Assembly: GCF_000620845.1 (NCBI RefSeq)
Contig: NZ_KK211189.1
Span: 256,501 to 320,500 of the forward strand
DNA length: 64,000 nucleotides
From: Exiguobacterium marinum DSM 16307
GTDB lineage: Bacteria > Bacillota > Bacilli > Exiguobacteriales > Exiguobacteriaceae
Reading direction: 5' to 3'
Numbering within the stretch: the first letter of the stretch is position 1; every line of letters starts with the position of its first letter. Both the position numbers and the translations under genes were made by a program. The notes under the pieces are model-generated. The model worked only from the letters and a program-made list of their open reading frames with translations, had not been told where the DNA came from and did no database searches. Shown here in pieces: positions 1 to 64,000 of this stretch.

Positions 1-32
1 AACAAATTGCACTTCATCAAATCGAAGGACAG

Positions 33-61
33 AAAAAAAGTGGAGATGCTCTCATCTCCAC
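33..61 (-). terminator. Terminator of the flavodoxin gene
   Basis: A 9-bp perfect stem (GTGGAGATG/CATCTCCAC) with a 4-base loop is followed on the minus strand by seven T residues. It lies just downstream of the flavodoxin stop codon. Confidence 0.8.
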
Positions 62-94
62 GAAAAGTCCGATTGATGTGCAGGACATACTCGC

Positions 95-601
95 TTACGG
101 ATTCTCAGACCGGGTACGTTCGGACGTTTGAGCCGCCTCCACGAGCCGGTCCAATTTGTCGTCATCGAGTTCAAGCGAGCTTTCTTTCTGCTTTGCCATC
201 ATTCGGACGATTGCTTTGTCTAAAAAACCCATTCGTTCAAAGTCATAACCACTGCCAACGACCTCGACAAAATAGGCATGCTCGCGGAGTGATTCACGGT
301 ACGCCTCTTCTAACTCACGAATCCGCTCTGATTCTGTCGGTGTCCCGGCACACAAATATAAAGCGAGGGGATGCTCAAGCAAGTGTGCTTCGTGAAGCGC
401 CAACCATTCCTTCATTTCGTCCTGGATGGTTCCCATCCGAATCGAACTGCCGACGATGACGTGATCGATCGTCTCCCACATCACATTCGGCTCTTCTACG
501 ATATTTTGGACATGAACGTCACCCGACAGACGTTCAGCGAGTAGAGCCGCTACTTTTTCACTCGTCCCATACCTGGAAGAGTAAGCGATTAAAGTACCCA
601 T
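95..601 (-). CDS. Flavodoxin-domain protein (HemG/flavodoxin-like)
   Basis: A 168-residue soluble flavoprotein. The N-terminus GTLIAYSSRYGTSEKVA is the FMN phosphate-binding loop of flavodoxins. The segments VIVGSSIRMG and LYLCAGTP match the second and third flavin-contacting loops of the protoporphyrinogen-oxidase-like (HemG) flavodoxin family. That family reduces or oxidises small substrates with FMN; the substrate here cannot be told. The start at 601 is chosen because AGAGGG sits 7 bases upstream; the ATG six codons earlier has no such site. It is a single gene, transcribed away from its neighbour and closed by its own terminator. Confidence 0.8.
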   Translation of the reverse strand: MGTLIAYSSRYGTSEKVAALLAERLSGDVHVQNIVEEPNVMWETIDHVIVGSSIRMGTIQDEMKEWLALHEAHLLEHPLALYLCAGTPTESERIRELEEAYRESLREHAYFVEVVGSGYDFERMGFLDKAIVRMMAKQKESSLELDDDKLDRLVEAAQTSERTRSENP

Positions 602-674
602 GTCGTTCCCTCTTTTCATTTCAGACGTTACTTACACTATTCCCGAATCATGAAAAGAAGATACGTGACCATTC

Positions 675-698
675 AAAAAAGCTCGCCGAATGGCGAGC
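675..698 (-). terminator. Terminator of malL
   Basis: GCTCGCC/GGCGAGC stem with a short loop, followed on the minus strand by six T residues, a few bases after the glucosidase stop codon. Confidence 0.8.
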
Positions 699-704
699 TT
701 TTGG

Positions 705-2354
705 TCACAGTTTGTACACTTGCGCTTCGTACGGACGAAGCGTGAACGGTTCAATCGGTTCCATGTTGCCGATGACGCGTTCGTTTACGTCATATGGTAA
801 ATCACGTTGTTGTGTTTCGCCCGAGAAGTTACAAAGCACGAGCCACGTCTCGCCTTCGAACGAACGTGTGAATGCATAGACCGCTTCATCTTCCGGCAAC
901 AACAGCTCATACTTTCCATAGACAACGATTGGATTGGCTTTTCGGAGCGCAATCAATTGACGGTAGTAATGGAAGAGCGAATTCGGGTCTTTCCGTGCCG
1001 CTTCCGCATTGATGTCGACATAGTTCGGGTTGACCCCGATCCATGGCGTCCCAGTCGTGAAGCCGCCGTGCGCTTCGTCCGACCACTGAACTGGTGTGCG
1101 TGAATTGTCACGTCCCCGCTCATGAATTCCACGGAAGATCTCATCGTGTGTCAACAATCCTTTTGATGTGTAATCATGATAAGCATTCAACGTTTCAATA
1201 TCTCGGTATTGATCAATCGAATCAAAGGCGACGTTCGTCATGCCGAACTCTTCCCCTTGATAAATATATGGTGTTCCTTTTAATAGGTGAAGGAGTGTCG
1301 CGAGCATCTTCCCAGAACGGACACGGTATTCCGGTGAATCATTCCCAAAACGTGAGATAGCTCGAGGCTGGTCATGGTTACTCCAGTACAAGCTGTTCCA
1401 CCCTTCTTCTTCAAGTCCTTCTTGCCAACGTGAGAAGATCGTCTTCAGTTCGGTCAACTTCCAGTCCGTCGGATTCCACTTCCCGAAGCTCCCGTTCCCG
1501 ACGTCTACGTGCTCAAAGTGAAAGACCATGTTCAATTCGTTGCGGTCTTCCCCTGTATAAAGCTTCGCTTCTTCTACACTGACACCTGGCATCTCCCCGA
1601 CCGTGATCGTATCGTATTTCGATAAGACTTCTTGATTCATCTCCTGCATGAATTCATGGATGCGTGGTCCGTTAAAGAAGAATGGCGTACCGTCACCGTA
1701 TCCCGTTCCTTGTGTTTGACCGTCTGGGTAGCTTTGGTCTTTTGAGATCATGTTGATGACGTCCATTCGGAACCCATCGACCCCTTTATCGAGCCAATAC
1801 GTCATGAGGTCATACACTTCACGGCGAAGCGTCTCGCTTTCCCAGTTCAAATCCGGTTGCTTCTTACTGAAGAGGTGAAGGTAGTACTCATCGCTCGCCT
1901 CATCATACTGCCAAGCGCTACCGCCGAAGAAAGCTCCCCAGTTCGTCGGTGGTTGACCGTCCTTTCCTTTTTTCCAAATATAATAGTCACGATACGGACT
2001 ATCTTTTGAAGAACGTGACTCCATGAACCATTGGTGTTCGTCAGAAGAGTGGTTGACGACGAGGTCCATCATGATTTTAATACCATGCCGGTGCGCTTCC
2101 TCAAGCATCGCATCAAAGTCATCCATCGTACCAAACTCGTCCATGATGGAACGGTAATCACGAATATCGTATCCATTGTCATCGTTCGGTGAATCATATA
2201 CCGGCGAGAGCCAGATGACATCGATCCCGAGTTCTGCCAAGTAAGACATCTTCTCCGTGATTCCTTGAATATCACCAATTCCGTCCCCGTTCGAATCATT
2301 GAAGCTACGTGGATAAATTTGATATACGACCGCTTCTTTCCACCATTGTTTCAT
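705..2354 (-). CDS. malL: Oligo-1,6-glucosidase / alpha-glucosidase (GH13)
   Basis: A 549-residue cytoplasmic GH13 enzyme that hydrolyses isomaltose-type alpha-1,6 or maltose-type bonds. The (beta/alpha)8 barrel signatures are all present: DLVVNH near residue 97, GFRMDV with nucleophile D198, GEMPG with acid/base E254, and SNHDQPR with D328. No signal peptide is present, so the substrate must be imported. Length matches Bacillus MalL (about 560). It is divergent from an AraC-family regulator, which is the likely controller, and a cre-like site lies 30 bases upstream of the start. Exact substrate preference (isomaltose, sucrose or maltose) cannot be fixed from sequence. Confidence 0.9.
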   Translation of the reverse strand: MKQWWKEAVVYQIYPRSFNDSNGDGIGDIQGITEKMSYLAELGIDVIWLSPVYDSPNDDNGYDIRDYRSIMDEFGTMDDFDAMLEEAHRHGIKIMMDLVVNHSSDEHQWFMESRSSKDSPYRDYYIWKKGKDGQPPTNWGAFFGGSAWQYDEASDEYYLHLFSKKQPDLNWESETLRREVYDLMTYWLDKGVDGFRMDVINMISKDQSYPDGQTQGTGYGDGTPFFFNGPRIHEFMQEMNQEVLSKYDTITVGEMPGVSVEEAKLYTGEDRNELNMVFHFEHVDVGNGSFGKWNPTDWKLTELKTIFSRWQEGLEEEGWNSLYWSNHDQPRAISRFGNDSPEYRVRSGKMLATLLHLLKGTPYIYQGEEFGMTNVAFDSIDQYRDIETLNAYHDYTSKGLLTHDEIFRGIHERGRDNSRTPVQWSDEAHGGFTTGTPWIGVNPNYVDINAEAARKDPNSLFHYYRQLIALRKANPIVVYGKYELLLPEDEAVYAFTRSFEGETWLVLCNFSGETQQRDLPYDVNERVIGNMEPIEPFTLRPYEAQVYKL

Positions 2355-2383
2355 GTTACATCCTCCTTGAAGTTCATTTTCCG

Positions 2384-2397
2384 TTTCAACGCTTTCA
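2384..2397 (-). promoter_or_regulatory. cre-like site before malL
   Basis: On the minus strand the 14-mer TGAAAGCGTTGAAA matches the CcpA consensus TGWAANCGNTNWCA at all but one position. It sits 30-43 bases upstream of the malL start codon, where a bound CcpA would block transcription. Confidence 0.5.
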
Positions 2398-2478
2398 TCG
2401 TACTGCCTTCAAGGATTCATGACCATCCATGATATGATTAGGATATGCACAATTTTGCTATAAAAAGAGGAGACTATT

Positions 2479-3270
2479 ATGGAAATCGGCTTTTGTGGCT
2501 ATTCGTACCATACAACGACTTATACTTTTCCATTCGCAAACTTACTCGATACGTATCTGATTCGCTTACAGACAGAGGGGACGGCTCGGATTGTGGTCAA
2601 TGGGGAAACGATGATCACACGACCTGGTGACGTATTAATCGTCCGTCCGGGTGACTTCTATGAAATGCATGTCGATACACCCGCGAGCGGAGATTATCAT
2701 ATCTTTTGCACTGGACATTCGATGGATACATGGTGGCATGCGACTCCACGAAAACGACTGTATGCGATCACCATCGATTCCCGCCTACTTTCGCTATGGC
2801 AACACATTACAGAGGAAGTGCGTCGTCCACCATCTGAACAAAGTGCTGTACTAATTGAAACGCTCGTCCAAGCCCTTCTACTCATGCTCGATCGTTCGAT
2901 TCAAGATGTGCATTCCCATACGCGACCTCCAGTCGTCTCTCGTATGATGCGCTTTATCGAAGCGCACGTCACGAGTGAGTTCAAAGTATCAGACGTCGCC
3001 ACAGCGGTCGACCTCAGTGTTTCACGGACCGTTCACCTCTTTAAAGAAGGGACCGGGATGACCATCATCGAATATGCACAATCGATTCGGTTGCAGCTCG
3101 CCGAAGAGCAAATGCGCTATACAAAGCATTCGTTAGAAACGATTGCGGAACTATCTGGATTTCGAAGTTATCCATATTTCCACAGAATTTTCAAACGAAA
3201 ATTTGGCGTCGCACCAGGGGTTTATCGGACACTTCAACAAAAAAACGAAAAAAAAATAAAAAAAGAGTGA
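2479..3270 (+). CDS. AraC-family transcriptional regulator
   Basis: 263 residues. The N-terminal half (about 1-110) is a cupin-type AraC ligand domain with the GDVLIVRPGDFYEMH core. The C-terminal 100 residues hold two helix-turn-helix motifs, the second ending in SGFRSYPYFHRIFKRKFGVAPGVYR, of which the FxRxFKxxxGxxPxxYR core is the AraC signature. The start is set by AGAGGAG 7 bases upstream. It is transcribed divergently from the alpha-glucosidase and probably activates it in response to a sugar; the effector is unknown. The C-terminus is a lysine-rich tail encoded by A-rich DNA. Confidence 0.88.
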   Translation: MEIGFCGYSYHTTTYTFPFANLLDTYLIRLQTEGTARIVVNGETMITRPGDVLIVRPGDFYEMHVDTPASGDYHIFCTGHSMDTWWHATPRKRLYAITIDSRLLSLWQHITEEVRRPPSEQSAVLIETLVQALLLMLDRSIQDVHSHTRPPVVSRMMRFIEAHVTSEFKVSDVATAVDLSVSRTVHLFKEGTGMTIIEYAQSIRLQLAEEQMRYTKHSLETIAELSGFRSYPYFHRIFKRKFGVAPGVYRTLQQKNEKKIKKE

Positions 3271-3278
3271 TCCATTTT

Positions 3279-3308
3279 TTGAACCGCTCCGTTAGATGGG
3301 TGTAAATA
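3279..3308 (+). promoter_or_regulatory. Candidate promoter of the surface protein-sortase operon
   Basis: TTGAAC and TAAATA boxes lie 18 bases apart, about 36 bases before the start codon of the surface protein. Weak but reasonable sigma-A match. Confidence 0.4.
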
Positions 3309-3344
3309 ACGACAACACTCACTTACGAAAAGGAGCGATTACAC

Positions 3345-4685
3345 ATGAAGAAGAAGACGTTAAACAAAATCGTAGCCCCGGCGCTTGCCTTAGGACTACT
3401 CGTACCAGTGAACGCACAAGCAGCAGACCACATGCCAACAGCGAGCACACCAGCAGGTGACCTTCGCGCGACACTCGACCAACTCTTATCTGAGCACTAT
3501 GTATTAGCCGTCACATCGATGATGAAAGGTTATGACGAGGCAGCAGATGCTGCGGTCGCAGATCAAGCACTCGATCAAAACGCACTCGATATGACACCAG
3601 CCATTTCTTCTATCTATGGAGAAGAAGGTGGCATGAAGTTTGAAGAAATCTTCCGTGGTCACAACGACTACTCAGCCGACTTCGTCGAAGCTGCAAAATC
3701 AGAAAACAAAGAGTTACGCATGGAAGCTGAAGCTGAAGTTGATGAGTTCGTAGAAGAATTCTCAACATTCCTCGACGCAGCGACGGAAGGGAACTTACCG
3801 AAGGACGCAGCAGCTGATGCGCTTGAACTTCACGAAGACCAAGTCCTCTCTGTATTCGATAACTACGTCGAAGGAGATTACGAAGAAGCTTACATGACGT
3901 TCCGTGAAGGCTACAAGCACATGTTCAACATCAGTAAAGCCCTCTCAGGCGCAATCGTCACACAAATGCCTGACAAATTCACGACTGGAGCCGACACACC
4001 AGCTGTTGAACTCCGCTCAACATTGAACAGTCTCGCAGGTGAGCACTTCGCCCTCGCAGCAATCGGTATGCAAAAAGGCTACGATCAAGCAGAGGACTAT
4101 GACTACGTAACATGGGCAGAAGACCAAAACACACTCGACTTCAAAGCAGCCATCGCTTCTGTATATGGTGACGAAGGTGCTGCACAGTTCGAAAAAGTAT
4201 GGAACTCAGATCACATCACAGCACAAGGTGACATCGTCGCTGCTACACTTGAAGGTGACGAAGCGAAGATTGAAGATGCACGTATGAAACTCGACCAATT
4301 CGCTGTCGACTTCAGCACATTCCTCGATGCTGCAACAGAAGGTAACTTACCACAAGCTGCCGGTGAAGAAGCGATCAAACAGCACGAAGCGCTCGTACTC
4401 GACACGTTCGATCAATATGTCGCTGGCGATGCAGAAGCTGCTTGGATGTCATTCCGTGAAGGATATGCGTTCATGTTCGGTGTTGGTGAAACACTCGGTA
4501 ACGCGATCGTGACACAAATGCCTGACAAGTTCGAAGAAACAATGATGCCTGAAGAGATGCCTGAAACTGGTCTCGGTGGTGCACAAGAACAATCAATGAA
4601 CAGCCTCTACGCTGGATTAGCTGTACTTGGCGGAATCTTACTCGCCTTCGTAACGCTTCGCAAACGTAAAGTGTCTGAACAATAA
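3345..4685 (+). CDS. Cell-wall-anchored surface protein with duplicated helical domain
   Basis: 446 residues. A signal peptide (about 1-27, ending AQAAD) is followed by two tandem copies of one acidic, all-helical domain (about 39-212 and 222-396). Each runs from DLRxTL through AISSxYGxEG, EFSTFLDAATEGNLP and REGY to a closing GAIVTQMPDKF. The C-terminus is a sortase signal: MPETG at 405-409, a hydrophobic stretch, then RKRK. The sortase gene follows by 19 bases, so this is probably its dedicated substrate. I recall similar repeats in other Bacilli carrying the doubtful label 'copper amine oxidase'; no catalytic motif is visible. Function unknown. RBS is AAAGGAG. Confidence 0.75.
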   Translation: MKKKTLNKIVAPALALGLLVPVNAQAADHMPTASTPAGDLRATLDQLLSEHYVLAVTSMMKGYDEAADAAVADQALDQNALDMTPAISSIYGEEGGMKFEEIFRGHNDYSADFVEAAKSENKELRMEAEAEVDEFVEEFSTFLDAATEGNLPKDAAADALELHEDQVLSVFDNYVEGDYEEAYMTFREGYKHMFNISKALSGAIVTQMPDKFTTGADTPAVELRSTLNSLAGEHFALAAIGMQKGYDQAEDYDYVTWAEDQNTLDFKAAIASVYGDEGAAQFEKVWNSDHITAQGDIVAATLEGDEAKIEDARMKLDQFAVDFSTFLDAATEGNLPQAAGEEAIKQHEALVLDTFDQYVAGDAEAAWMSFREGYAFMFGVGETLGNAIVTQMPDKFEETMMPEEMPETGLGGAQEQSMNSLYAGLAVLGGILLAFVTLRKRKVSEQ

Positions 4686-4704
4686 TCAATAAGGAGGGAG
4701 TCCC

Positions 4705-5604
4705 ATGAACAAGCGCCTTTTGTTTCTGGCGCTCTCTCTCTTTTGTTTTAGCTTCTGGACGTGGACGAGCGCCCAAGAATCGTCGTCACCACCTGTAGAA
4801 GAAAAACAAATAGAGGAGAGCCCGGATTTAACGGCTGAATTCTCACTTCTACAGGAAGAGGTGAAAAAGCTACGTTTAGCCGAGGAAGAAGAAAACGCCA
4901 AGGCCGTCACCCCTGTTCAAATCCAGATCCCTAAAATCGATGTCGATACGGCAATTGAACAAGTCGGTGTCCTGAACAATGGACAGATGGGCGTACCAGA
5001 AGATGAGAACCAGGTCGGGTGGTTCGAACCCGGTGTCACACCAGGTAGCAAAGGAAATGCCGTGATTGCTGGTCATGTGGATAGCAAGACCGGCCCGGCT
5101 ATCTTTTATCAACTCGATCAACTCAAAGAAGGCGATGACGTTCTGATTCAAGATGAGGCGGGAAACATCTTACGATTCCGCGTCACGAAAACAGAACGCT
5201 ATGATACGAAAACCGCGCCAATTGAAGAGATTTTCGGTGCCACATCAAATCGGAACTTAAATTTGATCACCTGTTCGGGGACGTTCGGGGACGGAGGCTA
5301 TGATGAACGATTCGTCGTCTATACAGAGCTGGTGGATACCGAACTGAACGAAACTGTCGATCTCGAGACACCGACGGCAATCGAGCTGAAAGGTAACTTA
5401 TTGACATGGCACGCCGTTCGTCAAGAGAGCGTGATTGGATATCGGATCTATGAAGTCATCGACGGAAAAGCGACTCATATCGAAAGTATCCCATCCCATG
5501 CACGAAAAAGTATCGAGGTCACAAGTGAGAACAACGCATCCTACTACGTGACTGCGATTGACAAGCTTGGAAATGAGTCAAAACCGTCTCAGATGACAAA
5601 ATGA
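4705..5604 (+). CDS. Class F-type sortase with C-terminal fibronectin III-like domain
   Basis: 299 residues. An N-terminal hydrophobic signal/anchor (about 1-23) is followed by an acidic coiled linker. The sortase barrel starts at about residue 70 (VQIQIPKIDV). The catalytic triad is visible as H124 in IAGHVD, C190 in LITCSG and R202 in YDERFVVYTEL. This TLXTC-like arrangement and small size resemble class F (formerly unclassified) sortases. Residues about 220-299 (LTWHAV, GYRIYEV, YYVTAIDKLGNES) look like an FN3 module, an unusual addition. It sits outside the membrane and would transfer the upstream MPETG protein to peptidoglycan. RBS is AAGGAGGG. Confidence 0.85.
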   Translation: MNKRLLFLALSLFCFSFWTWTSAQESSSPPVEEKQIEESPDLTAEFSLLQEEVKKLRLAEEEENAKAVTPVQIQIPKIDVDTAIEQVGVLNNGQMGVPEDENQVGWFEPGVTPGSKGNAVIAGHVDSKTGPAIFYQLDQLKEGDDVLIQDEAGNILRFRVTKTERYDTKTAPIEEIFGATSNRNLNLITCSGTFGDGGYDERFVVYTELVDTELNETVDLETPTAIELKGNLLTWHAVRQESVIGYRIYEVIDGKATHIESIPSHARKSIEVTSENNASYYVTAIDKLGNESKPSQMTK

Positions 5605-5607
5605 CAA

Positions 5608-5647
5608 GAAGACCCCTTACTCACTTCAATGTGAATAAGGGGTCTTC
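5608..5647. terminator. Convergent hairpin between sortase and iron-uptake operons
   Basis: A 12-bp perfect stem (GAAGACCCCTTA / TAAGGGGTCTTC) with an inner TTCA/TGAA pairing lies between two convergent stop codons. T-tracts are weak on both sides, so efficiency is uncertain. Confidence 0.65.
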
Positions 5648-5651
5648 TCAA

Positions 5652-6359
5652 TTATACGAAGCAAGGAATTTGCGGGTTGAACGTCTTGTTGTTCTCCGTC
5701 ATGACCTGCTTTTTAATTTTGCCTTCTCCGAGGTAGACGATGCGGTCAGCAAGCGCTTCGGCATCTTCCTCATCATGTGTCACGAAAATCGTCGTCGTGC
5801 CCGTCTGCTTCAACAGGCGACGCAAATCGTCGCGAATCCGGTGCTGAAGTGACGTATCCAAGTTACTGAACGGTTCGTCTAGAATCAAGAGCGCTGGCTT
5901 CGGTGCGAGCGCACGTGCGAGCGCGACACGCTGCTGTTGCCCCCCACTGAGCTCATAAGGGTAGCGGTGGCGAAATTCCGTCAAGTTGACGAGTTCGAGC
6001 ATCTCTTCAACACGCGCATTCCGTTCCTTGCGGTTCAGTTTATGAAGACCGAACCGAATGTTCTTTTCAACGGTCATGTGCGGGAAGAGTGCGTAGTCTT
6101 GGAAGACCATCCCGACGCCACGATCTTCTGGCGGCATGAACTGACAATCGTCGCAACAGACACAGTCGTTCACGACGACGACGCCCTGGTTCGGCATCTC
6201 GAGTCCCGCGATCAAACGGAGAATCGTACTTTTCCCAGAACCGCTGTCCCCAAGAAGCGAGACGATTTCACCTTTTGTGATTGAAATCGAAAACCCTTTG
6301 ATGGTTTCTTCATTTGCACCTTTATAGCTAAAATGTAAATCGTTGATTTGAACGAACAT
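5652..6359 (-). CDS. Fe(III) ABC transporter ATP-binding protein
   Basis: 235 residues. Walker A GDSGSGKST at about residues 37-45, the ABC signature LSGGQQQR, Walker B ALLILDEPFSNLD and the switch histidine in FVTHDEEDA are all present. This order and short length fit the FbpC/FutC/AfuC ferric-iron importer class. Its start codon overlaps the permease stop codon by one base (TAATG), so translation is coupled. It energises import of ferric iron on the inner face of the membrane with the permease and binding protein upstream. Confidence 0.88.
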   Translation of the reverse strand: MFVQINDLHFSYKGANEETIKGFSISITKGEIVSLLGDSGSGKSTILRLIAGLEMPNQGVVVVNDCVCCDDCQFMPPEDRGVGMVFQDYALFPHMTVEKNIRFGLHKLNRKERNARVEEMLELVNLTEFRHRYPYELSGGQQQRVALARALAPKPALLILDEPFSNLDTSLQHRIRDDLRRLLKQTGTTTIFVTHDEEDAEALADRIVYLGEGKIKKQVMTENNKTFNPQIPCFV

Positions 6360-7996
6360 TAGTCGGCCTCCTTATCAAGCACCTTGTGGGAAACGAATAT
6401 CAACAGTCCACTCATGAGGACGATGACGATGGAAGCGAGTGCCGCTTCGTGAATCTTCTCATCACTCACGTATTTGAACGCCTGTGTCGCAAGCGTCGAA
6501 AAGTTAAATGGTTGTAAAAAGAGCGTCAGCGGCAACTCTTTCATAATATCAATAAAGACGAGGATGAACGCGCTCATGATGGCACCTTTGATCATCGGAA
6601 TATCGACGCGGAAGAACGTTTGGACGGTATTCCATCCCAACATGCGGGACGCTTCCGTGAACGACTTCCCGACCTTCTCGAATCCGCTCTCAATCGAGTT
6701 GTAACCGATCGCGAGGAAGCGGATGACGTAAGCAAAGATGAGCATGATGAGCGTCGTTCGGAATACGAACGTCTGACTCAAGTCGAGCGCACGTGCCAGA
6801 TTAAGCACTTTGTCATCGAGCCATAAGAAGAGCGTGATGACCGCGATGGCGATCGCTGCTCCCGGAATCGAATACCCGAGCGTCGTCACCTTTGAAATGA
6901 CGCGTGTCATGTTCGACGGGAATAGTCGCGTATAGTTCGCAATGATGAGTGCGAACAACAGGATAATCACGGTCGCGGTAAAGGCGACCCGTACCGTATT
7001 CCAAACGAGTTGCCAAAATTCTTCCGTAAAGACCGTATCGAACGTCAGGAACGTCCATGCCGTCAGCTGCGTGAACGGGATGACGAATGCAATCGCAAAG
7101 ACGATCGAGACATAAGCGAATACCGCATAGCGATGCCAGCCTTGAAGCGGTCTCGGTTTGAGCGGTTTCACTTTTGTCGAAGCGTAACTGAATTGTTTCC
7201 GTCCTCGTACGAGTCGCTCCATCGTCAAGATGGCGATGACGAGAATCATAAGGGTACCTGCTAGCTTCAATGCGGACGACGTGTCTTTCATCCCGAACCA
7301 TGTGCTAAAAATGGCCGTACTGAACGTCTGAATCCCAAAATATTTCACGACCCCATAGTCGTTCAGCACTTCCATCAAAACGAGACTGACACCACCGATG
7401 ATGGCGACGCGAGAAATCGGTATGACGACGGTGAAGAAAATATCCCACGACCCGCGACCGAGAATCCGCGCGTTCTCAATCATCGAGGACGACTGGTTAT
7501 GGAGGAACGCCCGCGTGATCGTATAGATGTATGGGTAGAGAAACAATGTGAAGATGAACACCGTCCCTTGAATCGACATGATATTGAAGTACGATTGATC
7601 GACGGTGATACCAAATTCATTTCGTAACGTCGTTTGAATCACTCCGGTGTAATTTAAAATGCCATGATACGTGTACGCCCCGATATAAGGCGGAATCGCG
7701 AGCGGCAAGATGAGTGCCCATTTAAAGAAACGACGGAACGGGAAATCATAGACGGTCACGAACCAAGCGAGGCTCGTCCCGATCACGGTCGTCAGTACAC
7801 CTGTGGCTAACATGATGAATAGCGTGTTTCGTACGTAACGGGGAAGCAAGTACTCTTGGATGTGCTGCCAATTGTCATTGACCGGCGCAAACAATTCGAC
7901 GAGCACGACAATTCCCGGTAGGACGATCAATAAAATCGCAAGAAAGCTGAGAATCGCCCATCCATTCAGTTGTCGTTTTACTGCGTGCCAGTTCAT
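6359..7996 (-). CDS. Fe(III) ABC transporter permease (FbpB-like, duplicated)
   Basis: 545 residues with about 12 transmembrane helices in two homologous halves, each carrying the binding-protein-dependent permease EAA-type loop (ENARILGRGSWDIFF near 175-190 and EASRMLGWNTVQTFF near 445-460). Fused double-domain permeases of this size are typical of ferric-iron importers such as FbpB/FutB. It forms the membrane channel of the system. It is 133 bases downstream of the binding-protein gene, from which it is separated by a hairpin that probably lowers its expression relative to the binding protein. Confidence 0.88.
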   Translation of the reverse strand: MNWHAVKRQLNGWAILSFLAILLIVLPGIVVLVELFAPVNDNWQHIQEYLLPRYVRNTLFIMLATGVLTTVIGTSLAWFVTVYDFPFRRFFKWALILPLAIPPYIGAYTYHGILNYTGVIQTTLRNEFGITVDQSYFNIMSIQGTVFIFTLFLYPYIYTITRAFLHNQSSSMIENARILGRGSWDIFFTVVIPISRVAIIGGVSLVLMEVLNDYGVVKYFGIQTFSTAIFSTWFGMKDTSSALKLAGTLMILVIAILTMERLVRGRKQFSYASTKVKPLKPRPLQGWHRYAVFAYVSIVFAIAFVIPFTQLTAWTFLTFDTVFTEEFWQLVWNTVRVAFTATVIILLFALIIANYTRLFPSNMTRVISKVTTLGYSIPGAAIAIAVITLFLWLDDKVLNLARALDLSQTFVFRTTLIMLIFAYVIRFLAIGYNSIESGFEKVGKSFTEASRMLGWNTVQTFFRVDIPMIKGAIMSAFILVFIDIMKELPLTLFLQPFNFSTLATQAFKYVSDEKIHEAALASIVIVLMSGLLIFVSHKVLDKEAD

Positions 7997-8089
7997 GTCG
8001 TACCGCTCCCGTTCTGTAAACTATCAATTCCTGTCCCATCATATCAGTTTCTATGCTTCCCGTGTAGCGCCTAGGGTGTGAGAAACGCA

Positions 8090-8121
8090 AAAATCTCCGG
8101 CCTGAACTCTCGTTCAAGCCG
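8090..8121 (-). terminator. Attenuating terminator after the iron-binding protein gene
   Basis: A 10-bp stem (one G-U) with a 4-base loop, then GAGATTTTTG on the minus strand. It lies between the binding-protein gene and the permease, so it would make the binding protein more abundant than the transporter. Confidence 0.7.
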
Positions 8122-8129
8122 AAGTCATC

Positions 8130-9191
8130 TTACTTCCAACCTACTTCGTTAAAGATGCGAATTGCTTCTTGTTGGTTTTCACCAAGTACTGAGAGGTTGA
8201 TGTCTTGTTCCTTGAACTCGCCCCATGATTGAAGAAGCTCGTTCGGCTCAACCGACTCGTTGACTGGGTATTCGTAGTTTACACTCGCAAACTTCTCTTG
8301 AGCTGACGGTTCTGACATGAACTCCATCAATTTTTGAGCGTTTTCTGTGTTCTTCGATGCTTTCGTCATCGCGATTCCAGAAATGTTCACGTGTGTGCCT
8401 GTTGTATCTTGGTTCGGGAAGAAGACACCGAGCTGTTCAGCGACTTTCTTCTCTTCTTCGTCTTCAGAGTTCAACATGAGTCCCATGTAATACGTATTCA
8501 TGATGGCGACGTCCCCTTCACCGGCGACAACGGCTTTCGCTTGGTCACGGTCATTCCCTTGTGGGTCACGTGCCATGTTGTTCACTAAGCCTTTCGCCCA
8601 CTCTTTCGCCTCATCGACACCGTTTACTTCGATGAATGACGCGAGGAGTGAGATGTTGTACATGTTTTCAGACGGACGGACGAGTACTTTGCCGTTCCAT
8701 TGTTCTTCCGTCAACGCTTCATACGTCGACAACTCTTCTGGCTTCACGCGATCTTTTGAATACACGATGACACGCGCACGTTTCGTCAAACCGAACCATT
8801 CGTTGTCCGTGTCACGATATTTCGCAGGGATGTTTGACTCAAGCTCATCGCTATCGACCGCTTGGAGGTGCCCCGCTTCTTTTGCCTGATACAAGTTCCC
8901 AGCATCTGCCGTAATGAAGAGGTCCGCCTCAGTACTCTCACCTTCAGTGTTCAAACGCTCGAGGAGTTCGTCACTCTTTCCTTCCACCACGTTGACTTTG
9001 ATGCCTGTTTCTTCTTCAAACTGCTTGTATAATTGTTGATCGACATCGTAGTGGCGACTCGAGTAAACATTGACGACGTTCGAATCGTCTGAGCCTTCAT
9101 TTGAAGTTGTCTCATCTGTGCTTGCACAAGCGGCAAGGAGTGATGTCGTTAACGCTGCTGAAATTCCTAAAGCTGCATATTTTTTGTTCAT
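8130..9191 (-). CDS. Fe(III)-binding lipoprotein of the ABC importer
   Basis: 353 residues. A lipoprotein signal with lipobox LLAAC at residues 18-22 is followed by a Thr/Ser/acidic linker. The mature protein begins NVVNVYSSRHYDVDQQLY, matching the FutA/FbpA ferric-binding family, in which N-terminal and later tyrosines (here NTYYMGLML) bind iron. It captures ferric iron outside the membrane and hands it to the permease. First gene of the operon, behind two overlapping Fur-type sites, so it should be induced by iron starvation. RBS and start are clear (GGGGGAATGAC upstream). Confidence 0.9.
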   Translation of the reverse strand: MNKKYAALGISAALTTSLLAACASTDETTSNEGSDDSNVVNVYSSRHYDVDQQLYKQFEEETGIKVNVVEGKSDELLERLNTEGESTEADLFITADAGNLYQAKEAGHLQAVDSDELESNIPAKYRDTDNEWFGLTKRARVIVYSKDRVKPEELSTYEALTEEQWNGKVLVRPSENMYNISLLASFIEVNGVDEAKEWAKGLVNNMARDPQGNDRDQAKAVVAGEGDVAIMNTYYMGLMLNSEDEEEKKVAEQLGVFFPNQDTTGTHVNISGIAMTKASKNTENAQKLMEFMSEPSAQEKFASVNYEYPVNESVEPNELLQSWGEFKEQDINLSVLGENQQEAIRIFNEVGWK

Positions 9192-9229
9192 CTGTCATTC
9201 CCCCACATTCGGTTATTTCTCTCTGGTAA

Positions 9230-9273
9230 TGATAATTACTCTCAATACCTATCATTACTGATAATCATTCTCA
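9230..9273 (-). promoter_or_regulatory. Two Fur boxes upstream of the iron importer
   Basis: TGATAATCATTCTCA at 9259-9273 matches the 7-1-7 Fur consensus TGATAATNATTATCA at 13 of 14 defined positions. TGATAATTACTCTCA at 9230-9244 matches 12 of 14. They lie 29 bases apart, 39-82 bases before the binding-protein start, which is where a repressor would cover the promoter. Confidence 0.8.
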
Positions 9274-9375
9274 CGTCAAGGATTTTCTGCAATCGCTATC
9301 CGTTTGAATGTGCGCTTTATGACAGTTTTGAAGGTATCATTTCTTGACTTCAAAAGATTGCGGACGATATAGTAA

Positions 9376-9396
9376 GACCAAACAAACCGTCTGGTC
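9376..9396 (+). promoter_or_regulatory. Candidate TetR operator
   Basis: The inverted repeat GACCAAAC-N5-GTCTGGTC (7 of 8 positions paired) lies 22 bases before the TetR-family start codon. It is the expected place and shape for autoregulation of the TetR-RND operon. Confidence 0.5.
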
Positions 9397-9417
9397 GGTA
9401 CAGAAAGAGGTGAATGT

Positions 9418-9984
9418 ATGACAAACCGATCGAACATCACAAAACAAAAGCTATTGGATGCGGCAACGGACATCATTATGAATCATGGAGTTCACCAACT
9501 CACGTTGGACGAGGTCGCCAAAACTGCAGGGATTTCAAAAGGTGGCCTCCTTTATCACTACCCTTCAAAGGAAGCATTGATGACTGCGATGGTTGAACGA
9601 TTACAACAAGAACAAAACGAGTTATATGTTTCGTTGCAACAAGAAGGTCACGGACCAGTCGAAGCATTCGTTCGTCTGTTTGACGAGACGAAGTTACATC
9701 CTGAGCGAGCAACCATTCAAATCGACGTCGAGAAAATGATTGCATTTCTTACGTTGTTCGCTGTCGACCAAGAGTATGCGGATCGTTGGAAACATGATTT
9801 AGATACGTTCTTCGCACAGTTCCAACAAACGGCCGACCCAGTGGAAACGATGATCATTCGTTATGCACTCGAAGGCATGATGATGTCCGAACACTTCGGT
9901 GTCGGTGTTCCCCCTACCGAACTCAAACAAGCAATCATCGAACGCTTGATTGATCGGGCACATAAAATCGACAACCATTCATAA
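9418..9984 (+). CDS. TetR/AcrR-family repressor of the adjacent efflux pump
   Basis: 188 residues. The N-terminal helix-turn-helix (LTLDEVAKTAGISKGGLLYHY, core GISKGGLLYHYPSKEAL) is the standard TetR DNA-binding domain, and the C-terminal helical region would bind a drug-like ligand. The start codon follows AGAAAGAGG by 8 bases. The RND transporter gene begins 27 bases downstream with no terminator between, so both are one operon, and a palindrome sits just upstream. It most likely represses the pump until an inducer binds. Confidence 0.88.
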   Translation: MTNRSNITKQKLLDAATDIIMNHGVHQLTLDEVAKTAGISKGGLLYHYPSKEALMTAMVERLQQEQNELYVSLQQEGHGPVEAFVRLFDETKLHPERATIQIDVEKMIAFLTLFAVDQEYADRWKHDLDTFFAQFQQTADPVETMIIRYALEGMMMSEHFGVGVPPTELKQAIIERLIDRAHKIDNHS

Positions 9985-10011
9985 AAACAACATTAGAGGA
10001 GATTAAAACAC

Positions 10012-13000
10012 ATGCAGAAAATCACGTCCTTCTCCGTCAACAACAAGTTCGCCGTTTGGTTGATGACAATCATTTTGACGGCCGCCGGTCTTTTCGCCGG
10101 TTTGACGATGAAGCTTGAGACATTACCGGACATTACGACACCGACCGTCTCAGTCACAACCATTTATCCTGGTGCTTCACCTGAGCAAGTGCTTGAAGAA
10201 GTCAGTAGCGTCCTCGAAGAGCGCCTTCAAAGTCTAAATGGCGTTGAGCAAGTTCGTTCTTCATCGTTCCAAAACGCATCAAACATTCAAATCGACTATG
10301 ACTTCAGTACAGACATGGACGAAGCCGAACAGCAAGTGAAAGACGCGTTAAGTAACGTCGAGTTGCCCGAGTCGGCACAAGAGCCTCAAGTGTCGCGTCT
10401 CAGCTTCGACGCTTTCCCAGTAGTCGGAGCTGCCATCTCGGATGAAAGTCTTGATTTGGCCGAATTGACAAAGCTCGTTGAAGAAGAAGTGCAACCTGCC
10501 CTTGAAGGGGTAGAAGGCGCACAAACCGTCCAAATTGCCGGACAAGAGATTCGCCGCGTCGAACTCCAATTCGACCAGGAAGCGCTCGCTGAATACAATT
10601 TGACGGAAGATACGGTCAAACAATTGATTCAAGCGAACGATGCCCGTATCGCCCTCGGGTTATATGAATTAGGCGACACAGAGCAAGCGGTCGTCATCGA
10701 CGGAAAATCAGAGACGCTCGAAGCGTTCCGCGACCTTCAAATCCCGTACTCACCAGCCCAGTCTACACCGGCGACACCGTCTGCTCCGACGGAATTGCCA
10801 CCTGGTCAAACGCCAGACGTCCCGACGGAAACGCCATCGACATTACCACCGAACGTCCCGACTGCGGTTCCGACCGTTGCGTTGAGTGAGCTTGCAACGA
10901 TCGAAGACAAAGGAATCGAAGAATCGATTTCTCGCTCGAACGGTGAACGTTCAATCGGCGTACAAGTGACGAAAACACAAGATGCGAACACGGTTGATGT
11001 CGTCAACGCCGTCAAAGAAGTATTGAATGACTTCGAGGCAGAATATGATACAGCGAACGTGTCCATCACACTCGACCAAGGACAACCAATTGAAGAATCG
11101 GTCGAAACGATGTTATCAAAAGCATTGCTCGGTGGTTTATTCGCCATCTTGATCATCTTAGTGTTCTTGCGTAACTTCCGATCGACGATTATCGCTGTCA
11201 TCTCGATCCCATTGTCACTTCTCATGGCACTCATCGTGTTGAAACAATTAGGGATCACACTGAATATCATGACACTCGGAGCAATGACCGTTGCGATTGG
11301 GCGTGTCGTCGATGACTCCATCGTCGTCATCGAGAATATTTACCGTCGCCTCACTAGATCGAATGAACCACTTCGCGGTAAAGAATTGATCATCGCGGCG
11401 ACAAAAGAAGTATTCATCCCGATCGCCTCGTCGACAATCGTTACAATCGCGGTATTCTTACCGCTCGGTTTTGTCACAGGATTTGTCGGTGAGTTGTTCT
11501 TGCCGTTCGCATTGACTGTCGTATTTGCCCTTCTCGCTTCGTTGCTCGTGGCGATTACGGTCGTTCCGATGATGGCCGACTCGTTCTTTAAAAACCGTGA
11601 CAAGTTGAAGCCAGAAGAAGGTCCAGGTAAGCTCGCGGAATGGTATCGCGGCGTCTTGAACTGGTCACTGAACCATAAACTCGTCGTCTTCGGACTCGCG
11701 ACTGCTCTTCTTATCGGAAGCTTCGCTCTTGTTCCGGCGATTGGAGTCAACTTCTTGAATCAGGATTCGGAGAAGACGTTGTTCGTCACGTTCGACCCAG
11801 AACCGGGTCAAACGCTTGAAGACTCGATTGCTGCGGCAGAAGTGGCAGAAGAATACTTCATGGAAGAACAACCGAACGCAACGGACGTTCAGTTCACAGT
11901 CGGTGGAGAAAACCCACTGAACCCTGGGAACAACAAACAAGGGATTTTCATCGTTCAATACGATCCGGACACAGAAGATTTTGCTGATGTGAAACTGGCA
12001 GACATCGAGAAGTTAAATGAACTCGTCTCAAGTGGGGAGTGGAAAGAACAAGACTTCTCTGGTGGCGGTGCGACGAGTGGCGTCACGTATAACGTGTATG
12101 CCAACTCGCTTGAAGATTTAGAAGCCATCGTGCCGACGTTCATCGAAACGATTGAAGAAGAAACAGACTATGTCCGTCAAGCGACATCTGACTTACGTGA
12201 GTCATATGTACAATATACGTTCAACGTCAATCAACAGGCTGCAGCAGAAGCCGGTGTGTCTGCAGGTCAAATCGCACAAGTCATCAGCCAATTCCAGGCA
12301 CCCGAAAGCCCACTTGCGAGCGTGACGGTAGATGACAAACAATTAGACGTCATCATCCCGAACGAGCAAGTGACGTATGACAGTGTCGATGACTTACAAG
12401 CACAAGAAATCACGACACCGTTCGGTCCACGCCCGATCTCAGACTTTATTGAAATCGAAGAAGGCACGACACCGGACACACTCGTCGAGCGCGACGGAAA
12501 ACTGCTCGCACAAGTAAGTGTTGAACTCAGCACAGATAAAGCGACAGAAGCGTCTGCTGCGATTGAAGAACGCGTATCAGACATCGAACTCCCATCTGGC
12601 GTAACGTACGATGTCGGTGGGGTAACGGAACAGATCCAAGAATCGTTCACACAGCTCGGTCTTGCGATGCTTGCCGCGATCGCCATCGTCTACTTGGTCC
12701 TCGTCATCACATTCGGTGGAGCTCTCACGCCATTCGTCGTGTTGTTCTCACTTCCGTACGCGATTATCGGGGGACTCGTCGCCCTTCTCATCACAGGTGA
12801 AACGATTTCGGTATCTGCCTTGATTGGGGCACTCATGTTGATCGGGATTGTCGTCACGAACGCCATCGTCTTGATTGACCGCGTCATTCATAAAGAAGAA
12901 GCTGGTTTATCAACACGTGAAGCGTTACTTGAGGCAGCAGGCACACGCCTTCGCCCAATCTTGATGACCGCACTCGCGACCATCGGTGCACTCGCACCGC

Positions 13001-13152
13001 TCGCACTCGGTCTCGAGGGTGGCGCACTCATCTCGAAAGGTCTCGGGGTCACCGTGATCGGCGGACTTACAAGTTCGACGCTTCTCACGTTGCTCATCGT
13101 ACCGATCGTCTATGAGTTCTTCGCACGATTCCGTAAGAAAAAACAAGCGTAA
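10012..13152 (+). CDS. RND-family efflux transporter (SwrC/AcrB-like)
   Basis: 1046 residues, 12 predicted transmembrane helices in two repeats with two large extracellular loops, the HAE1/AcrB plan. The proton-relay aspartates are in VGRVVDDSIVVIEN of helix 4. In Bacilli the family (SwrC/YerP) exports amphiphilic compounds such as lipopeptides and some drugs, working without an outer membrane. Residues about 247-288 form a Pro/Thr-rich stretch (TPATPSAPTELPPGQTP and similar) inserted in the first extracellular loop, which looks like a flexible linker. RBS GAGGAG. Substrate unknown. Confidence 0.92.
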   Translation: MQKITSFSVNNKFAVWLMTIILTAAGLFAGLTMKLETLPDITTPTVSVTTIYPGASPEQVLEEVSSVLEERLQSLNGVEQVRSSSFQNASNIQIDYDFSTDMDEAEQQVKDALSNVELPESAQEPQVSRLSFDAFPVVGAAISDESLDLAELTKLVEEEVQPALEGVEGAQTVQIAGQEIRRVELQFDQEALAEYNLTEDTVKQLIQANDARIALGLYELGDTEQAVVIDGKSETLEAFRDLQIPYSPAQSTPATPSAPTELPPGQTPDVPTETPSTLPPNVPTAVPTVALSELATIEDKGIEESISRSNGERSIGVQVTKTQDANTVDVVNAVKEVLNDFEAEYDTANVSITLDQGQPIEESVETMLSKALLGGLFAILIILVFLRNFRSTIIAVISIPLSLLMALIVLKQLGITLNIMTLGAMTVAIGRVVDDSIVVIENIYRRLTRSNEPLRGKELIIAATKEVFIPIASSTIVTIAVFLPLGFVTGFVGELFLPFALTVVFALLASLLVAITVVPMMADSFFKNRDKLKPEEGPGKLAEWYRGVLNWSLNHKLVVFGLATALLIGSFALVPAIGVNFLNQDSEKTLFVTFDPEPGQTLEDSIAAAEVAEEYFMEEQPNATDVQFTVGGENPLNPGNNKQGIFIVQYDPDTEDFADVKLADIEKLNELVSSGEWKEQDFSGGGATSGVTYNVYANSLEDLEAIVPTFIETIEEETDYVRQATSDLRESYVQYTFNVNQQAAAEAGVSAGQIAQVISQFQAPESPLASVTVDDKQLDVIIPNEQVTYDSVDDLQAQEITTPFGPRPISDFIEIEEGTTPDTLVERDGKLLAQVSVELSTDKATEASAAIEERVSDIELPSGVTYDVGGVTEQIQESFTQLGLAMLAAIAIVYLVLVITFGGALTPFVVLFSLPYAIIGGLVALLITGETISVSALIGALMLIGIVVTNAIVLIDRVIHKEEAGLSTREALLEAAGTRLRPILMTALATIGALAPLALGLEGGALISKGLGVTVIGGLTSSTLLTLLIVPIVYEFFARFRKKKQA

Positions 13153-13156
13153 GCCT

Positions 13157-13199
13157 AAAACATGCGTAGCGGATACACCGCTACGCATGTTTTATTTTT
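13157..13199. terminator. Bidirectional terminator after the RND gene
   Basis: A 16-base arm AAAACATGCGTAGCGG pairs perfectly with CCGCTACGCATGTTTT, followed by TTTTATTTTTC on the plus strand and TTTTAGGC on the minus strand. It lies between convergent genes; the minus gene's stop codon is inside it. Confidence 0.9.
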
Positions 13200-13677
13200 C
13201 AATGATATGTAGGTGTTCCGTATCATCTGGAGCTTCAAAAAATGAAGTCACGTGATGAAAGACTTCTTCCGTATCAAATGCGACTCGTTCCGGTTCCATG
13301 ATGCGACGTTTCTGAATCTGTCGAAGACATTGTTCATCACTTCGATTTAGATAAACCAAGCAGTGATCCGCTCCCACGTCCTGTGCAAGTTTTAGAAACC
13401 AGGCTCGAGACGACTTCGTATTTGCCGGAAAATCCATCACGACATTCATCCCTAGTTTTAACAATTGTTTCACATGAGATTCAAGAAGTGGCTTCAGCAG
13501 AGTAGCATGTTTTCTGTAGTCCTCAAACGTATGAATTTGATTAGGATATAGGGTAGATAACCATTCATCTTCGGACAAAAGAACGGCTTGTTTTTCAGTA
13601 GCCAGTTGTTTGGCCTTCGTTGATTTTCCAGCCCCCATTTTTCCACATAAGAAATAAAGTGTTCCCTTCTCTTCCAT
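13192..13677 (-). CDS. Small P-loop kinase-like protein (AAA_33 type)
   Basis: 161 residues. Walker A GKMGAGKST is at residues 13-21, followed by LLSEDEWL, and later DHCLVYLNRSDEQCLRQIQKR, the arginine-rich lid seen in small nucleoside/antibiotic kinases and zeta-toxin-like AAA_33 proteins. It probably phosphorylates a small molecule with ATP; the substrate cannot be told, and no antitoxin gene is next to it. Its stop codon lies inside the shared terminator with the RND gene. RBS is weak (GGAGGAAGAT about 10 bases upstream). Confidence 0.7.
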   Translation of the reverse strand: MEEKGTLYFLCGKMGAGKSTKAKQLATEKQAVLLSEDEWLSTLYPNQIHTFEDYRKHATLLKPLLESHVKQLLKLGMNVVMDFPANTKSSRAWFLKLAQDVGADHCLVYLNRSDEQCLRQIQKRRIMEPERVAFDTEEVFHHVTSFFEAPDDTEHLHIIEK

Positions 13678-13796
13678 CGCTCTATCTTCCTCCTCTTCAT
13701 CGAGTAGAATAAACGTATTATACCCTTCTCTTGACCTATCCCGTTGAATTTGAGAAGATTCATACGTTTTGATTGATGCGAAAGGAAGTCATGTAA

Positions 13797-14150
13797 ATGA
13801 AATTATTAAAATGGGTGATTGGACTCACGCTCTTGTTCGGGTTGAGTACACTCGGCAACTGGATTGTCGAAACATTCTCTTGGAAAGTACCAGGCAGCGT
13901 CATCGGTATGGTGCTCTTGCTCGTCCTCTTACTGACAAAAGTCATTCGCGTGGAATGGATTGAAGACAGCGCCGGATTTTTGACGAAGCATCTCGCTTTC
14001 TTCTTCATCCCGATTGCCGTCGGTCTCATGGCATACGGTACGTTGTTAAAAGCTGCCGGCATCCCACTCCTCATCACGTTACTCGTTAGCATGGCGGTCG
14101 GAATGATTGTGACGGCGCTCGTTTCCGGGAAAGAAGGTGAGACGTCATGA
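13797..14150 (+). CDS. lrgA: LrgA/CidA-family holin-like protein
   Basis: 117 residues with about four transmembrane helices. The conserved CidA/LrgA core is seen in VPGSVIGMVLLLVLLL and in FFIPIAVGLM. Family members modulate murein hydrolase export, pyruvate uptake or programmed lysis together with LrgB. The gene overlaps the LrgB gene by 4 bases (ATGA), showing translational coupling. RBS AAAGGAAG. Whether it belongs to the Lrg or the Cid branch cannot be settled; no LytSR or CidR regulator gene is adjacent. Confidence 0.88.
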   Translation: MKLLKWVIGLTLLFGLSTLGNWIVETFSWKVPGSVIGMVLLLVLLLTKVIRVEWIEDSAGFLTKHLAFFFIPIAVGLMAYGTLLKAAGIPLLITLLVSMAVGMIVTALVSGKEGETS

Positions 14151-14821
14151 CATACGTCTGGATCGGATTGACGATTCTCGTATATTCCCTTAGTCGTCGA
14201 CTCTCCATGAAGTGGGCTTCCCCATTCACCAATGTCGTCTTCTTAAGTACAGCGATTTTGATTCTCCTATTACTCGTGACAGGACAGTCCTATGATACGT
14301 ATAAACCGGCTACCGATATCATCACGATCTTACTCGGGCCAGCGACGGTCGCTCTCGGATTGCCACTCTATCGCAACTTACCCGTGTTACTCGCCCGGGC
14401 AAAGCGAGCCTTGAGTGCGATTGTCATCGGGTCCCTCTCCACAATTTTTGTCGCTGTGCTTTTCGGGAAATTGCTTTCGTTTACCGAAAACGTGTTGATT
14501 GCGCTATCGGTCAAGTCTGCTACGTCCCCGATTGCCCTTGAATTGGCTCGACAACTAGAAGGGGATGCGACACTTGCGGCCTCGATTGCCGTCGCCTGCG
14601 GTATTTTAGGTGCGATGCTCGGACCGGTATTATTGACATCGATCCATATGGACGACCCATTCACGCGTGGCATTGCGCTCGGTACCATCAGTCACGGAAT
14701 CGGGACCGCTCAGGCGGCAACTGAACATCCACTGTCTGGCGCTACAGGTGGTGCCGCGATGGGATTGACAGCCATCTTCACATCGTTTATCTTGCCCATT
14801 TTATATCCGTTTCTCTTTTGA
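14147..14821 (+). CDS. lrgB: LrgB/CidB-family membrane protein
   Basis: 224 residues, about six or seven hydrophobic segments. Signatures of the LrgB family are present: LGPATVALGLPLYRN, LSVKSATSPIA and TISHGIGTAQA. It is the partner of the upstream LrgA-like protein, and together they form an integral membrane system affecting autolysis and small-acid transport. Its start overlaps the lrgA stop. A good terminator follows 5 bases after the stop codon, closing a two-gene operon. Confidence 0.9.
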   Translation: MTYVWIGLTILVYSLSRRLSMKWASPFTNVVFLSTAILILLLLVTGQSYDTYKPATDIITILLGPATVALGLPLYRNLPVLLARAKRALSAIVIGSLSTIFVAVLFGKLLSFTENVLIALSVKSATSPIALELARQLEGDATLAASIAVACGILGAMLGPVLLTSIHMDDPFTRGIALGTISHGIGTAQAATEHPLSGATGGAAMGLTAIFTSFILPILYPFLF

Positions 14822-14825
14822 ACAG

Positions 14826-14860
14826 GTCACACCCATTTCATCGATGGGCGTGACTTTTTT
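14826..14860 (+). terminator. Terminator of lrgAB
   Basis: GTCACACCCAT pairs with ATGGGCGTGAC (one G-U-type position) across a 7-base loop, followed by six T residues. Confidence 0.85.
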
Positions 14861-14923
14861 GTTTCGACTTCGAGCGCGCGTGATAAACTAATGAAGATGA
14901 AACTTATTAGAGGAGGGCAATCC

Positions 14924-16162
14924 ATGCAAGCAAAATTAATTGAACGCTTAATGACTTATGCAAAGATCGATACACAGTCTGACTTCACGAGTACGACAAC
15001 ACCATCGACGGCCAAACAATGGGATTTGATTCGTCATTTGGAAAAGGAATTGAAAGAACTTGGACTGACAGACGTCGAGACGGACGAATACGGCTACCTA
15101 TTCGCCACACTTCCGAGTAACGTCAATCATGACGTCCCGACAATCGGATTCCTCGCTCACGTGGATACAGCGACCGACTTCACAGGAACGAACGTCTCCC
15201 CTCAACTCGTCGAGCATTATGAAGGTGGCGACATTGTCTTGAATGAGTCGCTTAATGTCGTCTTATCACCAAAAGACTTCCCAGAACTGGACGGGTATGT
15301 CGGGCATACGCTCATGACAACCGATGGGACGACACTCCTCGGTGCGGATGATAAGGCAGGGATTGCTGAAATCGTCACAGCCGTCGAATACTTATTGGCT
15401 CACCCTGAGATTCCACACGGACCGGTCCGCATTGCTTTCACACCGGACGAAGAGATTGGACGTGGACCACATAAATTCGATGTCGCCCGATTCAATGCAG
15501 ATTTCGCTTACACGATGGATGGTGGCCCGCTCGGAGAGTTACAGTATGAGAGCTTTAACGCAGCCGGTGCGACCGTCACCTTCCACGGGACGAACGTGCA
15601 CCCAGGTAGCGCGAAAAATAAGATGGTGAACTCGATGAAACTCGCGATGGCGTTCCAAAACCGTTTACCGGCTGATGAGGCACCAGAACGTACGAGCAAC
15701 TACGAAGGTTTTCTCCACTTGAACGGCTTCAATGGGGATGTGGAGAAGACGACGCTTCAATACATCATCCGCGATCACGACAAACAGAAGTTTGAAGCGC
15801 GTAAAGCATTGATGGAGAAACTTGTCCTCGAATGGAAACAAAAATACGGGGAAGAGCGGATCGAGCTCAAGATGGAAGATCAGTATTACAACATGGCCGA
15901 GAAAATCGAACCGGTGAAACACATCGTCGATACCGTCGCTGACGTCATGCGCGGCCTTGACATCGAACCGAAGATTGAACCGATTCGTGGCGGGACAGAC
16001 GGATCGCAACTTTCTTACATGGGTCTTCCGACACCGAACATTTTCACGGGTGGCGAAAACTATCACGGGAAGTTCGAATACATCTCTGTGAACAACATGG
16101 AAAAAGCAACAACGGTCATCATCGAAACACTTCGCACATTCGCGAAGCGTGCACAAGCATAA
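14924..16162 (+). CDS. pepT: Peptidase T (tripeptide aminopeptidase)
   Basis: 412 residues, M20B zinc peptidase that releases the N-terminal residue from tripeptides in the cytoplasm. Metal ligands are visible in [17 protein letters not shown] and FTPDEEIG (general-base glutamates), with [11 protein letters not shown] and GGTDGSQLS in the lid and second metal site. The start at 14924 follows GAGGAGGGCAATCC; an ATG 11 codons upstream lacks an RBS. Length matches Bacillus PepT (about 410). Single gene with its own upstream region. Confidence 0.93.
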
Positions 16163-16216
16163 CAAATGCGCCTCCAATCGTTCTCTTTTACACTAGAGAC
16201 ATTGGAGGCGATTTTG

Positions 16217-16663
16217 ATGAAACATACATTTAGCATGAATCTCGGCTGGGATGGCGGACGAAATGACGTCGGTACCCTCGAGGCCGAGCGATTAAAGACA
16301 CAGATTTCGATTCCACCCGAAATGGACGGTCCTGGAGTCGGCACAAATCCGGATGAGATGTTACTCGGGGCAGCGGCCACGTGTTATATCATCACACTCG
16401 CAGCCGTACTCGGACGAAGTGATCTGACTCACCGTGGCATCACGATTGACGCGGAAGGAATCGTCGATGTGACGAACGGCATCTTCACTTACGAGACGAT
16501 TTGCTATGCGACAACGATTCAAGTCCCGTCAGAGATGACGGATCGAGAGATCACGTTGGTCGAGCGCATTGCGAAAAAAGCGAAAGATCAATGTATGATT
16601 TCACGCGCGCTCGCAGGAAATGTGGCGTTTGAACTCGATACGACTGTTATACGAGTCGACTAA
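16217..16663 (+). CDS. OsmC-family peroxiredoxin-like protein
   Basis: 148 residues. The two redox cysteines of the OsmC/Ohr fold are in AAATCYIITLAAV and AKDQCMISRAL. The opening MNLGWDGGRNDVG and the GVGTNPDEMLLGA segment match the small OsmC subgroup of Firmicutes. Such proteins reduce organic hydroperoxides with thiols. The start follows TTGGAGGCG; a more distant in-frame ATG has no RBS. It lies 54 bases after pepT and has a terminator downstream. Confidence 0.85.
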   Translation: MKHTFSMNLGWDGGRNDVGTLEAERLKTQISIPPEMDGPGVGTNPDEMLLGAAATCYIITLAAVLGRSDLTHRGITIDAEGIVDVTNGIFTYETICYATTIQVPSEMTDREITLVERIAKKAKDQCMISRALAGNVAFELDTTVIRVD

Positions 16664-16686
16664 AGCCGTCATGATGATGGCTTTTT
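16664..16686 (+). terminator. Terminator of the OsmC gene
   Basis: AGCCGTCA/TGATGGCT stem (one G-U) with a 3-base loop and a run of five T residues right after the stop codon. Confidence 0.75.
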
Positions 16687-16748
16687 CTGTGACTTTGCCT
16701 ATGTCATCATTATAGTTTTTATGCGACACTGCGCGATTTTTAAAAACG

Positions 16749-16757
16749 TGATACAAT
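16749..16757 (+). promoter_or_regulatory. Extended -10 promoter element of the ABC-F gene
   Basis: TGATACAAT is an extended -10 (TGnTATAAT-like) located 40 bases before the start codon. No strong -35 is visible. Confidence 0.4.
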
Positions 16758-16797
16758 ACACGTCGTAAACTAATCAGAAAAACGAGGGATACCATAC

Positions 16798-18423
16798 ATG
16801 ATTACAGTAAATAACGTCAGCCTACAATTTGGCGGCCGCAAGTTGTTTGAAGAGGTGAACATCAAGTTCACGCCAGGCAACTGTTACGGATTGATCGGTG
16901 CGAACGGTGCCGGTAAATCAACATTCTTAAAGATTTTATCAGGTGAGCAAGATACGTCGACAGGTGATGTCAGCATCACACCGGGTGAGCGTCTCGCCGT
17001 CCTCAAACAGGACCATTACGCGTATGAGGACAGTGCGGTTCTCGAGACCGTCATCATGGGTCACGAGCGTCTCTACAAAGTAATGAAAGAAAAAGACGCC
17101 ATCTACATGAAAGAAGATTTCTCAGATGAAGACGGGATGCGCGCAGCTGAACTCGAAGGCGAATTCGCTGAGTTGAACGGTTGGGAAGCAGAGTCAGAAG
17201 CCTCGATGGTCCTTCAAGGTCTCGGCATCACAGAAGCGCTCCACCAGAAACAAATGAGCGAACTCACAGGTGGGGAGAAAGTCAAAGTCCTTCTTGCCCA
17301 AGCGCTCTTCGGTAAGCCAGATATCCTCCTCTTAGACGAGCCGACCAACGGACTTGACCTAAAAGCGATTCAATGGTTGGAAGAGTTCTTGATCAACTTT
17401 GAAAACACAGTTATCGTCGTTTCCCACGACCGTCACTTCTTGAACAAAGTCTGTACGCACATGGCAGACCTCGACTTTGGAAAAATCCAATTGTATGTCG
17501 GGAACTACGACTTCTGGTATGAGTCAAGCCAACTTGCTACACGTATGGCTTCAGACCAGAACAAGAAAAAAGAAGAAAAAATCAAAGAACTTCAAAACTT
17601 CATCGCGCGTTTCAGCTCGAACGCCTCAAAGGCCCGTCAAGCGACGTCACGTAAGAAGTTGCTCGATAAGATCACACTCGACGACATTCGTCCGTCGTCA
17701 CGTCGTTACCCGTTCGTCGGATTCACGATGGAGCGCGAGATCGGGAACGATGTTCTTTATGTCGACAACGTATCGAAGACGATCGATGGCGTAAAAGTAC
17801 TCGACAACGTCACGTTTTCACTCAACAAGACGGACAAAGTCGCATTCGTCGGTCGTTCGGACGTTGCCATCACGACACTCTTTAAAATTCTTATGGGTGA
17901 GATGGAGCCAGATACAGGTTCGGTCAAATGGGGCGTGACGACGACTCAGTCATACTTCCCGAAAGACAACTCGGAGTACTTCGAAGGCTCAGAAAAGAGT
18001 ATTTTGGACTGGTTGCGTCAATTCTCACCTGCCGATGAGTCAGATACGTTCCTTCGTGGATTCCTCGGTCGCATGCTCTTCTCAGGTGAAGAAGTCATGA
18101 AGAAGGCGTCTGTCCTCTCAGGGGGAGAAAAAGTACGCTGCATGCTCTCGAAGATGATGCTCTCGAACTCGAACGTGCTTGTCCTCGACGATCCGACGAA
18201 CCACTTGGACCTCGAATCAATCACAGCTCTCAACAATGGTCTCGAGACGTTCAAAGGCGTACTCCTCTTCAGCTCACATGACCATCAGCTCATCTCGACG
18301 ATTGCGACACGCATCATCGAAGTGACACCAAACGGCATCGTGGACAAAGAAGCATCGTACGATGAGTTCCTCGAGAATGAAACGCTTCAACAACAAGTTG
18401 AATCCCTCTATCAAAATGCATAA
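16798..18423 (+). CDS. ykpA: ABC-F family ATPase, YkpA-like
   Basis: 541 residues with two ABC ATPase domains and no membrane segments, the ABC-F plan of translation factors acting on the ribosome. Domain 1 has Walker A GANGAGKST (about 36-44), signature LTGGEKVK and Walker B ILLLDEPTNGLDL. The charged linker between domains (QNKKKEEKIKELQNFIARF) would reach the ribosomal E/P site. Domain 2 has signature LSGGEKVR and Walker B VLVLDDPTNHLDL but a degenerate Walker A, GRSDVAITT. From memory this degeneration is shared by YkpA homologues, so it is not damage. The catalytic glutamate of domain 2 is Asp (DDPTNH). RBS GAGGG. Confidence 0.88.
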   Translation: MITVNNVSLQFGGRKLFEEVNIKFTPGNCYGLIGANGAGKSTFLKILSGEQDTSTGDVSITPGERLAVLKQDHYAYEDSAVLETVIMGHERLYKVMKEKDAIYMKEDFSDEDGMRAAELEGEFAELNGWEAESEASMVLQGLGITEALHQKQMSELTGGEKVKVLLAQALFGKPDILLLDEPTNGLDLKAIQWLEEFLINFENTVIVVSHDRHFLNKVCTHMADLDFGKIQLYVGNYDFWYESSQLATRMASDQNKKKEEKIKELQNFIARFSSNASKARQATSRKKLLDKITLDDIRPSSRRYPFVGFTMEREIGNDVLYVDNVSKTIDGVKVLDNVTFSLNKTDKVAFVGRSDVAITTLFKILMGEMEPDTGSVKWGVTTTQSYFPKDNSEYFEGSEKSILDWLRQFSPADESDTFLRGFLGRMLFSGEEVMKKASVLSGGEKVRCMLSKMMLSNSNVLVLDDPTNHLDLESITALNNGLETFKGVLLFSSHDHQLISTIATRIIEVTPNGIVDKEASYDEFLENETLQQQVESLYQNA

Positions 18424-18424
18424 T

Positions 18425-18456
18425 AAAAAATCGGCTCAACGCGAGCCGATTTTTTA
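18425..18456. terminator. Bidirectional terminator between ykpA and the YtkA-type lipoprotein gene
   Basis: AAAAAATCGGCTC pairs with GAGCCGATTTTTT around AACGC, giving U-tracts on both strands. It separates two convergent genes. Confidence 0.9.
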
Positions 18457-19206
18457 TTTAACGTCTACCGTCTCCATCACGTGCTCATGAATATCATGAC
18501 CTTTCGTAACATGGACTTGAACGTTGTATGCACCAGATTCAGTAAAGGTGTGTGCACCTTTATACATCCCAGCATCTGCTTCCTCTAACTTCACCCACTC
18601 ATGTTTGTCTGCCCCGTCTTGGAAGATTTCGAGTTGTACGTCTGCCCCCGCGAGCATCTCCTCTTCAATCATGACGTGCACCATGAACGCCTGTTCTTCA
18701 CCTGCTGTCGCCTCTTTTGGGTCAAGCGTGATGTCCGCTCCAGCGTGGTGATGACGATCACTATCCTCTGTTTCTTCGGCAGCTGTTTCCGGGTGTCCGA
18801 CTGTTACTTTTGTCGTCGGCATCGTATGCATAGAGCGAGCCGTCACATGAACTTGAATCGTGTAGACCGCTTCTTCTGGGAACGTCGCCTCTGCTTCATA
18901 AACGCCATCTTTCGTGAGCGTCGCCTTAATCATGTCGCTCTCTTCTTTCGCACTGTTCTTCCACACTTCGAACTTAATCTCATCCGCATCGTCTACGGGC
19001 TGACCATCCTGCGTGACGCGAACAGATAACGGTACCGTTTCTCCTTCTTCCGCTGTTGCGGCAACCATCAACTCTGCCTCTACCGGTTCCATCGATTGTG
19101 GAACAGCCGCGCTTTCTGCTTCTTTCTCCGTACCGCACGCACCGAGTACGAATAGGCCGATGAGTCCAAACACGACCCCAAACCGTGTCATCATCTTTTT
19201 CATCAT
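18454..19206 (-). CDS. Lipoprotein with two YtkA-like domains
   Basis: 250 residues. A lipoprotein signal with lipobox VLGAC (cysteine near residue 24) is followed by two Ig-like YtkA-type domains (about 42-137 and 150-250), each ending with YTIQVHVTA or YNVQVHVTKG. Between and after them are metal-binding-looking clusters: DRHHHAG near 150 and HDIHEHV at the C-terminus, plus MHTMPTT. Extracytoplasmic YtkA-type domains often accompany copper or cytochrome proteins, so a copper-related role is a guess. Two start codons (ATGATG) follow AGGAGG; the first is used here. Single gene. Confidence 0.75.
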   Translation of the reverse strand: MMKKMMTRFGVVFGLIGLFVLGACGTEKEAESAAVPQSMEPVEAELMVAATAEEGETVPLSVRVTQDGQPVDDADEIKFEVWKNSAKEESDMIKATLTKDGVYEAEATFPEEAVYTIQVHVTARSMHTMPTTKVTVGHPETAAEETEDSDRHHHAGADITLDPKEATAGEEQAFMVHVMIEEEMLAGADVQLEIFQDGADKHEWVKLEEADAGMYKGAHTFTESGAYNVQVHVTKGHDIHEHVMETVDVK

Positions 19207-19467
19207 GAATCCTCCTCATAAATCGCTTACATCTTTCACACATTGTTCATGATACCATCTCTTTCCAAAAAGAGTGTGAGCATTCTGTGATATATACCAC
19301 GATACATTCTCACAATTTTCACACATCTAGTCGATACAAATTCGTTATAAACCCATTTCCGTATTTTAGTCCGTCATTTCAAAAAACGGGTATATAAAAT
19401 ATATGTAGCGTGCATTCGGAAATTCTTAACATCAAGAGGATGACATCATGAATGGAGGCGAATTCAG

Positions 19468-20664
19468 ATGAAACGTAAGGTCATTCGTGGGGCGATGGCA
19501 CTCTTCATCTTATTGGCGATGGTGATCACACAATCGATTTCCGTCAGTGCCGCCGCTTCAAAATTTATTACGAGCGTGAACACGACGAGTAAAGTCGTCG
19601 CGTTGACGTTCGATGATGGTGCAGACGGCGCAAACACGAACAAAATTTTAGACATTTTGGCAAAAAACAACGTCAAAGCTACTTTCTTTTTGACAGGTTC
19701 GGGTGCGAACAACCATCCACAATACATTAAAAATATCGCCGCAAAAGGACATCAGCTCGGTAACCACTCATATACACACCCTGATTTCACGAAACTGACT
19801 GCTACTCAAATGAAATCCGAACTCGACCGCACGGAAGCCTTGATTACATCGTTGACTGGAAAAACGACAAAGCCGATTTTTAGAGCTCCATTTGGTGCCG
19901 TCAATAGTGCCGTGTTGAACGGTGTCGGTGCTGCCGGATACGGATACACGATTCAATGGAACATCGATACGATCGACTGGAAAGGACTGACCGCGAGCCA
20001 AATCAACACGAAAGTACAAACCAATATTAAACCGGGTTCCATCGTCTTGATGCATACGGGTGCGGGGGCACCAGGTACCCCACTCGCATTACCGACGATG
20101 ATTTCGCAACTGAAAGCAAAAGGGTACAAATTCGTCACGGTCTCGCAATTACTTGCCTATCAAAACACATCGACGAATAAAACGTATACCGTGAAGTCAG
20201 GCGACACGTTATACAGCATCGCACGGACGTATGGTGTCACTGTATCCGATCTCGCAGCCGCTAACAACATCACGAACGTCAATCTCATCAGTGTCGGACA
20301 AGTGCTCAATATTCCTGGGACAACGTTCACACCACCCCCTTCGACGACTGTGAAGTACACGGTAAAGTCGGGCGATACGCTCTACAAGATTGCGACCATG
20401 TACAATACAACTGTCGCGAAAATCGCAGCCGCTAACAATATCACAAACATCAATCTCATCAGTGTCGGTCAAATGCTCATCATTCCTGGAACAACGGTCA
20501 CACCACCCCCTTCGACGACTGTGAAGTACACGGTAAAGTCGGGCGATACACTCTATAAGATTGCGACCATGTACAATACGACTGTCGCAAAAATCGCTGC
20601 CGCCAATAACATCACGAACGTCAATCTCATCAGTGTCGGTCAAGTGTTGACCATTCCGAAATGA
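19468..20664 (+). CDS. Secreted polysaccharide deacetylase with three LysM domains
   Basis: 398 residues. A signal peptide (about 1-30, SVSAAA) precedes a NodB-homology domain (about 40-225). It carries TFDDGAD, with the catalytic base aspartate and metal Asp, HSYTHPD with the two metal histidines, RAPFGA, and LMHTG. Three LysM modules of about 45 residues follow ([18 protein letters not shown], then two nearly identical [18 protein letters not shown] copies), joined by TPPPSTT linkers. It would bind peptidoglycan and remove N-acetyl groups from a wall glycan. RBS is GGAGG, 9 bases upstream. Repeats 2 and 3 are recent duplicates at DNA level. Confidence 0.9.
20350..20660 (+). repeat. Tandem 171-bp LysM repeat
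   Basis: The segment starting at 20350 recurs 171 bases later at 20521, with only scattered, mostly silent differences. It corresponds to LysM 2 plus linker and LysM 3. The first LysM copy is more diverged. Confidence 0.8.
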
Positions 20665-20678
20665 CACGCCCCAAACAA

Positions 20679-20709
20679 AAATAACCGCTGCACGTGCAGC
20701 GGTTATTTG
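20679..20709. terminator. Bidirectional terminator after the deacetylase gene
   Basis: AAATAACCGCTGCAC pairs perfectly with GTGCAGCGGTTATTT with almost no loop, between convergent genes. Its T-tracts are short. Confidence 0.75.
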
Positions 20710-20716
20710 CTTCTCA

Positions 20717-21985
20717 TTAATTTGTGAACTGCTCCGCTTCTGTTGATCCAGCCAGTGCTGTCGTGGACGATTGTCCGCCTGAGATGACGAGCGACACTTC
20801 GTCGAAGTAACCCGTTCCGACTTCACGTTGGTGACGTGTCGCCGTGTACCCATGTACTTCAGCCGCAAATTCTGCTTGTTGTAACTCTGAATATGCCGCC
20901 ATGCCACGATCTTTGTACCCGCGTGCAAGTTCGAACATCCCGAAGTTGAGCGCGTGGAATCCAGCGAGTGTGACGAATTGGAACTTGTAGCCCATCGCAC
21001 CGATTTCTTGTTGGAACGTTGCAATCTCTTCGTCTGACAACTTCTTCTTCCAGTTGAATGATGGCGAACAGTTGTAAGCGAGAAGTTTGCCCGGATACTT
21101 CGCATGAATCGCTTCGGCAAATTGACGGGCTTCCGCCAAGTCTGGTTCAGATGTCTCACACCAGACGAGGTCTGCATATGGTGCATAAGCGAGACCGCGA
21201 GCGATTGCTTGCTCGATGCCGGCTTCCGTGCGATAGAAGCCTTCCGGTGTACGCTCTCCAATGATGAACGGATGATCGATTGGATCGATGTCGCTCGTGA
21301 TCAAGTTCGCAGCGTGCGCATCTGTCCGCGCCACGATAATCGTCGGGACACCCATGACGTCTGCTGCGAGTCGAGCCGAAATCAAGTTTTTCACAGCCGT
21401 CTGCGTCGGGAGCAATACCTTCCCACCGAGGTGACCACATTTCTTCTCAGACGAAAGCTGGTCTTCGAGGTGAACACCGGCAGCACCGGCTTCAATCATC
21501 GCCTTCGTCAATTCGAATACGTTGAGCACACCACCGAATCCGGCTTCCATATCTGCGACAATCGGTGCGAACCAATGCGTGTCGCCTTTCCCTTCTGCCG
21601 TCTGAATTTGATCGGCACGTTGAAGCGCTTGGTTGATTCGTTTAACGACACTTGGCACTGAGTTGGCCGGATATAAACTTTGGTCCGGATACATCTGACC
21701 CGAAAGGTTAGCATCCGCCGCTACTTGCCATCCGCTCAAATAAATGGCTTCAAGTCCTGCCTTCACTTGTTGGATGGCTTGGTTTCCAGTCAACGCACCG
21801 AGTGCATGAACGTAGTCACGATCGTGCATCAATTTCCACAAGCGTTCCGCTCCCTTTGTCGCAAGCGTCTGTTCAATCACGATGGACCCCCGTAATTTCA
21901 TCACATCCTCTACAGAGTATGGACGTTCTACCCCTTCAAATCGTTCTGACTTCCAGCTGTTTCCTAATTCTTCGCGTTGTTTCAT
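20717..21985 (-). CDS. aceA: Isocitrate lyase
   Basis: 422 residues. Cleaves isocitrate to glyoxylate and succinate, the first step of the glyoxylate shunt. The family signature KKCGHLGGK with catalytic C183 is present, as are the metal/substrate segments ADMEAGFGG and VARTDA. Length matches the short bacterial class (about 425-430). RBS CAGGAGGG precedes the ATG. The gene is the last of a cluster with malate synthase G and a small unknown gene; a palindrome shared with the malate synthase promoter lies 45-56 bases upstream, suggesting joint control. Confidence 0.95.
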
Positions 21986-22029
21986 CTATAAACCCTCCTG
22001 TATTATATTAATTTTAATAAAAACGAATT

Positions 22030-22041
22030 TGTTATATAACA
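22030..22041. promoter_or_regulatory. Palindromic operator candidate before aceA
   Basis: TGTTATATAACA is a perfect 12-base palindrome 45 bases upstream of the isocitrate lyase start. Near-identical copies occur at the malate synthase promoter and nowhere else that I noticed in the window. Confidence 0.5.
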
Positions 22042-22061
22042 GATAGTGCAAACTAAACGAT

Positions 22062-22358
22062 TTAGTCGAGGTAAGCACAGCACTCCAATGCCGCTTTGAA
22101 CGTCGAATGCTCCATCCCGCAGCAACGACATACATTTTCTTCATCGGGATCTTCAGGTTTACGGAAGACGACGACCTCATCGATTGATTCCTTCATGATT
22201 TGGAGCGAACCGTCGGCGCGATCCAAGACGAGGCGCATCAAGTCATTGCCATATACGAATGCTGTATTCGCAAGAGAAGCTGTCGATTCTCCAGATACGA
22301 TGCGACGAACGACCCAACGTTCAATCAACTGTTCGCTTTCCATTTTTTTCGTATTCAT
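22062..22358 (-). CDS. Unknown 98-residue Cys-rich protein between malate synthase and isocitrate lyase
   Basis: No family recognised. The C-terminal third carries CRCCGMEHSTFKAALECCAYLD-like Cys pairs (CRCC near residue 78 and ECC near 93), a possible zinc site. The N-terminal part is mixed charged and has VLDRADGSLQIMKESIDEVVVF, suggesting a small alpha/beta fold. Its ATG overlaps the malate synthase stop codon (ATGA) and has AAAGGAGG upstream, so it is clearly translated with malate synthase. The location argues for a role in the glyoxylate shunt, perhaps regulatory; this is inference. Confidence 0.75.
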   Translation of the reverse strand: MNTKKMESEQLIERWVVRRIVSGESTASLANTAFVYGNDLMRLVLDRADGSLQIMKESIDEVVVFRKPEDPDEENVCRCCGMEHSTFKAALECCAYLD

Positions 22359-24538
22359 GATAAGGTTCCTCCTTTAAGGTTTAACTCTACGGTTTGGCGT
22401 TTCATAAATTCACGGCGGCGGCGGTGTAAGATCGGTTCTGTGTACCCGTTCGGTTGCTTCAATCCATGAAACACGAGTTCGTGTGCGGCTTGATAGGCAA
22501 TCGATTGATCGACGTTTGGTGTCATCGGCCGATAATTCGGATCTTGTTCGTTTTGTTCATCGACGACTTGTGCCATCCGATAAAGCGTGACTTCCACTTG
22601 ATCGGCTGAACAGATGCCGTGATGCAGCCAGTTGGCCACGTGTTGGCTCGAAATACGAAGTGTTGCCCGGTCTTCCATGAGGCCGATGTGATGAATGTCT
22701 GGTACTTTCGAGCAACCCACACCTTGTTCGACCCAACGAACGACGTATCCGAGCAACCCTTGCAAGTTGTTCTCGAGTTCCTCTTTAATCTCGTCTTGCG
22801 AATAGATGCGTGTCGCGAGCGGGATATCGAGGAGCTGTTGTCGTTCATGATTCAAAACAGGCTGTTGCATCAATTCTCGCTGTATATCAAAAGCATCGAG
22901 TTGATGATAGTGCATCGCATGGAGCGTCGCCGCGGTCGGGGAAGGCACCCATGCCGTCGTTGCCCCGGACCGTACGTGTGCAATTTTTTCACGCATCATG
23001 TCACGCATCATGTCGGGCATCGCCCACATCCCTTTACCGATCTGCGCCTGTTGATGAAATCCGGTCTCAAGACCTGTCGATACATTCAACCGTTCATATG
23101 CCGCAAGCCAAGAAGATGTCTTCATTTCTCCTTTTCGCCGCATCGGTCCGAGTGTCATCGAAGAATGAATCTCGTCTCCCGTTCGGTCGAGGAAGCCCGT
23201 GTTGATGAAGACGACTCGTTCTCTCACTTGAGCGATACAGTTCTTCAGGTTAAGCGACGTTCGTCTCTCTTCATCCATCACACCGACTTTCAACGTATGG
23301 CGAGGAAGGTTCAATAAATCTTCCACGGCGTCAAACAAGCCGTTGGTGAATGCTACTTCTTCAGATCCATGCATTTTCGGTTTGACGATATAGATTGACC
23401 CTTCTCGAGAGTTGAGACGGCGATGTAGATGACGACTCGCGATGAGTGAAGTGAAGACGGCATCAACGATACCTTCTGGTACCTCGCGACCTTCCGCATC
23501 AAGCATCAAGTCGGTCGTCATCAAGTGCCCGACGTTTCGAATGAATAAGAGTGCGCGTCCTGGGAGTATGACTTCCACTCCACCTTTTCCGATTAAACGC
23601 TTATCTTCATTCAAGGACCGAGAAAGTCGCTTCCCATTCTTTTGGAACGAAGCTTCAAGCGTCCCGTCCATCAGACCGAGCCAGTTGCGATACAGATGAA
23701 CTTTGTCTTCTGCACAAACAGCTGCGACCGAGTCCTCGCAGTCCACAATCGCGGAGAGGGCTGATTCGAGCTCAATGTCCATCAGTCCAGCAGGATCGAT
23801 TTTGCCGATCGGGTGCTCGCGGTCAAATTGAAGTTCGACGTGTAAGGCATGGTGCTGAAGCATCAATGTGCGTAACTTGTTCGGTTCCCCGGTGTAGCCG
23901 ACGAATGAATCATGAGCGAACGAATACTCGTCTTCCCCAACCACCGCATAGGCGACATCGTCACGAACGAAGTAACGTGTCACTTTCTCGTGAGATTCTG
24001 TTGGTAGCGGGAACGCATCATCGAGAAACTGTTTAGCGATGCGGATGACCTCATTACCGCGAACGGGATTATATTCTCGTCCTTTTTCCATACCGTCTGC
24101 CTCTTCAATCATATCTGTTCCATAAAGGGCGTCGTAGAGACTTCCCCATCTGGCATTGGCGGCATTGAGTGCGTATCTGGCATTGTCTAATGGTACGACG
24201 AGTTGCGGTCCAGCTTGATGGGCGATTTCACGGTCGACGTCCGACACATCGATGTTGAAATCTTTGACGACCGGTTCGATATAGCCGATTGAAGATAAAA
24301 ACGTCTCGTATTTGATGGGATCGACTTCATCTTGTCGACTGTACCAATCCTGTAACAGTCGTTCGTATGTCGTGCGCTGCTCTAGAAGCGTCTGATTGAC
24401 TGGAATGAAACGCTCTAGAAGGGATTCGACACCTTTCCAAAAATTGTTGATTTCATGAGGTTCTAGTATACTTTCATTCACAAATTCGAACAGCTTCTCA
24501 TAAACATGATACGTATTTAGTCGTTCATAGTGTTCCAA
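22355..24538 (-). CDS. glcB: Malate synthase G
   Basis: About 727 residues; condenses glyoxylate with acetyl-CoA to malate, the second glyoxylate-shunt step. Features of the G isoform include the long chain, RGRALLFIRNVGHLMT, YIVKPKMHGSEEVAF, and the C-terminal NYRPMTPNVDQSIAYQAAHELVF segment. Most Bacilli use the shorter A form. The start is taken as TTG at 24538 because AAGGGAGG lies 10 bases upstream of it. The in-frame ATG at 24562 lies before that SD and would add eight residues that include the SD sequence itself. First gene of the cluster, divergent from a MarR regulator. Confidence 0.9.
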   Translation of the reverse strand: MEHYERLNTYHVYEKLFEFVNESILEPHEINNFWKGVESLLERFIPVNQTLLEQRTTYERLLQDWYSRQDEVDPIKYETFLSSIGYIEPVVKDFNIDVSDVDREIAHQAGPQLVVPLDNARYALNAANARWGSLYDALYGTDMIEEADGMEKGREYNPVRGNEVIRIAKQFLDDAFPLPTESHEKVTRYFVRDDVAYAVVGEDEYSFAHDSFVGYTGEPNKLRTLMLQHHALHVELQFDREHPIGKIDPAGLMDIELESALSAIVDCEDSVAAVCAEDKVHLYRNWLGLMDGTLEASFQKNGKRLSRSLNEDKRLIGKGGVEVILPGRALLFIRNVGHLMTTDLMLDAEGREVPEGIVDAVFTSLIASRHLHRRLNSREGSIYIVKPKMHGSEEVAFTNGLFDAVEDLLNLPRHTLKVGVMDEERRTSLNLKNCIAQVRERVVFINTGFLDRTGDEIHSSMTLGPMRRKGEMKTSSWLAAYERLNVSTGLETGFHQQAQIGKGMWAMPDMMRDMMREKIAHVRSGATTAWVPSPTAATLHAMHYHQLDAFDIQRELMQQPVLNHERQQLLDIPLATRIYSQDEIKEELENNLQGLLGYVVRWVEQGVGCSKVPDIHHIGLMEDRATLRISSQHVANWLHHGICSADQVEVTLYRMAQVVDEQNEQDPNYRPMTPNVDQSIAYQAAHELVFHGLKQPNGYTEPILHRRRREFMKRQTVELNLKGGTLS

Positions 24539-24562
24539 GCGCTCACATCCTCCCTTAGTCAT

Positions 24563-24613
24563 TGTTATATATCAGTTGATTATAATATAGACTATTATAT
24601 AACAGTTTGACAA
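24563..24613 (-). promoter_or_regulatory. Malate synthase promoter with two operator-like palindromes
   Basis: On the minus strand TTGTCA (24613-24608) is a -35 box, with TATATT 18 bases downstream as -10. TATTATATAACA at 24593-24604 lies between the boxes and TGTTATATATCA at 24563-24574 just after; each matches the aceA palindrome at 11 of 12 positions. The copies are exactly 30 bases apart, about three helical turns, as expected for cooperative repressor binding. Confidence 0.5.
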
Positions 24614-24679
24614 CCCATTTGTTAAAACTTTTTATTTGAAATATTGTCAGGATGGGTTTACTATACATTGTGTGACCCA

Positions 24680-24690
24680 TCAATGATTGA
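24680..24690. promoter_or_regulatory. Candidate MarR autoregulatory operator
   Basis: TCAATGATTGA is a perfect palindrome around its central base, and its ATCAATGATT part is repeated once 14 bases later, just before the MarR ribosome site. TTGAAA and TACTAT boxes 17 bases apart lie immediately upstream. Confidence 0.4.
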
Positions 24691-24719
24691 GTCATCAATG
24701 ATTCGAGGAGGCGATATGC

Positions 24720-25166
24720 ATGCGAGATTCTTGCTCGCTTCGCGATCAAATTCTCTATCACATCATCACCGTACAAAAAGAAATGGGGCAATTATTCGAC
24801 TCTGAAATGGACGGACTCAGCTTAAGTCGCTATGACATTTTAAGCAATTTGTATCATGTCGGCCCATTGCGTCAACGTGAATTGCAACAACGCGTCGATG
24901 TCGATCACGCAGCTATCACTCGACACTTGAAACAATTAGAGACACAAGGACTCATCACGCGGAGACGATGTGAAGAAGACAACCGTGTCATCTATGTCGA
25001 GTTGACAGACCACGGTCGTGAACAAATTGCACATTGGACTGAGCAAAAACAGTGCTTAACGGACCGACTTTTTGTCAACATGAAGGTAGAGGATCAACAA
25101 CAGTTATTAGCATCCCTGACGATGTTACAAGATACTATTGACCATGAAAGGAAGACTACAATATGA
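24720..25166 (+). CDS. MarR-family transcriptional regulator
   Basis: 148 residues with a winged helix-turn-helix: LRQRELQQRVDVDHAAITRHLKQLE, then the wing RRRCEEDNRVIYVELTDHG. Its gene overlaps the following nitroreductase gene by 4 bases, so both form an operon, and it probably represses it until a phenolic, quinone or nitro compound appears. The start at 24720 has GAGGAGG 8 bases upstream; another ATG four bases earlier is in a different frame. Control of the divergent malate synthase gene is possible but not shown. Confidence 0.88.
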   Translation: MRDSCSLRDQILYHIITVQKEMGQLFDSEMDGLSLSRYDILSNLYHVGPLRQRELQQRVDVDHAAITRHLKQLETQGLITRRRCEEDNRVIYVELTDHGREQIAHWTEQKQCLTDRLFVNMKVEDQQQLLASLTMLQDTIDHERKTTI

Positions 25167-25798
25167 ACACTGCTACACAAAAAGACTTTATGGAGATTGT
25201 CAAAGGACGCCGCTCGATTCGTGTATACGATGAGAACGTCAAAATCTCAAAAGAAGAAATGACACAAATTCTTGAAGAAGCGACAACGGCTCCTTCATCA
25301 CTTAACTTACAGCCATGGCGTTTTGTCGTCATCGATAGCACAGAAGGAAAAGAGACGCTCCTTCCACTCTCAAGCTTCAATAAACGCCAAGTAGAAACGT
25401 CTTCAGCTGTCATCGCGCTCTTCGCGGACTACCAAATGGCAGACTACACAGAAGAGATTTTCAATACAGCTGTAGAACGTGGCATGATGCCCGCTGAAGT
25501 CCGCGACCGCCAAGTCGACATGATCAAAGGCATCTTCAAAGATGCACCGAAAGAAATGATCAAAGATAGCATTATGCTCGATTCAGGTCTCGTTGCGATG
25601 CAACTCATGCTCGTCGCACGGGCACATGGTTATGACACAAACCCGATCGGTGGATACGACAAAACGAACATCGCTGAAGCGTTCGGTCTCGACAAAGAAC
25701 GTTACCTTCCGGTCATGCTTCTCTCCATCGGGAAAGCAGCAGAAGAAGGGTACCCATCAGTACGCTTCCCAGTCGACCGCATCACAGACTGGAAATAA
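25163..25798 (+). CDS. Nitroreductase-family flavin oxidoreductase
   Basis: 211 residues. The FMN-binding opening RRSIRVYDENV, the TAPSSLNLQPWRFVV segment and the C-terminal GGYDKTNIAEAFGLD/LLSIGKA parts define the nitroreductase superfamily. Such enzymes use NAD(P)H and FMN to reduce nitroaromatics, quinones or enones in the cytoplasm. Co-encoded with a MarR regulator, which suggests inducible detoxification. Length is typical (about 210). Native substrate unknown. Confidence 0.9.
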   Translation: MNTATQKDFMEIVKGRRSIRVYDENVKISKEEMTQILEEATTAPSSLNLQPWRFVVIDSTEGKETLLPLSSFNKRQVETSSAVIALFADYQMADYTEEIFNTAVERGMMPAEVRDRQVDMIKGIFKDAPKEMIKDSIMLDSGLVAMQLMLVARAHGYDTNPIGGYDKTNIAEAFGLDKERYLPVMLLSIGKAAEEGYPSVRFPVDRITDWK

Positions 25799-25801
25799 TT
25801 C

Positions 25802-25837
25802 AAAAGGTTCAATCGCTGAGGCGATTGAACCTTTTTT
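25802..25837. terminator. Bidirectional terminator between two nitroreductase genes
   Basis: AAAAGGTTCAATCGC pairs perfectly with GCGATTGAACCTTTT around TGAG, with T-tracts on both strands, between convergent genes. Confidence 0.92.
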
Positions 25838-26499
25838 CATCCGATATATTTGACGACTTCGTTAAAGTCACGACGTGTTTTTGGTGCGAAATCGCGCGAC
25901 CGATACCCAAATGCGACCATGACCGAAAGCGACCATTCGCCTCGCTCCATGACACCTTCTGAGATGAGCAGCTCATCAATTTCCTCTTGATTGAACCCTT
26001 CAATCGGACAAGAATCGATCTCGATTTGTGCGGCCGCCGTCATCATGTTCCCAAGTGGGATATATGTCTGACGCTTGATCCACTCTTGGAAGACGCGTTC
26101 ATCGTCCAAGAGACGATAGTCGTTCTCCTGGAACTCTTGGACCCGCTTCACGCGCTGTGCGTACTCTTCTTCCGTCCGGCCTTGCACACTCGTCACGATG
26201 TTCCGAATATAGTCCGCATCGTAACGCATGGCTTTCGGTGTTCTTGCGAGAATCAATACGAAATGGCTCGCGGTCAAAGCCTGCCCTTGCGCTCCCCATG
26301 CGTGATCTTTAATTTTTTGGAGCAAATCTTCCCGACGAACCACAACGAATTGCCATGGTTCAAACCCGAACGAACTCGGTGAAAGACGTCCTGTCTCTAA
26401 AATGAATTCCATGTCATCTTCTTTGATTTTACGATCCGCATCAAATTCTTTCGTCGCTTGACGCCAACGATACGCTTCTAGAATGTCTTTCTTTTTCAT
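25837..26499 (-). CDS. NAD(P)H-dependent nitroreductase (NfsB-like)
   Basis: 220 residues. The opening AYRWRQATKEFDADRKI and LSPSSFGFEPWQFVVV are the flavin-binding parts of the NfsB/oxygen-insensitive branch, and DSCPIEGFNQEEID is its C-terminal loop. It reduces nitro compounds or quinones with NAD(P)H. The start is the ATG at 26499 with GGAGG 10 bases upstream; a GTG three codons earlier abuts the ribosome site. A distinct paralogue from the convergent nitroreductase, with low identity. Confidence 0.88.
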   Translation of the reverse strand: MKKKDILEAYRWRQATKEFDADRKIKEDDMEFILETGRLSPSSFGFEPWQFVVVRREDLLQKIKDHAWGAQGQALTASHFVLILARTPKAMRYDADYIRNIVTSVQGRTEEEYAQRVKRVQEFQENDYRLLDDERVFQEWIKRQTYIPLGNMMTAAAQIEIDSCPIEGFNQEEIDELLISEGVMERGEWSLSVMVAFGYRSRDFAPKTRRDFNEVVKYIG

Positions 26500-26515
26500 C
26501 GTACTCACTCCTCCA

Positions 26516-27127
26516 TTACCAAGATGACTCCATCATATCAAACCGGTAAATCAAAAATCGCTCATGAAGATTCTTCAGCGGCAGTCGAACCGTCTGTACA
26601 CATTGAAATGGGGTCTCATCGTTCAAATAGTGTAGATATGCATCCGCCGGATAATACAAAATCACATCGACCGGACGGGGATTCGCTTCAACGGATTCGA
26701 TGATGTGAGCAATCACTTGCCGAAAGATGTTGACCGAGAACGGATTAAAAAAGTAGAATCGGTTCGCCTCTGACGGGATGGAAAACTGTTCTGCAAATTC
26801 CTGCACCAATTGAACGCTTCCTCGAATCCGATGCTTCTTCGTATAGCTCGCCAAATTTTGGAGCGACTCTTCGTGAAACCCACCATCCATCTCGACACCG
26901 ATTGCCCGAACATGAAACGTGTACGCCAAATAGAACGGGAGACGCCCCTTGCCTGAACCAAAATCAACGATGGTGTCCGTCGACTCTAACGGATAGGCAT
27001 CCCGAAGCAAATCGAGTGCCTCGTAAGGGGTCGGTTCATAACGATGGTATTCCACCGAGGACGGGAATCCTTGCTGAGGTTTGGCGGTCTGGATATGCAG
27101 GAGTTGCTCATATTGCTGTTCGTTCAT
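26516..27127 (-). CDS. SAM-dependent methyltransferase-like protein
   Basis: 203 residues. The class I methyltransferase core is visible: TIVDFGSGKGRLPFYLAY (motif I), AIGVEMDGGF (motif II acidic residue) and later FYFFNPF, resembling an NPPF/NPF-type motif IV. It could methylate RNA, protein or a small molecule; the substrate is unknown. Its ATG overlaps the stop codon of a truncated ABC ATPase by 4 bases, and AGAGG lies 7 bases upstream within that remnant. Its expression therefore probably depends on the remnant's message. Confidence 0.75.
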   Translation of the reverse strand: MNEQQYEQLLHIQTAKPQQGFPSSVEYHRYEPTPYEALDLLRDAYPLESTDTIVDFGSGKGRLPFYLAYTFHVRAIGVEMDGGFHEESLQNLASYTKKHRIRGSVQLVQEFAEQFSIPSEANRFYFFNPFSVNIFRQVIAHIIESVEANPRPVDVILYYPADAYLHYLNDETPFQCVQTVRLPLKNLHERFLIYRFDMMESSW

Positions 27128-27351
27128 AAAGAACCTCTTTCTTGAATGGATTGGAAGAATGGATGCCGCTTCATCTCGATGGTTCCCTTCATCCAGGGAA
27201 TCGTTCCCGTGAGACACGCAATCGTTGTCGTCTTACCAGCACCGTTCAACCCAATCATCCCCCAAATTTCACCTGCCCGAACATCAATCACGATGTCTTG
27301 AATGACGGATTCGTTCATTTCGTATCCTGCTTGGTCAATTTTCACATCCAC
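27124..27351 (-). pseudogene. Truncated ABC transporter ATP-binding protein (N-terminal remnant)
   Basis: 75 codons only, versus about 220-300 for the family. It holds the start of an ABC ATPase: IQDIVIDVRAGEIWGMIG, Walker A GLNGAGKTT and LTGTIPWMKGTI. Then it ends abruptly with no signature motif, Walker B or H-loop. It begins with GTG, with AAGGGG 8 bases upstream, an intact translation start. No other part of the ATPase or a permease lies nearby, so a deletion has probably joined it to the methyltransferase gene. It may still be translated to couple that gene. Confidence 0.75.
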
Positions 27352-27392
27352 GATAGGTTCCCCTTACGAAAAAGTCGCCATCGTGGCGACTT

Positions 27393-28121
27393 TCACTTCA
27401 CAATATTGACCGATGAAAACACAAATTTATCGTATCGGTGACGGGCAAACGAATACTCGAACGGTTTCCCGTTACTTAAATAGACGACTTGCTCGACTTC
27501 AATAATCGGTTCAGTGATATCATTCTTCAAGTAAGCTTGATCGTACTCATCCGGCTTATCTGCTCGAATCACTTTATGTGAGCTTGTAATCGTATAGCCA
27601 AGATCTTCTTGAATATAAGCGTACACGGACTTTTCTAAAATCTCACGTGTGATTCCTGTAATGAGGTTAGCAACCATGTACGTCAATTCGATGACATACG
27701 GCTCGTCGTCTACGTAACGCACGCGACGTATTTCATAGACCGGTTCTGTCAGCTCAATCATGAGATGATCGGCGACTTCCTGACTCGGAAACTTCACCTC
27801 AAAATTGAGGACTTCACTTCGTAACGAACGATCCCCAATCACTTGAGTCAATCCTCTCGTTTCTTTACTAATCACGTTGATGCGACCTTTTTGGAAGCTC
27901 GACTGTAAAATGAATGTTCCTTTACCACGTTTACGATAAATCAACCCTTCCATGACAAGAATCTCAAGTGCCCGCTTCATGGTCATACGACTCACGCCAA
28001 ATTCTTGGGCCAGGTGAATTTCATCAGGTAGTGCGTTTTCTAGCGGGTAAACGTGTTCAATAATTCTTTTACGCATCTCATCAGCAATGGTTTCATATTT
28101 CGGTTTTTTCTTATTAGACAT
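27393..28121 (-). CDS. GntR-family regulator of the beta-oligosaccharide locus (GmuR-like)
   Basis: 242 residues. An N-terminal winged helix (LPDEIHLAQEFGVSRMTMKRALEIL core) is followed by a UTRA effector domain ending in QVVYLSNGKPFEYSFARHRYDKFVF. This is the HutC/GmuR branch, which binds phosphosugars. It follows the GH1 gene in the same order as gmuR in B. subtilis. Start is the ATG at 28121, where GAGG is 6 bases upstream; an ATG 4 codons earlier lacks a site. Palindromes matching its expected operator occur at its own start and before the PTS operon. Confidence 0.88.
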   Translation of the reverse strand: MSNKKKPKYETIADEMRKRIIEHVYPLENALPDEIHLAQEFGVSRMTMKRALEILVMEGLIYRKRGKGTFILQSSFQKGRINVISKETRGLTQVIGDRSLRSEVLNFEVKFPSQEVADHLMIELTEPVYEIRRVRYVDDEPYVIELTYMVANLITGITREILEKSVYAYIQEDLGYTITSSHKVIRADKPDEYDQAYLKNDITEPIIEVEQVVYLSNGKPFEYSFARHRYDKFVFSSVNIVK

Positions 28122-28131
28122 ATAGCACCTC

Positions 28132-28143
28132 ATGTATAGACAT
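28132..28143. promoter_or_regulatory. GmuR-type operator candidate at the regulator's own start
   Basis: ATGTATAGACAT is palindromic in its outer ATGT/ACAT arms. It is the reverse complement of ATGTCTATACAT, which matches ATGTCTATACTT at the PTS promoter at 11 of 12 positions. It lies 11 bases before the regulator start codon. Confidence 0.5.
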
Positions 28144-28158
28144 ATATGTACAATATAT

Positions 28159-28194
28159 CAAAAAAAGCTGACAAAGAGTAGTCTTTGTCAGCTT
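28159..28194 (-). terminator. Terminator of the PTS-glucosidase operon
   Basis: AAGCTGACAAAGA pairs with TCTTTGTCAGCTT around a 4-base loop, then seven T residues on the minus strand. It lies between the GH1 gene and the regulator gene, so the regulator has at least partly separate transcription. Confidence 0.88.
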
Positions 28195-28200
28195 GTCTTA

Positions 28201-29628
28201 TTATTCTGTAAAACCTTTAGCATCAATCAACTGTTTAAACCAGTTCCCTGATTTTTTTACAGTTCGTTGTTGTGTTTCCAAGTCAATGCCAACAAATCCA
28301 TAGCGATTTTTATAAGCATTGCTCCATGACCAGTTGTCCATAAATGTCCAAAGATGATAGCCTTTCACGTTCGACCCTTCTTCAATCGCTTGATGCATCC
28401 ATTTCAGATGTTCGCGAATGAAGTCAATCCGATAATCGTCTTGGACACTCCCGTTTTCATCACGATAACGTTCTTCACCTTCGACACCCATTCCGTTCTC
28501 TGAAATAAAGCACGGGATATTACCATAGTTTTCTTTTAGATTGATTAATATATCATAGACTCCTTTTTCGTAAATTTCCCATCCACGATACGGATTCATT
28601 TTCCGTCCAGGCATCTCATAGTAGTCAAATAAGTTTTCTGGCAAGAATGGCGCGTCCGGATTAGGAAGCGATGCTTTTGCTTTCACGCGACGTGGCTGAT
28701 AATAGTTGATACCGAGAAGGTCGACTGTATGTTCTCGAATGATTTCAAGATCCCCGTTCTCGATAAGTGGCATCGCATCTTCCGACTTCAGCACATCTAC
28801 TAATTCTTGAGGGAACGTCCCTAAAACAGATGGGTCGAGGAACGAACGATTGAACATCGCATCGGCAATACGCGCTGCTTTCAAATCAGCTGGATGCTGA
28901 CTTCTCGGATATGAGGGCGTCAGATTTAAGATGATTCCGATTTCCCCAGATAGTTCCATGTCACGATACGCTTTGATTGCCATTGCACTCGATAAAATAG
29001 AGTGGTACGCCACTTGGACAGCTCGCTTGAAATCGACAACATTCGGATAATGGAAATCATATAAATATCCACCTTCTACCGGTACGATCGGTTCGTTATG
29101 CGTGAACCATTTCTTGACGCGATCATCAAACAATTCAAAGCATGTCTTCGCAAAGATGACATATGCTTCAACGACTTCTCGTGACTCCCAACCACCTTGC
29201 TCCTGAAGCGCCATCGGCATATCAAAATGATACAGATTGATGAACGGTTCGATACCATGATCAATCAAGCAATTGATGACATTGTTATAAAATGTGACCG
29301 CCTCTTCATTTACTTCCCCGACACCTTGCGGAAAAAGACGTGACCACGAAATGGAGAAACGGAACGTGTTATGCCCGAGTTCTTTCATCAATGCGATGTC
29401 TTCTTCATACAAATGATAGAAGTTTGAGGCTTCTGTCGCGCTCACACCATTGAAAAAGCGGTTCGGCTCTTGCATGTACCAGTAATCCCAAATGTTCAAT
29501 CCTTTTCCACCTTCAAAAGCAGCACCTTCCATCTGTGTAGCAGAAGAAGCCGTTCCCCACCAAAAGTCTGTCGGAAATTGATACGTCTTTTGCTCTTTCG
29601 TACGTGTTTGTGTCGGGTTCGTCATCAT
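28201..29628 (-). CDS. 6-phospho-beta-glucosidase (GH1, GmuD-like)
   Basis: 475 residues, GH1 barrel. Acid/base E179 is in FTHNEP and nucleophile E377 in FISENGMG. The SNAYKNRYGFVGID loop near the C-terminus is the phosphate-binding pattern of 6-phospho-beta-glycosidases, so it acts on disaccharides phosphorylated during PTS uptake (cellobiose-, gentiobiose- or mannobiose-type). No signal peptide. RBS AGGGAG; a second ATG directly follows the first. Position after IIC matches gmuD. Gluco versus manno specificity cannot be told. Confidence 0.9.
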   Translation of the reverse strand: MMTNPTQTRTKEQKTYQFPTDFWWGTASSATQMEGAAFEGGKGLNIWDYWYMQEPNRFFNGVSATEASNFYHLYEEDIALMKELGHNTFRFSISWSRLFPQGVGEVNEEAVTFYNNVINCLIDHGIEPFINLYHFDMPMALQEQGGWESREVVEAYVIFAKTCFELFDDRVKKWFTHNEPIVPVEGGYLYDFHYPNVVDFKRAVQVAYHSILSSAMAIKAYRDMELSGEIGIILNLTPSYPRSQHPADLKAARIADAMFNRSFLDPSVLGTFPQELVDVLKSEDAMPLIENGDLEIIREHTVDLLGINYYQPRRVKAKASLPNPDAPFLPENLFDYYEMPGRKMNPYRGWEIYEKGVYDILINLKENYGNIPCFISENGMGVEGEERYRDENGSVQDDYRIDFIREHLKWMHQAIEEGSNVKGYHLWTFMDNWSWSNAYKNRYGFVGIDLETQQRTVKKSGNWFKQLIDAKGFTE

Positions 29629-29663
29629 TTATCTCTCCCTTGTTTCTATTTTTCTCTATTTGT

Positions 29664-30989
29664 TTACACTGCTTCCTGTTTATCTGTTGATTCTTCCAAT
29701 TCTTTCTTCAAGTTCATTCGATCAATAAATTTCAAGAATGGGAACCAAATCGTCAAAATGATAAAGAAGTTCACGATTTGAAGAAGACCTCCCGCAAGCG
29801 AATTCGTGGCCATAATTCCACTTAAGAACATAGGGACGGTCCATGGAACGGCTACACCCGTCGGCGGTGGCACTAAACCTGTCGACATCGCGAAATACGT
29901 GACCGTTACCGTCACGAGTGGTGCGACAATCCAAGGAATCATGATGAGCGGGTTCATGACGATTGGAAGTCCGAAGATGACCGGTTCGTTTACGTTGAAT
30001 AGTCCAGGTCCAATGGAAAGTTTTCCGATTTGTTTCAACTGTTTTGATTTTAAGAACAATAAAATGGCAACAACGACAGCGAGTGTTGATCCTGAACCAC
30101 CAAGCCCAACCGTGTAGATTTCAATGAATTGCTTACTGATGATGTTTGGTACTTCCCCAGTCGATGTATAAGCTGTCAAGTTTTCAACGGATAGCGTGTT
30201 CCAAATCGGGTCCATTACCGAGTTGACGATAACTTGACCATGGAGTCCGAAGAACCAAAATAGCTGAACGAAGAAGATTGCAATTAACGTTGGAATGAGA
30301 CCATTCCCTAACTTCACGAGGGGTTGCTGAACGACATCGAAAATAATGTCATGCAAGTTCATCTCGAAAATATTAGTGACAATAATATTGATTGATAAGA
30401 AAACTGAAAGCGTGAGGAGTGCCGGTACTAAGGCCGAGAAAGACTTTGCCACTGCCGGCGGTACTCCATCAGGCATTTTAATAGTCCAATTTTTTTGAAC
30501 GACAAAACGATACATCTCAGCAGAAAGAAATCCAGTAATCATCGCAAGGAACATCCCTTTTGCTCCAAGACGATCTAACGGAAGGACATTACCTACGGCT
30601 TCACTCATTCCTTCAATCTCAATTACAAATGGAGTGACCAAAAGGAATGAAACCAAAGAAATTACTCCGCCAAATACAGCTTCAACTTCATAGCTTTTTG
30701 AAAGATAATATCCAATCCCAAACACAACGAATAAGGACATGATTCCCATTGTTGCTGAAGGTGCAATGCCTAATGATGATTTAAAGATATTTAATGTACT
30801 CTCGGACATAAAGCGATCGAGAAATGGCAGGTTGGCAATAACAACGATGATTGACCCAAACATGGTAATTGGGAAAGCAAGCATGAAGGCATCTCGCAAT
30901 ACTTGTAAATAGCGACTGTTATTTAAATAGGTCGCCATCGGCATGAGCAGTTTACTGATCATGTTGAACATTTTATTGTCCTGTGACAT
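29664..30989 (-). CDS. PTS system lactose/cellobiose-family IIC component (GmuC/CelB-like)
   Basis: 441 residues, about ten hydrophobic segments. Family signatures include FPITMFGSIIVVIANLP near the N-terminus, GLHGQVIVNSVMDPIW (substrate-site histidine), FNVNEPVIFGLPIVMNP and PPPTGVAVPWT. It is the membrane channel that phosphorylates beta-oligosaccharides as they enter, with the IIB and IIA proteins encoded upstream. The start at 30989 is preferred because AGAAGG lies 9 bases upstream; a GTG three codons before abuts it. Spacing to IIA is 5 bases. Confidence 0.92.
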   Translation of the reverse strand: MSQDNKMFNMISKLLMPMATYLNNSRYLQVLRDAFMLAFPITMFGSIIVVIANLPFLDRFMSESTLNIFKSSLGIAPSATMGIMSLFVVFGIGYYLSKSYEVEAVFGGVISLVSFLLVTPFVIEIEGMSEAVGNVLPLDRLGAKGMFLAMITGFLSAEMYRFVVQKNWTIKMPDGVPPAVAKSFSALVPALLTLSVFLSINIIVTNIFEMNLHDIIFDVVQQPLVKLGNGLIPTLIAIFFVQLFWFFGLHGQVIVNSVMDPIWNTLSVENLTAYTSTGEVPNIISKQFIEIYTVGLGGSGSTLAVVVAILLFLKSKQLKQIGKLSIGPGLFNVNEPVIFGLPIVMNPLIMIPWIVAPLVTVTVTYFAMSTGLVPPPTGVAVPWTVPMFLSGIMATNSLAGGLLQIVNFFIILTIWFPFLKFIDRMNLKKELEESTDKQEAV

Positions 30990-30994
30990 ATGAT

Positions 30995-31339
30995 TCACCC
31001 TTCTTTATTAGGATTTACAATCTTTTGTTCGACCATTTCGACCAAACTAGCTGTCAAATCGAGCATCGTTTGCGTAGACATTAAATGGTCTTCTGCATGA
31101 AGAAGCAATAATGATACATCTGTTTTTTCTCCATTTGCTTCTCGCTGAATTTGTGAGAAATGTGTTTGATGTGCTTCTTTCAGTTGTTCACGTGCCTCAA
31201 CAATCTTTTCTTCAAACGTTTCATAAGAACTCGTTTTGTACAGTTGAATCGCTTCCTGAATCGTACTTCTCGCATTGCCACTGTGCAGAATCATCATGAA
31301 TGCCATTTGCTCCAATGTTAATTCATCGACATTTTCCAT
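30995..31339 (-). CDS. PTS system lactose/cellobiose-family IIA component
   Basis: 114 residues, all-helical. The phosphorylation histidine is in LLLLHAEDHLM, the usual LacF/CelC site, and the N-terminal ILHSGNARSTIQEA helix is diagnostic. Accepts phosphate from HPr and passes it to IIB. Start at 31339 has GGGGTG 6 bases upstream, the GTG of that site being the IIB stop region. Tightly packed between IIB (5-base gap) and IIC. Confidence 0.93.
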   Translation of the reverse strand: MENVDELTLEQMAFMMILHSGNARSTIQEAIQLYKTSSYETFEEKIVEAREQLKEAHQTHFSQIQREANGEKTDVSLLLLHAEDHLMSTQTMLDLTASLVEMVEQKIVNPNKEG

Positions 31340-31344
31340 CTCGT

Positions 31345-31641
31345 TCACCCCATTAATTTCAACGCTTGTTCGTACGCAGCTTTGCCATTCGCCGTGCCGT
31401 ATGCCATCATATCGATTACTTCAATCGGTGTTGATGTTTGCGCTTTCAATTTGTCTAATAAAAATCGCATTTGTGGACCGATTAAAATCACATCCGCCTC
31501 GTCCATCTCGGTTACGACTTGGTCTTGTCCGACTGCCCAAATTTTTGCCTCATCCCCGATTGATGTGGCATGGTCTTTCATTTTCGTCACGAGCAAACTC
31601 GTCGACATACCAGAACTACACGCTAATAAGATTTTCTTCAT
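31345..31641 (-). CDS. PTS system lactose/cellobiose-family IIB component
   Basis: 98 residues. The phosphocysteine is C8 in ILLACSSGMSTSLL, the IIB-cellobiose signature. It receives phosphate from IIA and transfers it to the sugar on IIC. It is the first gene of the IIB-IIA-IIC-GH1-GntR operon. RBS AAGGAG precedes the ATG. A perfect cre site lies within the short leader, 19-32 bases before the start codon. Confidence 0.94.
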   Translation of the reverse strand: MKKILLACSSGMSTSLLVTKMKDHATSIGDEAKIWAVGQDQVVTEMDEADVILIGPQMRFLLDKLKAQTSTPIEVIDMMAYGTANGKAAYEQALKLMG

Positions 31642-31659
31642 GTGTCTTCACTCCTTATT

Positions 31660-31673
31660 TGAAATCGTTTACA
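31660..31673. promoter_or_regulatory. Perfect cre site (CcpA) in the gmu-like operon leader
   Basis: TGAAATCGTTTACA matches TGWAANCGNTNWCA at every position on either strand. It lies just downstream of the PTS operon -10 box, a classic roadblock/repression position. Confidence 0.8.
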
Positions 31674-31679
31674 ACTTTT

Positions 31680-31712
31680 ATTATACACATGATTAATTTC
31701 ATGTCTATACTT
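31680..31712 (-). promoter_or_regulatory. PTS operon promoter overlapped by GntR operator
   Basis: On the minus strand TAGACA (31707-31702) and a perfect TATAAT (31685-31680) are 16 bases apart. The -35 box lies inside ATGTCTATACTT (31701-31712), the operator-like sequence shared with the GntR gene start. Regulator binding would therefore block RNA polymerase. Confidence 0.65.
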
Positions 31713-31774
31713 GATTTAAACTTTATTTAGTTTTTAAATTTACAAGTGTATATTAATTTCGAAGGAGGATGGAT

Positions 31775-33562
31775 ATGAGCACTATTCTTTTACAGCCGCA
31801 CTATCAACATCGACTTTGGGGTGGAGAACGTCTGAAGCAATTTGGTTTTGAATTCAATGAACATTCGATTGGTGAAGCCTGGACAGCTTCTGCATTAGAA
31901 AAAGGAGGAACTTCTGTTGCGTCTGAACCTTACTTCGGTCTGTCTTTACGTGAGCTCTATCAACAACATCCAGAGTTGTTTCAAATTAGCGCGGACGAGT
32001 TTCCTCTACTGATTAAATGGATTGACGCAAACGACGATTTGTCTGTCCAAGTTCATCCAGATGATTCATTAGCAAACCGACTTGAAAATGAACCTTATGG
32101 AAAAAATGAATGTTGGTACATTTTAGATGCTCCGGCAGATGCGACACTCATTTACGGTCACTCCTATACCACCTCAAAAGATTTCAATAAAGCGCTTGAA
32201 ACAGGGGATTTGGAAAACGGTTTGATACGAAAATCGATTCGTCCCGGTGATTTTTTCTATGTCCCGGCTGGCACAATCCATGCATTGACAAGAGGAGTAT
32301 GCGTACTCGAAATTCAACAAAGTTCAGACACGACCTATCGTCTATACGATTACAATCGGCTGGATTTGACGACCGGTTGTCCTCGTGAACTTCATGTGGA
32401 GAAGGGTACAACCGCTTCTTTCGTCCCTCATCTTGAATACAGCGAACCAATCCGCCAACTGGATCATTTTCGAACAAGTTTGACGAAAAATTCATTTTTC
32501 TTTGTTGAAAAATGGAATGTTGCCGCGAAAGAAAGGATCACTACTGACACGTTTCGGTTACTATCTGTCGTTCAAGGAACATTAATTATTGACGATATGG
32601 AAGTCCATACCGGCGGCACACTCCTCCTTCCTGCCAATGAGTCATTCTTGATTGAGGGAGAAGCGACTTGTCTTGTAGCTGGTGTTCCTTCCGATGAGAA
32701 ACAAACCATTCGAATCGGTATCGACTTAGGAGGAACCAACACTCGGATTGCCGCCGTGTCATTAAAAGGAGATGTATTAAAACAATACACGTTTAAAACG
32801 CAACCGCAATTACCTTTCGAGGAGACACTACAATCTATTGAGATGGCGATCCATCAATTCGGTGTCGAGTTCGACATCCAGCATGTCGGCATCGTGGCAC
32901 CCGGGCCTCTCGATTTAAAGAGAGGGATGTTTTTAACTCCTCCGAACCTTCCGAATTGGCATAATCAAAAAATCATTGAACCTTTAAATCAACGCTTAAA
33001 TCTTTCTGTCTCGCTTGAAAACGATGCGAACGCTGCTGCACTCGCAGAAGCGAAATTCGGAGCTGGAAAAGGGTACGATTCCGTTTTTTATGTAACAGTC
33101 AGCACGGGAATTGGTGGCGGTTACGTGTATAAACATCAAATCATTCGAGGGGCAAACAGCAGTGCCGGTGAAATCGGGAATATGATTATCCGTTCGAACG
33201 GACCAGCTCACCCTGTACTGAATCGAGGCTCTCTCGAATCACTCGCTAGTGGTACAGCACTCATAAAGCGAGCTAACGATAAAGGATATACAAATGTGCC
33301 TTCGCTATTATTGGATGCCGAAGACCGCCATCACTTTGTCGAAGAACTGGCTAGTGGACTAGCTAATATCATTCATACCGTCGATCCGGATGTGATTGTA
33401 TTGGGTGGCGGGGTAATGAAATCTTCTTCACTATTTTGGAACGACCTACAGCGAGCAGTCTCGAATAAAATGTATCCACATGCTAGTGGAAAAACGCGTC
33501 TATGCCTCACTCAATTGTCAGGAGATGCGGGCGTGATCGGCGCTGCCTTTGTCGACGCGTAA
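31775..33562 (+). CDS. Fused mannose-6-phosphate isomerase / ROK sugar kinase (GmuF-GmuE fusion)
   Basis: 595 residues. Residues 1-305 form a class I mannose-6-phosphate isomerase, with zinc ligands H94 (QVHPDD), E112 (KNECWY) and H169 (GTIHAL). Residues 312-595 are a ROK kinase: ATP motif GIDLGGTNTR, catalytic ENDANAAALAE and the C-terminal VLGGGVM. The usual ROK zinc cysteine cluster is absent (NGPAHPVLNRGSLESLASG instead). It would convert mannose-6-phosphate to fructose-6-phosphate and phosphorylate a free hexose. In B. subtilis these are separate genes, gmuF and gmuE. The second ATG (31775) is the start, since GAAGGAGG abuts the first. It diverges from the PTS operon. Confidence 0.9.
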   Translation: MSTILLQPHYQHRLWGGERLKQFGFEFNEHSIGEAWTASALEKGGTSVASEPYFGLSLRELYQQHPELFQISADEFPLLIKWIDANDDLSVQVHPDDSLANRLENEPYGKNECWYILDAPADATLIYGHSYTTSKDFNKALETGDLENGLIRKSIRPGDFFYVPAGTIHALTRGVCVLEIQQSSDTTYRLYDYNRLDLTTGCPRELHVEKGTTASFVPHLEYSEPIRQLDHFRTSLTKNSFFFVEKWNVAAKERITTDTFRLLSVVQGTLIIDDMEVHTGGTLLLPANESFLIEGEATCLVAGVPSDEKQTIRIGIDLGGTNTRIAAVSLKGDVLKQYTFKTQPQLPFEETLQSIEMAIHQFGVEFDIQHVGIVAPGPLDLKRGMFLTPPNLPNWHNQKIIEPLNQRLNLSVSLENDANAAALAEAKFGAGKGYDSVFYVTVSTGIGGGYVYKHQIIRGANSSAGEIGNMIIRSNGPAHPVLNRGSLESLASGTALIKRANDKGYTNVPSLLLDAEDRHHFVEELASGLANIIHTVDPDVIVLGGGVMKSSSLFWNDLQRAVSNKMYPHASGKTRLCLTQLSGDAGVIGAAFVDA

Positions 33563-33688
33563 TAAGATTTGAAAAACGAGAAACAAACCGAAATTACACT
33601 TTCTTTCCTAGACTGAGTTAGATTCATTTACTTTAGCATGGTAACGTGAAATGATAATCATAGTAACTTGTTAAAGTGAGGTGACGGT

Positions 33689-34126
33689 GTGTCTACCACA
33701 GAGTACGAAAAAGCGACATCTATTTTGCATCACCTCTTTATCGCCTCTTCCTTTGTCGGAATCGACTTCGGTTCCGGTCCGAACCATCATCTCCTCTATT
33801 TCAGTCGCCAAGGACTGGAATCTTGGATCTCTATCGAGGGACCGTGGCATGTACACGCCACACAAAACACGTTTGACGAAGGTGAACAACTCGAACAGCT
33901 CATGCGCTTAAGACGAGAGCGCATCCATCACGTACGGCTCGGAGACGAACATCCTCACCTTGAAATTCAATTCGAATCAGGTTCTCTTCTGTTTATTAAC
34001 GGGTATCAAGAACAATTTGAATGCTGGCAAGCGGGAGATGCAAGACCGCTCGGCGGAGATTCCTATTTGCTGGTCGCGATGCCTCAAGGAGAGCTCGCTG
34101 TATTTGCGGAAGGAGACGACGAATGA
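33689..34126 (+). CDS. Unknown 145-residue protein
   Basis: No family recognised. The chain is acidic and aromatic, with GIDFGSGPNHHLLYF, GPWHVHA and LLFINGYQEQFECWQAG, suggesting a small beta-rich cytoplasmic fold; there is no signal or membrane segment. Starts at GTG with GTGAGG 7 bases upstream. Its stop overlaps the ATG of a 30-residue membrane protein (ATGA), so the two are co-translated. Function unknown. Confidence 0.7.
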   Translation: MSTTEYEKATSILHHLFIASSFVGIDFGSGPNHHLLYFSRQGLESWISIEGPWHVHATQNTFDEGEQLEQLMRLRRERIHHVRLGDEHPHLEIQFESGSLLFINGYQEQFECWQAGDARPLGGDSYLLVAMPQGELAVFAEGDDE

Positions 34127-34215
34127 GCACGTGGATGGATATTGTTACGTATATGTTGATTGCCGGCGGCGTTAGTCTCGCAATCATCTTATTGCGAAAG
34201 ATTACGAAAGCATGA
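34123..34215 (+). CDS. 30-residue single-span membrane protein
   Basis: A 30-codon gene with one hydrophobic helix (about 8-24, IVTYMLIAGGVSLAIILL) and a basic C-terminus RKITKA. AAGGAG lies 9 bases before its ATG, which overlaps the upstream stop codon, and a terminator follows directly. The arrangement strongly suggests it is real. It may anchor or modulate the upstream protein; function unknown. Confidence 0.65.
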   Translation: MSTWMDIVTYMLIAGGVSLAIILLRKITKA

Positions 34216-34216
34216 A

Positions 34217-34239
34217 AAAAACGGCCGAGGCCGTTTTTT
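34217..34239. terminator. Bidirectional terminator
   Basis: AAAACGGCC/GGCCGTTTT stem with a 2-base loop, flanked by A and T runs, between convergent genes. Confidence 0.85.
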
Positions 34240-34972
34240 AGTCGAACAAAATCCGCTGCATCCGCTCCGGCGCTTGTAAATAGTCGCGCATGACCCGTAC
34301 ATGCTCGAGGTCGTCAAACGGCGTCGGGGAAAGTCCCGTCTCCACTTGTAAGATCATCGCACCCGGATACGACATCAAGATGGGCGAGTGACTGGCGATG
34401 ATAAATTGACTGCCGGATTGTACAAGTTCATGCATCCGAGCAAGCATCGTCAGTTGCCGCATCGGTGACAATGCGGCCTCGGGCTCATCCAAAATATAGA
34501 GGCCATCGCCACGGAATCGATGCAACATGAGGGAGAGGAACGCTTCCCCGTGCGACTGCTCATGAAGGGAACGTCCACCGTATGACTCATAAAACCGTTC
34601 AGGGTCAAGCCCTGATTTCGCCATCTCATCCACATAACTCGATAGCTGGTATGCTGTCTCGGCACGTAAGAAAAAGCCGTCTTTCGGACGATACGGGCCA
34701 CGAATTGGCCGTAACGCCTCATACAACGAGCTATGTGTCGACTCCGTTTCGAATTGGAAGGATGGTGCCCCACCTTCCGGATTGAATCCTGCCGCTACGG
34801 CCATCCCTTCAATCAACGTCGATTTCCCACTCCCATTCTCTCCGACAAGAAATGTGACAGGATGATGAAACGTCAGTTCATCGAGTGTCTGAAAGATGGG
34901 TAATGAGTACGGATAGCCCGTCGAATGGATGCGTTCCCTCTCTAACCGTACCCCACGTAAAAATAAAGTCAT
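34238..34972 (-). CDS. AAA-family ATPase of the ABC/SMC-like class
   Basis: 244 residues. Walker A GENGSGKSTL at about 43-52, a short QSHGEAFLSLML segment in place of the ABC signature, Walker B LYILDEPEAALSP and H-loop IIASHSPIL. This is the stand-alone ABC-like ATPase group (AAA_21/AAA_23) of unknown role. The start at 34972 overlaps the histidine kinase stop codon by 4 bases, so it belongs to the two-component operon; earlier in-frame codons are also possible. No permease accompanies it. Confidence 0.75.
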   Translation of the reverse strand: MTLFLRGVRLERERIHSTGYPYSLPIFQTLDELTFHHPVTFLVGENGSGKSTLIEGMAVAAGFNPEGGAPSFQFETESTHSSLYEALRPIRGPYRPKDGFFLRAETAYQLSSYVDEMAKSGLDPERFYESYGGRSLHEQSHGEAFLSLMLHRFRGDGLYILDEPEAALSPMRQLTMLARMHELVQSGSQFIIASHSPILMSYPGAMILQVETGLSPTPFDDLEHVRVMRDYLQAPERMQRILFD

Positions 34973-36237
34973 GTCCATTCGATCCAAAACGTCGCCCCCT
35001 TCTCTGACTCGACCCCATAAGAAAGTCCTTGTGCTTCAAGAAGTAATTTCGTGATAGCGAGACCTAGACCATGTCCGTTTGAGCGGTCTCCTTTCACATA
35101 CATATCCCAAATCGAAGGTTGGACGGCAGGGTCAATCCCGTTCCCTTCGTCTGTCACTTCTAGTCGATTAGGTGTCAGTTTGATTGTGATACGTCCGCCG
35201 ATAGGGCTCGCTTCATACGCATTTCTTAAAAAGTTCGAGAGAACCCGTTCCATCGCCAATCGATCGGCTTGAATCGATACCGTTTCGAGTTGCAGATCGA
35301 GCGTCACGTCTTTTTGTCGGAACCACTCGGACATGCGTGACGTCAATCGGCGAACTAAGTCATCTAGTTGAAGCGATTCCATTTCAAGTGGAATCGTCCC
35401 AGAAGACAACTTTGAGTATTCGAGCATCTGATTGACGAGCCGGTCGATTCGGTCTATTTCCTCCGTAATGCTTTTGCCCGTAATAGCCACCTCCATCTCA
35501 TTAACGACACCGAGTTCCAACATTTCCGCCTCATTCCGGACAATAGCGAGCGGTGTACGCACATCATGGGTCACTCCAGAGATGAACGATTTTTGAAGTG
35601 CCTCTTTTTCTTGAAGGGAGGCATTCATTTGTCCGATCGTGACGGTCAAATCCCCAATCTCATCGTTCGTCACATTCGGAAGAGTAATGTGATGTTGTCC
35701 TTCCATAATCGATGCGGTCGCTTGCTTCAACTCGACGAGCGGTTGCGTGAGCCGTCGACTCATCCAAAACGTGACACCGATGGCAACCATCAGTGCCAAA
35801 ATAAATCCACCCGCTAAGATGAGATAGATTTGCTGAAACTGTGGATTTGAGAATGGCACAGGACTGTACGTCACAATTTGAACGTTCCCTTCTTCTTGCA
35901 AATACGTCAAGAAACGGGTCCCGTTCACACTCACCTCGTCCTGAACTGTTAAGTCATCCGGGTCGAGACTGATCGGCATCATGCGATGCATCCTTCCACC
36001 ACGTTCTAGCTCGATACGTTGCCCGTCTTGAAATAGGAGTACGTCTAGTTGACCTGGAATTCCACGTCCTTCTTGGATGGCTTCATACACAATCGCCGCC
36101 TCGCGCTCCAATTGCGTATACGTCTCCTCTTCTGCGAACCGTCCGATCAACAGTGACGTGAGAGCGAATGTTAAAACCGCCATCACAGCAAGGGGCAAGA
36201 TAGCTGTCCACAATAATTTCTTCATTAAGCGATTCAT
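34969..36237 (-). CDS. Membrane sensor histidine kinase
   Basis: 422 residues. Two membrane segments (about 8-33 and 136-158) enclose an extracytoplasmic sensor of about 100 residues; then HAMP (about 159-210), dimerisation/phosphoacceptor domain with H224 in GVTHDVRTPL, and HATPase with DEGNGIDP and GHGLGLAI. The TM-sensor-HAMP-HisKA order is the EnvZ/PhoR type. Its ATG overlaps the response-regulator stop codon. Signal unknown; the cell envelope is likely because a secreted His-rich protein is encoded divergently. Confidence 0.92.
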   Translation of the reverse strand: MNRLMKKLLWTAILPLAVMAVLTFALTSLLIGRFAEEETYTQLEREAAIVYEAIQEGRGIPGQLDVLLFQDGQRIELERGGRMHRMMPISLDPDDLTVQDEVSVNGTRFLTYLQEEGNVQIVTYSPVPFSNPQFQQIYLILAGGFILALMVAIGVTFWMSRRLTQPLVELKQATASIMEGQHHITLPNVTNDEIGDLTVTIGQMNASLQEKEALQKSFISGVTHDVRTPLAIVRNEAEMLELGVVNEMEVAITGKSITEEIDRIDRLVNQMLEYSKLSSGTIPLEMESLQLDDLVRRLTSRMSEWFRQKDVTLDLQLETVSIQADRLAMERVLSNFLRNAYEASPIGGRITIKLTPNRLEVTDEGNGIDPAVQPSIWDMYVKGDRSNGHGLGLAITKLLLEAQGLSYGVESEKGATFWIEWT

Positions 36238-36884
36238 GAAAGTCCCTCTAATCGATAACCGACCCGATGAACGGTCTTCAGCTGTTCTTTTAGTGTAGGT
36301 GATTTATCACGTAATTGTTTAATATGGGTGTCGACCGTACGTGTATCTCCGACGAACGCATAATCCCATACATCGTCGAGCAGGCGATTCCGATCCAACG
36401 CCTCACCGACGTGCTTCCATAAATACAAGAGCAGTTCATATTCTTTGTTCGTCAGCCGGAGCGTTCTTCCGTTCTCTTGTACCATCCTCGATTTGAGGTC
36501 GATGGTGAGCGCACCGAACCGAATCATATCGGTCTGTTTCACGAGACGCTTCAGGCGAATCTCCAATTCTTTCAAAACGATGGGTTTGACCAAATAATCG
36601 TCCGCCCCAAGTTCTAATCCGAATACGCGATCATCTGCCTCACCACGAGCCGTCGTCAGGATAATAGCAGGAGCGGGCTGTTGCGCTTTTAACGTTGGAA
36701 TCAAGGTCCATCCTTCTCCATCAGGGAGACGGACGTCGAGTAAAACTGCATCAAAGCGCTGATGTAACTGTTGCTTCGCTTCGCTGAGGGTCATCGCCAC
36801 TGTCACATTAAACCCTGCATATACTAAAAAGCGAGACATGCCGTCCGCAAGTTTTTGTTCATCTTCCACTACGAGTACGTTCAT
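36234..36884 (-). CDS. OmpR-family response regulator
   Basis: 216 residues. Receiver domain with D50 (AVLLDVRLPDGEG), conserved TTA (ILTTARGE) and K (LVKPI), followed by a winged-helix output domain with LTNKEYELLLYLW and VDTHIKQLRDK. Pairs with the histidine kinase just downstream. First gene of a three-gene operon; the divergent region of 144 bases to the secreted protein gene probably contains its binding site. Confidence 0.93.
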   Translation of the reverse strand: MNVLVVEDEQKLADGMSRFLVYAGFNVTVAMTLSEAKQQLHQRFDAVLLDVRLPDGEGWTLIPTLKAQQPAPAIILTTARGEADDRVFGLELGADDYLVKPIVLKELEIRLKRLVKQTDMIRFGALTIDLKSRMVQENGRTLRLTNKEYELLLYLWKHVGEALDRNRLLDDVWDYAFVGDTRTVDTHIKQLRDKSPTLKEQLKTVHRVGYRLEGLS

Positions 36885-36949
36885 CTTCTATCGCCTCCAC
36901 ATCCATTATATCGTACACATGGAATGCCCCACCGTTTCCCAAAGACAAT

Positions 36950-36965
36950 TTGCAGAAATCTTGCA
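36950..36965. promoter_or_regulatory. Direct repeats in the divergent two-component promoter region
   Basis: TTGCA at 36950-36954 recurs at 36961-36965, an 11-base period typical of OmpR-type binding sites. It is short, so only suggestive. Confidence 0.3.
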
Positions 36966-37028
36966 ACTCCCTCACAACTTTCATCACCTTCAGGCTTACA
37001 CTTGGAGTATCAAAAGGAGGAGATACAC

Positions 37029-37601
37029 ATGAAATCAACAAAACTAGCAATCGCCTTGGCCGGTCTATTGGCTGTCTCAGGTACTGGCGTATATGCCGCG
37101 ACGAATGACACGACGACAGATGAATCGACAACGACGGAATCGACACAATGCGAGCGTGGAGAAAGAGGTTCTGGCATGGTTGGTGACCGAGAAGCGGGTC
37201 ATACAGCGCTTATCGAGGCGCTCGGATTGACAGAAGAAGAAGTGGATGCAGCCCGTGAAAATAGACAGTCGATTCATGAGCTCGCAGAAGAAAAAGGCAT
37301 TTCAATTGATGCATTCATCGACGCGATCATGACGTCGCATGAAGAAAAACTCGCGACTGCTGTAGAGGAAGGAAACATGACGCAAGAAGAGGCGGATCAA
37401 ATCCTTGCGGACCACGAAGAGCGTTTTGCTGACGTGACGAGCTATGATGACCTAGAAGATGCTCGCGGCATGCGCGGTGGACGTGAAGGCGGTCGCCATG
37501 GCCATGGTCACGGACCACATCATGACAAGTCATTCTCTTCAGATGACGATGCTTCAACAGAGAGCGACAGCAATGTAGAGAATCAAAGCAACAGCTTGTA
37601 A
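37029..37601 (+). CDS. Secreted His-rich protein divergent from the two-component operon
   Basis: 190 residues. A signal peptide (about 1-23, ending VYAATN) and a Thr-rich linker precede a helical domain: LTEEEVDAARENRQSIHELAEEKG-type helices, then MTQEEADQILADHEERF. This pattern recurs in small secreted DUF2680-like proteins. The C-terminal tail is GGRHGHGHGPHHD followed by Ser/Asp-rich sequence, suggesting metal binding. It may act like CpxP/Spy as a periplasm-side accessory or target of the neighbouring sensor; this is inference. RBS AAAGGAGG. Confidence 0.7.
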   Translation: MKSTKLAIALAGLLAVSGTGVYAATNDTTTDESTTTESTQCERGERGSGMVGDREAGHTALIEALGLTEEEVDAARENRQSIHELAEEKGISIDAFIDAIMTSHEEKLATAVEEGNMTQEEADQILADHEERFADVTSYDDLEDARGMRGGREGGRHGHGHGPHHDKSFSSDDDASTESDSNVENQSNSL

Positions 37602-37602
37602 G

Positions 37603-37637
37603 TCAAAAGGCAGCCACACGCGGTGGCTGCCTTTTTA
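37603..37637. terminator. Bidirectional terminator
   Basis: AAAAGGCAGCCAC/GTGGCTGCCTTTT stem around a short loop, with T-tracts on both strands, between convergent genes. Confidence 0.9.
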
Positions 37638-38342
37638 TATGACGAGTAATAAAAACGCATATCCTAATAAACCAATCAAAAATGCACCAAAACTACTCTC
37701 TCGCTCAGCAGGTAACTCTTCTTTCATGACGTTCAAGATGACGCCACCTGCCAAAAAGGCGACAACGATAGATAGACCGAGTCCATTCACTTCTCCAAAC
37801 GAACCGACCGCCCACCCTACAAGTACAGCAAGCGCTAACAAGACGCGTCCCTGTCGATCATAAAGTTGTTGATGATGCTGACGCAATCCTTGATCGACCG
37901 TAACAAAGTGAATGCCAAGCGCTATGAAGTAAAGAAACATCGTCCCATTTGACTGAAATTCACTTTCTGCGAGCACATATCCGATGCTAAACGTATAGAG
38001 CGTGAATGAACCTATGTGAATCCAAAACACATACGGTTTTTGTTTACGTTTGTTGGCCGTTGCGAATCGCTCGAGCCCGTAAAAGACAGCCAGTCCTAAC
38101 ATACTGATGATCAAGATATGGTTCTCGAGGGAGGCGAAGACGTTGTTTCCAATCTCCCCTTCTAGTTCACGTTGGTACTCATTTAACTCTGGCAATAGAT
38201 GAAGGAATACATAAGCAACGGCAATCCCGCCCGCCACTGATAAAAAACGGCTCCTCGGCACTTCACGCACATGAATGAGCTTTCCTGAAAAAAAGTGAAT
38301 CATCGCAAAACCGAGTGCAAACCAAAAACTTAACTCGAACAC
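37635..38342 (-). CDS. ZIP-like integral membrane protein
   Basis: 235 residues with about seven or eight membrane helices. Segments GGIAVAYVFLHLLPELNE and VAFLAGGVILNVMKEELP resemble the first and a later helix of ZIP metal transporters. However, the paired metal-site HxxxE motifs of the central ZIP helices are not intact (IHFVTVDQGLRQHH stands in their place). It may be a divergent or non-transporting relative. Single gene with a terminator shared with its convergent neighbour. Confidence 0.6.
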   Translation of the reverse strand: MFELSFWFALGFAMIHFFSGKLIHVREVPRSRFLSVAGGIAVAYVFLHLLPELNEYQRELEGEIGNNVFASLENHILIISMLGLAVFYGLERFATANKRKQKPYVFWIHIGSFTLYTFSIGYVLAESEFQSNGTMFLYFIALGIHFVTVDQGLRQHHQQLYDRQGRVLLALAVLVGWAVGSFGEVNGLGLSIVVAFLAGGVILNVMKEELPAERESSFGAFLIGLLGYAFLLLVI

Positions 38343-38405
38343 ATAAGCCCCTCCCGCATTAAGACTTCTCCCTATGTGCTTTTACCCTTTCGCTGTATGT
38401 CACAT

Positions 38406-40322
38406 TCATTTTCGGTTAGATCGCTCTTGTTTCTTTCTTTCCCGAATCTCTTTCTCCACTCGCCGTAGCGCTTTTTTCGATCCTCGTTCGAAGTCGTGCG
38501 CTTCCTTTCGTTCCTGATACGTCGTGAATAGCGTTTCCAAATCATAGTCAGCCGGATAAAGTTCCGTTGCTCGTGCTTCTAACCGGACACGACGACTCGG
38601 CAACTCTACGTAATCGTCATTCACGAACACCCGGACATGCCGACGAGATGCATCGAACGCATAGACAAGCCCGACTTGATTCGTCTCTAACAACCGGACA
38701 CGGTCACCTTTTTCAAAGCGTTCCGCCTCTTCAAGCGGTGCCGCTTCGATTTCGCGTGTGATTTTAGAATCATCGACTTTCGTAGTGTCATACGTTTTCT
38801 CGTTCATGTAACGAGATGCCTGTTTCAATATCGCTTCCGGCAACTTCATCTTGCGGGCGATAAAGAGGGCGTTGCTGTCACCAGACTGCCCCATGAGCAA
38901 TCGATATTTCGGTTCGAGCGTTTCCGGGTCAAACTGCATCGCAGCGTTCATGAAATCTGGGTGGGATTCAGAATACGATTTGATTTCTCCGTAATGGGTC
39001 GAAGCCACGACAATCGCCCCTCGTTTATATGCCGCTTCTAAGATGGCAATTGCAAGAGCGGCTCCTTCGTTCGGTTCCGTACCGCTTCCGATTTCGTCGA
39101 ATAACAAGAGTGACCGTTTTCCAGCGGTTTGCATAATATTCGCCACATTGTGCATATGCGCCGAGAACGTACTGAGTGCCGACTCCAAATCTTGATTATC
39201 TCCGATATCGACGAACACCTCATCGAATGTAGAGATGACCGTGTCGGTGTGTGTCGGGATATGCAATCCTGTCATGGTCATGAGACTGAGAAGTCCAATC
39301 GTTTTCAATACGACCGTCTTTCCGCCGGCGTTCGGTCCGGTGATAATTAAGCCGCGATAGTCCGTACCGATGGCAAAATCGAGTGGAACGGCACTTTCTA
39401 AGAGTGGATGACGTACTTGTTTCAATTGAATTCGACCAGTCGCATTCACGTGTGGTGTCACGCCATCAATCGATTGACTATACTTCCCTTTGGCGAAAAC
39501 CATATCGTACTGGGCGATGACATCGAGTGTCGCCTCAATTTCAGGAAGAACTTCAGTCACTGCTCCCGTCAATGTCGCCAACACTTGATACACTTCCACC
39601 GCTTCTTCCGTACGCTTGACGACGAGCTCGGCGTTCAACTTCGAAATGGCCTCGGGTTCGATAAAGACCGTCGTGCCGCGATTCGATGTGTCTACAATCG
39701 TACCCGCTACTTTGTGCTTGTATGAAGCTTTGATTGGGATCGTGAAGCGGTCCTGTTTTTTCGTGACAAATCCGTCTTGAATCATCTCGCGATTGGCAGC
39801 GCTCTTTAAGAATTTGTTCAATCGTTCCTCGATTCGTCCTTCCAAAATGTCGACTTGCTTGCGAATCCGCTTCAACTCTTTCGACGCCTCGTCGACGACC
39901 TGACCAGCTCGAATCGCTCGTGTGATGTCTTCTTCTAGCGTCCGCCATTCGCCCATCCCGACAGCATAAGCCGACAAGAGCGGTGCAAAAAATTCATGTT
40001 CGAGCATGAATCGTTTCAGTTTGCGCGCTCCCCGTAAAAACTCGACGACCGCTTCAAGTTCTGTTGCTTCGAGTTGGATGCCTCGTTGCAGTTTCCCGAT
40101 AATCGTCTCCATGTCAGACACGCCGATAAATGGGACGTGTGACGTCGCATCTAAAATCGCTCGGGCTTCGGATGTTTCCTGCAGACGTTTCTTCACCGTC
40201 GCGATGTGGCTCGTCGGACGTTGTTGTCTGAGTAACCTTCTCCCGAATCCGCTGATGCAGAAGCGCTCTACTCTCGTCATCAATTCGTTGTATTGTAATT
40301 TTTCAAATGTTTGTTCGTTCAT
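38406..40322 (-). CDS. MutS2-like ATPase lacking the Smr nuclease domain
   Basis: 638 residues against about 785 for MutS2. The core is complete: clamp/lever helices, GTTVFIEPEAI, Walker A GPNAGGKT (329-336), LSTFSAHM, Walker B LLLFDEIGSGTEP and VASTHY. A KOW-like segment (KGDRVRLLETNQVGLVYAF, about 545-580) follows, then a basic helical tail ends the protein with no Smr domain. B. subtilis MutS2 binds collided ribosomes; this shorter paralogue could split or remodel them without nuclease action (inference). RBS GAGGAGAG. It is preceded by a leader peptide and terminator. Confidence 0.85.
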   Translation of the reverse strand: MNEQTFEKLQYNELMTRVERFCISGFGRRLLRQQRPTSHIATVKKRLQETSEARAILDATSHVPFIGVSDMETIIGKLQRGIQLEATELEAVVEFLRGARKLKRFMLEHEFFAPLLSAYAVGMGEWRTLEEDITRAIRAGQVVDEASKELKRIRKQVDILEGRIEERLNKFLKSAANREMIQDGFVTKKQDRFTIPIKASYKHKVAGTIVDTSNRGTTVFIEPEAISKLNAELVVKRTEEAVEVYQVLATLTGAVTEVLPEIEATLDVIAQYDMVFAKGKYSQSIDGVTPHVNATGRIQLKQVRHPLLESAVPLDFAIGTDYRGLIITGPNAGGKTVVLKTIGLLSLMTMTGLHIPTHTDTVISTFDEVFVDIGDNQDLESALSTFSAHMHNVANIMQTAGKRSLLLFDEIGSGTEPNEGAALAIAILEAAYKRGAIVVASTHYGEIKSYSESHPDFMNAAMQFDPETLEPKYRLLMGQSGDSNALFIARKMKLPEAILKQASRYMNEKTYDTTKVDDSKITREIEAAPLEEAERFEKGDRVRLLETNQVGLVYAFDASRRHVRVFVNDDYVELPSRRVRLEARATELYPADYDLETLFTTYQERKEAHDFERGSKKALRRVEKEIRERKKQERSNRK

Positions 40323-40350
40323 GTGTCTCTCTCCTCAAATGATAGAATCG

Positions 40351-40440
40351 AGATACCGCGCAAACAAAAAAGCGTCGGTCGATGACGACCAACGCAAAAA
40401 GACAGACCGGTGTCTGGCAGTTTTTGATGGGCGGTATCTG
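40351..40440 (-). promoter_or_regulatory. Attenuator structures in the mutS2-like leader
   Basis: On the minus strand CAGATACCGC (40440-40431) can pair either with GTATCTG inside the leader-peptide ORF (40507-40501) or with GCGGTATCT beyond the terminator (40359-40351). Between them are a small hairpin CAGACACCGGTCTG with TCTTTTT and the main terminator. Mutually exclusive pairing tied to a short ORF is the layout of ribosome-mediated attenuation. Confidence 0.65.
40366..40395 (-). terminator. Leader terminator (attenuator) of the mutS2-like gene
   Basis: GCGTTGGTCG/CGACCGACGC stem (one mismatch) with a TCAT loop and six T residues, located 44 bases upstream of the start codon of the gene it would shut off. 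Confidence 0.8.
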
Positions 40441-40495
40441 TAACGGAACATGACGGCATGACAAATAAACGTGTCATCCGACATTTTTCAGTTCG

Positions 40496-40525
40496 TTAGG
40501 CAGATACAACCTCACTCATCAACAT
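40496..40525 (-). CDS. Leader peptide MLMSEVVSA upstream of the mutS2-like gene
   Basis: A 9-codon ORF, MLMSEVVSA, with AAAGGTG 6 bases before its ATG and a start about 25 bases after the predicted transcription start. Codons 6-9 include the sequence that can pair with the downstream attenuator arm, so a ribosome stalled here would change RNA folding. Too short for standard gene finders. Confidence 0.6.
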   Translation of the reverse strand: MLMSEVVSA

Positions 40526-40555
40526 GCAACACCTTTCTCACTTAGATTCGTCCTT

Positions 40556-40584
40556 ACTATACAACAGATTCTCTGCCTTGTAAA
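40556..40584 (-). promoter_or_regulatory. Promoter of the mutS2-like gene and leader
   Basis: On the minus strand TTTACA (40584-40579) and TATAGT (40561-40556) are exactly 17 bases apart, a strong sigma-A match. Transcription would begin near 40549, giving a leader of about 225 bases. Confidence 0.75.
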
Positions 40585-40589
40585 ATTTT

Positions 40590-40603
40590 AGAGAACGCTT
40601 TCA
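40590..40603. promoter_or_regulatory. cre-like site upstream of the glucose-family PTS operon
   Basis: TGAAAGCGTTCTCT (minus strand) matches the CcpA consensus at 13 of 14 positions. It lies between the back-to-back promoters of the mutS2-like gene and the PTS operon. Confidence 0.5.
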
Positions 40604-40611
40604 AAAAAGTC

Positions 40612-40640
40612 TTGTGTCTTAAATCCACACATGTTATGTT
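40612..40640 (+). promoter_or_regulatory. Promoter of the IIA-glcT-IICB operon
   Basis: TTGTGT and TATGTT boxes are 17 bases apart, about 20 bases before the antiterminator target, which places the RAT near the 5' end of the message. Confidence 0.55.
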
Positions 40641-40666
40641 GAACGTGAAGAAACGAATAGCGATCA

Positions 40667-40691
40667 CATGTGACTGATTCGATCAGGCATG
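40667..40691 (+). promoter_or_regulatory. RAT antiterminator target for GlcT
   Basis: CATGTGACTGATTCGATCAG then GCATG forms an imperfect hairpin. From memory it is nearly the same as the GlcT target in the B. subtilis ptsG leader. It overlaps the first arm of the following terminator (CAGGCATGG), so the two structures exclude each other. Confidence 0.85.
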
Positions 40692-40745
40692 GGGTAAGAC
40701 GTACGGTGCATGCCACCCGTCTATACTCCATGCCTGTTTTGTTTT
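40684..40745 (+). terminator. GlcT-controlled leader terminator
   Basis: CAGGCATGG (40684-40692) pairs with CCATGCCTG (40728-40736), with inner AGACG/CGTCT pairing, followed by TTTTGTTTTT. Located before the IIA gene; GlcT binding to the overlapping RAT would allow read-through. Confidence 0.88.
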
Positions 40746-40779
40746 TCGGCGTTTTGTTTCCAGAAAGGATGTAGTAGAT

Positions 40780-41268
40780 ATGCTATGGAATAAGTTAATG
40801 AATCGACACAAACCCACACTGCACTCACCAATGGAAGGAGACGTCATTCCACTCGAACAAGTAGCGGACTCGGTCTTCAGTGAAAAAATGATGGGCGACG
40901 GTATTGCCATCACACCAACGGATGGCGCCGTCGTCTCACCGGCTGACGGCGAAATCATACAAATCGCTCCGACAAAGCACGCCATCGGCATTCGGACCGA
41001 GGATGGGGCTGAGATTTTGATTCACGTCGGTCTCGATACCGTCGAACTCGAAGGTCGACCGTTTGATCTTCAAGTAGATGTGGGCGACCACGTCAAGACG
41101 GGACAGCTGTTACTGACAGCGGACTTAGCACAAATCCATCAAGCCGGTAAGGACACGGTCACGCCAATGGTCGTGACGAATGGGGGCGCGCTTGCTCATC
41201 ATTACGCCTTCACATTCACGAAGGAAGCCGTCCCAGGCAAGACGGTTGTCGCCCGAGTGGAAGCGTGA
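40780..41268 (+). CDS. PTS glucose-family IIA component (Crr-like)
   Basis: 162 residues. Phosphorylation site H82 in ILIHVGLDTVEL and the second active-site H67 in PTKHAIG, within the Crr/IIA-Glc beta-sandwich; the ending VPGKTVVARV is typical. Receives phosphate from HPr and gives it to the IICB protein encoded two genes downstream. It may also serve other PTS permeases. First gene after the RAT/terminator leader, so its expression depends on GlcT. Confidence 0.93.
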   Translation: MLWNKLMNRHKPTLHSPMEGDVIPLEQVADSVFSEKMMGDGIAITPTDGAVVSPADGEIIQIAPTKHAIGIRTEDGAEILIHVGLDTVELEGRPFDLQVDVGDHVKTGQLLLTADLAQIHQAGKDTVTPMVVTNGGALAHHYAFTFTKEAVPGKTVVARVEA

Positions 41269-41288
41269 CTCCGGAACAAGGAGGACAC

Positions 41289-42131
41289 ATGATTAAAATC
41301 AAAAAGATTCTAAACAACAATGCGGTCATCGTCTCGGACGAAGGTGAAGAAAAGATTGCGATTGGTCCGGGCGTCGCGTTTAAAAAAACGAAGAACGACA
41401 TCGTCAATCCACATAAAATCGAAAAGTTGTTCATCATGCCAGAGAATGACAAGTTCCAACAGTTATTGAGTCGGATCCCGGTTGAGCACTTCACCGTTTC
41501 CGAGGATATTATCTCCTATGCAGAGAAGCGTCTCGAGACATCGTTCAACGAACATATCCACATCGTCTTGACCGACCACATCTCGTTCGCCATCGAACGG
41601 GAGATGGATGGCATCTTATTACGCAACAAACTGTTGAATGAGATTAAAATCCTCTATCGCAATGAGTACGAGATTGGACTGTGGGCGATTGAACATATCG
41701 CTGAAAAGCTCAACGTGAAAATGCCGAAAGACGAAGCCGCGTTCATCGCGCTTCATATCCATACGATGAAAGTGAAAGGAGGTGATTTACGCAAGACGGT
41801 CAAACAGACAACGATTGTCCGCGACATGATTCAATCGATTTCACGACGACTCGATGTATCCATTGAAGAAGATGACTTATCCTACCAACGATTATTAACT
41901 CATTTACGGTTCGTCATGGATCGGGTCAACCACTACGATCATCACACGATTGATGAAGACATGCTCCGCATGATTCAGACGAAGTTCACGTCTGCCTACG
42001 CGTGTGCATCTGATGTCGCGAAAGAAATGGAAGAGACATATGGCGTCGTCTTGCCCGAGTCAGAACTTGGCTATATTACGCTCCACATTCAACGCCTACA
42101 AGATCAACACCACCAAAAAGGAGGACATTAA
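41289..42131 (+). CDS. glcT: GlcT-family transcription antiterminator
   Basis: 280 residues. The N-terminal RNA-binding CAT domain (MIKIKKILNNNAVIVSD, then GPGVAFKK) is followed by two PRD domains with the phosphorylatable histidines in NEHIHIVLTDH, ALHIHTMK, VNHYDHHT and ITLHIQRL. It binds the RAT upstream of the operon and prevents termination when sugar is being transported; IICB phosphorylation inactivates it. Start at 41289 (AAGGAGG upstream). In B. subtilis glcT is a separate gene before ptsG; here it lies inside the operon it controls. Confidence 0.93.
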   Translation: MIKIKKILNNNAVIVSDEGEEKIAIGPGVAFKKTKNDIVNPHKIEKLFIMPENDKFQQLLSRIPVEHFTVSEDIISYAEKRLETSFNEHIHIVLTDHISFAIEREMDGILLRNKLLNEIKILYRNEYEIGLWAIEHIAEKLNVKMPKDEAAFIALHIHTMKVKGGDLRKTVKQTTIVRDMIQSISRRLDVSIEEDDLSYQRLLTHLRFVMDRVNHYDHHTIDEDMLRMIQTKFTSAYACASDVAKEMEETYGVVLPESELGYITLHIQRLQDQHHQKGGH

Positions 42132-42133
42132 CA

Positions 42134-43624
42134 ATGATGAATTATTTGCAACGTCTCGGACGTTCCCTCATGTTACCGGTTGCTGTACTTCCGGCAGCCG
42201 CCATTCTCATGGGGATTGGTTATTGGATCGACCCATCTGGTTGGGGGTCAGGAAACATTGCCGCTGCATTCTTAATTAAGGCAGGGGCCGCCATTATCGA
42301 TAACATTCCAATTCTTTTCGCAGTCGGGGTAGGTCTCGGAATGTCAAAAAACCGTGACGGTTCAGCTGCACTGAGTGGACTCGTGGCTTATTTGACCGTC
42401 ACGACACTTTTGGCAGCCGGAACGGTCGCCTTGTTCCAAGGCATTGACGTCGAAGCCGTCAACCCGGCATTCTCGAGAATTGAAAATGCATTTATCGGTA
42501 TTTTATCAGGATTAATTGCCGCTAGTATGTACAACCGCTTCAGTCACGTCAAACTACCAGACGCCCTCGCGTTCTTTAGTGGGAAGCGTCTCGTTCCGAT
42601 CATGACGGCCTTCTCGATGATTCTCGTATCGGTCGCCCTTTACTTTATCTGGCCAATCGTCTTTACAGGTCTTGTCGGATTCGGGGAGTCGATTTCTAAA
42701 CTTGGCGCATTCGGTGCCGGGCTATACGGATTCTTTAACCGTCTCTTGATTCCGACTGGTCTTCATCACGCCCTCAACTCGGTATTCTGGTTCGATGTCG
42801 CTGACATTAACGATATCGGAAAGTTCTGGTCGGGTGAAGGTGAAAAAGGTGTAACAGGGATGTATCAAGCCGGATTCTTCCCAATCATGATGTTCGGTCT
42901 TCCTGCTGCAGCACTTGCGATGTACCATACAGCGAAGACAAAACGGAAGAAACAAGCGGCATCACTACTATTCGCAGCAGCGTTCGCTTCATTCTTTACA
43001 GGTGTAACTGAACCACTTGAGTTCTCGTTTATGTTCCTCGCTCCTGTTCTTTACCTTGTACACGCAGTCCTTACAGGAATCTCGCTCTTTATTGCAGCAA
43101 CGTTCCAATGGACAGCTGGCTTTACATTTAGTGCAGGTCTCGTTGACTTCTTCCTCAGTTCAAGATTACCTCTTGCCAATCAGCCGTACATGCTCATTGT
43201 GCAAGGTCTCGTATTCGCAGTCATTTACTACGCGATCTTCCGCTTCATGATTGTGAAGTTTAACTTAATGACGCCAGGCCGCGAATCAGATGAAGTCGTT
43301 GATGCAGTTGCTAGTGAGACAGCAGACGGCGAAACGAAGGTCGCGCCGGTCGCATCAGCTTCAGGTAGCGAATACTCAGCAATGGCAAATATGATTTATG
43401 ACGGTCTCGGTGGTGACAGCAACGTCACAGGTATCGAGTCTTGCATCACACGCTTACGCGTCGATGTCAAAGACATGGATACGGTCAACCAAGATCAAAT
43501 CAAGAAAGCTGGTATTCCTGGTGTGAAAGTCGTCAGTCCAAACCATATTCAAGTCATCGTCGGCACAAACGTTCAGTTCGTCCTCGATGAGATTGAAAAA
43601 ATTCGTAGCCACCGCGCCGGATAA
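42134..43624 (+). CDS. PTS glucose/N-acetylglucosamine-family IICB permease
   Basis: 496 residues: a IIC membrane domain (about 1-390, about 10 helices; motif GVTEPLEFSFMF) and a C-terminal IIB domain with phosphocysteine C437 in GIESCITRLRV. No fused IIA; that is the separate first gene. The stretches GFFPIMMFGLPAAALAMY and LTGISLFIAATFQ look closer to NagE than to PtsG, whereas the leader RAT is glucose-type. The sugar is therefore glucose or N-acetylglucosamine, undecided. RBS AAGGAGG. Terminator follows. Confidence 0.9.
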   Translation: MMNYLQRLGRSLMLPVAVLPAAAILMGIGYWIDPSGWGSGNIAAAFLIKAGAAIIDNIPILFAVGVGLGMSKNRDGSAALSGLVAYLTVTTLLAAGTVALFQGIDVEAVNPAFSRIENAFIGILSGLIAASMYNRFSHVKLPDALAFFSGKRLVPIMTAFSMILVSVALYFIWPIVFTGLVGFGESISKLGAFGAGLYGFFNRLLIPTGLHHALNSVFWFDVADINDIGKFWSGEGEKGVTGMYQAGFFPIMMFGLPAAALAMYHTAKTKRKKQAASLLFAAAFASFFTGVTEPLEFSFMFLAPVLYLVHAVLTGISLFIAATFQWTAGFTFSAGLVDFFLSSRLPLANQPYMLIVQGLVFAVIYYAIFRFMIVKFNLMTPGRESDEVVDAVASETADGETKVAPVASASGSEYSAMANMIYDGLGGDSNVTGIESCITRLRVDVKDMDTVNQDQIKKAGIPGVKVVSPNHIQVIVGTNVQFVLDEIEKIRSHRAG

Positions 43625-43628
43625 AACG

Positions 43629-43658
43629 TCAAAAGCCACCTCATTCAGGTGGCTTTTC
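43629..43658. terminator. Bidirectional terminator after the IICB gene
   Basis: AAAAGCCACCT/AGGTGGCTTTT perfect stem with a CATTC loop and T-tract, between convergent genes. Confidence 0.9.
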
Positions 43659-43841
43659 TTGTTTAGTAGTGTGGTGCTTATAGAACTGAATGAAATAATA
43701 GAGGAAAATCCACGGCAAGATGTACTGCGTGAGCCACATGAACACCTTAAGCACTACCTGCACTGTATATGGTACTAGTCCTAATAAAAACAATACGACT
43801 AGTAAAGCAACTCCTAAACCTATGTACATATTTCTACTCAA
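43641..43841 (-). CDS. Small two-span membrane protein of unknown function
   Basis: 66 residues. Two hydrophobic helices (about 5-27 and 34-53) and a short charged tail KHHTTKQEKPPE. Starts at TTG with GGGGGG 7 bases upstream; the ATG four codons later is poorly spaced. No family recognised. Monocistronic, between the PTS operon and htpX. Confidence 0.6.
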   Translation of the reverse strand: MSRNMYIGLGVALLVVLFLLGLVPYTVQVVLKVFMWLTQYILPWIFLYYFIQFYKHHTTKQEKPPE

Positions 43842-43877
43842 ATCATCTACCCCCCTTATTTTCCCAGTTCAGTGTAA

Positions 43878-43908
43878 CATAAAGAGCCTGTCGCAACGGA
43901 CAGGCCCT
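43878..43908 (-). terminator. Terminator of the lemA-htpX operon
   Basis: GCCTGTC/GACAGGC stem with a 6-base loop, then TCTTTATG on the minus strand, immediately after the htpX stop codon. Confidence 0.7.
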
Positions 43909-43910
43909 TC

Positions 43911-44798
43911 TTACATTTGACGAAGTCGGGAAATACGCTCCACTGGATCGGGGTGCGTCGAGAACAGACCGCTCACTTTCTTTTTAAGTGGATCGGAGAA
44001 GTAAAGCGGTGCCGAGGCACTCGACGCTTGCTCGACCGGCGTCTCCACGTTTGCAATCTTCTCAAGCGCCGAGGCGAGTGCATCCGGGTTACGGGTCAGT
44101 TCCGCTCCACTCGCATCTGCCAGAAACTCACGATTACGTGAAATCGCCATATTGATGAGCATTGCAATAAGCGGGGCCAACACCAACAAGACGAGTCCAA
44201 TGATGAGGAAAATCGGGTTTTGATTTTGGTCACGTCGTCCCCCACTGATACTCCGGAAAAATAACATGCGTGACCCGATATCACTCATGATGGCGATCAC
44301 TGACACGAGTGCGAGCGTGACCGTCGAGAGTCGCACGTCATAGTTTTTAATGTGTGCGACCTCATGCGCAATCACACCTTCCACTTCTTCACGCGACAGT
44401 TGATCCAACAGCCCGGTCGTGACAGCGACGGCCGCCTTTTCCGGTTTCAGTCCGGTCGCAAACGCATTCGGTGACGAATCATTGATGATAAAGATGCGAG
44501 GCATCGGTACTCGCGCGACCATCGCCATGTTTTCGACCGTATGCCATAAAAAGCGGTGCTCTTCCACCGAAGTCACTTCTTGCGCCCGATTCATTTTCAT
44601 GACGATATTCGTGCTCGACATGATGACGATACCGACATAAAACAAGGAAAAGACGGGTGTGAAAATCAATCCTGGAATCGCATCCCCATAATTGACGTAG
44701 GAGATGGCCGCTCCAACGAGAAGGACGAATAAAACAAATCCTGTCACGATGAACACCGTCTTCACTTTGTTTTTTCGAATTTGTTCATAGAGGAGCAT
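43911..44798 (-). CDS. htpX: HtpX-type membrane zinc metalloprotease
   Basis: 295 residues. M48 family: zinc motif HEVAH (H145, E146, H149) with the third ligand in NREFLADASGAEL, and membrane helices at about 15-34, 42-62, 160-185 and 195-215. It degrades misfolded membrane proteins from the cytoplasmic side. Begins LLYEQIRKNKVKT, as in known HtpX. Start at 44798 with GAGG 8 bases upstream. Follows lemA by 18 bases, the usual Firmicute pair. Confidence 0.93.
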   Translation of the reverse strand: MLLYEQIRKNKVKTVFIVTGFVLFVLLVGAAISYVNYGDAIPGLIFTPVFSLFYVGIVIMSSTNIVMKMNRAQEVTSVEEHRFLWHTVENMAMVARVPMPRIFIINDSSPNAFATGLKPEKAAVAVTTGLLDQLSREEVEGVIAHEVAHIKNYDVRLSTVTLALVSVIAIMSDIGSRMLFFRSISGGRRDQNQNPIFLIIGLVLLVLAPLIAMLINMAISRNREFLADASGAELTRNPDALASALEKIANVETPVEQASSASAPLYFSDPLKKKVSGLFSTHPDPVERISRLRQM

Positions 44799-44816
44799 AC
44801 GTGCCACCTCGATTCA

Positions 44817-45365
44817 TTAAAATGAGACGCGAACGTTTTCGCGCTCTTCGGCACGTGCCTCGAGCATGTCGCGCTTTTCAAAATGATGGACGGACGCGAT
44901 GATATTCGTCGGGACCGATTCGATTTTCGTGTTATACTTCATAACCGTATTGTTATAAAGTTGGCGGGAGTATGCGACTTTGTTTTCCGTCTGAGTCAAC
45001 TCTTCCTGCAACATCTTGAAGTTCTCGTTCGCCTTTAAATCCGGATACGCTTCACGAAGCGCAAACAAGTTTTTCAGCGCCCCGCTCAGCTGATCGTTCA
45101 CCGCCATCTGATCTTGGCGATTCGTCTTCTCACCGAGCTGATTTCTCAGTTCGACGACCTTCGCAAGCGTTTCTTGCTCGTGTTTTGCATAGCCCTTCAC
45201 CGTTTCGACCAAATTTGGAATCAAGTCATAACGCCGTTTTAATTGCACATCGATTTGAGCCCACGCCTCGTCGACCCAATTTCGATATTTGACGAGCCCG
45301 TTGTACATCGAAAAATAGATGAGTACGAGCACGACAACTGCTACAATCGCAATAATCCACCCCAT
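44817..45365 (-). CDS. lemA: LemA-family protein
   Basis: 182 residues. One N-terminal membrane anchor (about 4-23) then a helical bundle with the LemA signature WVDEAWAQIDVQLKRRYDLIPNLVETVKGY and YNTKIESVPTNIIA. Probably acts with the downstream HtpX protease at the membrane; molecular role not established. RBS GAGGTG. First gene of the two-gene operon. Confidence 0.92.
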   Translation of the reverse strand: MGWIIAIVAVVVLVLIYFSMYNGLVKYRNWVDEAWAQIDVQLKRRYDLIPNLVETVKGYAKHEQETLAKVVELRNQLGEKTNRQDQMAVNDQLSGALKNLFALREAYPDLKANENFKMLQEELTQTENKVAYSRQLYNNTVMKYNTKIESVPTNIIASVHHFEKRDMLEARAEERENVRVSF

Positions 45366-45493
45366 GTTGGCACCTCATTTCTTCAGTTTCTCCTGTATTA
45401 ATTCCCTTTACTCATATAAGATAAGCTTAACTTTCAAAAAAATCTGCAAATGGTTGCAATTCTTGATGCGTTGATCACAAAGGAGTGTACGCA

Positions 45494-46678
45494 ATGACTG
45501 TCACGAATGCTGAAATACGCTTGACGGAGTTATTTGAAGAAATGGTATCCCTGCGACGTCATTTTCATCAATATCCGGAACTGTCTTTTCAAGAAGTCGA
45601 AACACCAAAAAAGATCGCCTCGTATCTCCGTGAACTTGGGATCGAAGTACGTGAACATGTTGGCGGAAACGGTGTCGTCGGTCGAATCAAAGGCGGTGAC
45701 GGTCCGACCATCGCGTTACGCGCTGACTTTGATGCTCTTCCCATTCAAGATGTGAAAGACGTTCCATATCGTTCAAAAGTAAATGGTGTCATGCATGCTT
45801 GTGGACACGATGCCCACACAGCGACACTTCTCGTCCTCGCGAAAGTATTAACCGAGGTGTCACTTCCTGGAGACGTCGTATTGATTCACCAATTTGCCGA
45901 AGAATTATCTCCAGGTGGTGCCAAACCGATGATTGAAGACGGATGCCTCAACAATGTGGACTATATTTATGGTGCGCACATTTGGACACCGCTCCCTTTT
46001 GGAACAGTTGGTGTCAAAACAGGTCCTGTCATGGCCGCAGCCGATCGATTTGAATTGACGATTAAAGGAACAGGTGGGCACGGTGCGATTCCACAACATA
46101 CGGTCGATGCCCTCATGGTCTCCGTGAACGTAGCAAATCATCTCCAACAAGTTGTCAGTCGACGCATCGACCCACTCGAACCTGCCGTGTTGACTATCGG
46201 GACGCTCCACTCCGGGCAAGCGTTCAACGTCATTGCCGAAGAAGCGAAGTTATCTGGTACCGTGCGGACATTCACTCGGGAGACGCAAGAAAAAATCATC
46301 TCCGATATGGAACGAATCATCCGTTCTGTCTGTGAGGCGAGTGATGCCGATTACGAATTGGAGTATATAAAAGGGTATCCTGCTGTCGTGAATCATGTGA
46401 CCGAAACAGAACTCGTCCGCTTGAGCGCGATGGATGTCGTCGGGGCAGACGGTGTCATCGAAATGTCCCCGCTCATGGTCGGGGAAGACTTCGCTTACTA
46501 TGTCGAGCATGTCCCCGGTAGCTTTTTCTTCACAGGGGCAGGGAATCCCGGGCTTTCAGCAATCTTCCCTCATCATCATCCTCGCTTCGATGTGGATGAA
46601 CGGGCGATGTTGCACACGGCTCACGTCTTGTTAGGCGCTTTACAACGCACATGGATGACACATGAAAAAGAGGACTGA
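45494..46678 (+). CDS. M20-family amidohydrolase (N-acyl amino acid/hippurate hydrolase)
   Basis: 394 residues. M20D family: metal/cysteine site ACGHDAHTA, EELSPGG acid loop, dimerisation lid GTGGHGAIPQHTVD, FNVIAEEAKLSGTVRT and MVGEDFAYY. Removes acyl groups from N-acylated amino acids or related amides in the cytoplasm; could also act on IAA-amino acids or N-acetyl-diaminopimelate. Start at 45494 after AAGGAG. Single gene. Confidence 0.9.
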   Translation: MTVTNAEIRLTELFEEMVSLRRHFHQYPELSFQEVETPKKIASYLRELGIEVREHVGGNGVVGRIKGGDGPTIALRADFDALPIQDVKDVPYRSKVNGVMHACGHDAHTATLLVLAKVLTEVSLPGDVVLIHQFAEELSPGGAKPMIEDGCLNNVDYIYGAHIWTPLPFGTVGVKTGPVMAAADRFELTIKGTGGHGAIPQHTVDALMVSVNVANHLQQVVSRRIDPLEPAVLTIGTLHSGQAFNVIAEEAKLSGTVRTFTRETQEKIISDMERIIRSVCEASDADYELEYIKGYPAVVNHVTETELVRLSAMDVVGADGVIEMSPLMVGEDFAYYVEHVPGSFFFTGAGNPGLSAIFPHHHPRFDVDERAMLHTAHVLLGALQRTWMTHEKED

Positions 46679-46699
46679 TGCGACCGCATCAGTCCTCTT
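46668..46699. terminator. Convergent terminator between the amidohydrolase and CNNM genes
   Basis: AGAGGACTGATGC/GCATCAGTCCTCT perfect stem around GACC, preceded by AAAA; both stop codons lie within or beside it. Confidence 0.85.
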
Positions 46700-48017
46700 C
46701 TGTGATTGGTTCTTGTAGTTCTGAGACAAGCACTTGGTCGACACGCTTTCCGTCCATATCTACGACTTCAAAGCGAAGGCCGTACGCTTCGACCACATCG
46801 CCCCGTTTCGGGAAATCACCGAGTGCATAAATGACGAGTCCGGCAAGTGTGTGATACGAGTTGCGCCCTTCGTCGAATCGGTTATCCCGAATCTCAAACG
46901 TTCGTTTCAAATCTTCGATTCCAAGCAAACCGTCCGCTAAATATGACCCATCTTCGCGACGTACCACTTCCGGTGTATCCTCTTCAATCATGACTTCTCC
47001 GACGATTTCTTCCAAAATATCGAACAAGGTGACCATGCCAAGGAATCCACCGTATTCATCTAAGACGAAGGCAATCTCGACACCATTTTTCTGCATCATC
47101 TGAAGTACTTGGCTCGCCTCTCGTTGTTTCGGAACGATGAGCGGTTGCTTGATGCGCTTCAAAATCTGTGATGGCTCACGTAATGTCGGTAACGTCAAAA
47201 TGTCACGGACATCGATATATCCGACAAAATCGTCGAGCGAGTCGCGACCGACCGGTAACTTGTTATGTTTACTTTCATAGATCGACTTCTTGATATCATC
47301 CATATCATCTTCTAAATCGACCCACTCAAGCGTCGTCCGAGGTTGCATGAGTTCATAGATCAATTGATCATGAAACGCAAAGACGCGTTCGACTTGCTGT
47401 ACTTCTTCATGGGCGAACTGGCCTTGCTGTGCCCCCTCAAAGAGAAGCTGTTTAATCTCAAGCTCCGTCTCACCGCTCGTTTGTTCTGCTTTCAAGCCAA
47501 GCAACTTGAACAAAAAGAGTGTCGATTTCGATAAAATCCAAATGAATGGCTTCATCACTTTACTGAATAAATCAAGTGAAGGGATGATTGCCATCGTGAC
47601 TTTTTCAGGAGACACAAGCGCAATTCGCTTTGGCACCAATTCACCGATGATTAAGGACAGATACGTAATAATCGTTACAACGACCACATAAGCAATCGTT
47701 CCGGCATACTGTGCACTCATTCCGGCTTGTTCAAACGCAGAGGCGAGTGGTGCCGAGAAGCGCGCACCCCCGTAGGCCCCGTTAATAATCCCAATTAATG
47801 TGATTCCGACTTGAACGGTCGACAACAAATCTGTCGGGTCTTTCGAATAATGAAGCGCAATCTTTGCACTTCGTTTCCCTCGATTTGCTTCAACCTCAAG
47901 TTTTGCAGGTTTCGATGAGATGAGCGCAATTTCTGTCATCGCAAAAATCCCGTTCAACACAATCAAAAACAAAACAATCAACAAATCAATCACTATGGAA
48001 GAATCCACTTTTTTCAT
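46689..48017 (-). CDS. CNNM/CorC-family membrane protein (DUF21, CBS pair, CorC_HlyC)
   Basis: 442 residues. An N-terminal DUF21 membrane domain of about four helices (LNGIFAMTEIALISSKPAK to about 190), two CBS domains (about 205-325; FVLDEYGGFLGMVTLFDILEEI) and a C-terminal CorC_HlyC domain (about 345-430). From memory this family (B. subtilis YhdP/YqhB, human CNNM) exports magnesium or sodium-linked ions. The start is uncertain: ATG at 48017 is only 2 bases after GAGG, and a GTG further in is possible. Confidence 0.9.
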   Translation of the reverse strand: MKKVDSSIVIDLLIVLFLIVLNGIFAMTEIALISSKPAKLEVEANRGKRSAKIALHYSKDPTDLLSTVQVGITLIGIINGAYGGARFSAPLASAFEQAGMSAQYAGTIAYVVVVTIITYLSLIIGELVPKRIALVSPEKVTMAIIPSLDLFSKVMKPFIWILSKSTLFLFKLLGLKAEQTSGETELEIKQLLFEGAQQGQFAHEEVQQVERVFAFHDQLIYELMQPRTTLEWVDLEDDMDDIKKSIYESKHNKLPVGRDSLDDFVGYIDVRDILTLPTLREPSQILKRIKQPLIVPKQREASQVLQMMQKNGVEIAFVLDEYGGFLGMVTLFDILEEIVGEVMIEEDTPEVVRREDGSYLADGLLGIEDLKRTFEIRDNRFDEGRNSYHTLAGLVIYALGDFPKRGDVVEAYGLRFEVVDMDGKRVDQVLVSELQEPITEED

Positions 48018-48091
48018 CACCTCAGCTATTTTTTAAACCATACCGCTTCATTTTAACAAAAAATCGTTACCAACCTGTACCCGTTTTACTC

Positions 48092-48121
48092 AAAAAAATA
48101 GCCACTCCTCATGAAGTAGCT
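48092..48121 (-). terminator. Terminator of the DMT-Crp-DMT operon
   Basis: AGCTACT/AGTGGCT stem (one G-U) followed by seven T residues on the minus strand; it overlaps the last codons of the gene. Confidence 0.6.
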
Positions 48122-48582
48122 TCGTTGACTGCTTGTTTAGCGATGGCCGCTGTCTGAGACTGTTTAAAGAGAATGACCCCGACAAGAAGGATGGTAAGCC
48201 CTACAATTTGTCCAGCCGATAACGTGATTTGAGGCATCCCGAAGGCTCCATACAAATCGACGAGTAACGCCCAAATGAGTTGTGACACGAGAATGAGCGA
48301 CACCGACAACGTTGGTCCAAGTAACTGGATACTCCGCATGACACAATAAACGACACCGACCCCAAGCAATCCACCGAGCCAATAGATTGGAGATAGCTCA
48401 CGTAATCCGGCAAGATTTCCTCCAAATAATAACAACGGGATGATGGATCCGACAAGACCGACGATAAAGACTAATACCGTGGTGGCCCAGGCCCCTAAAT
48501 TTGTATTCATTTTCGCGTTGACCGCCGCCTGTACACTAATAAATGCCCCAGCTACAGCCGAACAGATAATACCAAATAGCAT
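48109..48582 (-). CDS. DMT-superfamily transporter subunit (YdcZ/DUF606), copy 2
   Basis: 157 residues, five membrane helices. The DUF606 pattern FGIICSAVAGAFISVQAAVNAKMNTNLGAW and LLGVGVVYCVMRSIQLLG is clear. Half-size DMT proteins usually act as paired dimers, and a homologous copy is encoded two genes upstream in the same operon. Substrate unknown. Start at 48582 with GAGGAGAGG just upstream. Confidence 0.85.
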   Translation of the reverse strand: MLFGIICSAVAGAFISVQAAVNAKMNTNLGAWATTVLVFIVGLVGSIIPLLLFGGNLAGLRELSPIYWLGGLLGVGVVYCVMRSIQLLGPTLSVSLILVSQLIWALLVDLYGAFGMPQITLSAGQIVGLTILLVGVILFKQSQTAAIAKQAVNEATS

Positions 48583-48593
48583 ATGACCTCTCC

Positions 48594-49268
48594 TCACTCA
48601 TAAAACATGCCGTTCGCACGTTCTTTCAATCGCTCACTATTTAAAATGATGACTTCTTTTCTCGTTCGTTTCACTAATCCCTCATCGACAAATGCTTGTA
48701 ACGTCCGGTTCAAGTGACGATAGCTCGTCCCAAGCCATTCCGCAACTTCTTTGCGCTTCAATTGACTCATCTCGGCTTGAAACAGTTCGTTCTCGGATTC
48801 ACTAAGAGAAATCAAATAACCGGCCAATCGTTCTTCTAGTGTCGACATGAGGTGATTGGATGAGGCGTTCGCCTCGATGAATAGCTTTTCCGACACACCT
48901 CGTAACAGATGTTCCGTGAATTCGACCGTTCGGTTATGACGTCGAAGTGTCTCAAACGGGATTCGCAAACACGTCACCGGACCGACCGCTTCAACCGTAT
49001 GCAAGACGTTACGTCCACTCGCATACTCGATATCTCCAATGAGCGTCGGGGCAGCCTTCAAACGTAGCAGACGCAACTTCCCTTCTTCACTGAGCGTATA
49101 AATTTTGACGCGTCCTTCGAGTACGACGAACAAGGATTCAATCTGTTGATCGTTTGAACAGAGCATCGTTCCGGATGCATACGTGACCACCGACGATGCC
49201 TCGAGCGTTTCGGTCGAAAAAAGATGATTCCACTGCAATCGTGTCAGTGCATCCATAATATTCATCAT
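48594..49268 (-). CDS. Crp/Fnr-family transcriptional regulator
   Basis: 224 residues. An N-terminal cyclic-nucleotide-binding-like barrel (about 20-120) is followed by a C-terminal HTH_Crp domain with KEVAEWLGTSYRHLNRTLQAFVDEGL. No cysteine cluster for an iron-sulfur centre is seen, and the cAMP-binding RxS pattern is absent, so the effector is unknown. Start at 49268 after AAGGAG. It lies between two homologous DMT genes in one operon and probably regulates them. Confidence 0.88.
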   Translation of the reverse strand: MMNIMDALTRLQWNHLFSTETLEASSVVTYASGTMLCSNDQQIESLFVVLEGRVKIYTLSEEGKLRLLRLKAAPTLIGDIEYASGRNVLHTVEAVGPVTCLRIPFETLRRHNRTVEFTEHLLRGVSEKLFIEANASSNHLMSTLEERLAGYLISLSESENELFQAEMSQLKRKEVAEWLGTSYRHLNRTLQAFVDEGLVKRTRKEVIILNSERLKERANGMFYE

Positions 49269-49282
49269 TAAAATTGAACTCC

Positions 49283-49708
49283 TTACGCAAATGTATAAAT
49301 CCCGATACCAACGATCATCAAGACGAGTCCCATGACCTGTCCCGTGTTGACCGGCTTCCGTTTGACACCAAACCAACCGTTCAAATCGATGATAAAGGCT
49401 CCTACTAATTGTGCCACAAGCAATACACAGATTGCCCACGTCACACCTAACTGTTGAATCGCCGTCAATTCGCCGAATACAACGAATACACCGAATAGTC
49501 CACCCAAACTATAATACCAAGGTACGCGTTTAAAGGCAGTTAAATCTGCGTCTCGATTAAAAAAATAGATGGCGAGCGCTAACAGAAGTCCGACAAAGTG
49601 GACGATCGTGACAGACATCCACGCCCCTACCGCATCTCCCAATTTCGCGTTGAAGATTCCTTGTAGGGCGATAAATGTCCCAGATAATACAGCGAATAGA
49701 ATTCCCAT
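49283..49708 (-). CDS. DMT-superfamily transporter subunit (YdcZ/DUF606), copy 1
   Basis: 141 residues, five membrane helices. Opens with LFAVLSGTFIALQGIFNAKLGDAVGAW, the same DUF606 signature as the gene two positions downstream, and contains GGLFGVFVVFGELTAIQQLG. It likely pairs with that homologue to form a transporter. RBS GGGGGATGAC. First gene of the operon. Confidence 0.87.
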   Translation of the reverse strand: MGILFAVLSGTFIALQGIFNAKLGDAVGAWMSVTIVHFVGLLLALAIYFFNRDADLTAFKRVPWYYSLGGLFGVFVVFGELTAIQQLGVTWAICVLLVAQLVGAFIIDLNGWFGVKRKPVNTGQVMGLVLMIVGIGIYTFA

Positions 49709-49779
49709 GTCATCCCCCTTTCTCTCCGTATGACTTTACGAAAAGAAAGATGACTTGAATAGGACATATGTCCAATATT

Positions 49780-49815
49780 AAAAAAAAGCAACTTCGAATC
49801 ATCGAAGTTGCTTGA
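49780..49815 (-). terminator. Terminator of the DJ-1/PfpI gene
   Basis: AGCAACTTCGA/TCGAAGTTGCT perfect stem with a 4-base loop and eight T residues on the minus strand. Confidence 0.9.
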
Positions 49816-49819
49816 TATA

Positions 49820-50479
49820 TTATCCGAGTAATTTGACAAGCTCTTTCCCGACCGCTTCAGAAGATTGAGGGTTTTGACCAGTAACGAGTCGATCGTCAAC
49901 AACCACGTTCACCGCCCAATTGTCAGCTCCCTTGAACTGTCCACCTTCATTACGTAATCCCGTCTCGAGTAAGAACGGAACAGCAGAATCAAGTTGCATT
50001 TCTTTTTCTTCAGCGTCAGTGAATCCTGTCACTTGTTTGTCTTTAACGAGCGGCTCATCGTTGCTGAGCTTCACATTGACCAATCCAATGGGTCCGTGGC
50101 AAACCGCCCCGACAATATTTCCATTTTCGTATACGTTGCGGACAACGCGTTGTAACGTTTCATTTCCTGGGAAATCAACGACCGTCCCGTGACCTCCTGG
50201 TAAATAAACGGCATCGTATGGTTCGTCTGCCACTTGATCGAGGCGAGCCGTATCTTTGAGCAATTCACGCGTATTTAATATATCTTCTGACAAGCCATCC
50301 TCTAAACTATTCGCATCGATTGGCACGTCTCCACCTTCGATACTTGCGACCGTCACTTTGTATCCTTCTTTTTCAAACAATAAGTAAGGAACGGCAAACT
50401 CTTCAAGCCAAAGTCCCGTTGCATGACCATTTGATAATTGATTCGCTGACGTTGTGACAATCAGTACATGTTTCGACAT
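49820..50479 (-). CDS. DJ-1/PfpI-family protein (class I amidotransferase-like)
   Basis: 219 residues. The nucleophile elbow C127 in GAVCHGPIG, with YLPGGHGTVVDF before it and an upstream GLWLEEF acidic residue, matches the Hsp31/YdeA/Hsp31-like DJ-1 branch. These act as glyoxalase III, deglycase or stress chaperones. A methylglyoxal synthase is encoded 8 kb away, but no direct link is shown. Start at 50479 with AAGGAGG upstream. Confidence 0.88.
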   Translation of the reverse strand: MSKHVLIVTTSANQLSNGHATGLWLEEFAVPYLLFEKEGYKVTVASIEGGDVPIDANSLEDGLSEDILNTRELLKDTARLDQVADEPYDAVYLPGGHGTVVDFPGNETLQRVVRNVYENGNIVGAVCHGPIGLVNVKLSNDEPLVKDKQVTGFTDAEEKEMQLDSAVPFLLETGLRNEGGQFKGADNWAVNVVVDDRLVTGQNPQSSEAVGKELVKLLG

Positions 50480-50675
50480 ACTCAATTCCTCCTTCAAAAA
50501 AATCAACATACGACTCTAATGTTCCCGATTCATCATCTGTTAAACCCGGTGAGCTGCTTCGATGTCATAAGGTAGTTCTTTTTTTAACCTGGTGATTTAT
50601 TCATCCTGCCTTTTTCCTTTAACCTTCTATACTGAAGGTGAGTTGCTATTTCGCCCTATGAAGGAGACATCCGCT

Positions 50676-50768
50676 ATGACGAAACGAATAAATGATTGGG
50701 GGTTTCTCATTGTCGTCGCCATCATCATCCTGTTACTTGTGCTCGGTCAGTTGCCAATCTTCATGTAA
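50676..50768 (+). CDS. 30-residue hydrophobic peptide (YjcZ-like?)
   Basis: A 30-codon gene with AAGGAG about 10 bases upstream. It is one membrane helix (about 9-28) after a basic, polar start MTKRINDWG. Composition and size recall the YjcZ/SscA small proteins of Bacillus, but no sporulation genes are present here. It is isolated, with a gene-free stretch of about 200 bases upstream and a promoter region downstream. Function unknown. Confidence 0.5.
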   Translation: MTKRINDWGFLIVVAIIILLLVLGQLPIFM

Positions 50769-50809
50769 TCTTCACGGCCATTCGTTCACAAACTGTAGTA
50801 TGATGTCGT

Positions 50810-50823
50810 TGTAAGCACTTACA
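50810..50823. promoter_or_regulatory. cre-like palindrome before gldA
   Basis: TGTAAGCACTTACA matches the CcpA consensus at 13 of 14 positions, and the flanked form TTGTAAG-CA-CTTACAA is a perfect inverted repeat. It directly follows a TATGAT -10-like box, 32 bases before the start codon. Confidence 0.55.
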
Positions 50824-50854
50824 ATAAACCCAATAGGAAAGGATGAATTTCACT

Positions 50855-51958
50855 ATGTCAGAACGTATTTTCATCAGTCCGGCTAAGTATGTGCAAGGGA
50901 AACAAACGATTGATCGCATCGGAGAGTTTGTCACTCACTTCGGTTCAAACGCTTTACTCATAGCGGATGATATCGTGTGGGATTTAGTAGGCGAACGCGT
51001 GACACAGTCTCTGCAGTCGAGTGATATCAAGGCGACAAAAGCAGATTTTGTCGGAGAAGCATCAAAGCATGAGATTACTCGCATCGCCACAGACGCTAAA
51101 GAGAACGGTACAGCGTTCGTTATCGGCCTTGGTGGCGGCAAGACGCTCGATACGGCAAAAGCGGTCGCAGATGAATTGGATGCCCGCATCGTCATTGTAC
51201 CGACCATCGCCTCTACAGATGCGCCGACAAGCGCATTGTCGGTCATTTATACAGATGAAGGTAATTTCGAAAGCTATCGTTTTTATAAAAAGAATCCAGA
51301 TCTCGTTCTGGTGGACACCGAATTGATTGCACAGGCACCGCCTCGCTTCTTAGCGTCAGGTATTGCCGATGCATTGGCTACGTGGGTCGAAGTGCGAAGC
51401 GTCCTTACATTTGGAGGCAAGACGATGGCCGGTGGTGTCCCGACGCTTGCGGCGGAAGCGATTGCTGAACGATGTGAAGAAGTTCTGTTCACGTACGGCA
51501 TTCAGGCGTATGAGGCCGTCAAGGCAAAAGTTGTGACGCCTGCGCTCGAAGCCATCGTTGAAGCCAATACACTATTAAGCGGTCTCGGCTTTGAAAGCGG
51601 TGGCTTGGCTGCGGCCCACGCTATTCACAATGGATTCACCGCGTTAGAAGGAGACATCCACCATTTGACGCACGGTGAAAAAGTTGCTTTCGGAACACTC
51701 GTACAACTCGCACTCGAAGGGCGTCCTCAAGAAGAATTCGAGCAATATGTTGCCTTTTATATGGCGCTCGACTTACCGGTCACACTCGAAGATATTAAAT
51801 TAAAGGATGCGTCTCGAGAAGATATCTTGAAAGTCGGGAAGGCCGCCACGGCAGAAGGCGAAACGATTCATAGCGGTTTCGATGTCACGCCTGAAGAAGT
51901 TGCAGACGCGATCATCGCGGCTGATCGCTACGCCCGTCTTTATCAAGAGCGTTTATGA
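50855..51958 (+). CDS. gldA: Glycerol dehydrogenase
   Basis: 367 residues, the same length as E. coli GldA. An iron/zinc-type alcohol dehydrogenase that oxidises glycerol to dihydroxyacetone with NAD+. NAD-binding [16 protein letters not shown], the [16 protein letters not shown] stretch, and metal ligands in [12 protein letters not shown] and [10 protein letters not shown] are present. The ATG at 50855 is used since AAAGG lies 12 bases upstream; the ATG four codons before overlaps that site. It sits behind a cre-like palindrome. Confidence 0.93.
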
Positions 51959-52003
51959 AAACAGCGAGAGGAAGCTCACACGGCTTCTTCTCGCTGTTTT
52001 TTG
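51957..52003. terminator. Convergent terminator after gldA
   Basis: AAACAGCGAGA pairs with TCTCGCTGTTT, with an extra inner GAAGC/GCTTC pairing, then a T run; the minus-strand gene ends just inside it. Confidence 0.85.
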
Positions 52004-52443
52004 TTTAGGAAGAATGATAAGAGAATTCCGACTCCCATACAGCCGACTGTCAGAAAAAAGAACGTCAGCTGGTTCATGTAAATGATATTTGTGAATTGAT
52101 TCCATCCTTCTGCGTACGACTCATTGGCTGACAAACGAATCCCTTCTCGAAGAGACACCGCCTGAGAGTGATTCGTCATCCAAGCAATGGCGGCCATGAT
52201 GAAACTTCCGATTGCTAACCCAATCTTTCCAATCGGTCGGACGGATGCGACGACTCGATGCGTCAAACGGATGGTGACCCAAATGAACAATAAAAGAAAC
52301 GGCCATCCGATCAAGAGAGCAATCCAGTACAGGTTCCCTTCACTCGGTGTCTCCGAATAAGGGGTCGTCATCACTTCGCCGAGCTTAAAGATTCCAAACG
52401 TGATCAACGTCACGATAAACCATGCCTTTATTAACTTTTCCAT
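51976..52443 (-). CDS. Unknown four-span membrane protein
   Basis: 155 residues. Hydrophobic segments at about 5-25, 40-62, 74-92 and 122-145. Short extracytoplasmic loops contain EVMTTPYSETPSEG and SLREGIRLSANESYAEGWNQ. C-terminus NKKQREEAV. No family recognised. Lies upstream of a terminator shared with gldA and follows, after its own gap, another small membrane protein gene on the same strand. Confidence 0.6.
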   Translation of the reverse strand: MEKLIKAWFIVTLITFGIFKLGEVMTTPYSETPSEGNLYWIALLIGWPFLLLFIWVTIRLTHRVVASVRPIGKIGLAIGSFIMAAIAWMTNHSQAVSLREGIRLSANESYAEGWNQFTNIIYMNQLTFFFLTVGCMGVGILLSFFLNKKQREEAV

Positions 52444-52466
52444 CTCAACACCTCGTCCTTAGTATA

Positions 52467-52500
52467 GCAAAAACACCGTATGCGTCTGCATACAGTGTTT
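52467..52500 (-). terminator. Terminator of the small membrane protein gene
   Basis: AAACAC-GTATGC pairs with GCATAC-GTGTTT with one bulge each side and a short loop, then TTTTTGC on the minus strand. Confidence 0.75.
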
Positions 52501-52717
52501 AGTCTTTCGGTCGGATGGCATAATAAATCAAGATGACAAGCCACGTCCAAACTCCTGTGAAAATCCCGATAATTCCGATGATGAAAAAACCTAACGGAAT
52601 CATCGATTTCGTTCGATTGTAGTCCTTCCACATATTCGATAGCCCTTTAATATTAAAGTATAAAAAGGCAAAGAACAGGACGAGCAATAACAGTGGTAAT
52701 CCAAATAAGACTTCCAT
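52499..52717 (-). CDS. Small two-span membrane protein
   Basis: 72 residues. Two long hydrophobic helices (about 2-22 and 43-66) joined by a basic loop KGLSNMWKDYNRTKSM. Start at 52717 has AAAGGAG 9 bases upstream. No family recognised. Its stop codon touches its terminator. Confidence 0.55.
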   Translation of the reverse strand: MEVLFGLPLLLLVLFFAFLYFNIKGLSNMWKDYNRTKSMIPLGFFIIGIIGIFTGVWTWLVILIYYAIRPKD

Positions 52718-52891
52718 TCGCTCACTCCTTTCTACGATTTCATTCGTTATGTTTATTGTATCTGATTTGGTACCTCGTTTCATCGGACCCAAGCTGTATC
52801 CTTATCCGACCTAAAGATGGATAAAAGATGCTCAGTCCATCAAGAAAACGGGAAAAGGAACATCATCTAACTCATGAGGAGGCGGTTTGCC

Positions 52892-53731
52892 ATGAAGTCC
52901 CTGCGTATTTTGATCATTTGTCTGCTCCTGTTTCAGACGTCGCCGGTGACAGCGGCATCATCGTCCCCACAACCAGGCTATACCATCAAAACAACCTATT
53001 TATACGGTCGGGCGATGCAATCTTCTCCCGTACTAAAGACGTTACGAACGAATGTCCCTGTTCGTTACACCACTTATAACCGAAGCTGGTCGAACGTCTA
53101 CATCGGAAATACGAAATACTTCACTCCATCTGCCAACTTAAGAGCCGGTATACCTAAAATGCCTTCTGCCGACCGTTTACGACTCGTCAACAAAAAATAT
53201 GGTCTCCCGTCCACTTATCGTTCCCCACAACTTGTCACCTTAACCGTCCCAACTGTTTATCAAAAAGGAAGCGAACGTACATTGATGACAGCGGAAGCCG
53301 CTTACGCGCTAGCGAAACTGTATTACGCAGGTCGAAAGCAAGGTCATACGTTATACGCCCTTAGCGCCTACCGATCTTACTCGACCCAAAAATCGCTCTA
53401 TGCCTATTATGTCAATACCCGCGGAGTCGCATACGCTTCAAAATATGTGGCACGTCCCGGTCACAGTGAACATCAAACCGGTCTAGCGGTTGATATGACG
53501 AGTCAACGGATGCGTCTAGGGTTATATGCCTCCTTTGACCAATCGCCTGAAGGAAAGTGGATGATTCAAAACGCCCATCGATATGGATTCATTGTCCGCT
53601 ATCCGAAAGGAAAAGAAAAAATTACCGGATACAATTACGAGCCTTGGCATTTGCGTTATGTCGGGGTCAATGAAGCGACGATGATGAAGCAGAAGAACTG
53701 GACGTTTGAAGAATGGTGGAACAAACGTTGA
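52892..53731 (+). CDS. D-alanyl-D-alanine carboxypeptidase (VanY/M15B), secreted
   Basis: 279 residues. A signal peptide (about 1-25, VTAASS) is followed by an SH3b-like region (about 30-80: YLYGRAMQSSP, WSNVYIGNTKYF) and a VanY domain. The zinc site is formed by RPGHSEHQTGLAVDM and WHLRYVG, with SAYRSYSTQ before it. It trims the terminal D-Ala from peptidoglycan stems outside the membrane. Start at 52892 with GAGGAGG 9 bases upstream. It is a housekeeping wall enzyme rather than a vancomycin cassette, as no van genes surround it. Confidence 0.9.
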   Translation: MKSLRILIICLLLFQTSPVTAASSSPQPGYTIKTTYLYGRAMQSSPVLKTLRTNVPVRYTTYNRSWSNVYIGNTKYFTPSANLRAGIPKMPSADRLRLVNKKYGLPSTYRSPQLVTLTVPTVYQKGSERTLMTAEAAYALAKLYYAGRKQGHTLYALSAYRSYSTQKSLYAYYVNTRGVAYASKYVARPGHSEHQTGLAVDMTSQRMRLGLYASFDQSPEGKWMIQNAHRYGFIVRYPKGKEKITGYNYEPWHLRYVGVNEATMMKQKNWTFEEWWNKR

Positions 53732-53744
53732 GTGAGCATCCTTT

Positions 53745-53773
53745 TTCAAGCATTTCCCCATTCAAGTTATAAT
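53745..53773 (+). promoter_or_regulatory. Promoter of the HmoA-like gene
   Basis: TTCAAG and a perfect TATAAT are 17 bases apart, 35 bases before the start codon. Confidence 0.6.
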
Positions 53774-53807
53774 GGAGTCATCTTATTCGTATAGGGGGAA
53801 ATGTGTG

Positions 53808-54146
53808 ATGTGGATTGTGATGAACAAACTAGATGTTGAAAAAGGAAAAGCCGATGCGGTCAAAGCACGCTTCGAAACGACAAAAGGAATCGAAGCGATG
53901 GATGGCTTTGTCCGGATGCAAGTGTTGACGGATACGTCCGATGTAGCGATGGATCATGTCGTCATCATGACCACATGGCGTGATGCGGCAAGCTTTGAGA
54001 ACTGGCGCGACAGCAATGCCTACAAGCACGCCCATAAGAAACGAGATGACGGGACGTCGGAAGTAAAACCAATCATCCTCGGCAATACTGTGACTCAATA
54101 TGATGTCGCCATCGAGCATCTCGCATCAACGGAGAGCGTTCAATAA
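53808..54146 (+). CDS. Antibiotic-biosynthesis-monooxygenase-fold protein (HmoA/IsdG-like)
   Basis: 112 residues, ferredoxin-like ABM fold. The active-site Asn of IsdG-type heme monooxygenases is in MWIVMNKLDV, and the TTWRDAASFENWRDSNAYKHAHK segment holds the conserved W and the heme-ligand-type His. It could cleave heme to release iron, fitting the iron-uptake genes elsewhere, although no Fur box is visible here. GGGGG lies 9 bases upstream of the ATG. Its last 21 bases overlap the end of the opposite-strand CBS gene. Confidence 0.78.
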   Translation: MWIVMNKLDVEKGKADAVKARFETTKGIEAMDGFVRMQVLTDTSDVAMDHVVIMTTWRDAASFENWRDSNAYKHAHKKRDDGTSEVKPIILGNTVTQYDVAIEHLASTESVQ

Positions 54147-54827
54147 GTCTTGAGGACGAATGATGCCGAGTAGCGGTTCATCCGGACTACCCGTCTTCGT
54201 AATAAGAAGTGCGTCGTAGCGCGCACCTTCTTTCATTTGAGTGAAGCTGTGTTGCGCCTCGATGACCGTCGTGTCTTTTTGAATGAATCGATACCGATGC
54301 ATATGCGGGTCGTGATGAAGCACATGTTTCACGCGAACTCCTTTGAGTGATAAGTTGGTTCCGTCGATGGTTTCGGCCAGCCAACTTGTCACTCCTTTTT
54401 TCGTCAACAAACCACGCCAAGAGCCGTTGGCGTGATATACAGGGAACTGTGAGTAATTCTTATCACGAATTTCTCGAAGCACTTCCGTCAAAAAATCTTC
54501 GGACTGAAACGTCACCACCGATTTCGCAAATAAAGGAATGACGAGACGGGGATGAAGCAGCTCTTGCTCCACTTCTAAAATCAATTCAACGAGCGACTCA
54601 TGTGGCTCTGCGATAATAAAATCAGGTTCCCGCCGCTCATGGACGATGGCATTTCGCAGTTGACTCATTTGATGTAAATCTTCTTTATAGCGGTCGATGA
54701 TTGGATTTTGTTTCGCAAGACGATTCACCATATTGCTAAAACTAAAATGCTTACCATTTCCCATTTCTCGACTCAAGTAGTCTTCAATACGGTGGTAAGA
54801 TGCTAAAAAGTCTTCAGCACGACTCAT
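54126..54827 (-). CDS. CBS-domain protein
   Basis: 233 residues, soluble. The N-terminal 90 residues are helical with QLRNAIVHERRE, similar to HEPN/DUF-type helical bundles. Two CBS motifs follow (about 95-160 FAKSVVTFQSEDFLTEVLREI, and 165-233 ending LGIIRPQDLLNAL). CBS pairs bind adenine nucleotides and regulate attached domains, so this may be a nucleotide sensor. The end overlaps the opposing gene by 21 bases. RBS GGAGGTTGAT. Confidence 0.75.
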   Translation of the reverse strand: MSRAEDFLASYHRIEDYLSREMGNGKHFSFSNMVNRLAKQNPIIDRYKEDLHQMSQLRNAIVHERREPDFIIAEPHESLVELILEVEQELLHPRLVIPLFAKSVVTFQSEDFLTEVLREIRDKNYSQFPVYHANGSWRGLLTKKGVTSWLAETIDGTNLSLKGVRVKHVLHHDPHMHRYRFIQKDTTVIEAQHSFTQMKEGARYDALLITKTGSPDEPLLGIIRPQDLLNALR

Positions 54828-54941
54828 GTAATCAACCTCCTTAACGATACATGTATACCCTCTTTTTCATCATTTGAGCAGGAAACCGTCGATTCACTCC
54901 GAATGACTTTAAGATCATCTTGATTATTGAGGAGATCTGTC

Positions 54942-55095
54942 ATGGCTACTTCTGTACCATCAACACCTAAAGTTTCACCACCACCCACGTTTCCGGCGGG
55001 GTGACGGGAGGGATCCCCGTCGCAATTGGATAATCCCGTTTGCCGTCGCCTTTGGTGCTGTATTCGGGGTATACGCCTTTCAAACCATACTATAA
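54942..55095 (+). pseudogene. Frameshifted small single-span membrane protein
   Basis: ATG at 54942 with GAGGAG 7 bases upstream encodes a Pro-rich start (MATSVPSTPKVSPPPTFPAG) and then meets TGA. Removing one G from the GGGG at that point would restore a 50-codon frame that continues DGRDPRRNW and ends in a membrane helix IIPFAVAFGAVFGVYAF, stopping right before a terminator. This may be a single-base indel mutation, a sequencing error, or a programmed frameshift. No homologue recognised. Confidence 0.5.
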
Positions 55096-55129
55096 AGGAG
55101 CGGCACACAAGGTGCTGCTCCTTTTTTAT
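55095..55129. terminator. Bidirectional terminator
   Basis: AAAGGAGC and GCAC pair with GTGC and GCTCCTTT, interrupted by one mismatch, followed by six T residues. It closes the frameshifted small gene and the convergent HD-GYP gene. Confidence 0.8.
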
Positions 55130-56613
55130 GCCGAGATGGCTTCCCTACGAAGCTGTACGAACAGATCTACAAATTCTGCGTCCCATTGCGTTCCACGCCC
55201 ACTCTCTAAAATTGAGAGCGCCTTTTCAATCGGCATGCCTGAACGATATGGGCGGTCTGAAGTCATCGCGTCATACGCATCGGCAATGGCCATGATTCTT
55301 CCAAACAGCGGAATATTCTCTTCGCTTAAACGATCCGGATACCCTTTCCCGTCGATTCGCTCATGATGTGACCGAACGCCGGCCAAAATTGGCTGAAGTG
55401 ATGTGGGTAAATGAATTTGACTCAAAATATGAATCCCGATTGTCGGATGTTCCTGAATTTTTGAAAACTCTTCATCTGTCAATTTCCCTTCCTTCAACAA
55501 TACATCATCGCGAATCCCGATTTTCCCGATATCATGAAGAAGTGCCGACTTATTGAGTAAATCGATTTGGGTACTCGACAAACTAAGTGCACGGGCAAGC
55601 TCGACCGAGTACATCGCTACACGCTCCGAATGTCCTGCTGTGTAAGGGTCACGTGCATCGAGTGTTGCCGCAAATAAAATGAAGAGACTATCTAAAAGTT
55701 GCGCGTTTTCCTGTTCCCGCTTATTTACTGTCTCTACCATTTGATTGAATCCACCAATCAATCGGGCGAACTCATCTAAGTACGGATTCTCGATTTTTTG
55801 AAGTTGTCCCGACTCCATTTGTTCGATACCTGATGTCAAAAATCCGATGGGGCGTTTGATATTGTCATACAACAAGAAACTGCACAAAACTGCAATTCCA
55901 ATGATGATTATGAGAATAATGAATGCCCAGTTCCAGTACGTATCTATCCGTGTCGATGTCGAAAGTTGTACACTTGAAGCCAACATAAATAATAGGATGG
56001 GAAAGACACCCGTAATGAGCATGCTAATCAATAATTTTGTTCGCACACTGAACGACTGATATGTTGTTTGGACCGGTTGGCGATACAACTCATAGTGTCT
56101 CTCTTTCATATACACAAGTAATGGCTCGACTGACCGAACCGTTAAAAAATATTCAATCAACGCATGGAGCACGGCAATCATCACGGCACCGATTGCGGCT
56201 AAACCAATCAAACGATAGGGTAAATTAATCCAATCATTATAGATGCAAACAGTCGTTACGCCGATAGCCGGGATGGATAGTCCAAACAAATGAGGACCGA
56301 GAATCCGCTGTATCGTCAAAATCGGAAATCGGCTCGCCTGATCAAACGCTGATGTCAATTCGTCCATTGTCGAGGACTCGGTCGTAAAGAACTGTCGAAT
56401 CGGTCGAATATGGCGACGATATAAGAGTAGTTCAGACGTAATCATGACCATCCCTGAACCTAACATGATGGTCAGAAGTAATAACATCTCTTGCCTTGAT
56501 AATTCAAGCGTCTGAAAAATAAAGACGCCCCCTACACCAAAAACGGCCAACCCTGAGCCAATCACATAGTTTACAATAAGTGTCCGTTGAAATCGTTCGA
56601 ACATTCCCCTCAC
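55126..56613 (-). CDS. HD-GYP domain membrane protein (probable c-di-GMP phosphodiesterase)
   Basis: 495 residues. Six or more membrane segments in the first 260 residues, then a HAMP-like region (FLTSGIEQMESGQLQKI) and an HD-GYP domain (about 310-490). HD is in LLHDIGKIG; the GYP triad is in HHERIDGKGYPDRL, with IMAIADAYDAMTSDRPYR following. It likely degrades cyclic-di-GMP in response to an envelope signal. Single gene. RBS weak (GAGGTGAGG). Confidence 0.88.
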   Translation of the reverse strand: MRGMFERFQRTLIVNYVIGSGLAVFGVGGVFIFQTLELSRQEMLLLLTIMLGSGMVMITSELLLYRRHIRPIRQFFTTESSTMDELTSAFDQASRFPILTIQRILGPHLFGLSIPAIGVTTVCIYNDWINLPYRLIGLAAIGAVMIAVLHALIEYFLTVRSVEPLLVYMKERHYELYRQPVQTTYQSFSVRTKLLISMLITGVFPILLFMLASSVQLSTSTRIDTYWNWAFIILIIIIGIAVLCSFLLYDNIKRPIGFLTSGIEQMESGQLQKIENPYLDEFARLIGGFNQMVETVNKREQENAQLLDSLFILFAATLDARDPYTAGHSERVAMYSVELARALSLSSTQIDLLNKSALLHDIGKIGIRDDVLLKEGKLTDEEFSKIQEHPTIGIHILSQIHLPTSLQPILAGVRSHHERIDGKGYPDRLSEENIPLFGRIMAIADAYDAMTSDRPYRSGMPIEKALSILESGRGTQWDAEFVDLFVQLRREAISA

Positions 56614-56685
56614 CTCTGTACTCTTTTTCTTCTATCACTGACATTCTTTTCTTTTACTATCGACCGGACTCTTTCTAAGTTGAAC

Positions 56686-56715
56686 ACAAAAACGGACCTC
56701 CACATGGGAGATCCG
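56686..56715 (-). terminator. Terminator of the MscS-like gene
   Basis: CGGA-CTCC/GGAG-TCCG stem with one internal mismatch, 4-base loop and TTTTTGTG on the minus strand. Confidence 0.75.
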
Positions 56716-56727
56716 CTAAAAGATAAA

Positions 56728-58479
56728 TTATGGGCGTAATGGACCCTCGTTGTCATCAAGAGAGCGATTGTCTTGGTCTGGAGTGATATTTTCATGGAAC
56801 GGATTCGATTCCGGTCCGTCAACATGATCATCCTTTGATTCAGAAACATCTCGCTTCATCTCTTGCTTCGATTGTTCCGCTTCACGTTTCGACTGCTCAA
56901 CACCCTGTTTTGCTTGGCGTTTCGCATCTTCCGCTTCGCGGCTCATCTGCTCTTTTTCCTGCTCAAGTCCTTCTTTCGAGACTTCTGTTTCATCGATACG
57001 TTGCTCGGCCTTTTTCAAGTAGCGTGCCGCCGTTTCGCGTCCGCCAAGACCGAATGCAAGACCGAAAGCGAGAGCAACGGCTCCAAGAATAAGAAGGAAG
57101 GCCGTATTGACAATCATCGGCGCAATGCCGAGCTGACTGATCGCCATGAAGAAGACGAGTCCGAGAATCGCATACTTCGCCACATAGCGAAGCGCGCTCG
57201 GTTGTCCCGCTCTATCGACAAGGACACTTCCGACCAAGCGCTCTGCCATGTTAGCCAACCAGAAGCCGATTGCTAAGATGATGAGCGCTGCAATGACCAT
57301 CGGCAAGTAAGCAAAGATGGCTGTTGCAAGGGACGCCATGAACTCAAGATTCGCGACTTGAAGCGCTTCTGATACGAAGAGTAAAATTACGATGACTTGT
57401 ACGACCACACCAACCACTTGGGCAATCGACATCGAAGTCGCACGTTCTCCGAAGCCCATTTTTTGAGCCAGTGAATTGACGCCAAGGTTCTCAAGGAGCG
57501 ATACGACGACACCTTTCAACCATTTCGCGACGAACACACCAACAAGGACGAGCACAATCGCAACGAGAATGTCTGGAATCATGACCAAGACATCATTGAG
57601 CATCGCAATCGCTGGTTCAGAGATTCCACGAATATCAAGCGCCTCAAGCGCTGAAATCGTCACAGGAATCATGATGAAGATAAAGACGATTGTACCGATT
57701 GCTTTCGCAAGACTCGATCCTTTTACATAATCAGAAAGATGGAATCGCTCTGCTAATCGATTTAACCCTGCTGCTTCTAGGAACTTCGTCAAAATGTCGC
57801 GTACAATTTTTGCGACCACATATCCGATTGCGAAGATGAGTGCCGCTGCGACAAGTTTCGGAATGAATCCGAGGAAACTGTTCAACAAGTCTTCGAATGG
57901 TCCGCTGACCCCACGAAGTCCGAGTGCATCAAGTACAGCTGGTAACGCTAATAAGAGAACGAGATAGAAGACGATATTTGCGACCGTGTCTACCCATTTC
58001 GTTTGGTTGACACTGGTCGATTCTTGTCCCGTCTTTTCCATCAACTTGCTCAAATTCAAGCGATGTCCTGCCATTTGAATCCCTTTTTTCAGAAGGGTAG
58101 CGATGACCCAAGCAACTAGCAAGATCAAACCTGCTTTAATGACACCGATAATCAATCCTGAGAAGCCTTCATAAATCTGACTGAACGGCTCGGTAATTGC
58201 AGGAACGTTCATAAATTCAAAGATGATTAAGAATGCGAGAAGTAAGACCCCGAAAAACACCACTTTTGCGATAATGCGTTCAGGTGTCCACTTCTCTCCT
58301 TTTTCCCCATCTTTTTTAATTCCGGCCCGCTCATCGAGTCGTGCCTTCTTCAATACTTTTCGTGTCACATTTTCCAAAACTTTTGCCAAAATATACCCGA
58401 CTACAAGAATAACAATTGCCAGCAAAAGTTCCGGTAACCATGACATGAACGAATCAAAGTTATACGTTGTATCGTTCAT
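56728..58479 (-). CDS. Mechanosensitive-channel-family protein with TM-helix repeats
   Basis: 583 residues. At least ten hydrophobic segments in repeating pairs; each repeat has a helix of the IVILVVGYILAKVLENVTRKV type, matching the 'conserved TM helix' repeat of YggB/MscS-related proteins, and LGLAFGLGGRETAARYL resembles the pore helix end. The last 90 residues are a highly charged coiled-coil tail (EQEKEQMSREAEDAKRQ). Probable osmotic or stretch-gated channel. Start at 58479 after AGGAGG. Confidence 0.78.
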   Translation of the reverse strand: MNDTTYNFDSFMSWLPELLLAIVILVVGYILAKVLENVTRKVLKKARLDERAGIKKDGEKGEKWTPERIIAKVVFFGVLLLAFLIIFEFMNVPAITEPFSQIYEGFSGLIIGVIKAGLILLVAWVIATLLKKGIQMAGHRLNLSKLMEKTGQESTSVNQTKWVDTVANIVFYLVLLLALPAVLDALGLRGVSGPFEDLLNSFLGFIPKLVAAALIFAIGYVVAKIVRDILTKFLEAAGLNRLAERFHLSDYVKGSSLAKAIGTIVFIFIMIPVTISALEALDIRGISEPAIAMLNDVLVMIPDILVAIVLVLVGVFVAKWLKGVVVSLLENLGVNSLAQKMGFGERATSMSIAQVVGVVVQVIVILLFVSEALQVANLEFMASLATAIFAYLPMVIAALIILAIGFWLANMAERLVGSVLVDRAGQPSALRYVAKYAILGLVFFMAISQLGIAPMIVNTAFLLILGAVALAFGLAFGLGGRETAARYLKKAEQRIDETEVSKEGLEQEKEQMSREAEDAKRQAKQGVEQSKREAEQSKQEMKRDVSESKDDHVDGPESNPFHENITPDQDNRSLDDNEGPLRP

Positions 58480-58689
58480 CAACCCTTCCTCCTTTTTTGT
58501 ATGAAATGATTGCAGTGTTACTTCTTACATACCTATATTTCAAAACTATCAAACCTCATGAAAAAGGCATTTCTTCCAGATGGCTCTTACGATTCAATGG
58601 AAATGGGTACTTAAGTAAGAAAGAAATCGTGTCAAATCACGCGATATATGATACGAATAACAAGAGAAGTCATTTTAGGAGGAATCGCT

Positions 58690-59103
58690 ATGAATATCGC
58701 TTTAGTGGCTCACGACAAAAAGAAAGATGATTTAATCGTTCTCATCAAAACGTATGCACATATTCTAGAAAAGCATCAGTTGTTCGCGACCGGCACGACG
58801 GGTAAACGAATTGCCGAAGCGACCGGCTTACCTGTACATTGCTTCCGTTCCGGGCCGCTTGGAGGAGACCAAGAAATCGGAGCTGCTGTTGCTCGCGGTG
58901 AAATGGATATGATTATCTTCTTCAGAGACCCGCTGACCGCACAGCCTCATGAACCGGACGTGAGTGCGCTCATGCGTCTTTGTGACGTTTATTCCATTCC
59001 ACTTTCGACGAATATGGGAGGAAGCGAGATTTTGATTCGAAGCATCGAACAAGGTGATTTCGAGTCGCTGAAGCTCTCTCACAATGACGAACCACCTGCC
59101 TGA
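58690..59103 (+). CDS. mgsA: Methylglyoxal synthase
   Basis: 137 residues. Converts dihydroxyacetone phosphate to methylglyoxal and phosphate. Substrate and catalytic residues appear in [31 protein letters not shown] (catalytic Asp) and [14 protein letters not shown]. Length typical. Start at 58690 with AGGAGGAATCGCT upstream; an ATG 14 codons earlier has no site. The next gene begins 2 bases after the stop, so the two may be co-transcribed. Confidence 0.94.
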
Positions 59104-59105
59104 CG

Positions 59106-60008
59106 ATGACAAACCAAGAAAGGAGAGGAATCTCCCTGGAACCAAATCTGATTCACGACCCAAACGTTCAACAGTTTTTCAACGAAGTGCGGAAGCGCCT
59201 CATTGAACTGGTTGAAGATGAGACGGAAGCGGACCGTCTTCTGCTTGCACTCGCCGGCTATATCCGTCATGCGGAGAAGAGCGGACAGTCGTTAGATAGT
59301 CTTTTAAATCAAGACCCTCACGAGTACGCCCGCTTCCTCATTGAACAACCCGAGACAAATGAAGAATATCGTCTGCGTTACCATGTGTTGATTGATGCTT
59401 CTGATGAATTAAAACCTCATGAAAAAGCCCAAGCAAACCGAGACTTCGATTGGACAGTCAATCAACTCGATGAAGCAAATCTTTCTTTAAAAGAGATCGA
59501 AGTGCGTGACCTGGCATTTCTCGCCTATACAAAAATCGAAGCACTCAAATCATCGCGCACCATTTGGAACCGTTTCGGCTGGTTGCTCGGTATGATTTTG
59601 GCATTTGCTTACGCCAACTTATTGCTCGTCATCGATGATGTATTTAGTGGGCGCTTGTTCAGTGCCCCCATGTCGACATATCCGGTCGATTATTTAGCCT
59701 TCCTGCTGCCTGTCCTCGTGACCGGTGCCATTTTCGGCACATTGACCCGCTTCCGTCACCATATTCAGACGCTTGGAAGACGCATCGCATTCGCATCCCT
59801 CATTGTCGTTGTCTATATCACGTCCATTTTTTTGATTCAACCGCTCTTAATCACACTCGGTTGGTCATTCGTCATTCAATTAAGTCCACTGTATGCGCTC
59901 ATTTTATTAGCGATCAGTAGCTTCATGGCAATTTGGACATTGATTGAATTCGTATGGAAGAGCACACGCTGTTCACTCGGTGACGATTCGCTTATGCTTT
60001 ATTACTAA
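59106..60008 (+). CDS. HAAS-type membrane protein of unknown function
   Basis: 300 residues. An N-terminal helical HAAS/DUF1129-like domain (VRKRLIELVEDETEADRLLLAL, then AEKSGQSLDSLLNQDPHEYARFL), a charged middle segment and four membrane helices (about 155-300). Such modules mediate protein interaction at the membrane. The annotated ATG 2 bases after the mgsA stop lacks an RBS, while AAAGGAGAGG lies inside the reading frame 6 bases before a CTG at 59136, so the true start may be that CTG. Function unknown. Confidence 0.65.
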   Translation: MTNQERRGISLEPNLIHDPNVQQFFNEVRKRLIELVEDETEADRLLLALAGYIRHAEKSGQSLDSLLNQDPHEYARFLIEQPETNEEYRLRYHVLIDASDELKPHEKAQANRDFDWTVNQLDEANLSLKEIEVRDLAFLAYTKIEALKSSRTIWNRFGWLLGMILAFAYANLLLVIDDVFSGRLFSAPMSTYPVDYLAFLLPVLVTGAIFGTLTRFRHHIQTLGRRIAFASLIVVVYITSIFLIQPLLITLGWSFVIQLSPLYALILLAISSFMAIWTLIEFVWKSTRCSLGDDSLMLYY

Positions 60009-60012
60009 ATCT

Positions 60013-60044
60013 ACGCCATTCCTACAAAGGGATGGCGTTTTTTG
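60013..60044 (+). terminator. Terminator after the HAAS-type gene
   Basis: ACGCCATTCC/GGGATGGCGT stem with one mismatch and a short loop, then six T residues. Confidence 0.85.
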
Positions 60045-60123
60045 TTTCAATCGTCGATAGAACGGAAATTACTCCTATTGTGACGCTTGTTGGAGATTGT
60101 CGAATTTTTAAAGGGGGTATTCG

Positions 60124-60639
60124 ATGTCAGATCGTAAAATGATTGGTCTGTTTCAGACGGAACAGGAAGTCATACACAAAGTAGAAGAGTTGAAGGCTGC
60201 AGGGGAAGCTGAAAAAAATATGCACGTCGTCGCCAAGCGAGACGGCGAAATCTCCGCGCTACGTGACCACACGGATGTGAACGCCGAATCCGGAGTTCGA
60301 GACGTGAATTGGCTCGATCGTGTTAAAGCATTCTTACACGGCAGTGACCGAATCCGTGATGAACTGCGCAACATGGGGCTCAATGACGCAGAGGCAGAGC
60401 AATACTATGATGCCATCGATGAAGGACAGATTTTACTCTATATCGATCGCCATTCGTATGACCGTTATCCAAATATGTATAAAAAAGATAGCGAACTCGA
60501 TCATGATAAAGGAGAAAAGGCAGATGGGATTGCCTTTGATGCGAAACCATTCAATGATCATGACAAGAAACCAAAAGGAACAAAAGAGGACCCGATTGTA
60601 CGCGGTCATTCTGGATTAGAAGATCACCGACGATTATAA
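60124..60639 (+). CDS. YflT-domain general stress protein, copy 1
   Basis: 171 residues. The YflT (heat-induced stress) domain spans about 1-115: IGLFQTEQEVIHKVEELKAAG, MHVVAKRD, then WLDRVKAFLHG and LNDAEAEQYYDAIDEGQILLYID. The charged tail has a GIAFDAKPF-type repeat. It is cytoplasmic and of unknown biochemical role; related genes are sigma-B induced in Bacillus. RBS AAGGGGG. Followed 12 bases later by a paralogue. Confidence 0.85.
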   Translation: MSDRKMIGLFQTEQEVIHKVEELKAAGEAEKNMHVVAKRDGEISALRDHTDVNAESGVRDVNWLDRVKAFLHGSDRIRDELRNMGLNDAEAEQYYDAIDEGQILLYIDRHSYDRYPNMYKKDSELDHDKGEKADGIAFDAKPFNDHDKKPKGTKEDPIVRGHSGLEDHRRL

Positions 60640-60651
60640 GGAGGAACGATT

Positions 60652-61257
60652 ATGAATGAGAAACGATTCATCAGTATGCACGATACACAAGACGCAGCAC
60701 TTGGAAAAATTGAAGAGTTACGGGCAAAAGGATATGAAGACTCACACATTTACGTCGTGACGAAACATGAAGACAACGTGTCAATCTTGAGACGTGATAC
60801 GGACGTTCATACAGAGTCGACTCATCAGGCGAGCTGGTTCGATAAAGTTCGGGCTTTCTTGAGTGGACATGAAGACGTTCATGCTGGTTTGCGTAACATG
60901 GGACTCAGTGAAGATGAGGTGAAACGTCACTATGACGATGTTGAAGCCGGAAAACTTCTCGTCTACGTGGATGAAGACTTTGAACGCCGTCACCAAGATG
61001 GTGTGACAGTCGACGCGAAACCGTATCAAGACGCATCGTCAACACATCTCGGTAGTCACACAGACGATGGTTTAGAAATCGACTCAAAACCATATCAAGA
61101 AACTCAAACCGTCGACCCGAGTCATCCGGTAGACCCTGAGCAAGATAAAATTGATAAAGAAACAAAGCAACGTGATCGTGAAGAAAAACTACGTGGGCTC
61201 GATGATCGTGCCTACCGTAATGATGTAGAAGATCCAGATAATATCCGACGCTTTTAA
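60652..61257 (+). CDS. YflT-domain general stress protein, copy 2
   Basis: 201 residues. Same domain as the preceding gene (FISMHDTQDAALGKIEELRAKG, WFDKVRAFLSGHED, LSEDEVKRHYDDVEAGKLLVYVDED) with a longer acidic tail. It contains two repeats, TVDAKPYQ and EIDSKPYQ, that echo FDAKPF in copy 1. RBS AAGGAGG, 12 bases after copy 1, so they form a duplicated operon. Its native terminator has been disrupted by an insertion element. Confidence 0.85.
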   Translation: MNEKRFISMHDTQDAALGKIEELRAKGYEDSHIYVVTKHEDNVSILRRDTDVHTESTHQASWFDKVRAFLSGHEDVHAGLRNMGLSEDEVKRHYDDVEAGKLLVYVDEDFERRHQDGVTVDAKPYQDASSTHLGSHTDDGLEIDSKPYQETQTVDPSHPVDPEQDKIDKETKQRDREEKLRGLDDRAYRNDVEDPDNIRRF

Positions 61258-61263
61258 TAAAAA

Positions 61264-61287
61264 AGCCTGACGCGTGCGCGTCAGGCT
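61264..61287. terminator. Terminator palindrome, left copy (target duplication)
   Basis: AGCCTGACGCGTGCGCGTCAGGCT, in arms 61264-61275 and 61276-61287, forms a nearly perfect hairpin. The identical 24-mer recurs at 61889-61912. The left copy follows the YflT gene, the right copy ends the dehydrogenase gene. Confidence 0.75.
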
Positions 61288-61888
61288 CAGCTTGTTGACG
61301 AACCAGGTCGCATCTTGCGACCTGGTTCGTCCTTTTTTGTGGTTCCCAGTTTCTTGAGGCGTTCTGCCCCCATAAAATTGAAGAAATGCTATGTAGACAG
61401 TCTTTTCTGGCCAACAGATTGGCCAGTTTCTTCATTTTTTGTGCGGTGGCTGCCACCAGATTGGCGCGTTGGACCTTCTTGATCCCCCTGTAGAAGGTGA
61501 AACGGAGCCCGTGGAGCTCTTTCCCGTCGGCAATTGAGCGCTCGACCGTCTGTGGACGAAGCCGATAGGCCTGGCTGATCGTCGAATGGTCGGGCACCTT
61601 CTCGTCGACGACGGGTGGGATCGGTGTTTACCGTCCCTTTCCCCTTTTGGACAGATTCGAAGTATGTACCGGGCTTTTTCTTCGGCCATCGAGGCCTCAG
61701 AAAAAGACAAACGGCCGCCAGATGACGACCGTTTGCGTTGCTCGCCCGACGGCGCCCCGACTCCTGCAGGAAAGCAATCCGACGGAGACCCAGCAGCGAC
61801 CCAAGTCGCGATGCGGCTCCGGGATTGCCTGCGGAAAGCGTGGGCGCCGGAAAGGCGAGCGATATTATTCATGTTAGTCAACAGCCTG
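61288..61888. mobile_element. IS1182-family-like relic, internally deleted
   Basis: A 601-base segment with higher GC than its flanks lies between two identical 24-base palindromes. Its ends are inverted repeats: CAGCTTGTTGACGAAC at the left and CAGGCTGTTGACTAAC read inward from the right (13 of 16 identical). Inside is a minus-strand transposase remnant. A long hairpin at 61297-61331 followed by T residues lies near the left end and could block outside transcription. Confidence 0.7.
61409..61615 (-). pseudogene. Remnant of an IS1182-like transposase
   Basis: About 70 codons without a start or proper ends. VDEKVPDHSTISQ is the N-terminal motif of IS1182/IS5-type transposases, joined directly to the C-terminal region RPQTVERSIADGKELHG, FTFYRGIKKVQ and AQKMKKLANLL. 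The catalytic centre between them is missing, so the copy cannot transpose on its own. Confidence 0.7.
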
Positions 61889-61912
61889 AGCCTGACGCGT
61901 GCGCGTCAGGCT
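61889..61912. terminator. Terminator palindrome, right copy
   Basis: Exact copy of the 24-base palindrome at 61264-61287, followed immediately by the stop codon of the minus-strand dehydrogenase. Target duplication is the simplest explanation. Confidence 0.75.
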
Positions 61913-61915
61913 TTC

Positions 61916-62878
61916 TTACGTCAATCGATTCTTCGGTTCTTTCCCTTCGAGCACGTTCTCAATCGCTTCTCGATTCAATGCCATCATCGCCAGACGTGTC
62001 CGAATCGAGGCACTTCCGATATGCGGCAATGTTGTCACGTTCGGAAGCTTCAATAATGGATGATCAAGATCGATGGGCTCTTTAGTGAACACATCTAACC
62101 CTGCTCCCCAAATCTTCTTCGCCTTTAACGCTTCATACAATGCTTGTTCATCGATGATCTCTCCACGAGCCACATTGATGAAAATCGATGTTTCTTTCAT
62201 CTTGGCAAACTCTTTAGCTCCGAGCATACCTCGTGTCTCGTCCGTGAGCGGTGCGAGAACGATGACGAAGTCAGATTGCTCCAACAGATCATCGAGCTCT
62301 GCATACGTGAAGCCGTACATCGACTCTGACTCATGACGACGTGTCCGGTTGTGATAGAGCACATCCATATCAAATCCTCTCGCCCGGCGTGCGACCGCTT
62401 CACCAATCCGTCCCATGCCGATAATGCCGAGCTTCGCTTGATAGAGATCCATCCCGACATATCCCATCGGAAGCCAAGACTTCCACTCGCCAGCACGTAA
62501 ATCACGTTCGGCCTCACCGAGACGTCGGGCCGTCATCATCATCAGTCCAAACGTCAGGTCCGCTGTCGTTTCCGTCAAGACGTCCGGAGTATTCGTCACG
62601 ATGACCCCGTTCTCTTTCGCTGCGTTCAAGTCGATATTGTTATATCCTACAGCCAAGTTTGAGACGACTTCCAAATTGTTTGCTGTTTCAAACACTTCAC
62701 GATCAATTGTGTCACTAAGCATCGTCCAAAGTGCATGTGCCGCGGCGGCTTCTTTTAGAAGAACTTCACGTGGGACACTTTGTCCCTCATGTTCCCACAT
62801 GCGTACGTCATAGTGGTCACGAAGTGTTTCGACTGCCTCTTCAGGCAATCGGCGTGTAATATAGATTCGTTTTTTCAA
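61916..62878 (-). CDS. D-2-hydroxyacid dehydrogenase (glyoxylate/hydroxypyruvate reductase type)
   Basis: 320 residues. NAD(P)-binding LGIIGMGRIGEAVARRA at about 146-162; catalytic Arg in FINVARGEIID, Glu near VFTKEPID, and His in TLPHIGSAS. NLAVGYNNID and TNTPDVLTETTADL match the GyaR/GhrB branch, which reduces glyoxylate or hydroxypyruvate. This would suit the glyoxylate-shunt genes elsewhere in the window, though they are 40 kb apart. Start 62878 has AGAGGGGGAGA upstream. Confidence 0.9.
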   Translation of the reverse strand: MKKRIYITRRLPEEAVETLRDHYDVRMWEHEGQSVPREVLLKEAAAAHALWTMLSDTIDREVFETANNLEVVSNLAVGYNNIDLNAAKENGVIVTNTPDVLTETTADLTFGLMMMTARRLGEAERDLRAGEWKSWLPMGYVGMDLYQAKLGIIGMGRIGEAVARRARGFDMDVLYHNRTRRHESESMYGFTYAELDDLLEQSDFVIVLAPLTDETRGMLGAKEFAKMKETSIFINVARGEIIDEQALYEALKAKKIWGAGLDVFTKEPIDLDHPLLKLPNVTTLPHIGSASIRTRLAMMALNREAIENVLEGKEPKNRLT

Positions 62879-62926
62879 CTTTCTCCCCCTCTCTACACTT
62901 ACTTGTAGTCTAACAAATGAGAGTCG

Positions 62927-63997
62927 TTATGACGGTTTATCCGTCTTCGGATTTTGTTTCAAGAACTGTTCGAACAGTGAGCCGAACTCTTGATTCAACA
63001 ACTGCTCAATCGTTTTCGAAGAATCCATTGCGTTTCGATAAGCGATTTCATTGATGGCCAGACCAATTGCCCATGTGATGCCTGATGCGACGGTCGCGTT
63101 AATGACGCCGGCCGCCATATTCGCCCCAGGAAAAAATTTCATTACATTTAACAGAAGAGTCTTCGATAACGTTCGACCGATTTGTGGAATGATTGTGCTT
63201 CCGATGAGTGTCTTCAGTAAATCGTCACTTGCTTTCACACCCCAATAGCGGAATAAATGAACGCTCATTGTCACCTGGATAGGTGTCAACGCCACCGCAT
63301 CTGCAAATGGGAGTGGTACTGCAGCAGCTGTTCCCGCGCTCGCCACATAACCTGAAATGATGCGATTCGCCTTTTTACGCTTTAGCTTAAGCATCGCCTC
63401 ACTTTCTGCCTGAATTTCCATCAGGAGTCCTTCCTGCAAGGATGCATCTAACTGTTCGACCGACCAAACAATCAATCGCTCCCAATCTACATGTTGTCGC
63501 AACGCTTCGTTGTTTATGATTTCTCGGGCGATACTCACTTGGAAGATGGATTCCTCTACTACTATTCCATTCAGTTCATTTCGTAGTGCTGTCAGTTCAT
63601 CCAGGTCTACTTGATCAATTTGAGTAAATAAGACAGCCACAGCCGTTGATTCACTTAGGCGACGAATGAGCGTTTTATCGAGAGGTGTGACGCGCTTCGT
63701 TGCGGCGTTGATGGTATACCACACGAGATGAATTCGATCAGACGCTTCCTTTCGTCTATTATTCTCCACAAAACCGATGACTTCTTCCTCGTAATGTTGC
63801 TGTCGCGCACTTCCGATTTCATACCCTTCGCTGTCAAACAAGGTGACCGCAATGTCATCATTTTTATATTGATGAATCCCTCTTGTAACCGGTTCTCCGG
63901 CAGCCACTTTCGTCAAATCACGTCCAAACACATAGTTCACGACCGAACTCTTTCCCGCTCCCGTCGCTCCAGCAATGAGGATATTTGGTTTTTTCAC
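62927..63997 (-). CDS. Era/septin-like GTPase with hydrophobic C-terminal domain (start near window edge)
   Basis: 356 residues seen. Walker A GATGAGKSS at about 9-17, switch/DxxG in LFDSEGYE, and TQIDQ in place of NKxD, so a TRAFAC GTPase resembling YcjX/YcjF (DUF697) proteins. The C-terminal half has glycine/alanine-rich hydrophobic segments (SAGTAAAVPLPFADAVALTPIQ) typical of DUF697. Starts with GTG at 63997, three bases from the window end, so an upstream extension cannot be excluded. Function unknown. Confidence 0.75.
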   Translation of the reverse strand: MKKPNILIAGATGAGKSSVVNYVFGRDLTKVAAGEPVTRGIHQYKNDDIAVTLFDSEGYEIGSARQQHYEEEVIGFVENNRRKEASDRIHLVWYTINAATKRVTPLDKTLIRRLSESTAVAVLFTQIDQVDLDELTALRNELNGIVVEESIFQVSIAREIINNEALRQHVDWERLIVWSVEQLDASLQEGLLMEIQAESEAMLKLKRKKANRIISGYVASAGTAAAVPLPFADAVALTPIQVTMSVHLFRYWGVKASDDLLKTLIGSTIIPQIGRTLSKTLLLNVMKFFPGANMAAGVINATVASGITWAIGLAINEIAYRNAMDSSKTIEQLLNQEFGSLFEQFLKQNPKTDKPS

Positions 63998-64000
63998 ATT

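Follow-up and report, generated by a model that had tools for sequence, protein, structure and literature searches.

A MutS2 paralogue without the Smr domain behind a candidate ribosome-sensing leader in Exiguobacterium marinum

The Smr-less MutS2 gene and its relatives

The window analysed here is a stretch of 64,000 nucleotides from Exiguobacterium marinum DSM 16307, and the gene of interest occupies positions 38406..40322 of its minus strand, the strand on which all of the features described below are found. The encoded protein of 638 aa combines a MutS core with an ABC ATPase and lacks MutS domains I and II. A Pfam scan finds MutS_V in this protein and no Smr domain, and no MutS_I match was returned for the mismatch-recognition domain I; the mismatch-repair MutS of the source genome is a separate gene. 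The ATPase carries a Walker A motif (GPNAGGKT, residues 329-336, 39315..39338) and a Walker B motif (LLLFDE, residues 405-410, 39093..39110). A KOW domain, predicted as a five-strand barrel (residues 533-586, 38565..38726), is positioned after the ATPase, and a conserved basic C-terminal helix (residues 616-637, 38412..38477) lies at the point where full-length MutS2 continues into Smr. The same genome also encodes full-length MutS2, in which Pfam detects Smr at 1.9e-23, and the Smr-less protein is 146 residues shorter than this counterpart. The first-pass annotation had described a MutS2 paralogue that ends before Smr, and the description holds, MutS_V being present, Smr missing and full-length MutS2 encoded elsewhere. 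Despite the missing domain, the protein passes the NCBIfam cut-off for 'endonuclease MutS2'. It does not have the layout of the ARE-ABCF proteins (two ABC cassettes and a linker), there being a single MutS_V ATPase on a MutS2 core, and Pfam and NCBIfam scans of it gave no HflX-type GTPase domain.

Judged by its sequence, the Smr-less protein is a paralogue of MutS2. In a quick tree of 61 proteins, 32 Smr-less rows lie on one side of a single branch (SH-aLRT 100), and this branch divides into two subclades. Walker A is invariant in all 32 of the aligned Smr-less rows and Walker B is found in 31 of them, while HGxGxG occurs in 0/32 Smr-less rows versus 29/29 rows of full-length MutS2. The motif LYPxxYD has the reverse distribution, being present in 31/32 Smr-less rows versus 0/29 full-length ones; the exception, L165, is a short frame.

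Among 398 genomes of the same class, surveyed with a threshold of E <= 1e-120, 55 gave a match, and 19 of these are Exiguobacterium. Fifty of the 55 matches were taken as Smr-less on the basis of frame length and, where it was read, the C-terminus; five matches with other frames (G118, G108, G305, G134 and G067) lie outside this count. One further carrier, G394, was found only by way of its leader. At the same threshold, a single genome among the 19 of the sister genus has the gene. Full-length MutS2 was also present in each of the 29 genomes searched for it.

Downstream neighbours vary among most of the 13 loci examined, and the idea of one fixed operon partner was dropped, none recurring throughout. 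In 7 of 80 loci, representing six genera, the frame immediately downstream is that of a GNAT acetyltransferase, and such a frame also adjoins one subclade-2 gene. Two other candidate settings were rejected as well. A search for plasmid-borne copies gave five PLSDB records at 34-43% identity, all non-mobilizable and at least one of them probably an ordinary MutS2, and a search for an anti-phage system with PADLOC gave a weak ATPase match alone.

Leader elements and alternative pairings

The leader lies behind a sigma-A type promoter, TTTACA-17-TATAGT (40556..40584), which scores 10/12 in a motif scan and lies where the first-pass annotation had placed it. Downstream is a short upstream open reading frame (uORF; 40496..40525) whose Shine-Dalgarno sequence, AGGTG (40530..40534), sits inside an AAAGGTG that is invariant in 19 Exiguobacterium leaders. 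The codons of the uORF are ATG TTG ATG AGT GAG GTT GTA TCT GCC TAA (40525-40496), so that it reads MLMSEVVSA from the first ATG (40525) or MSEVVSA from the second (40519). The second is probably the start in use, giving a uORF of 7 codons: in the copy from the sister genus (G323, L168) no other ATG is in frame, and 7 codons are found in most uORFs of the other families. The earlier claim of a leader peptide with its own ribosome site is therefore borne out as to the ribosome site, and its nine-residue peptide is probably to be replaced by one of seven residues.

Three segments of the leader could take part in mutually exclusive pairings. Arm A, GTATCTG (40501..40507), lies within the uORF, and it is complementary to the CAGATAC at 40440-40434 in arm B, CAGATACCGC (40431..40440), the putative switching arm. 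Within B, AGATACCGC (40439-40431) is complementary to arm C, GCGGTATCT (40351..40359). Arm C is also the predicted partner of the Shine-Dalgarno sequence of the Smr-less MutS2 gene, GAGGAG (40331..40336). Between B and C lie a weak hairpin, T1, CAGACACCGGTCTG (40403..40416), followed by a T-rich stretch, and an intrinsic-terminator-like hairpin, T2 (40366..40395), with 10 pairs, 7 of them G-C, and six T. In the four of the 19 Exiguobacterium leaders that were tested, the 3' arm of T1 can pair with 6 bases of B if G-U is counted. The two alternative pairings of one arm, and the terminator with six U next to a weaker U-rich hairpin, had all been proposed from the window, and both the complementarity and the two hairpins of the scan are found at these positions.

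The whole window leader has a predicted fold of -85.4 kcal/mol, compared with -60.9 +/- 4.5 for 200 dinucleotide shuffles (z -5.44; 0/200 as low). That said, the window pairings taken alone are not beyond chance in 300 shuffles (A:B, p=0.07; B:C, p=0.056), and none of the 19 Exiguobacterium leaders reaches p 0.01 for the named pairings singly. Because the window pairings could be chance, the case rests on comparison across species, and A:B and B:C are credible because they are conserved elsewhere.

Conservation, covariation and predicted switching

The peptide MLMSEVVSA is encoded in 19/19 Exiguobacterium genomes, with one copy per genome, and only two bases of the uORF vary, both synonymously. 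The sister-genus copy in G323 reads MSGVVSA. A set of 66 loci from other Bacilli, comprising the homologue loci less 14 Exiguobacterium loci, has an in-frame MS.. uORF in 63. The leaders of this set are of type I in 52 loci (MSAVGSK, MSAVVSK, MSGVVSK and similar) and of type II in 14 (MSGVGIN, MSVVGIN, MSEVGMN and MSEVGMS). In three leaders (L090, L096 and L111) the RNA arm is retained and the frame is shifted; the peptides encoded are MSVHRF, MSAGSF and MSASRF, respectively, the last read by eye. Ser2 is encoded by AGY codons in two of the leader types and by TCN codons in the third.

Subclade 2 has leaders of its own, with a ..VLN or ..VLS uORF and a complementary arm in all 14 loci fetched, 11 of which are included in the tree. 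Here the uORF sequence GTTCTTAAC (GTTCTTAGC in L165) faces a downstream GTTAAGAAC, and G394 is alike. Further variants were read by eye: L150 and L151 have 6-codon uORFs, that of L150 being readable as MSVASI or MSQVSK, L149 has a uORF of 3 codons, and L156 and L157 have the uORF MMLIVF with its own complement.

No uORF of these patterns was found at the 29 full-length mutS2 loci that served as a control. A regular expression with a Shine-Dalgarno filter recovered a uORF in 78/85 loci, and four loci missed by the pattern or the filter (L053, L067, L076 and L091) are included in the comparison of 66 loci above. The 17-base word of type-I arm B is found in 5/398 genomes, always before an Smr-less gene, and the VLN uORF word, at <=3 mismatches, is found in 9 genomes, lying before an Smr-less gene in 8 and inside an unrelated coding frame in 1.

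When the 52 type-I leaders were folded together, RNAalifold returned A:B unprompted, along with a long-range helix, P0:P0', and the terminator; removal of the uORF from the same leaders caused B:C to appear. Covariation was assessed in 43 of the 52, those left out being eight longer leaders and L090. The OFF structure (A:B, P0:P0' and the terminator) has 95.5% of its cells paired versus 37-42% in slid controls, and 8 of its pairs are changed on both sides versus 3.4 in shuffles, 0/500 of which reach that count. Two of the both-side changes are in A:B, a U-A to C-G in two rows and a G-C to A-U in four rows, and in three of these four rows the second change replaces the TAG stop of the uORF by TAA. 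The B:C helix, aligned with four rows one base out of register at C, has 89% pairing; both sides have changed at a single pair, in five rows. Its count of both-side changes is not above that of shuffles (342/500 reach it), and its covariation score is (0/500). The Exiguobacterium leaders are 91% identical, too alike to yield usable covariation.

For A:B, tests on single leaders against shuffles were weak. At p <= 0.01, A:B was recovered in 0/19 Exiguobacterium, 5/49 type-I, 0/14 type-II and 4/9 VLN leaders, and B:C in 32/49 type-I leaders, in a duplex test that used the wrong uORF for L056. Stretches of >=8 contiguous complementary positions are present in 16/48 Smr-less leaders, 0/29 full-length ones and 10/480 locally shuffled ones; type-I leaders mostly fail this test because their helix has bulges.

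Calculations in which the uORF was masked are consistent with a switch at the main Shine-Dalgarno sequence. In unmasked Exiguobacterium leaders, that of the window included, the predicted P(A:B) is 1.0 and P(B:C) is 0, and masking of the uORF brings P(B:C) to a mean of 0.78, with values > 0.5 in 17/19 leaders (0/19 with a control mask). Predicted pairing of C with the Shine-Dalgarno sequence falls on masking from a mean of 0.78 to 0.29 across the 19 leaders and from 0.41 to 0.21 in the window, and the predicted accessibility of the Shine-Dalgarno sequence in Exiguobacterium rises just from 0.15 to 0.30. For the 14 regex-matched leaders among the 52 of type I, P(B:C) exceeds 0.5 in 9 when masked, 1 when unmasked and 2 with the control mask.

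Bypass of the terminators was considered as well. In the four Exiguobacterium leaders tested, B touches the weak T1 only, not T2, and no pairing that opens the strong T2 was found. In type-I leaders, B can form >=6 contiguous pairs with the terminator in 33/35 regex-matched sequences versus 9.7% of mononucleotide shuffles, a count in which the rows are related and G-U pairs are included. This pairing might conceivably serve as a conserved antitermination arm, and the Exiguobacterium calculation supports a Shine-Dalgarno switch more clearly than antitermination.

All told, the alignment of homologous leaders, which the first-pass annotation had put forward as a check, reveals a conserved uORF that looks translated and a covarying A:B, in a pattern that is not seen at full-length mutS2. 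The proposal of a resistance-type attenuator architecture gains from this as regards the uORF with its Shine-Dalgarno sequence and the covariation of A:B; the covariation of the B:C alternative is weaker, and the masking result (17/19) supports it.

Proposed function and comparison with known systems

The reading that we consider probable is that this is an inducible ribosome-rescue or ribosome-protection gene, switched on by a ribosome stalled on the uORF. RNA polymerase would start at the vegetative promoter and a ribosome would translate the 7-9-codon uORF. Were that ribosome to complete the uORF, A would fold onto B and the terminators would form, and in any read-through RNA arm C would hold the Shine-Dalgarno sequence of the main gene, keeping expression low. 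A stall, most plausibly triggered by an inhibitor acting at the peptidyl-transferase centre or the exit tunnel, would cover A and leave B free to pair with C, upon which C would release the Shine-Dalgarno sequence; the freed B may also invade a terminator hairpin. Once induced, Smr-less MutS2 would act on stalled ribosomes by means of its ATPase and KOW domain, without Smr. A drug as inducer, antitermination, the splitting of ribosomes and any benefit to survival are inferences. A stall near the start of the uORF would fit better than a strict arrest peptide, because the uORFs are short and because the three leaders with a shifted peptide keep the arm and not the peptide, which speaks against strict arrest.

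What the protein might do can be approached through the full-length MutS2 of Bacillus subtilis, also named RqcU. That protein is described as splitting ribosomes via its ATPase, which is needed for survival in erythromycin, and mutants in its KOW or Smr domain as having very modest erythromycin sensitivity only (PMC10897456). Since the ATPase is retained in the Smr-less protein, and B. subtilis Smr mutants are only modestly sensitive, the former may be an induced ribosome-splitting or protection factor that is independent of Smr. The same source describes ribosome binding as strongly lowered in delta-Smr MutS2 of B. subtilis (PMC10897456), so the Smr-less protein may do something else.

It is also conceivable, if unlikely, that the leader provides general translation-stress feedback, with the uORF reporting slow or stalled ribosomes of any cause (starvation, failing rescue or the missing splitting activity itself) and the product serving in stress-induced rescue, not resistance. 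The uORF peptides differ between clades and the three frame-shifted leaders keep the RNA arm, so switching may be possible without an arrest peptide specific to a drug, and VmlR is described as being induced by translation defects too (PMC9226507). However, a short uORF, a terminator and a hidden Shine-Dalgarno sequence are the anatomy of drug-inducible ABC-F genes, and the patchy presence of the gene, as in 1/19 sister-genus genomes, suits an accessory trait over a housekeeping one.

Amino-acid attenuators are also built of a uORF and a terminator, and this shared anatomy could suggest a DNA-repair or recombination protein under amino-acid or T-box-like attenuation, with charged tRNA sensed by the uORF. 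We hold this to be very improbable, as the uORFs compared contain no single-codon run and no Rfam family was found on the leader strand of the window or in the leaders of seven relatives. A T-box, riboswitch or known leader RNA was set aside on the same search, Rfam giving a chance match on the opposite strand of the window leader only; in the seven relatives, one match reached the gathering score, outside the leader (L060 6395-6462). Finally, a plain terminator with chance hairpins and an unused uORF, which would suit the window pairings alone (p about 0.06), can scarcely be reconciled with the leader fold (z -5.4), the covariation across relatives, an in-frame uORF in 63/66 distant loci versus 0/29 at full-length mutS2, and the difference in Ser2 codons (AGY or TCN) between leader types.

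A rescue or protection gene induced by a stalled ribosome would join the stall leader of resistance genes with the ATPase of the ribosome-splitting MutS2 family. The regulation appears to be of a known kind, and what appears to be new is the protein under control and the families of leaders: among the matches listed in a literature search, judged by title and the start of the abstract, and with preprints and most subscription journals outside its scope, none connects a uORF or attenuator with a gene of the MutS2 type. Smr-less MutS2 may thus be an overlooked group of drug-induced ribosome-rescue factors. If this is true, an inducible paralogue for ribosome rescue, which databases can label 'endonuclease MutS2', is present in a range of Bacilli. 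Whether MutS2 can act on a single stalled ribosome in the absence of Smr as collision sensor would become testable, and the leader RNAs offer a clear prediction for the response to drugs. We lean slightly towards a broader reading, in which the Smr-less MutS2s are a third class of antibiotic-inducible ribosome ATPase/GTPase beside the resistance ABC-F proteins and HflXr. They would clear drug-stalled ribosomes without collision sensing by Smr, either by taking the ribosomes apart or by clearing the drug, under the control of varied leader RNAs that use several sequence solutions in Bacilli.

In Listeria, HflXr duplicates a factor that splits ribosomes; it is inducible and linked to drug resistance. 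The likeness lies in a second, inducible copy of a splitting factor, if splitting and induction are as we infer here; the difference is that HflXr is an HflX-family GTPase, not a MutS2. As for the leader, that of vmlR in B. subtilis is described as having its uORF within an anti-antiterminator hairpin, a terminator and a hairpin over the Shine-Dalgarno sequence, which an alternative pairing opens, the terminator being a further layer (PMC9226507). By this described architecture the two leaders would share a pairing uORF, a terminator, a masked Shine-Dalgarno sequence and an alternative pairing, but the vmlR uORF has 3 codons (MIN) and the gene it controls encodes an ABC-F protein. In the cplR leader of Clostridioides difficile, stalling on the uORF is described as joining translational and transcriptional attenuation (PMC10201436), the same logic and the same combination that are proposed here; in contrast, the cplR uORF is MR[I/M], the terminator hairpin itself holds the Shine-Dalgarno sequence, and an ABC-F protein is again controlled. 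The protein itself is closest in build to B. subtilis MutS2 as described, with which it shares the lever/clamp core, the ABC ATPase and the KOW domain, and from which it differs in having a basic C-terminal helix in place of any Smr domain, the LYPxxYD motif and a putatively regulated leader of its own.

Helices and insertions in the leaders of relatives

The leaders of type I, which make up 52 of the 66 leaders from Bacilli other than Exiguobacterium and carry uORFs such as MSAVGSK, MSAVVSK and MSGVVSK, contain a second long-range helix, P0:P0', in which the leader's 5' end pairs with the bases directly preceding arm C (alignment A2, columns 32-45 with 442-456; for example in locus L088, upstream of position 3001). 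Covariation among 43 of these leaders is seen at four pairs of the helix, each with changes on both sides. Since P0:P0' would cross the pairing of the switching arm B with its alternative partner C, it would be either an alternative to B:C or part of a pseudoknot.

Extra sequence between the terminator and the ribosome site was noted, by eye or by length, at ten loci (L048, L055, L060, L061, L069, L072, L081, L084, L103 and L140), and in several of them it includes inverted repeats.

Neighbouring genes

In the window, the gene for the Smr-less MutS2 paralogue (38406-40322, minus strand) is followed on the same strand, 63 bases past its end, by a gene for a 235-aa membrane-type protein (37635-38342) with a weak, below cut-off match to ZIP zinc transporters. 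A homologue of this protein lies downstream of the Smr-less gene at all 14 Exiguobacterium loci and at none of the 66 others. The divergent neighbours on the plus strand (40780-43624) encode PTS EIIA (PF00358), an RNA-binding antiterminator of the PRD type (CAT_RBD + PRD) and then, judged by eye, a PTS permease-like protein.

A GNAT acetyltransferase frame (Pfam Acetyltransf_1) lies closely behind the Smr-less gene at seven of the 80 loci, in six genera (about 4897-5508 in L038, L048, L057, L082, L086, L088 and L111), and another adjoins one subclade-2 gene (L164, 2455-2982). An NCBIfam scan of the L086 protein gave no family above its cut-off. The acetyltransferase may be a partner of the Smr-less gene in part of the family.

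Distribution and annotation of the family

In the class survey, the Smr-less gene was found at E <= 1e-120 in all 19 Exiguobacterium genomes, but in only one of 19 from the sister genus, a patchy presence that suggests transfer or repeated loss. Automatic annotation probably hides the family: despite having no Smr domain, the window protein scores 577 bits against the NCBIfam equivalog 'endonuclease MutS2' (cut-off 400), and 'endonuclease MutS2' is also the label of one of its homologues in the plasmid collection, where another is entered as 'DNA mismatch repair protein MutS'.
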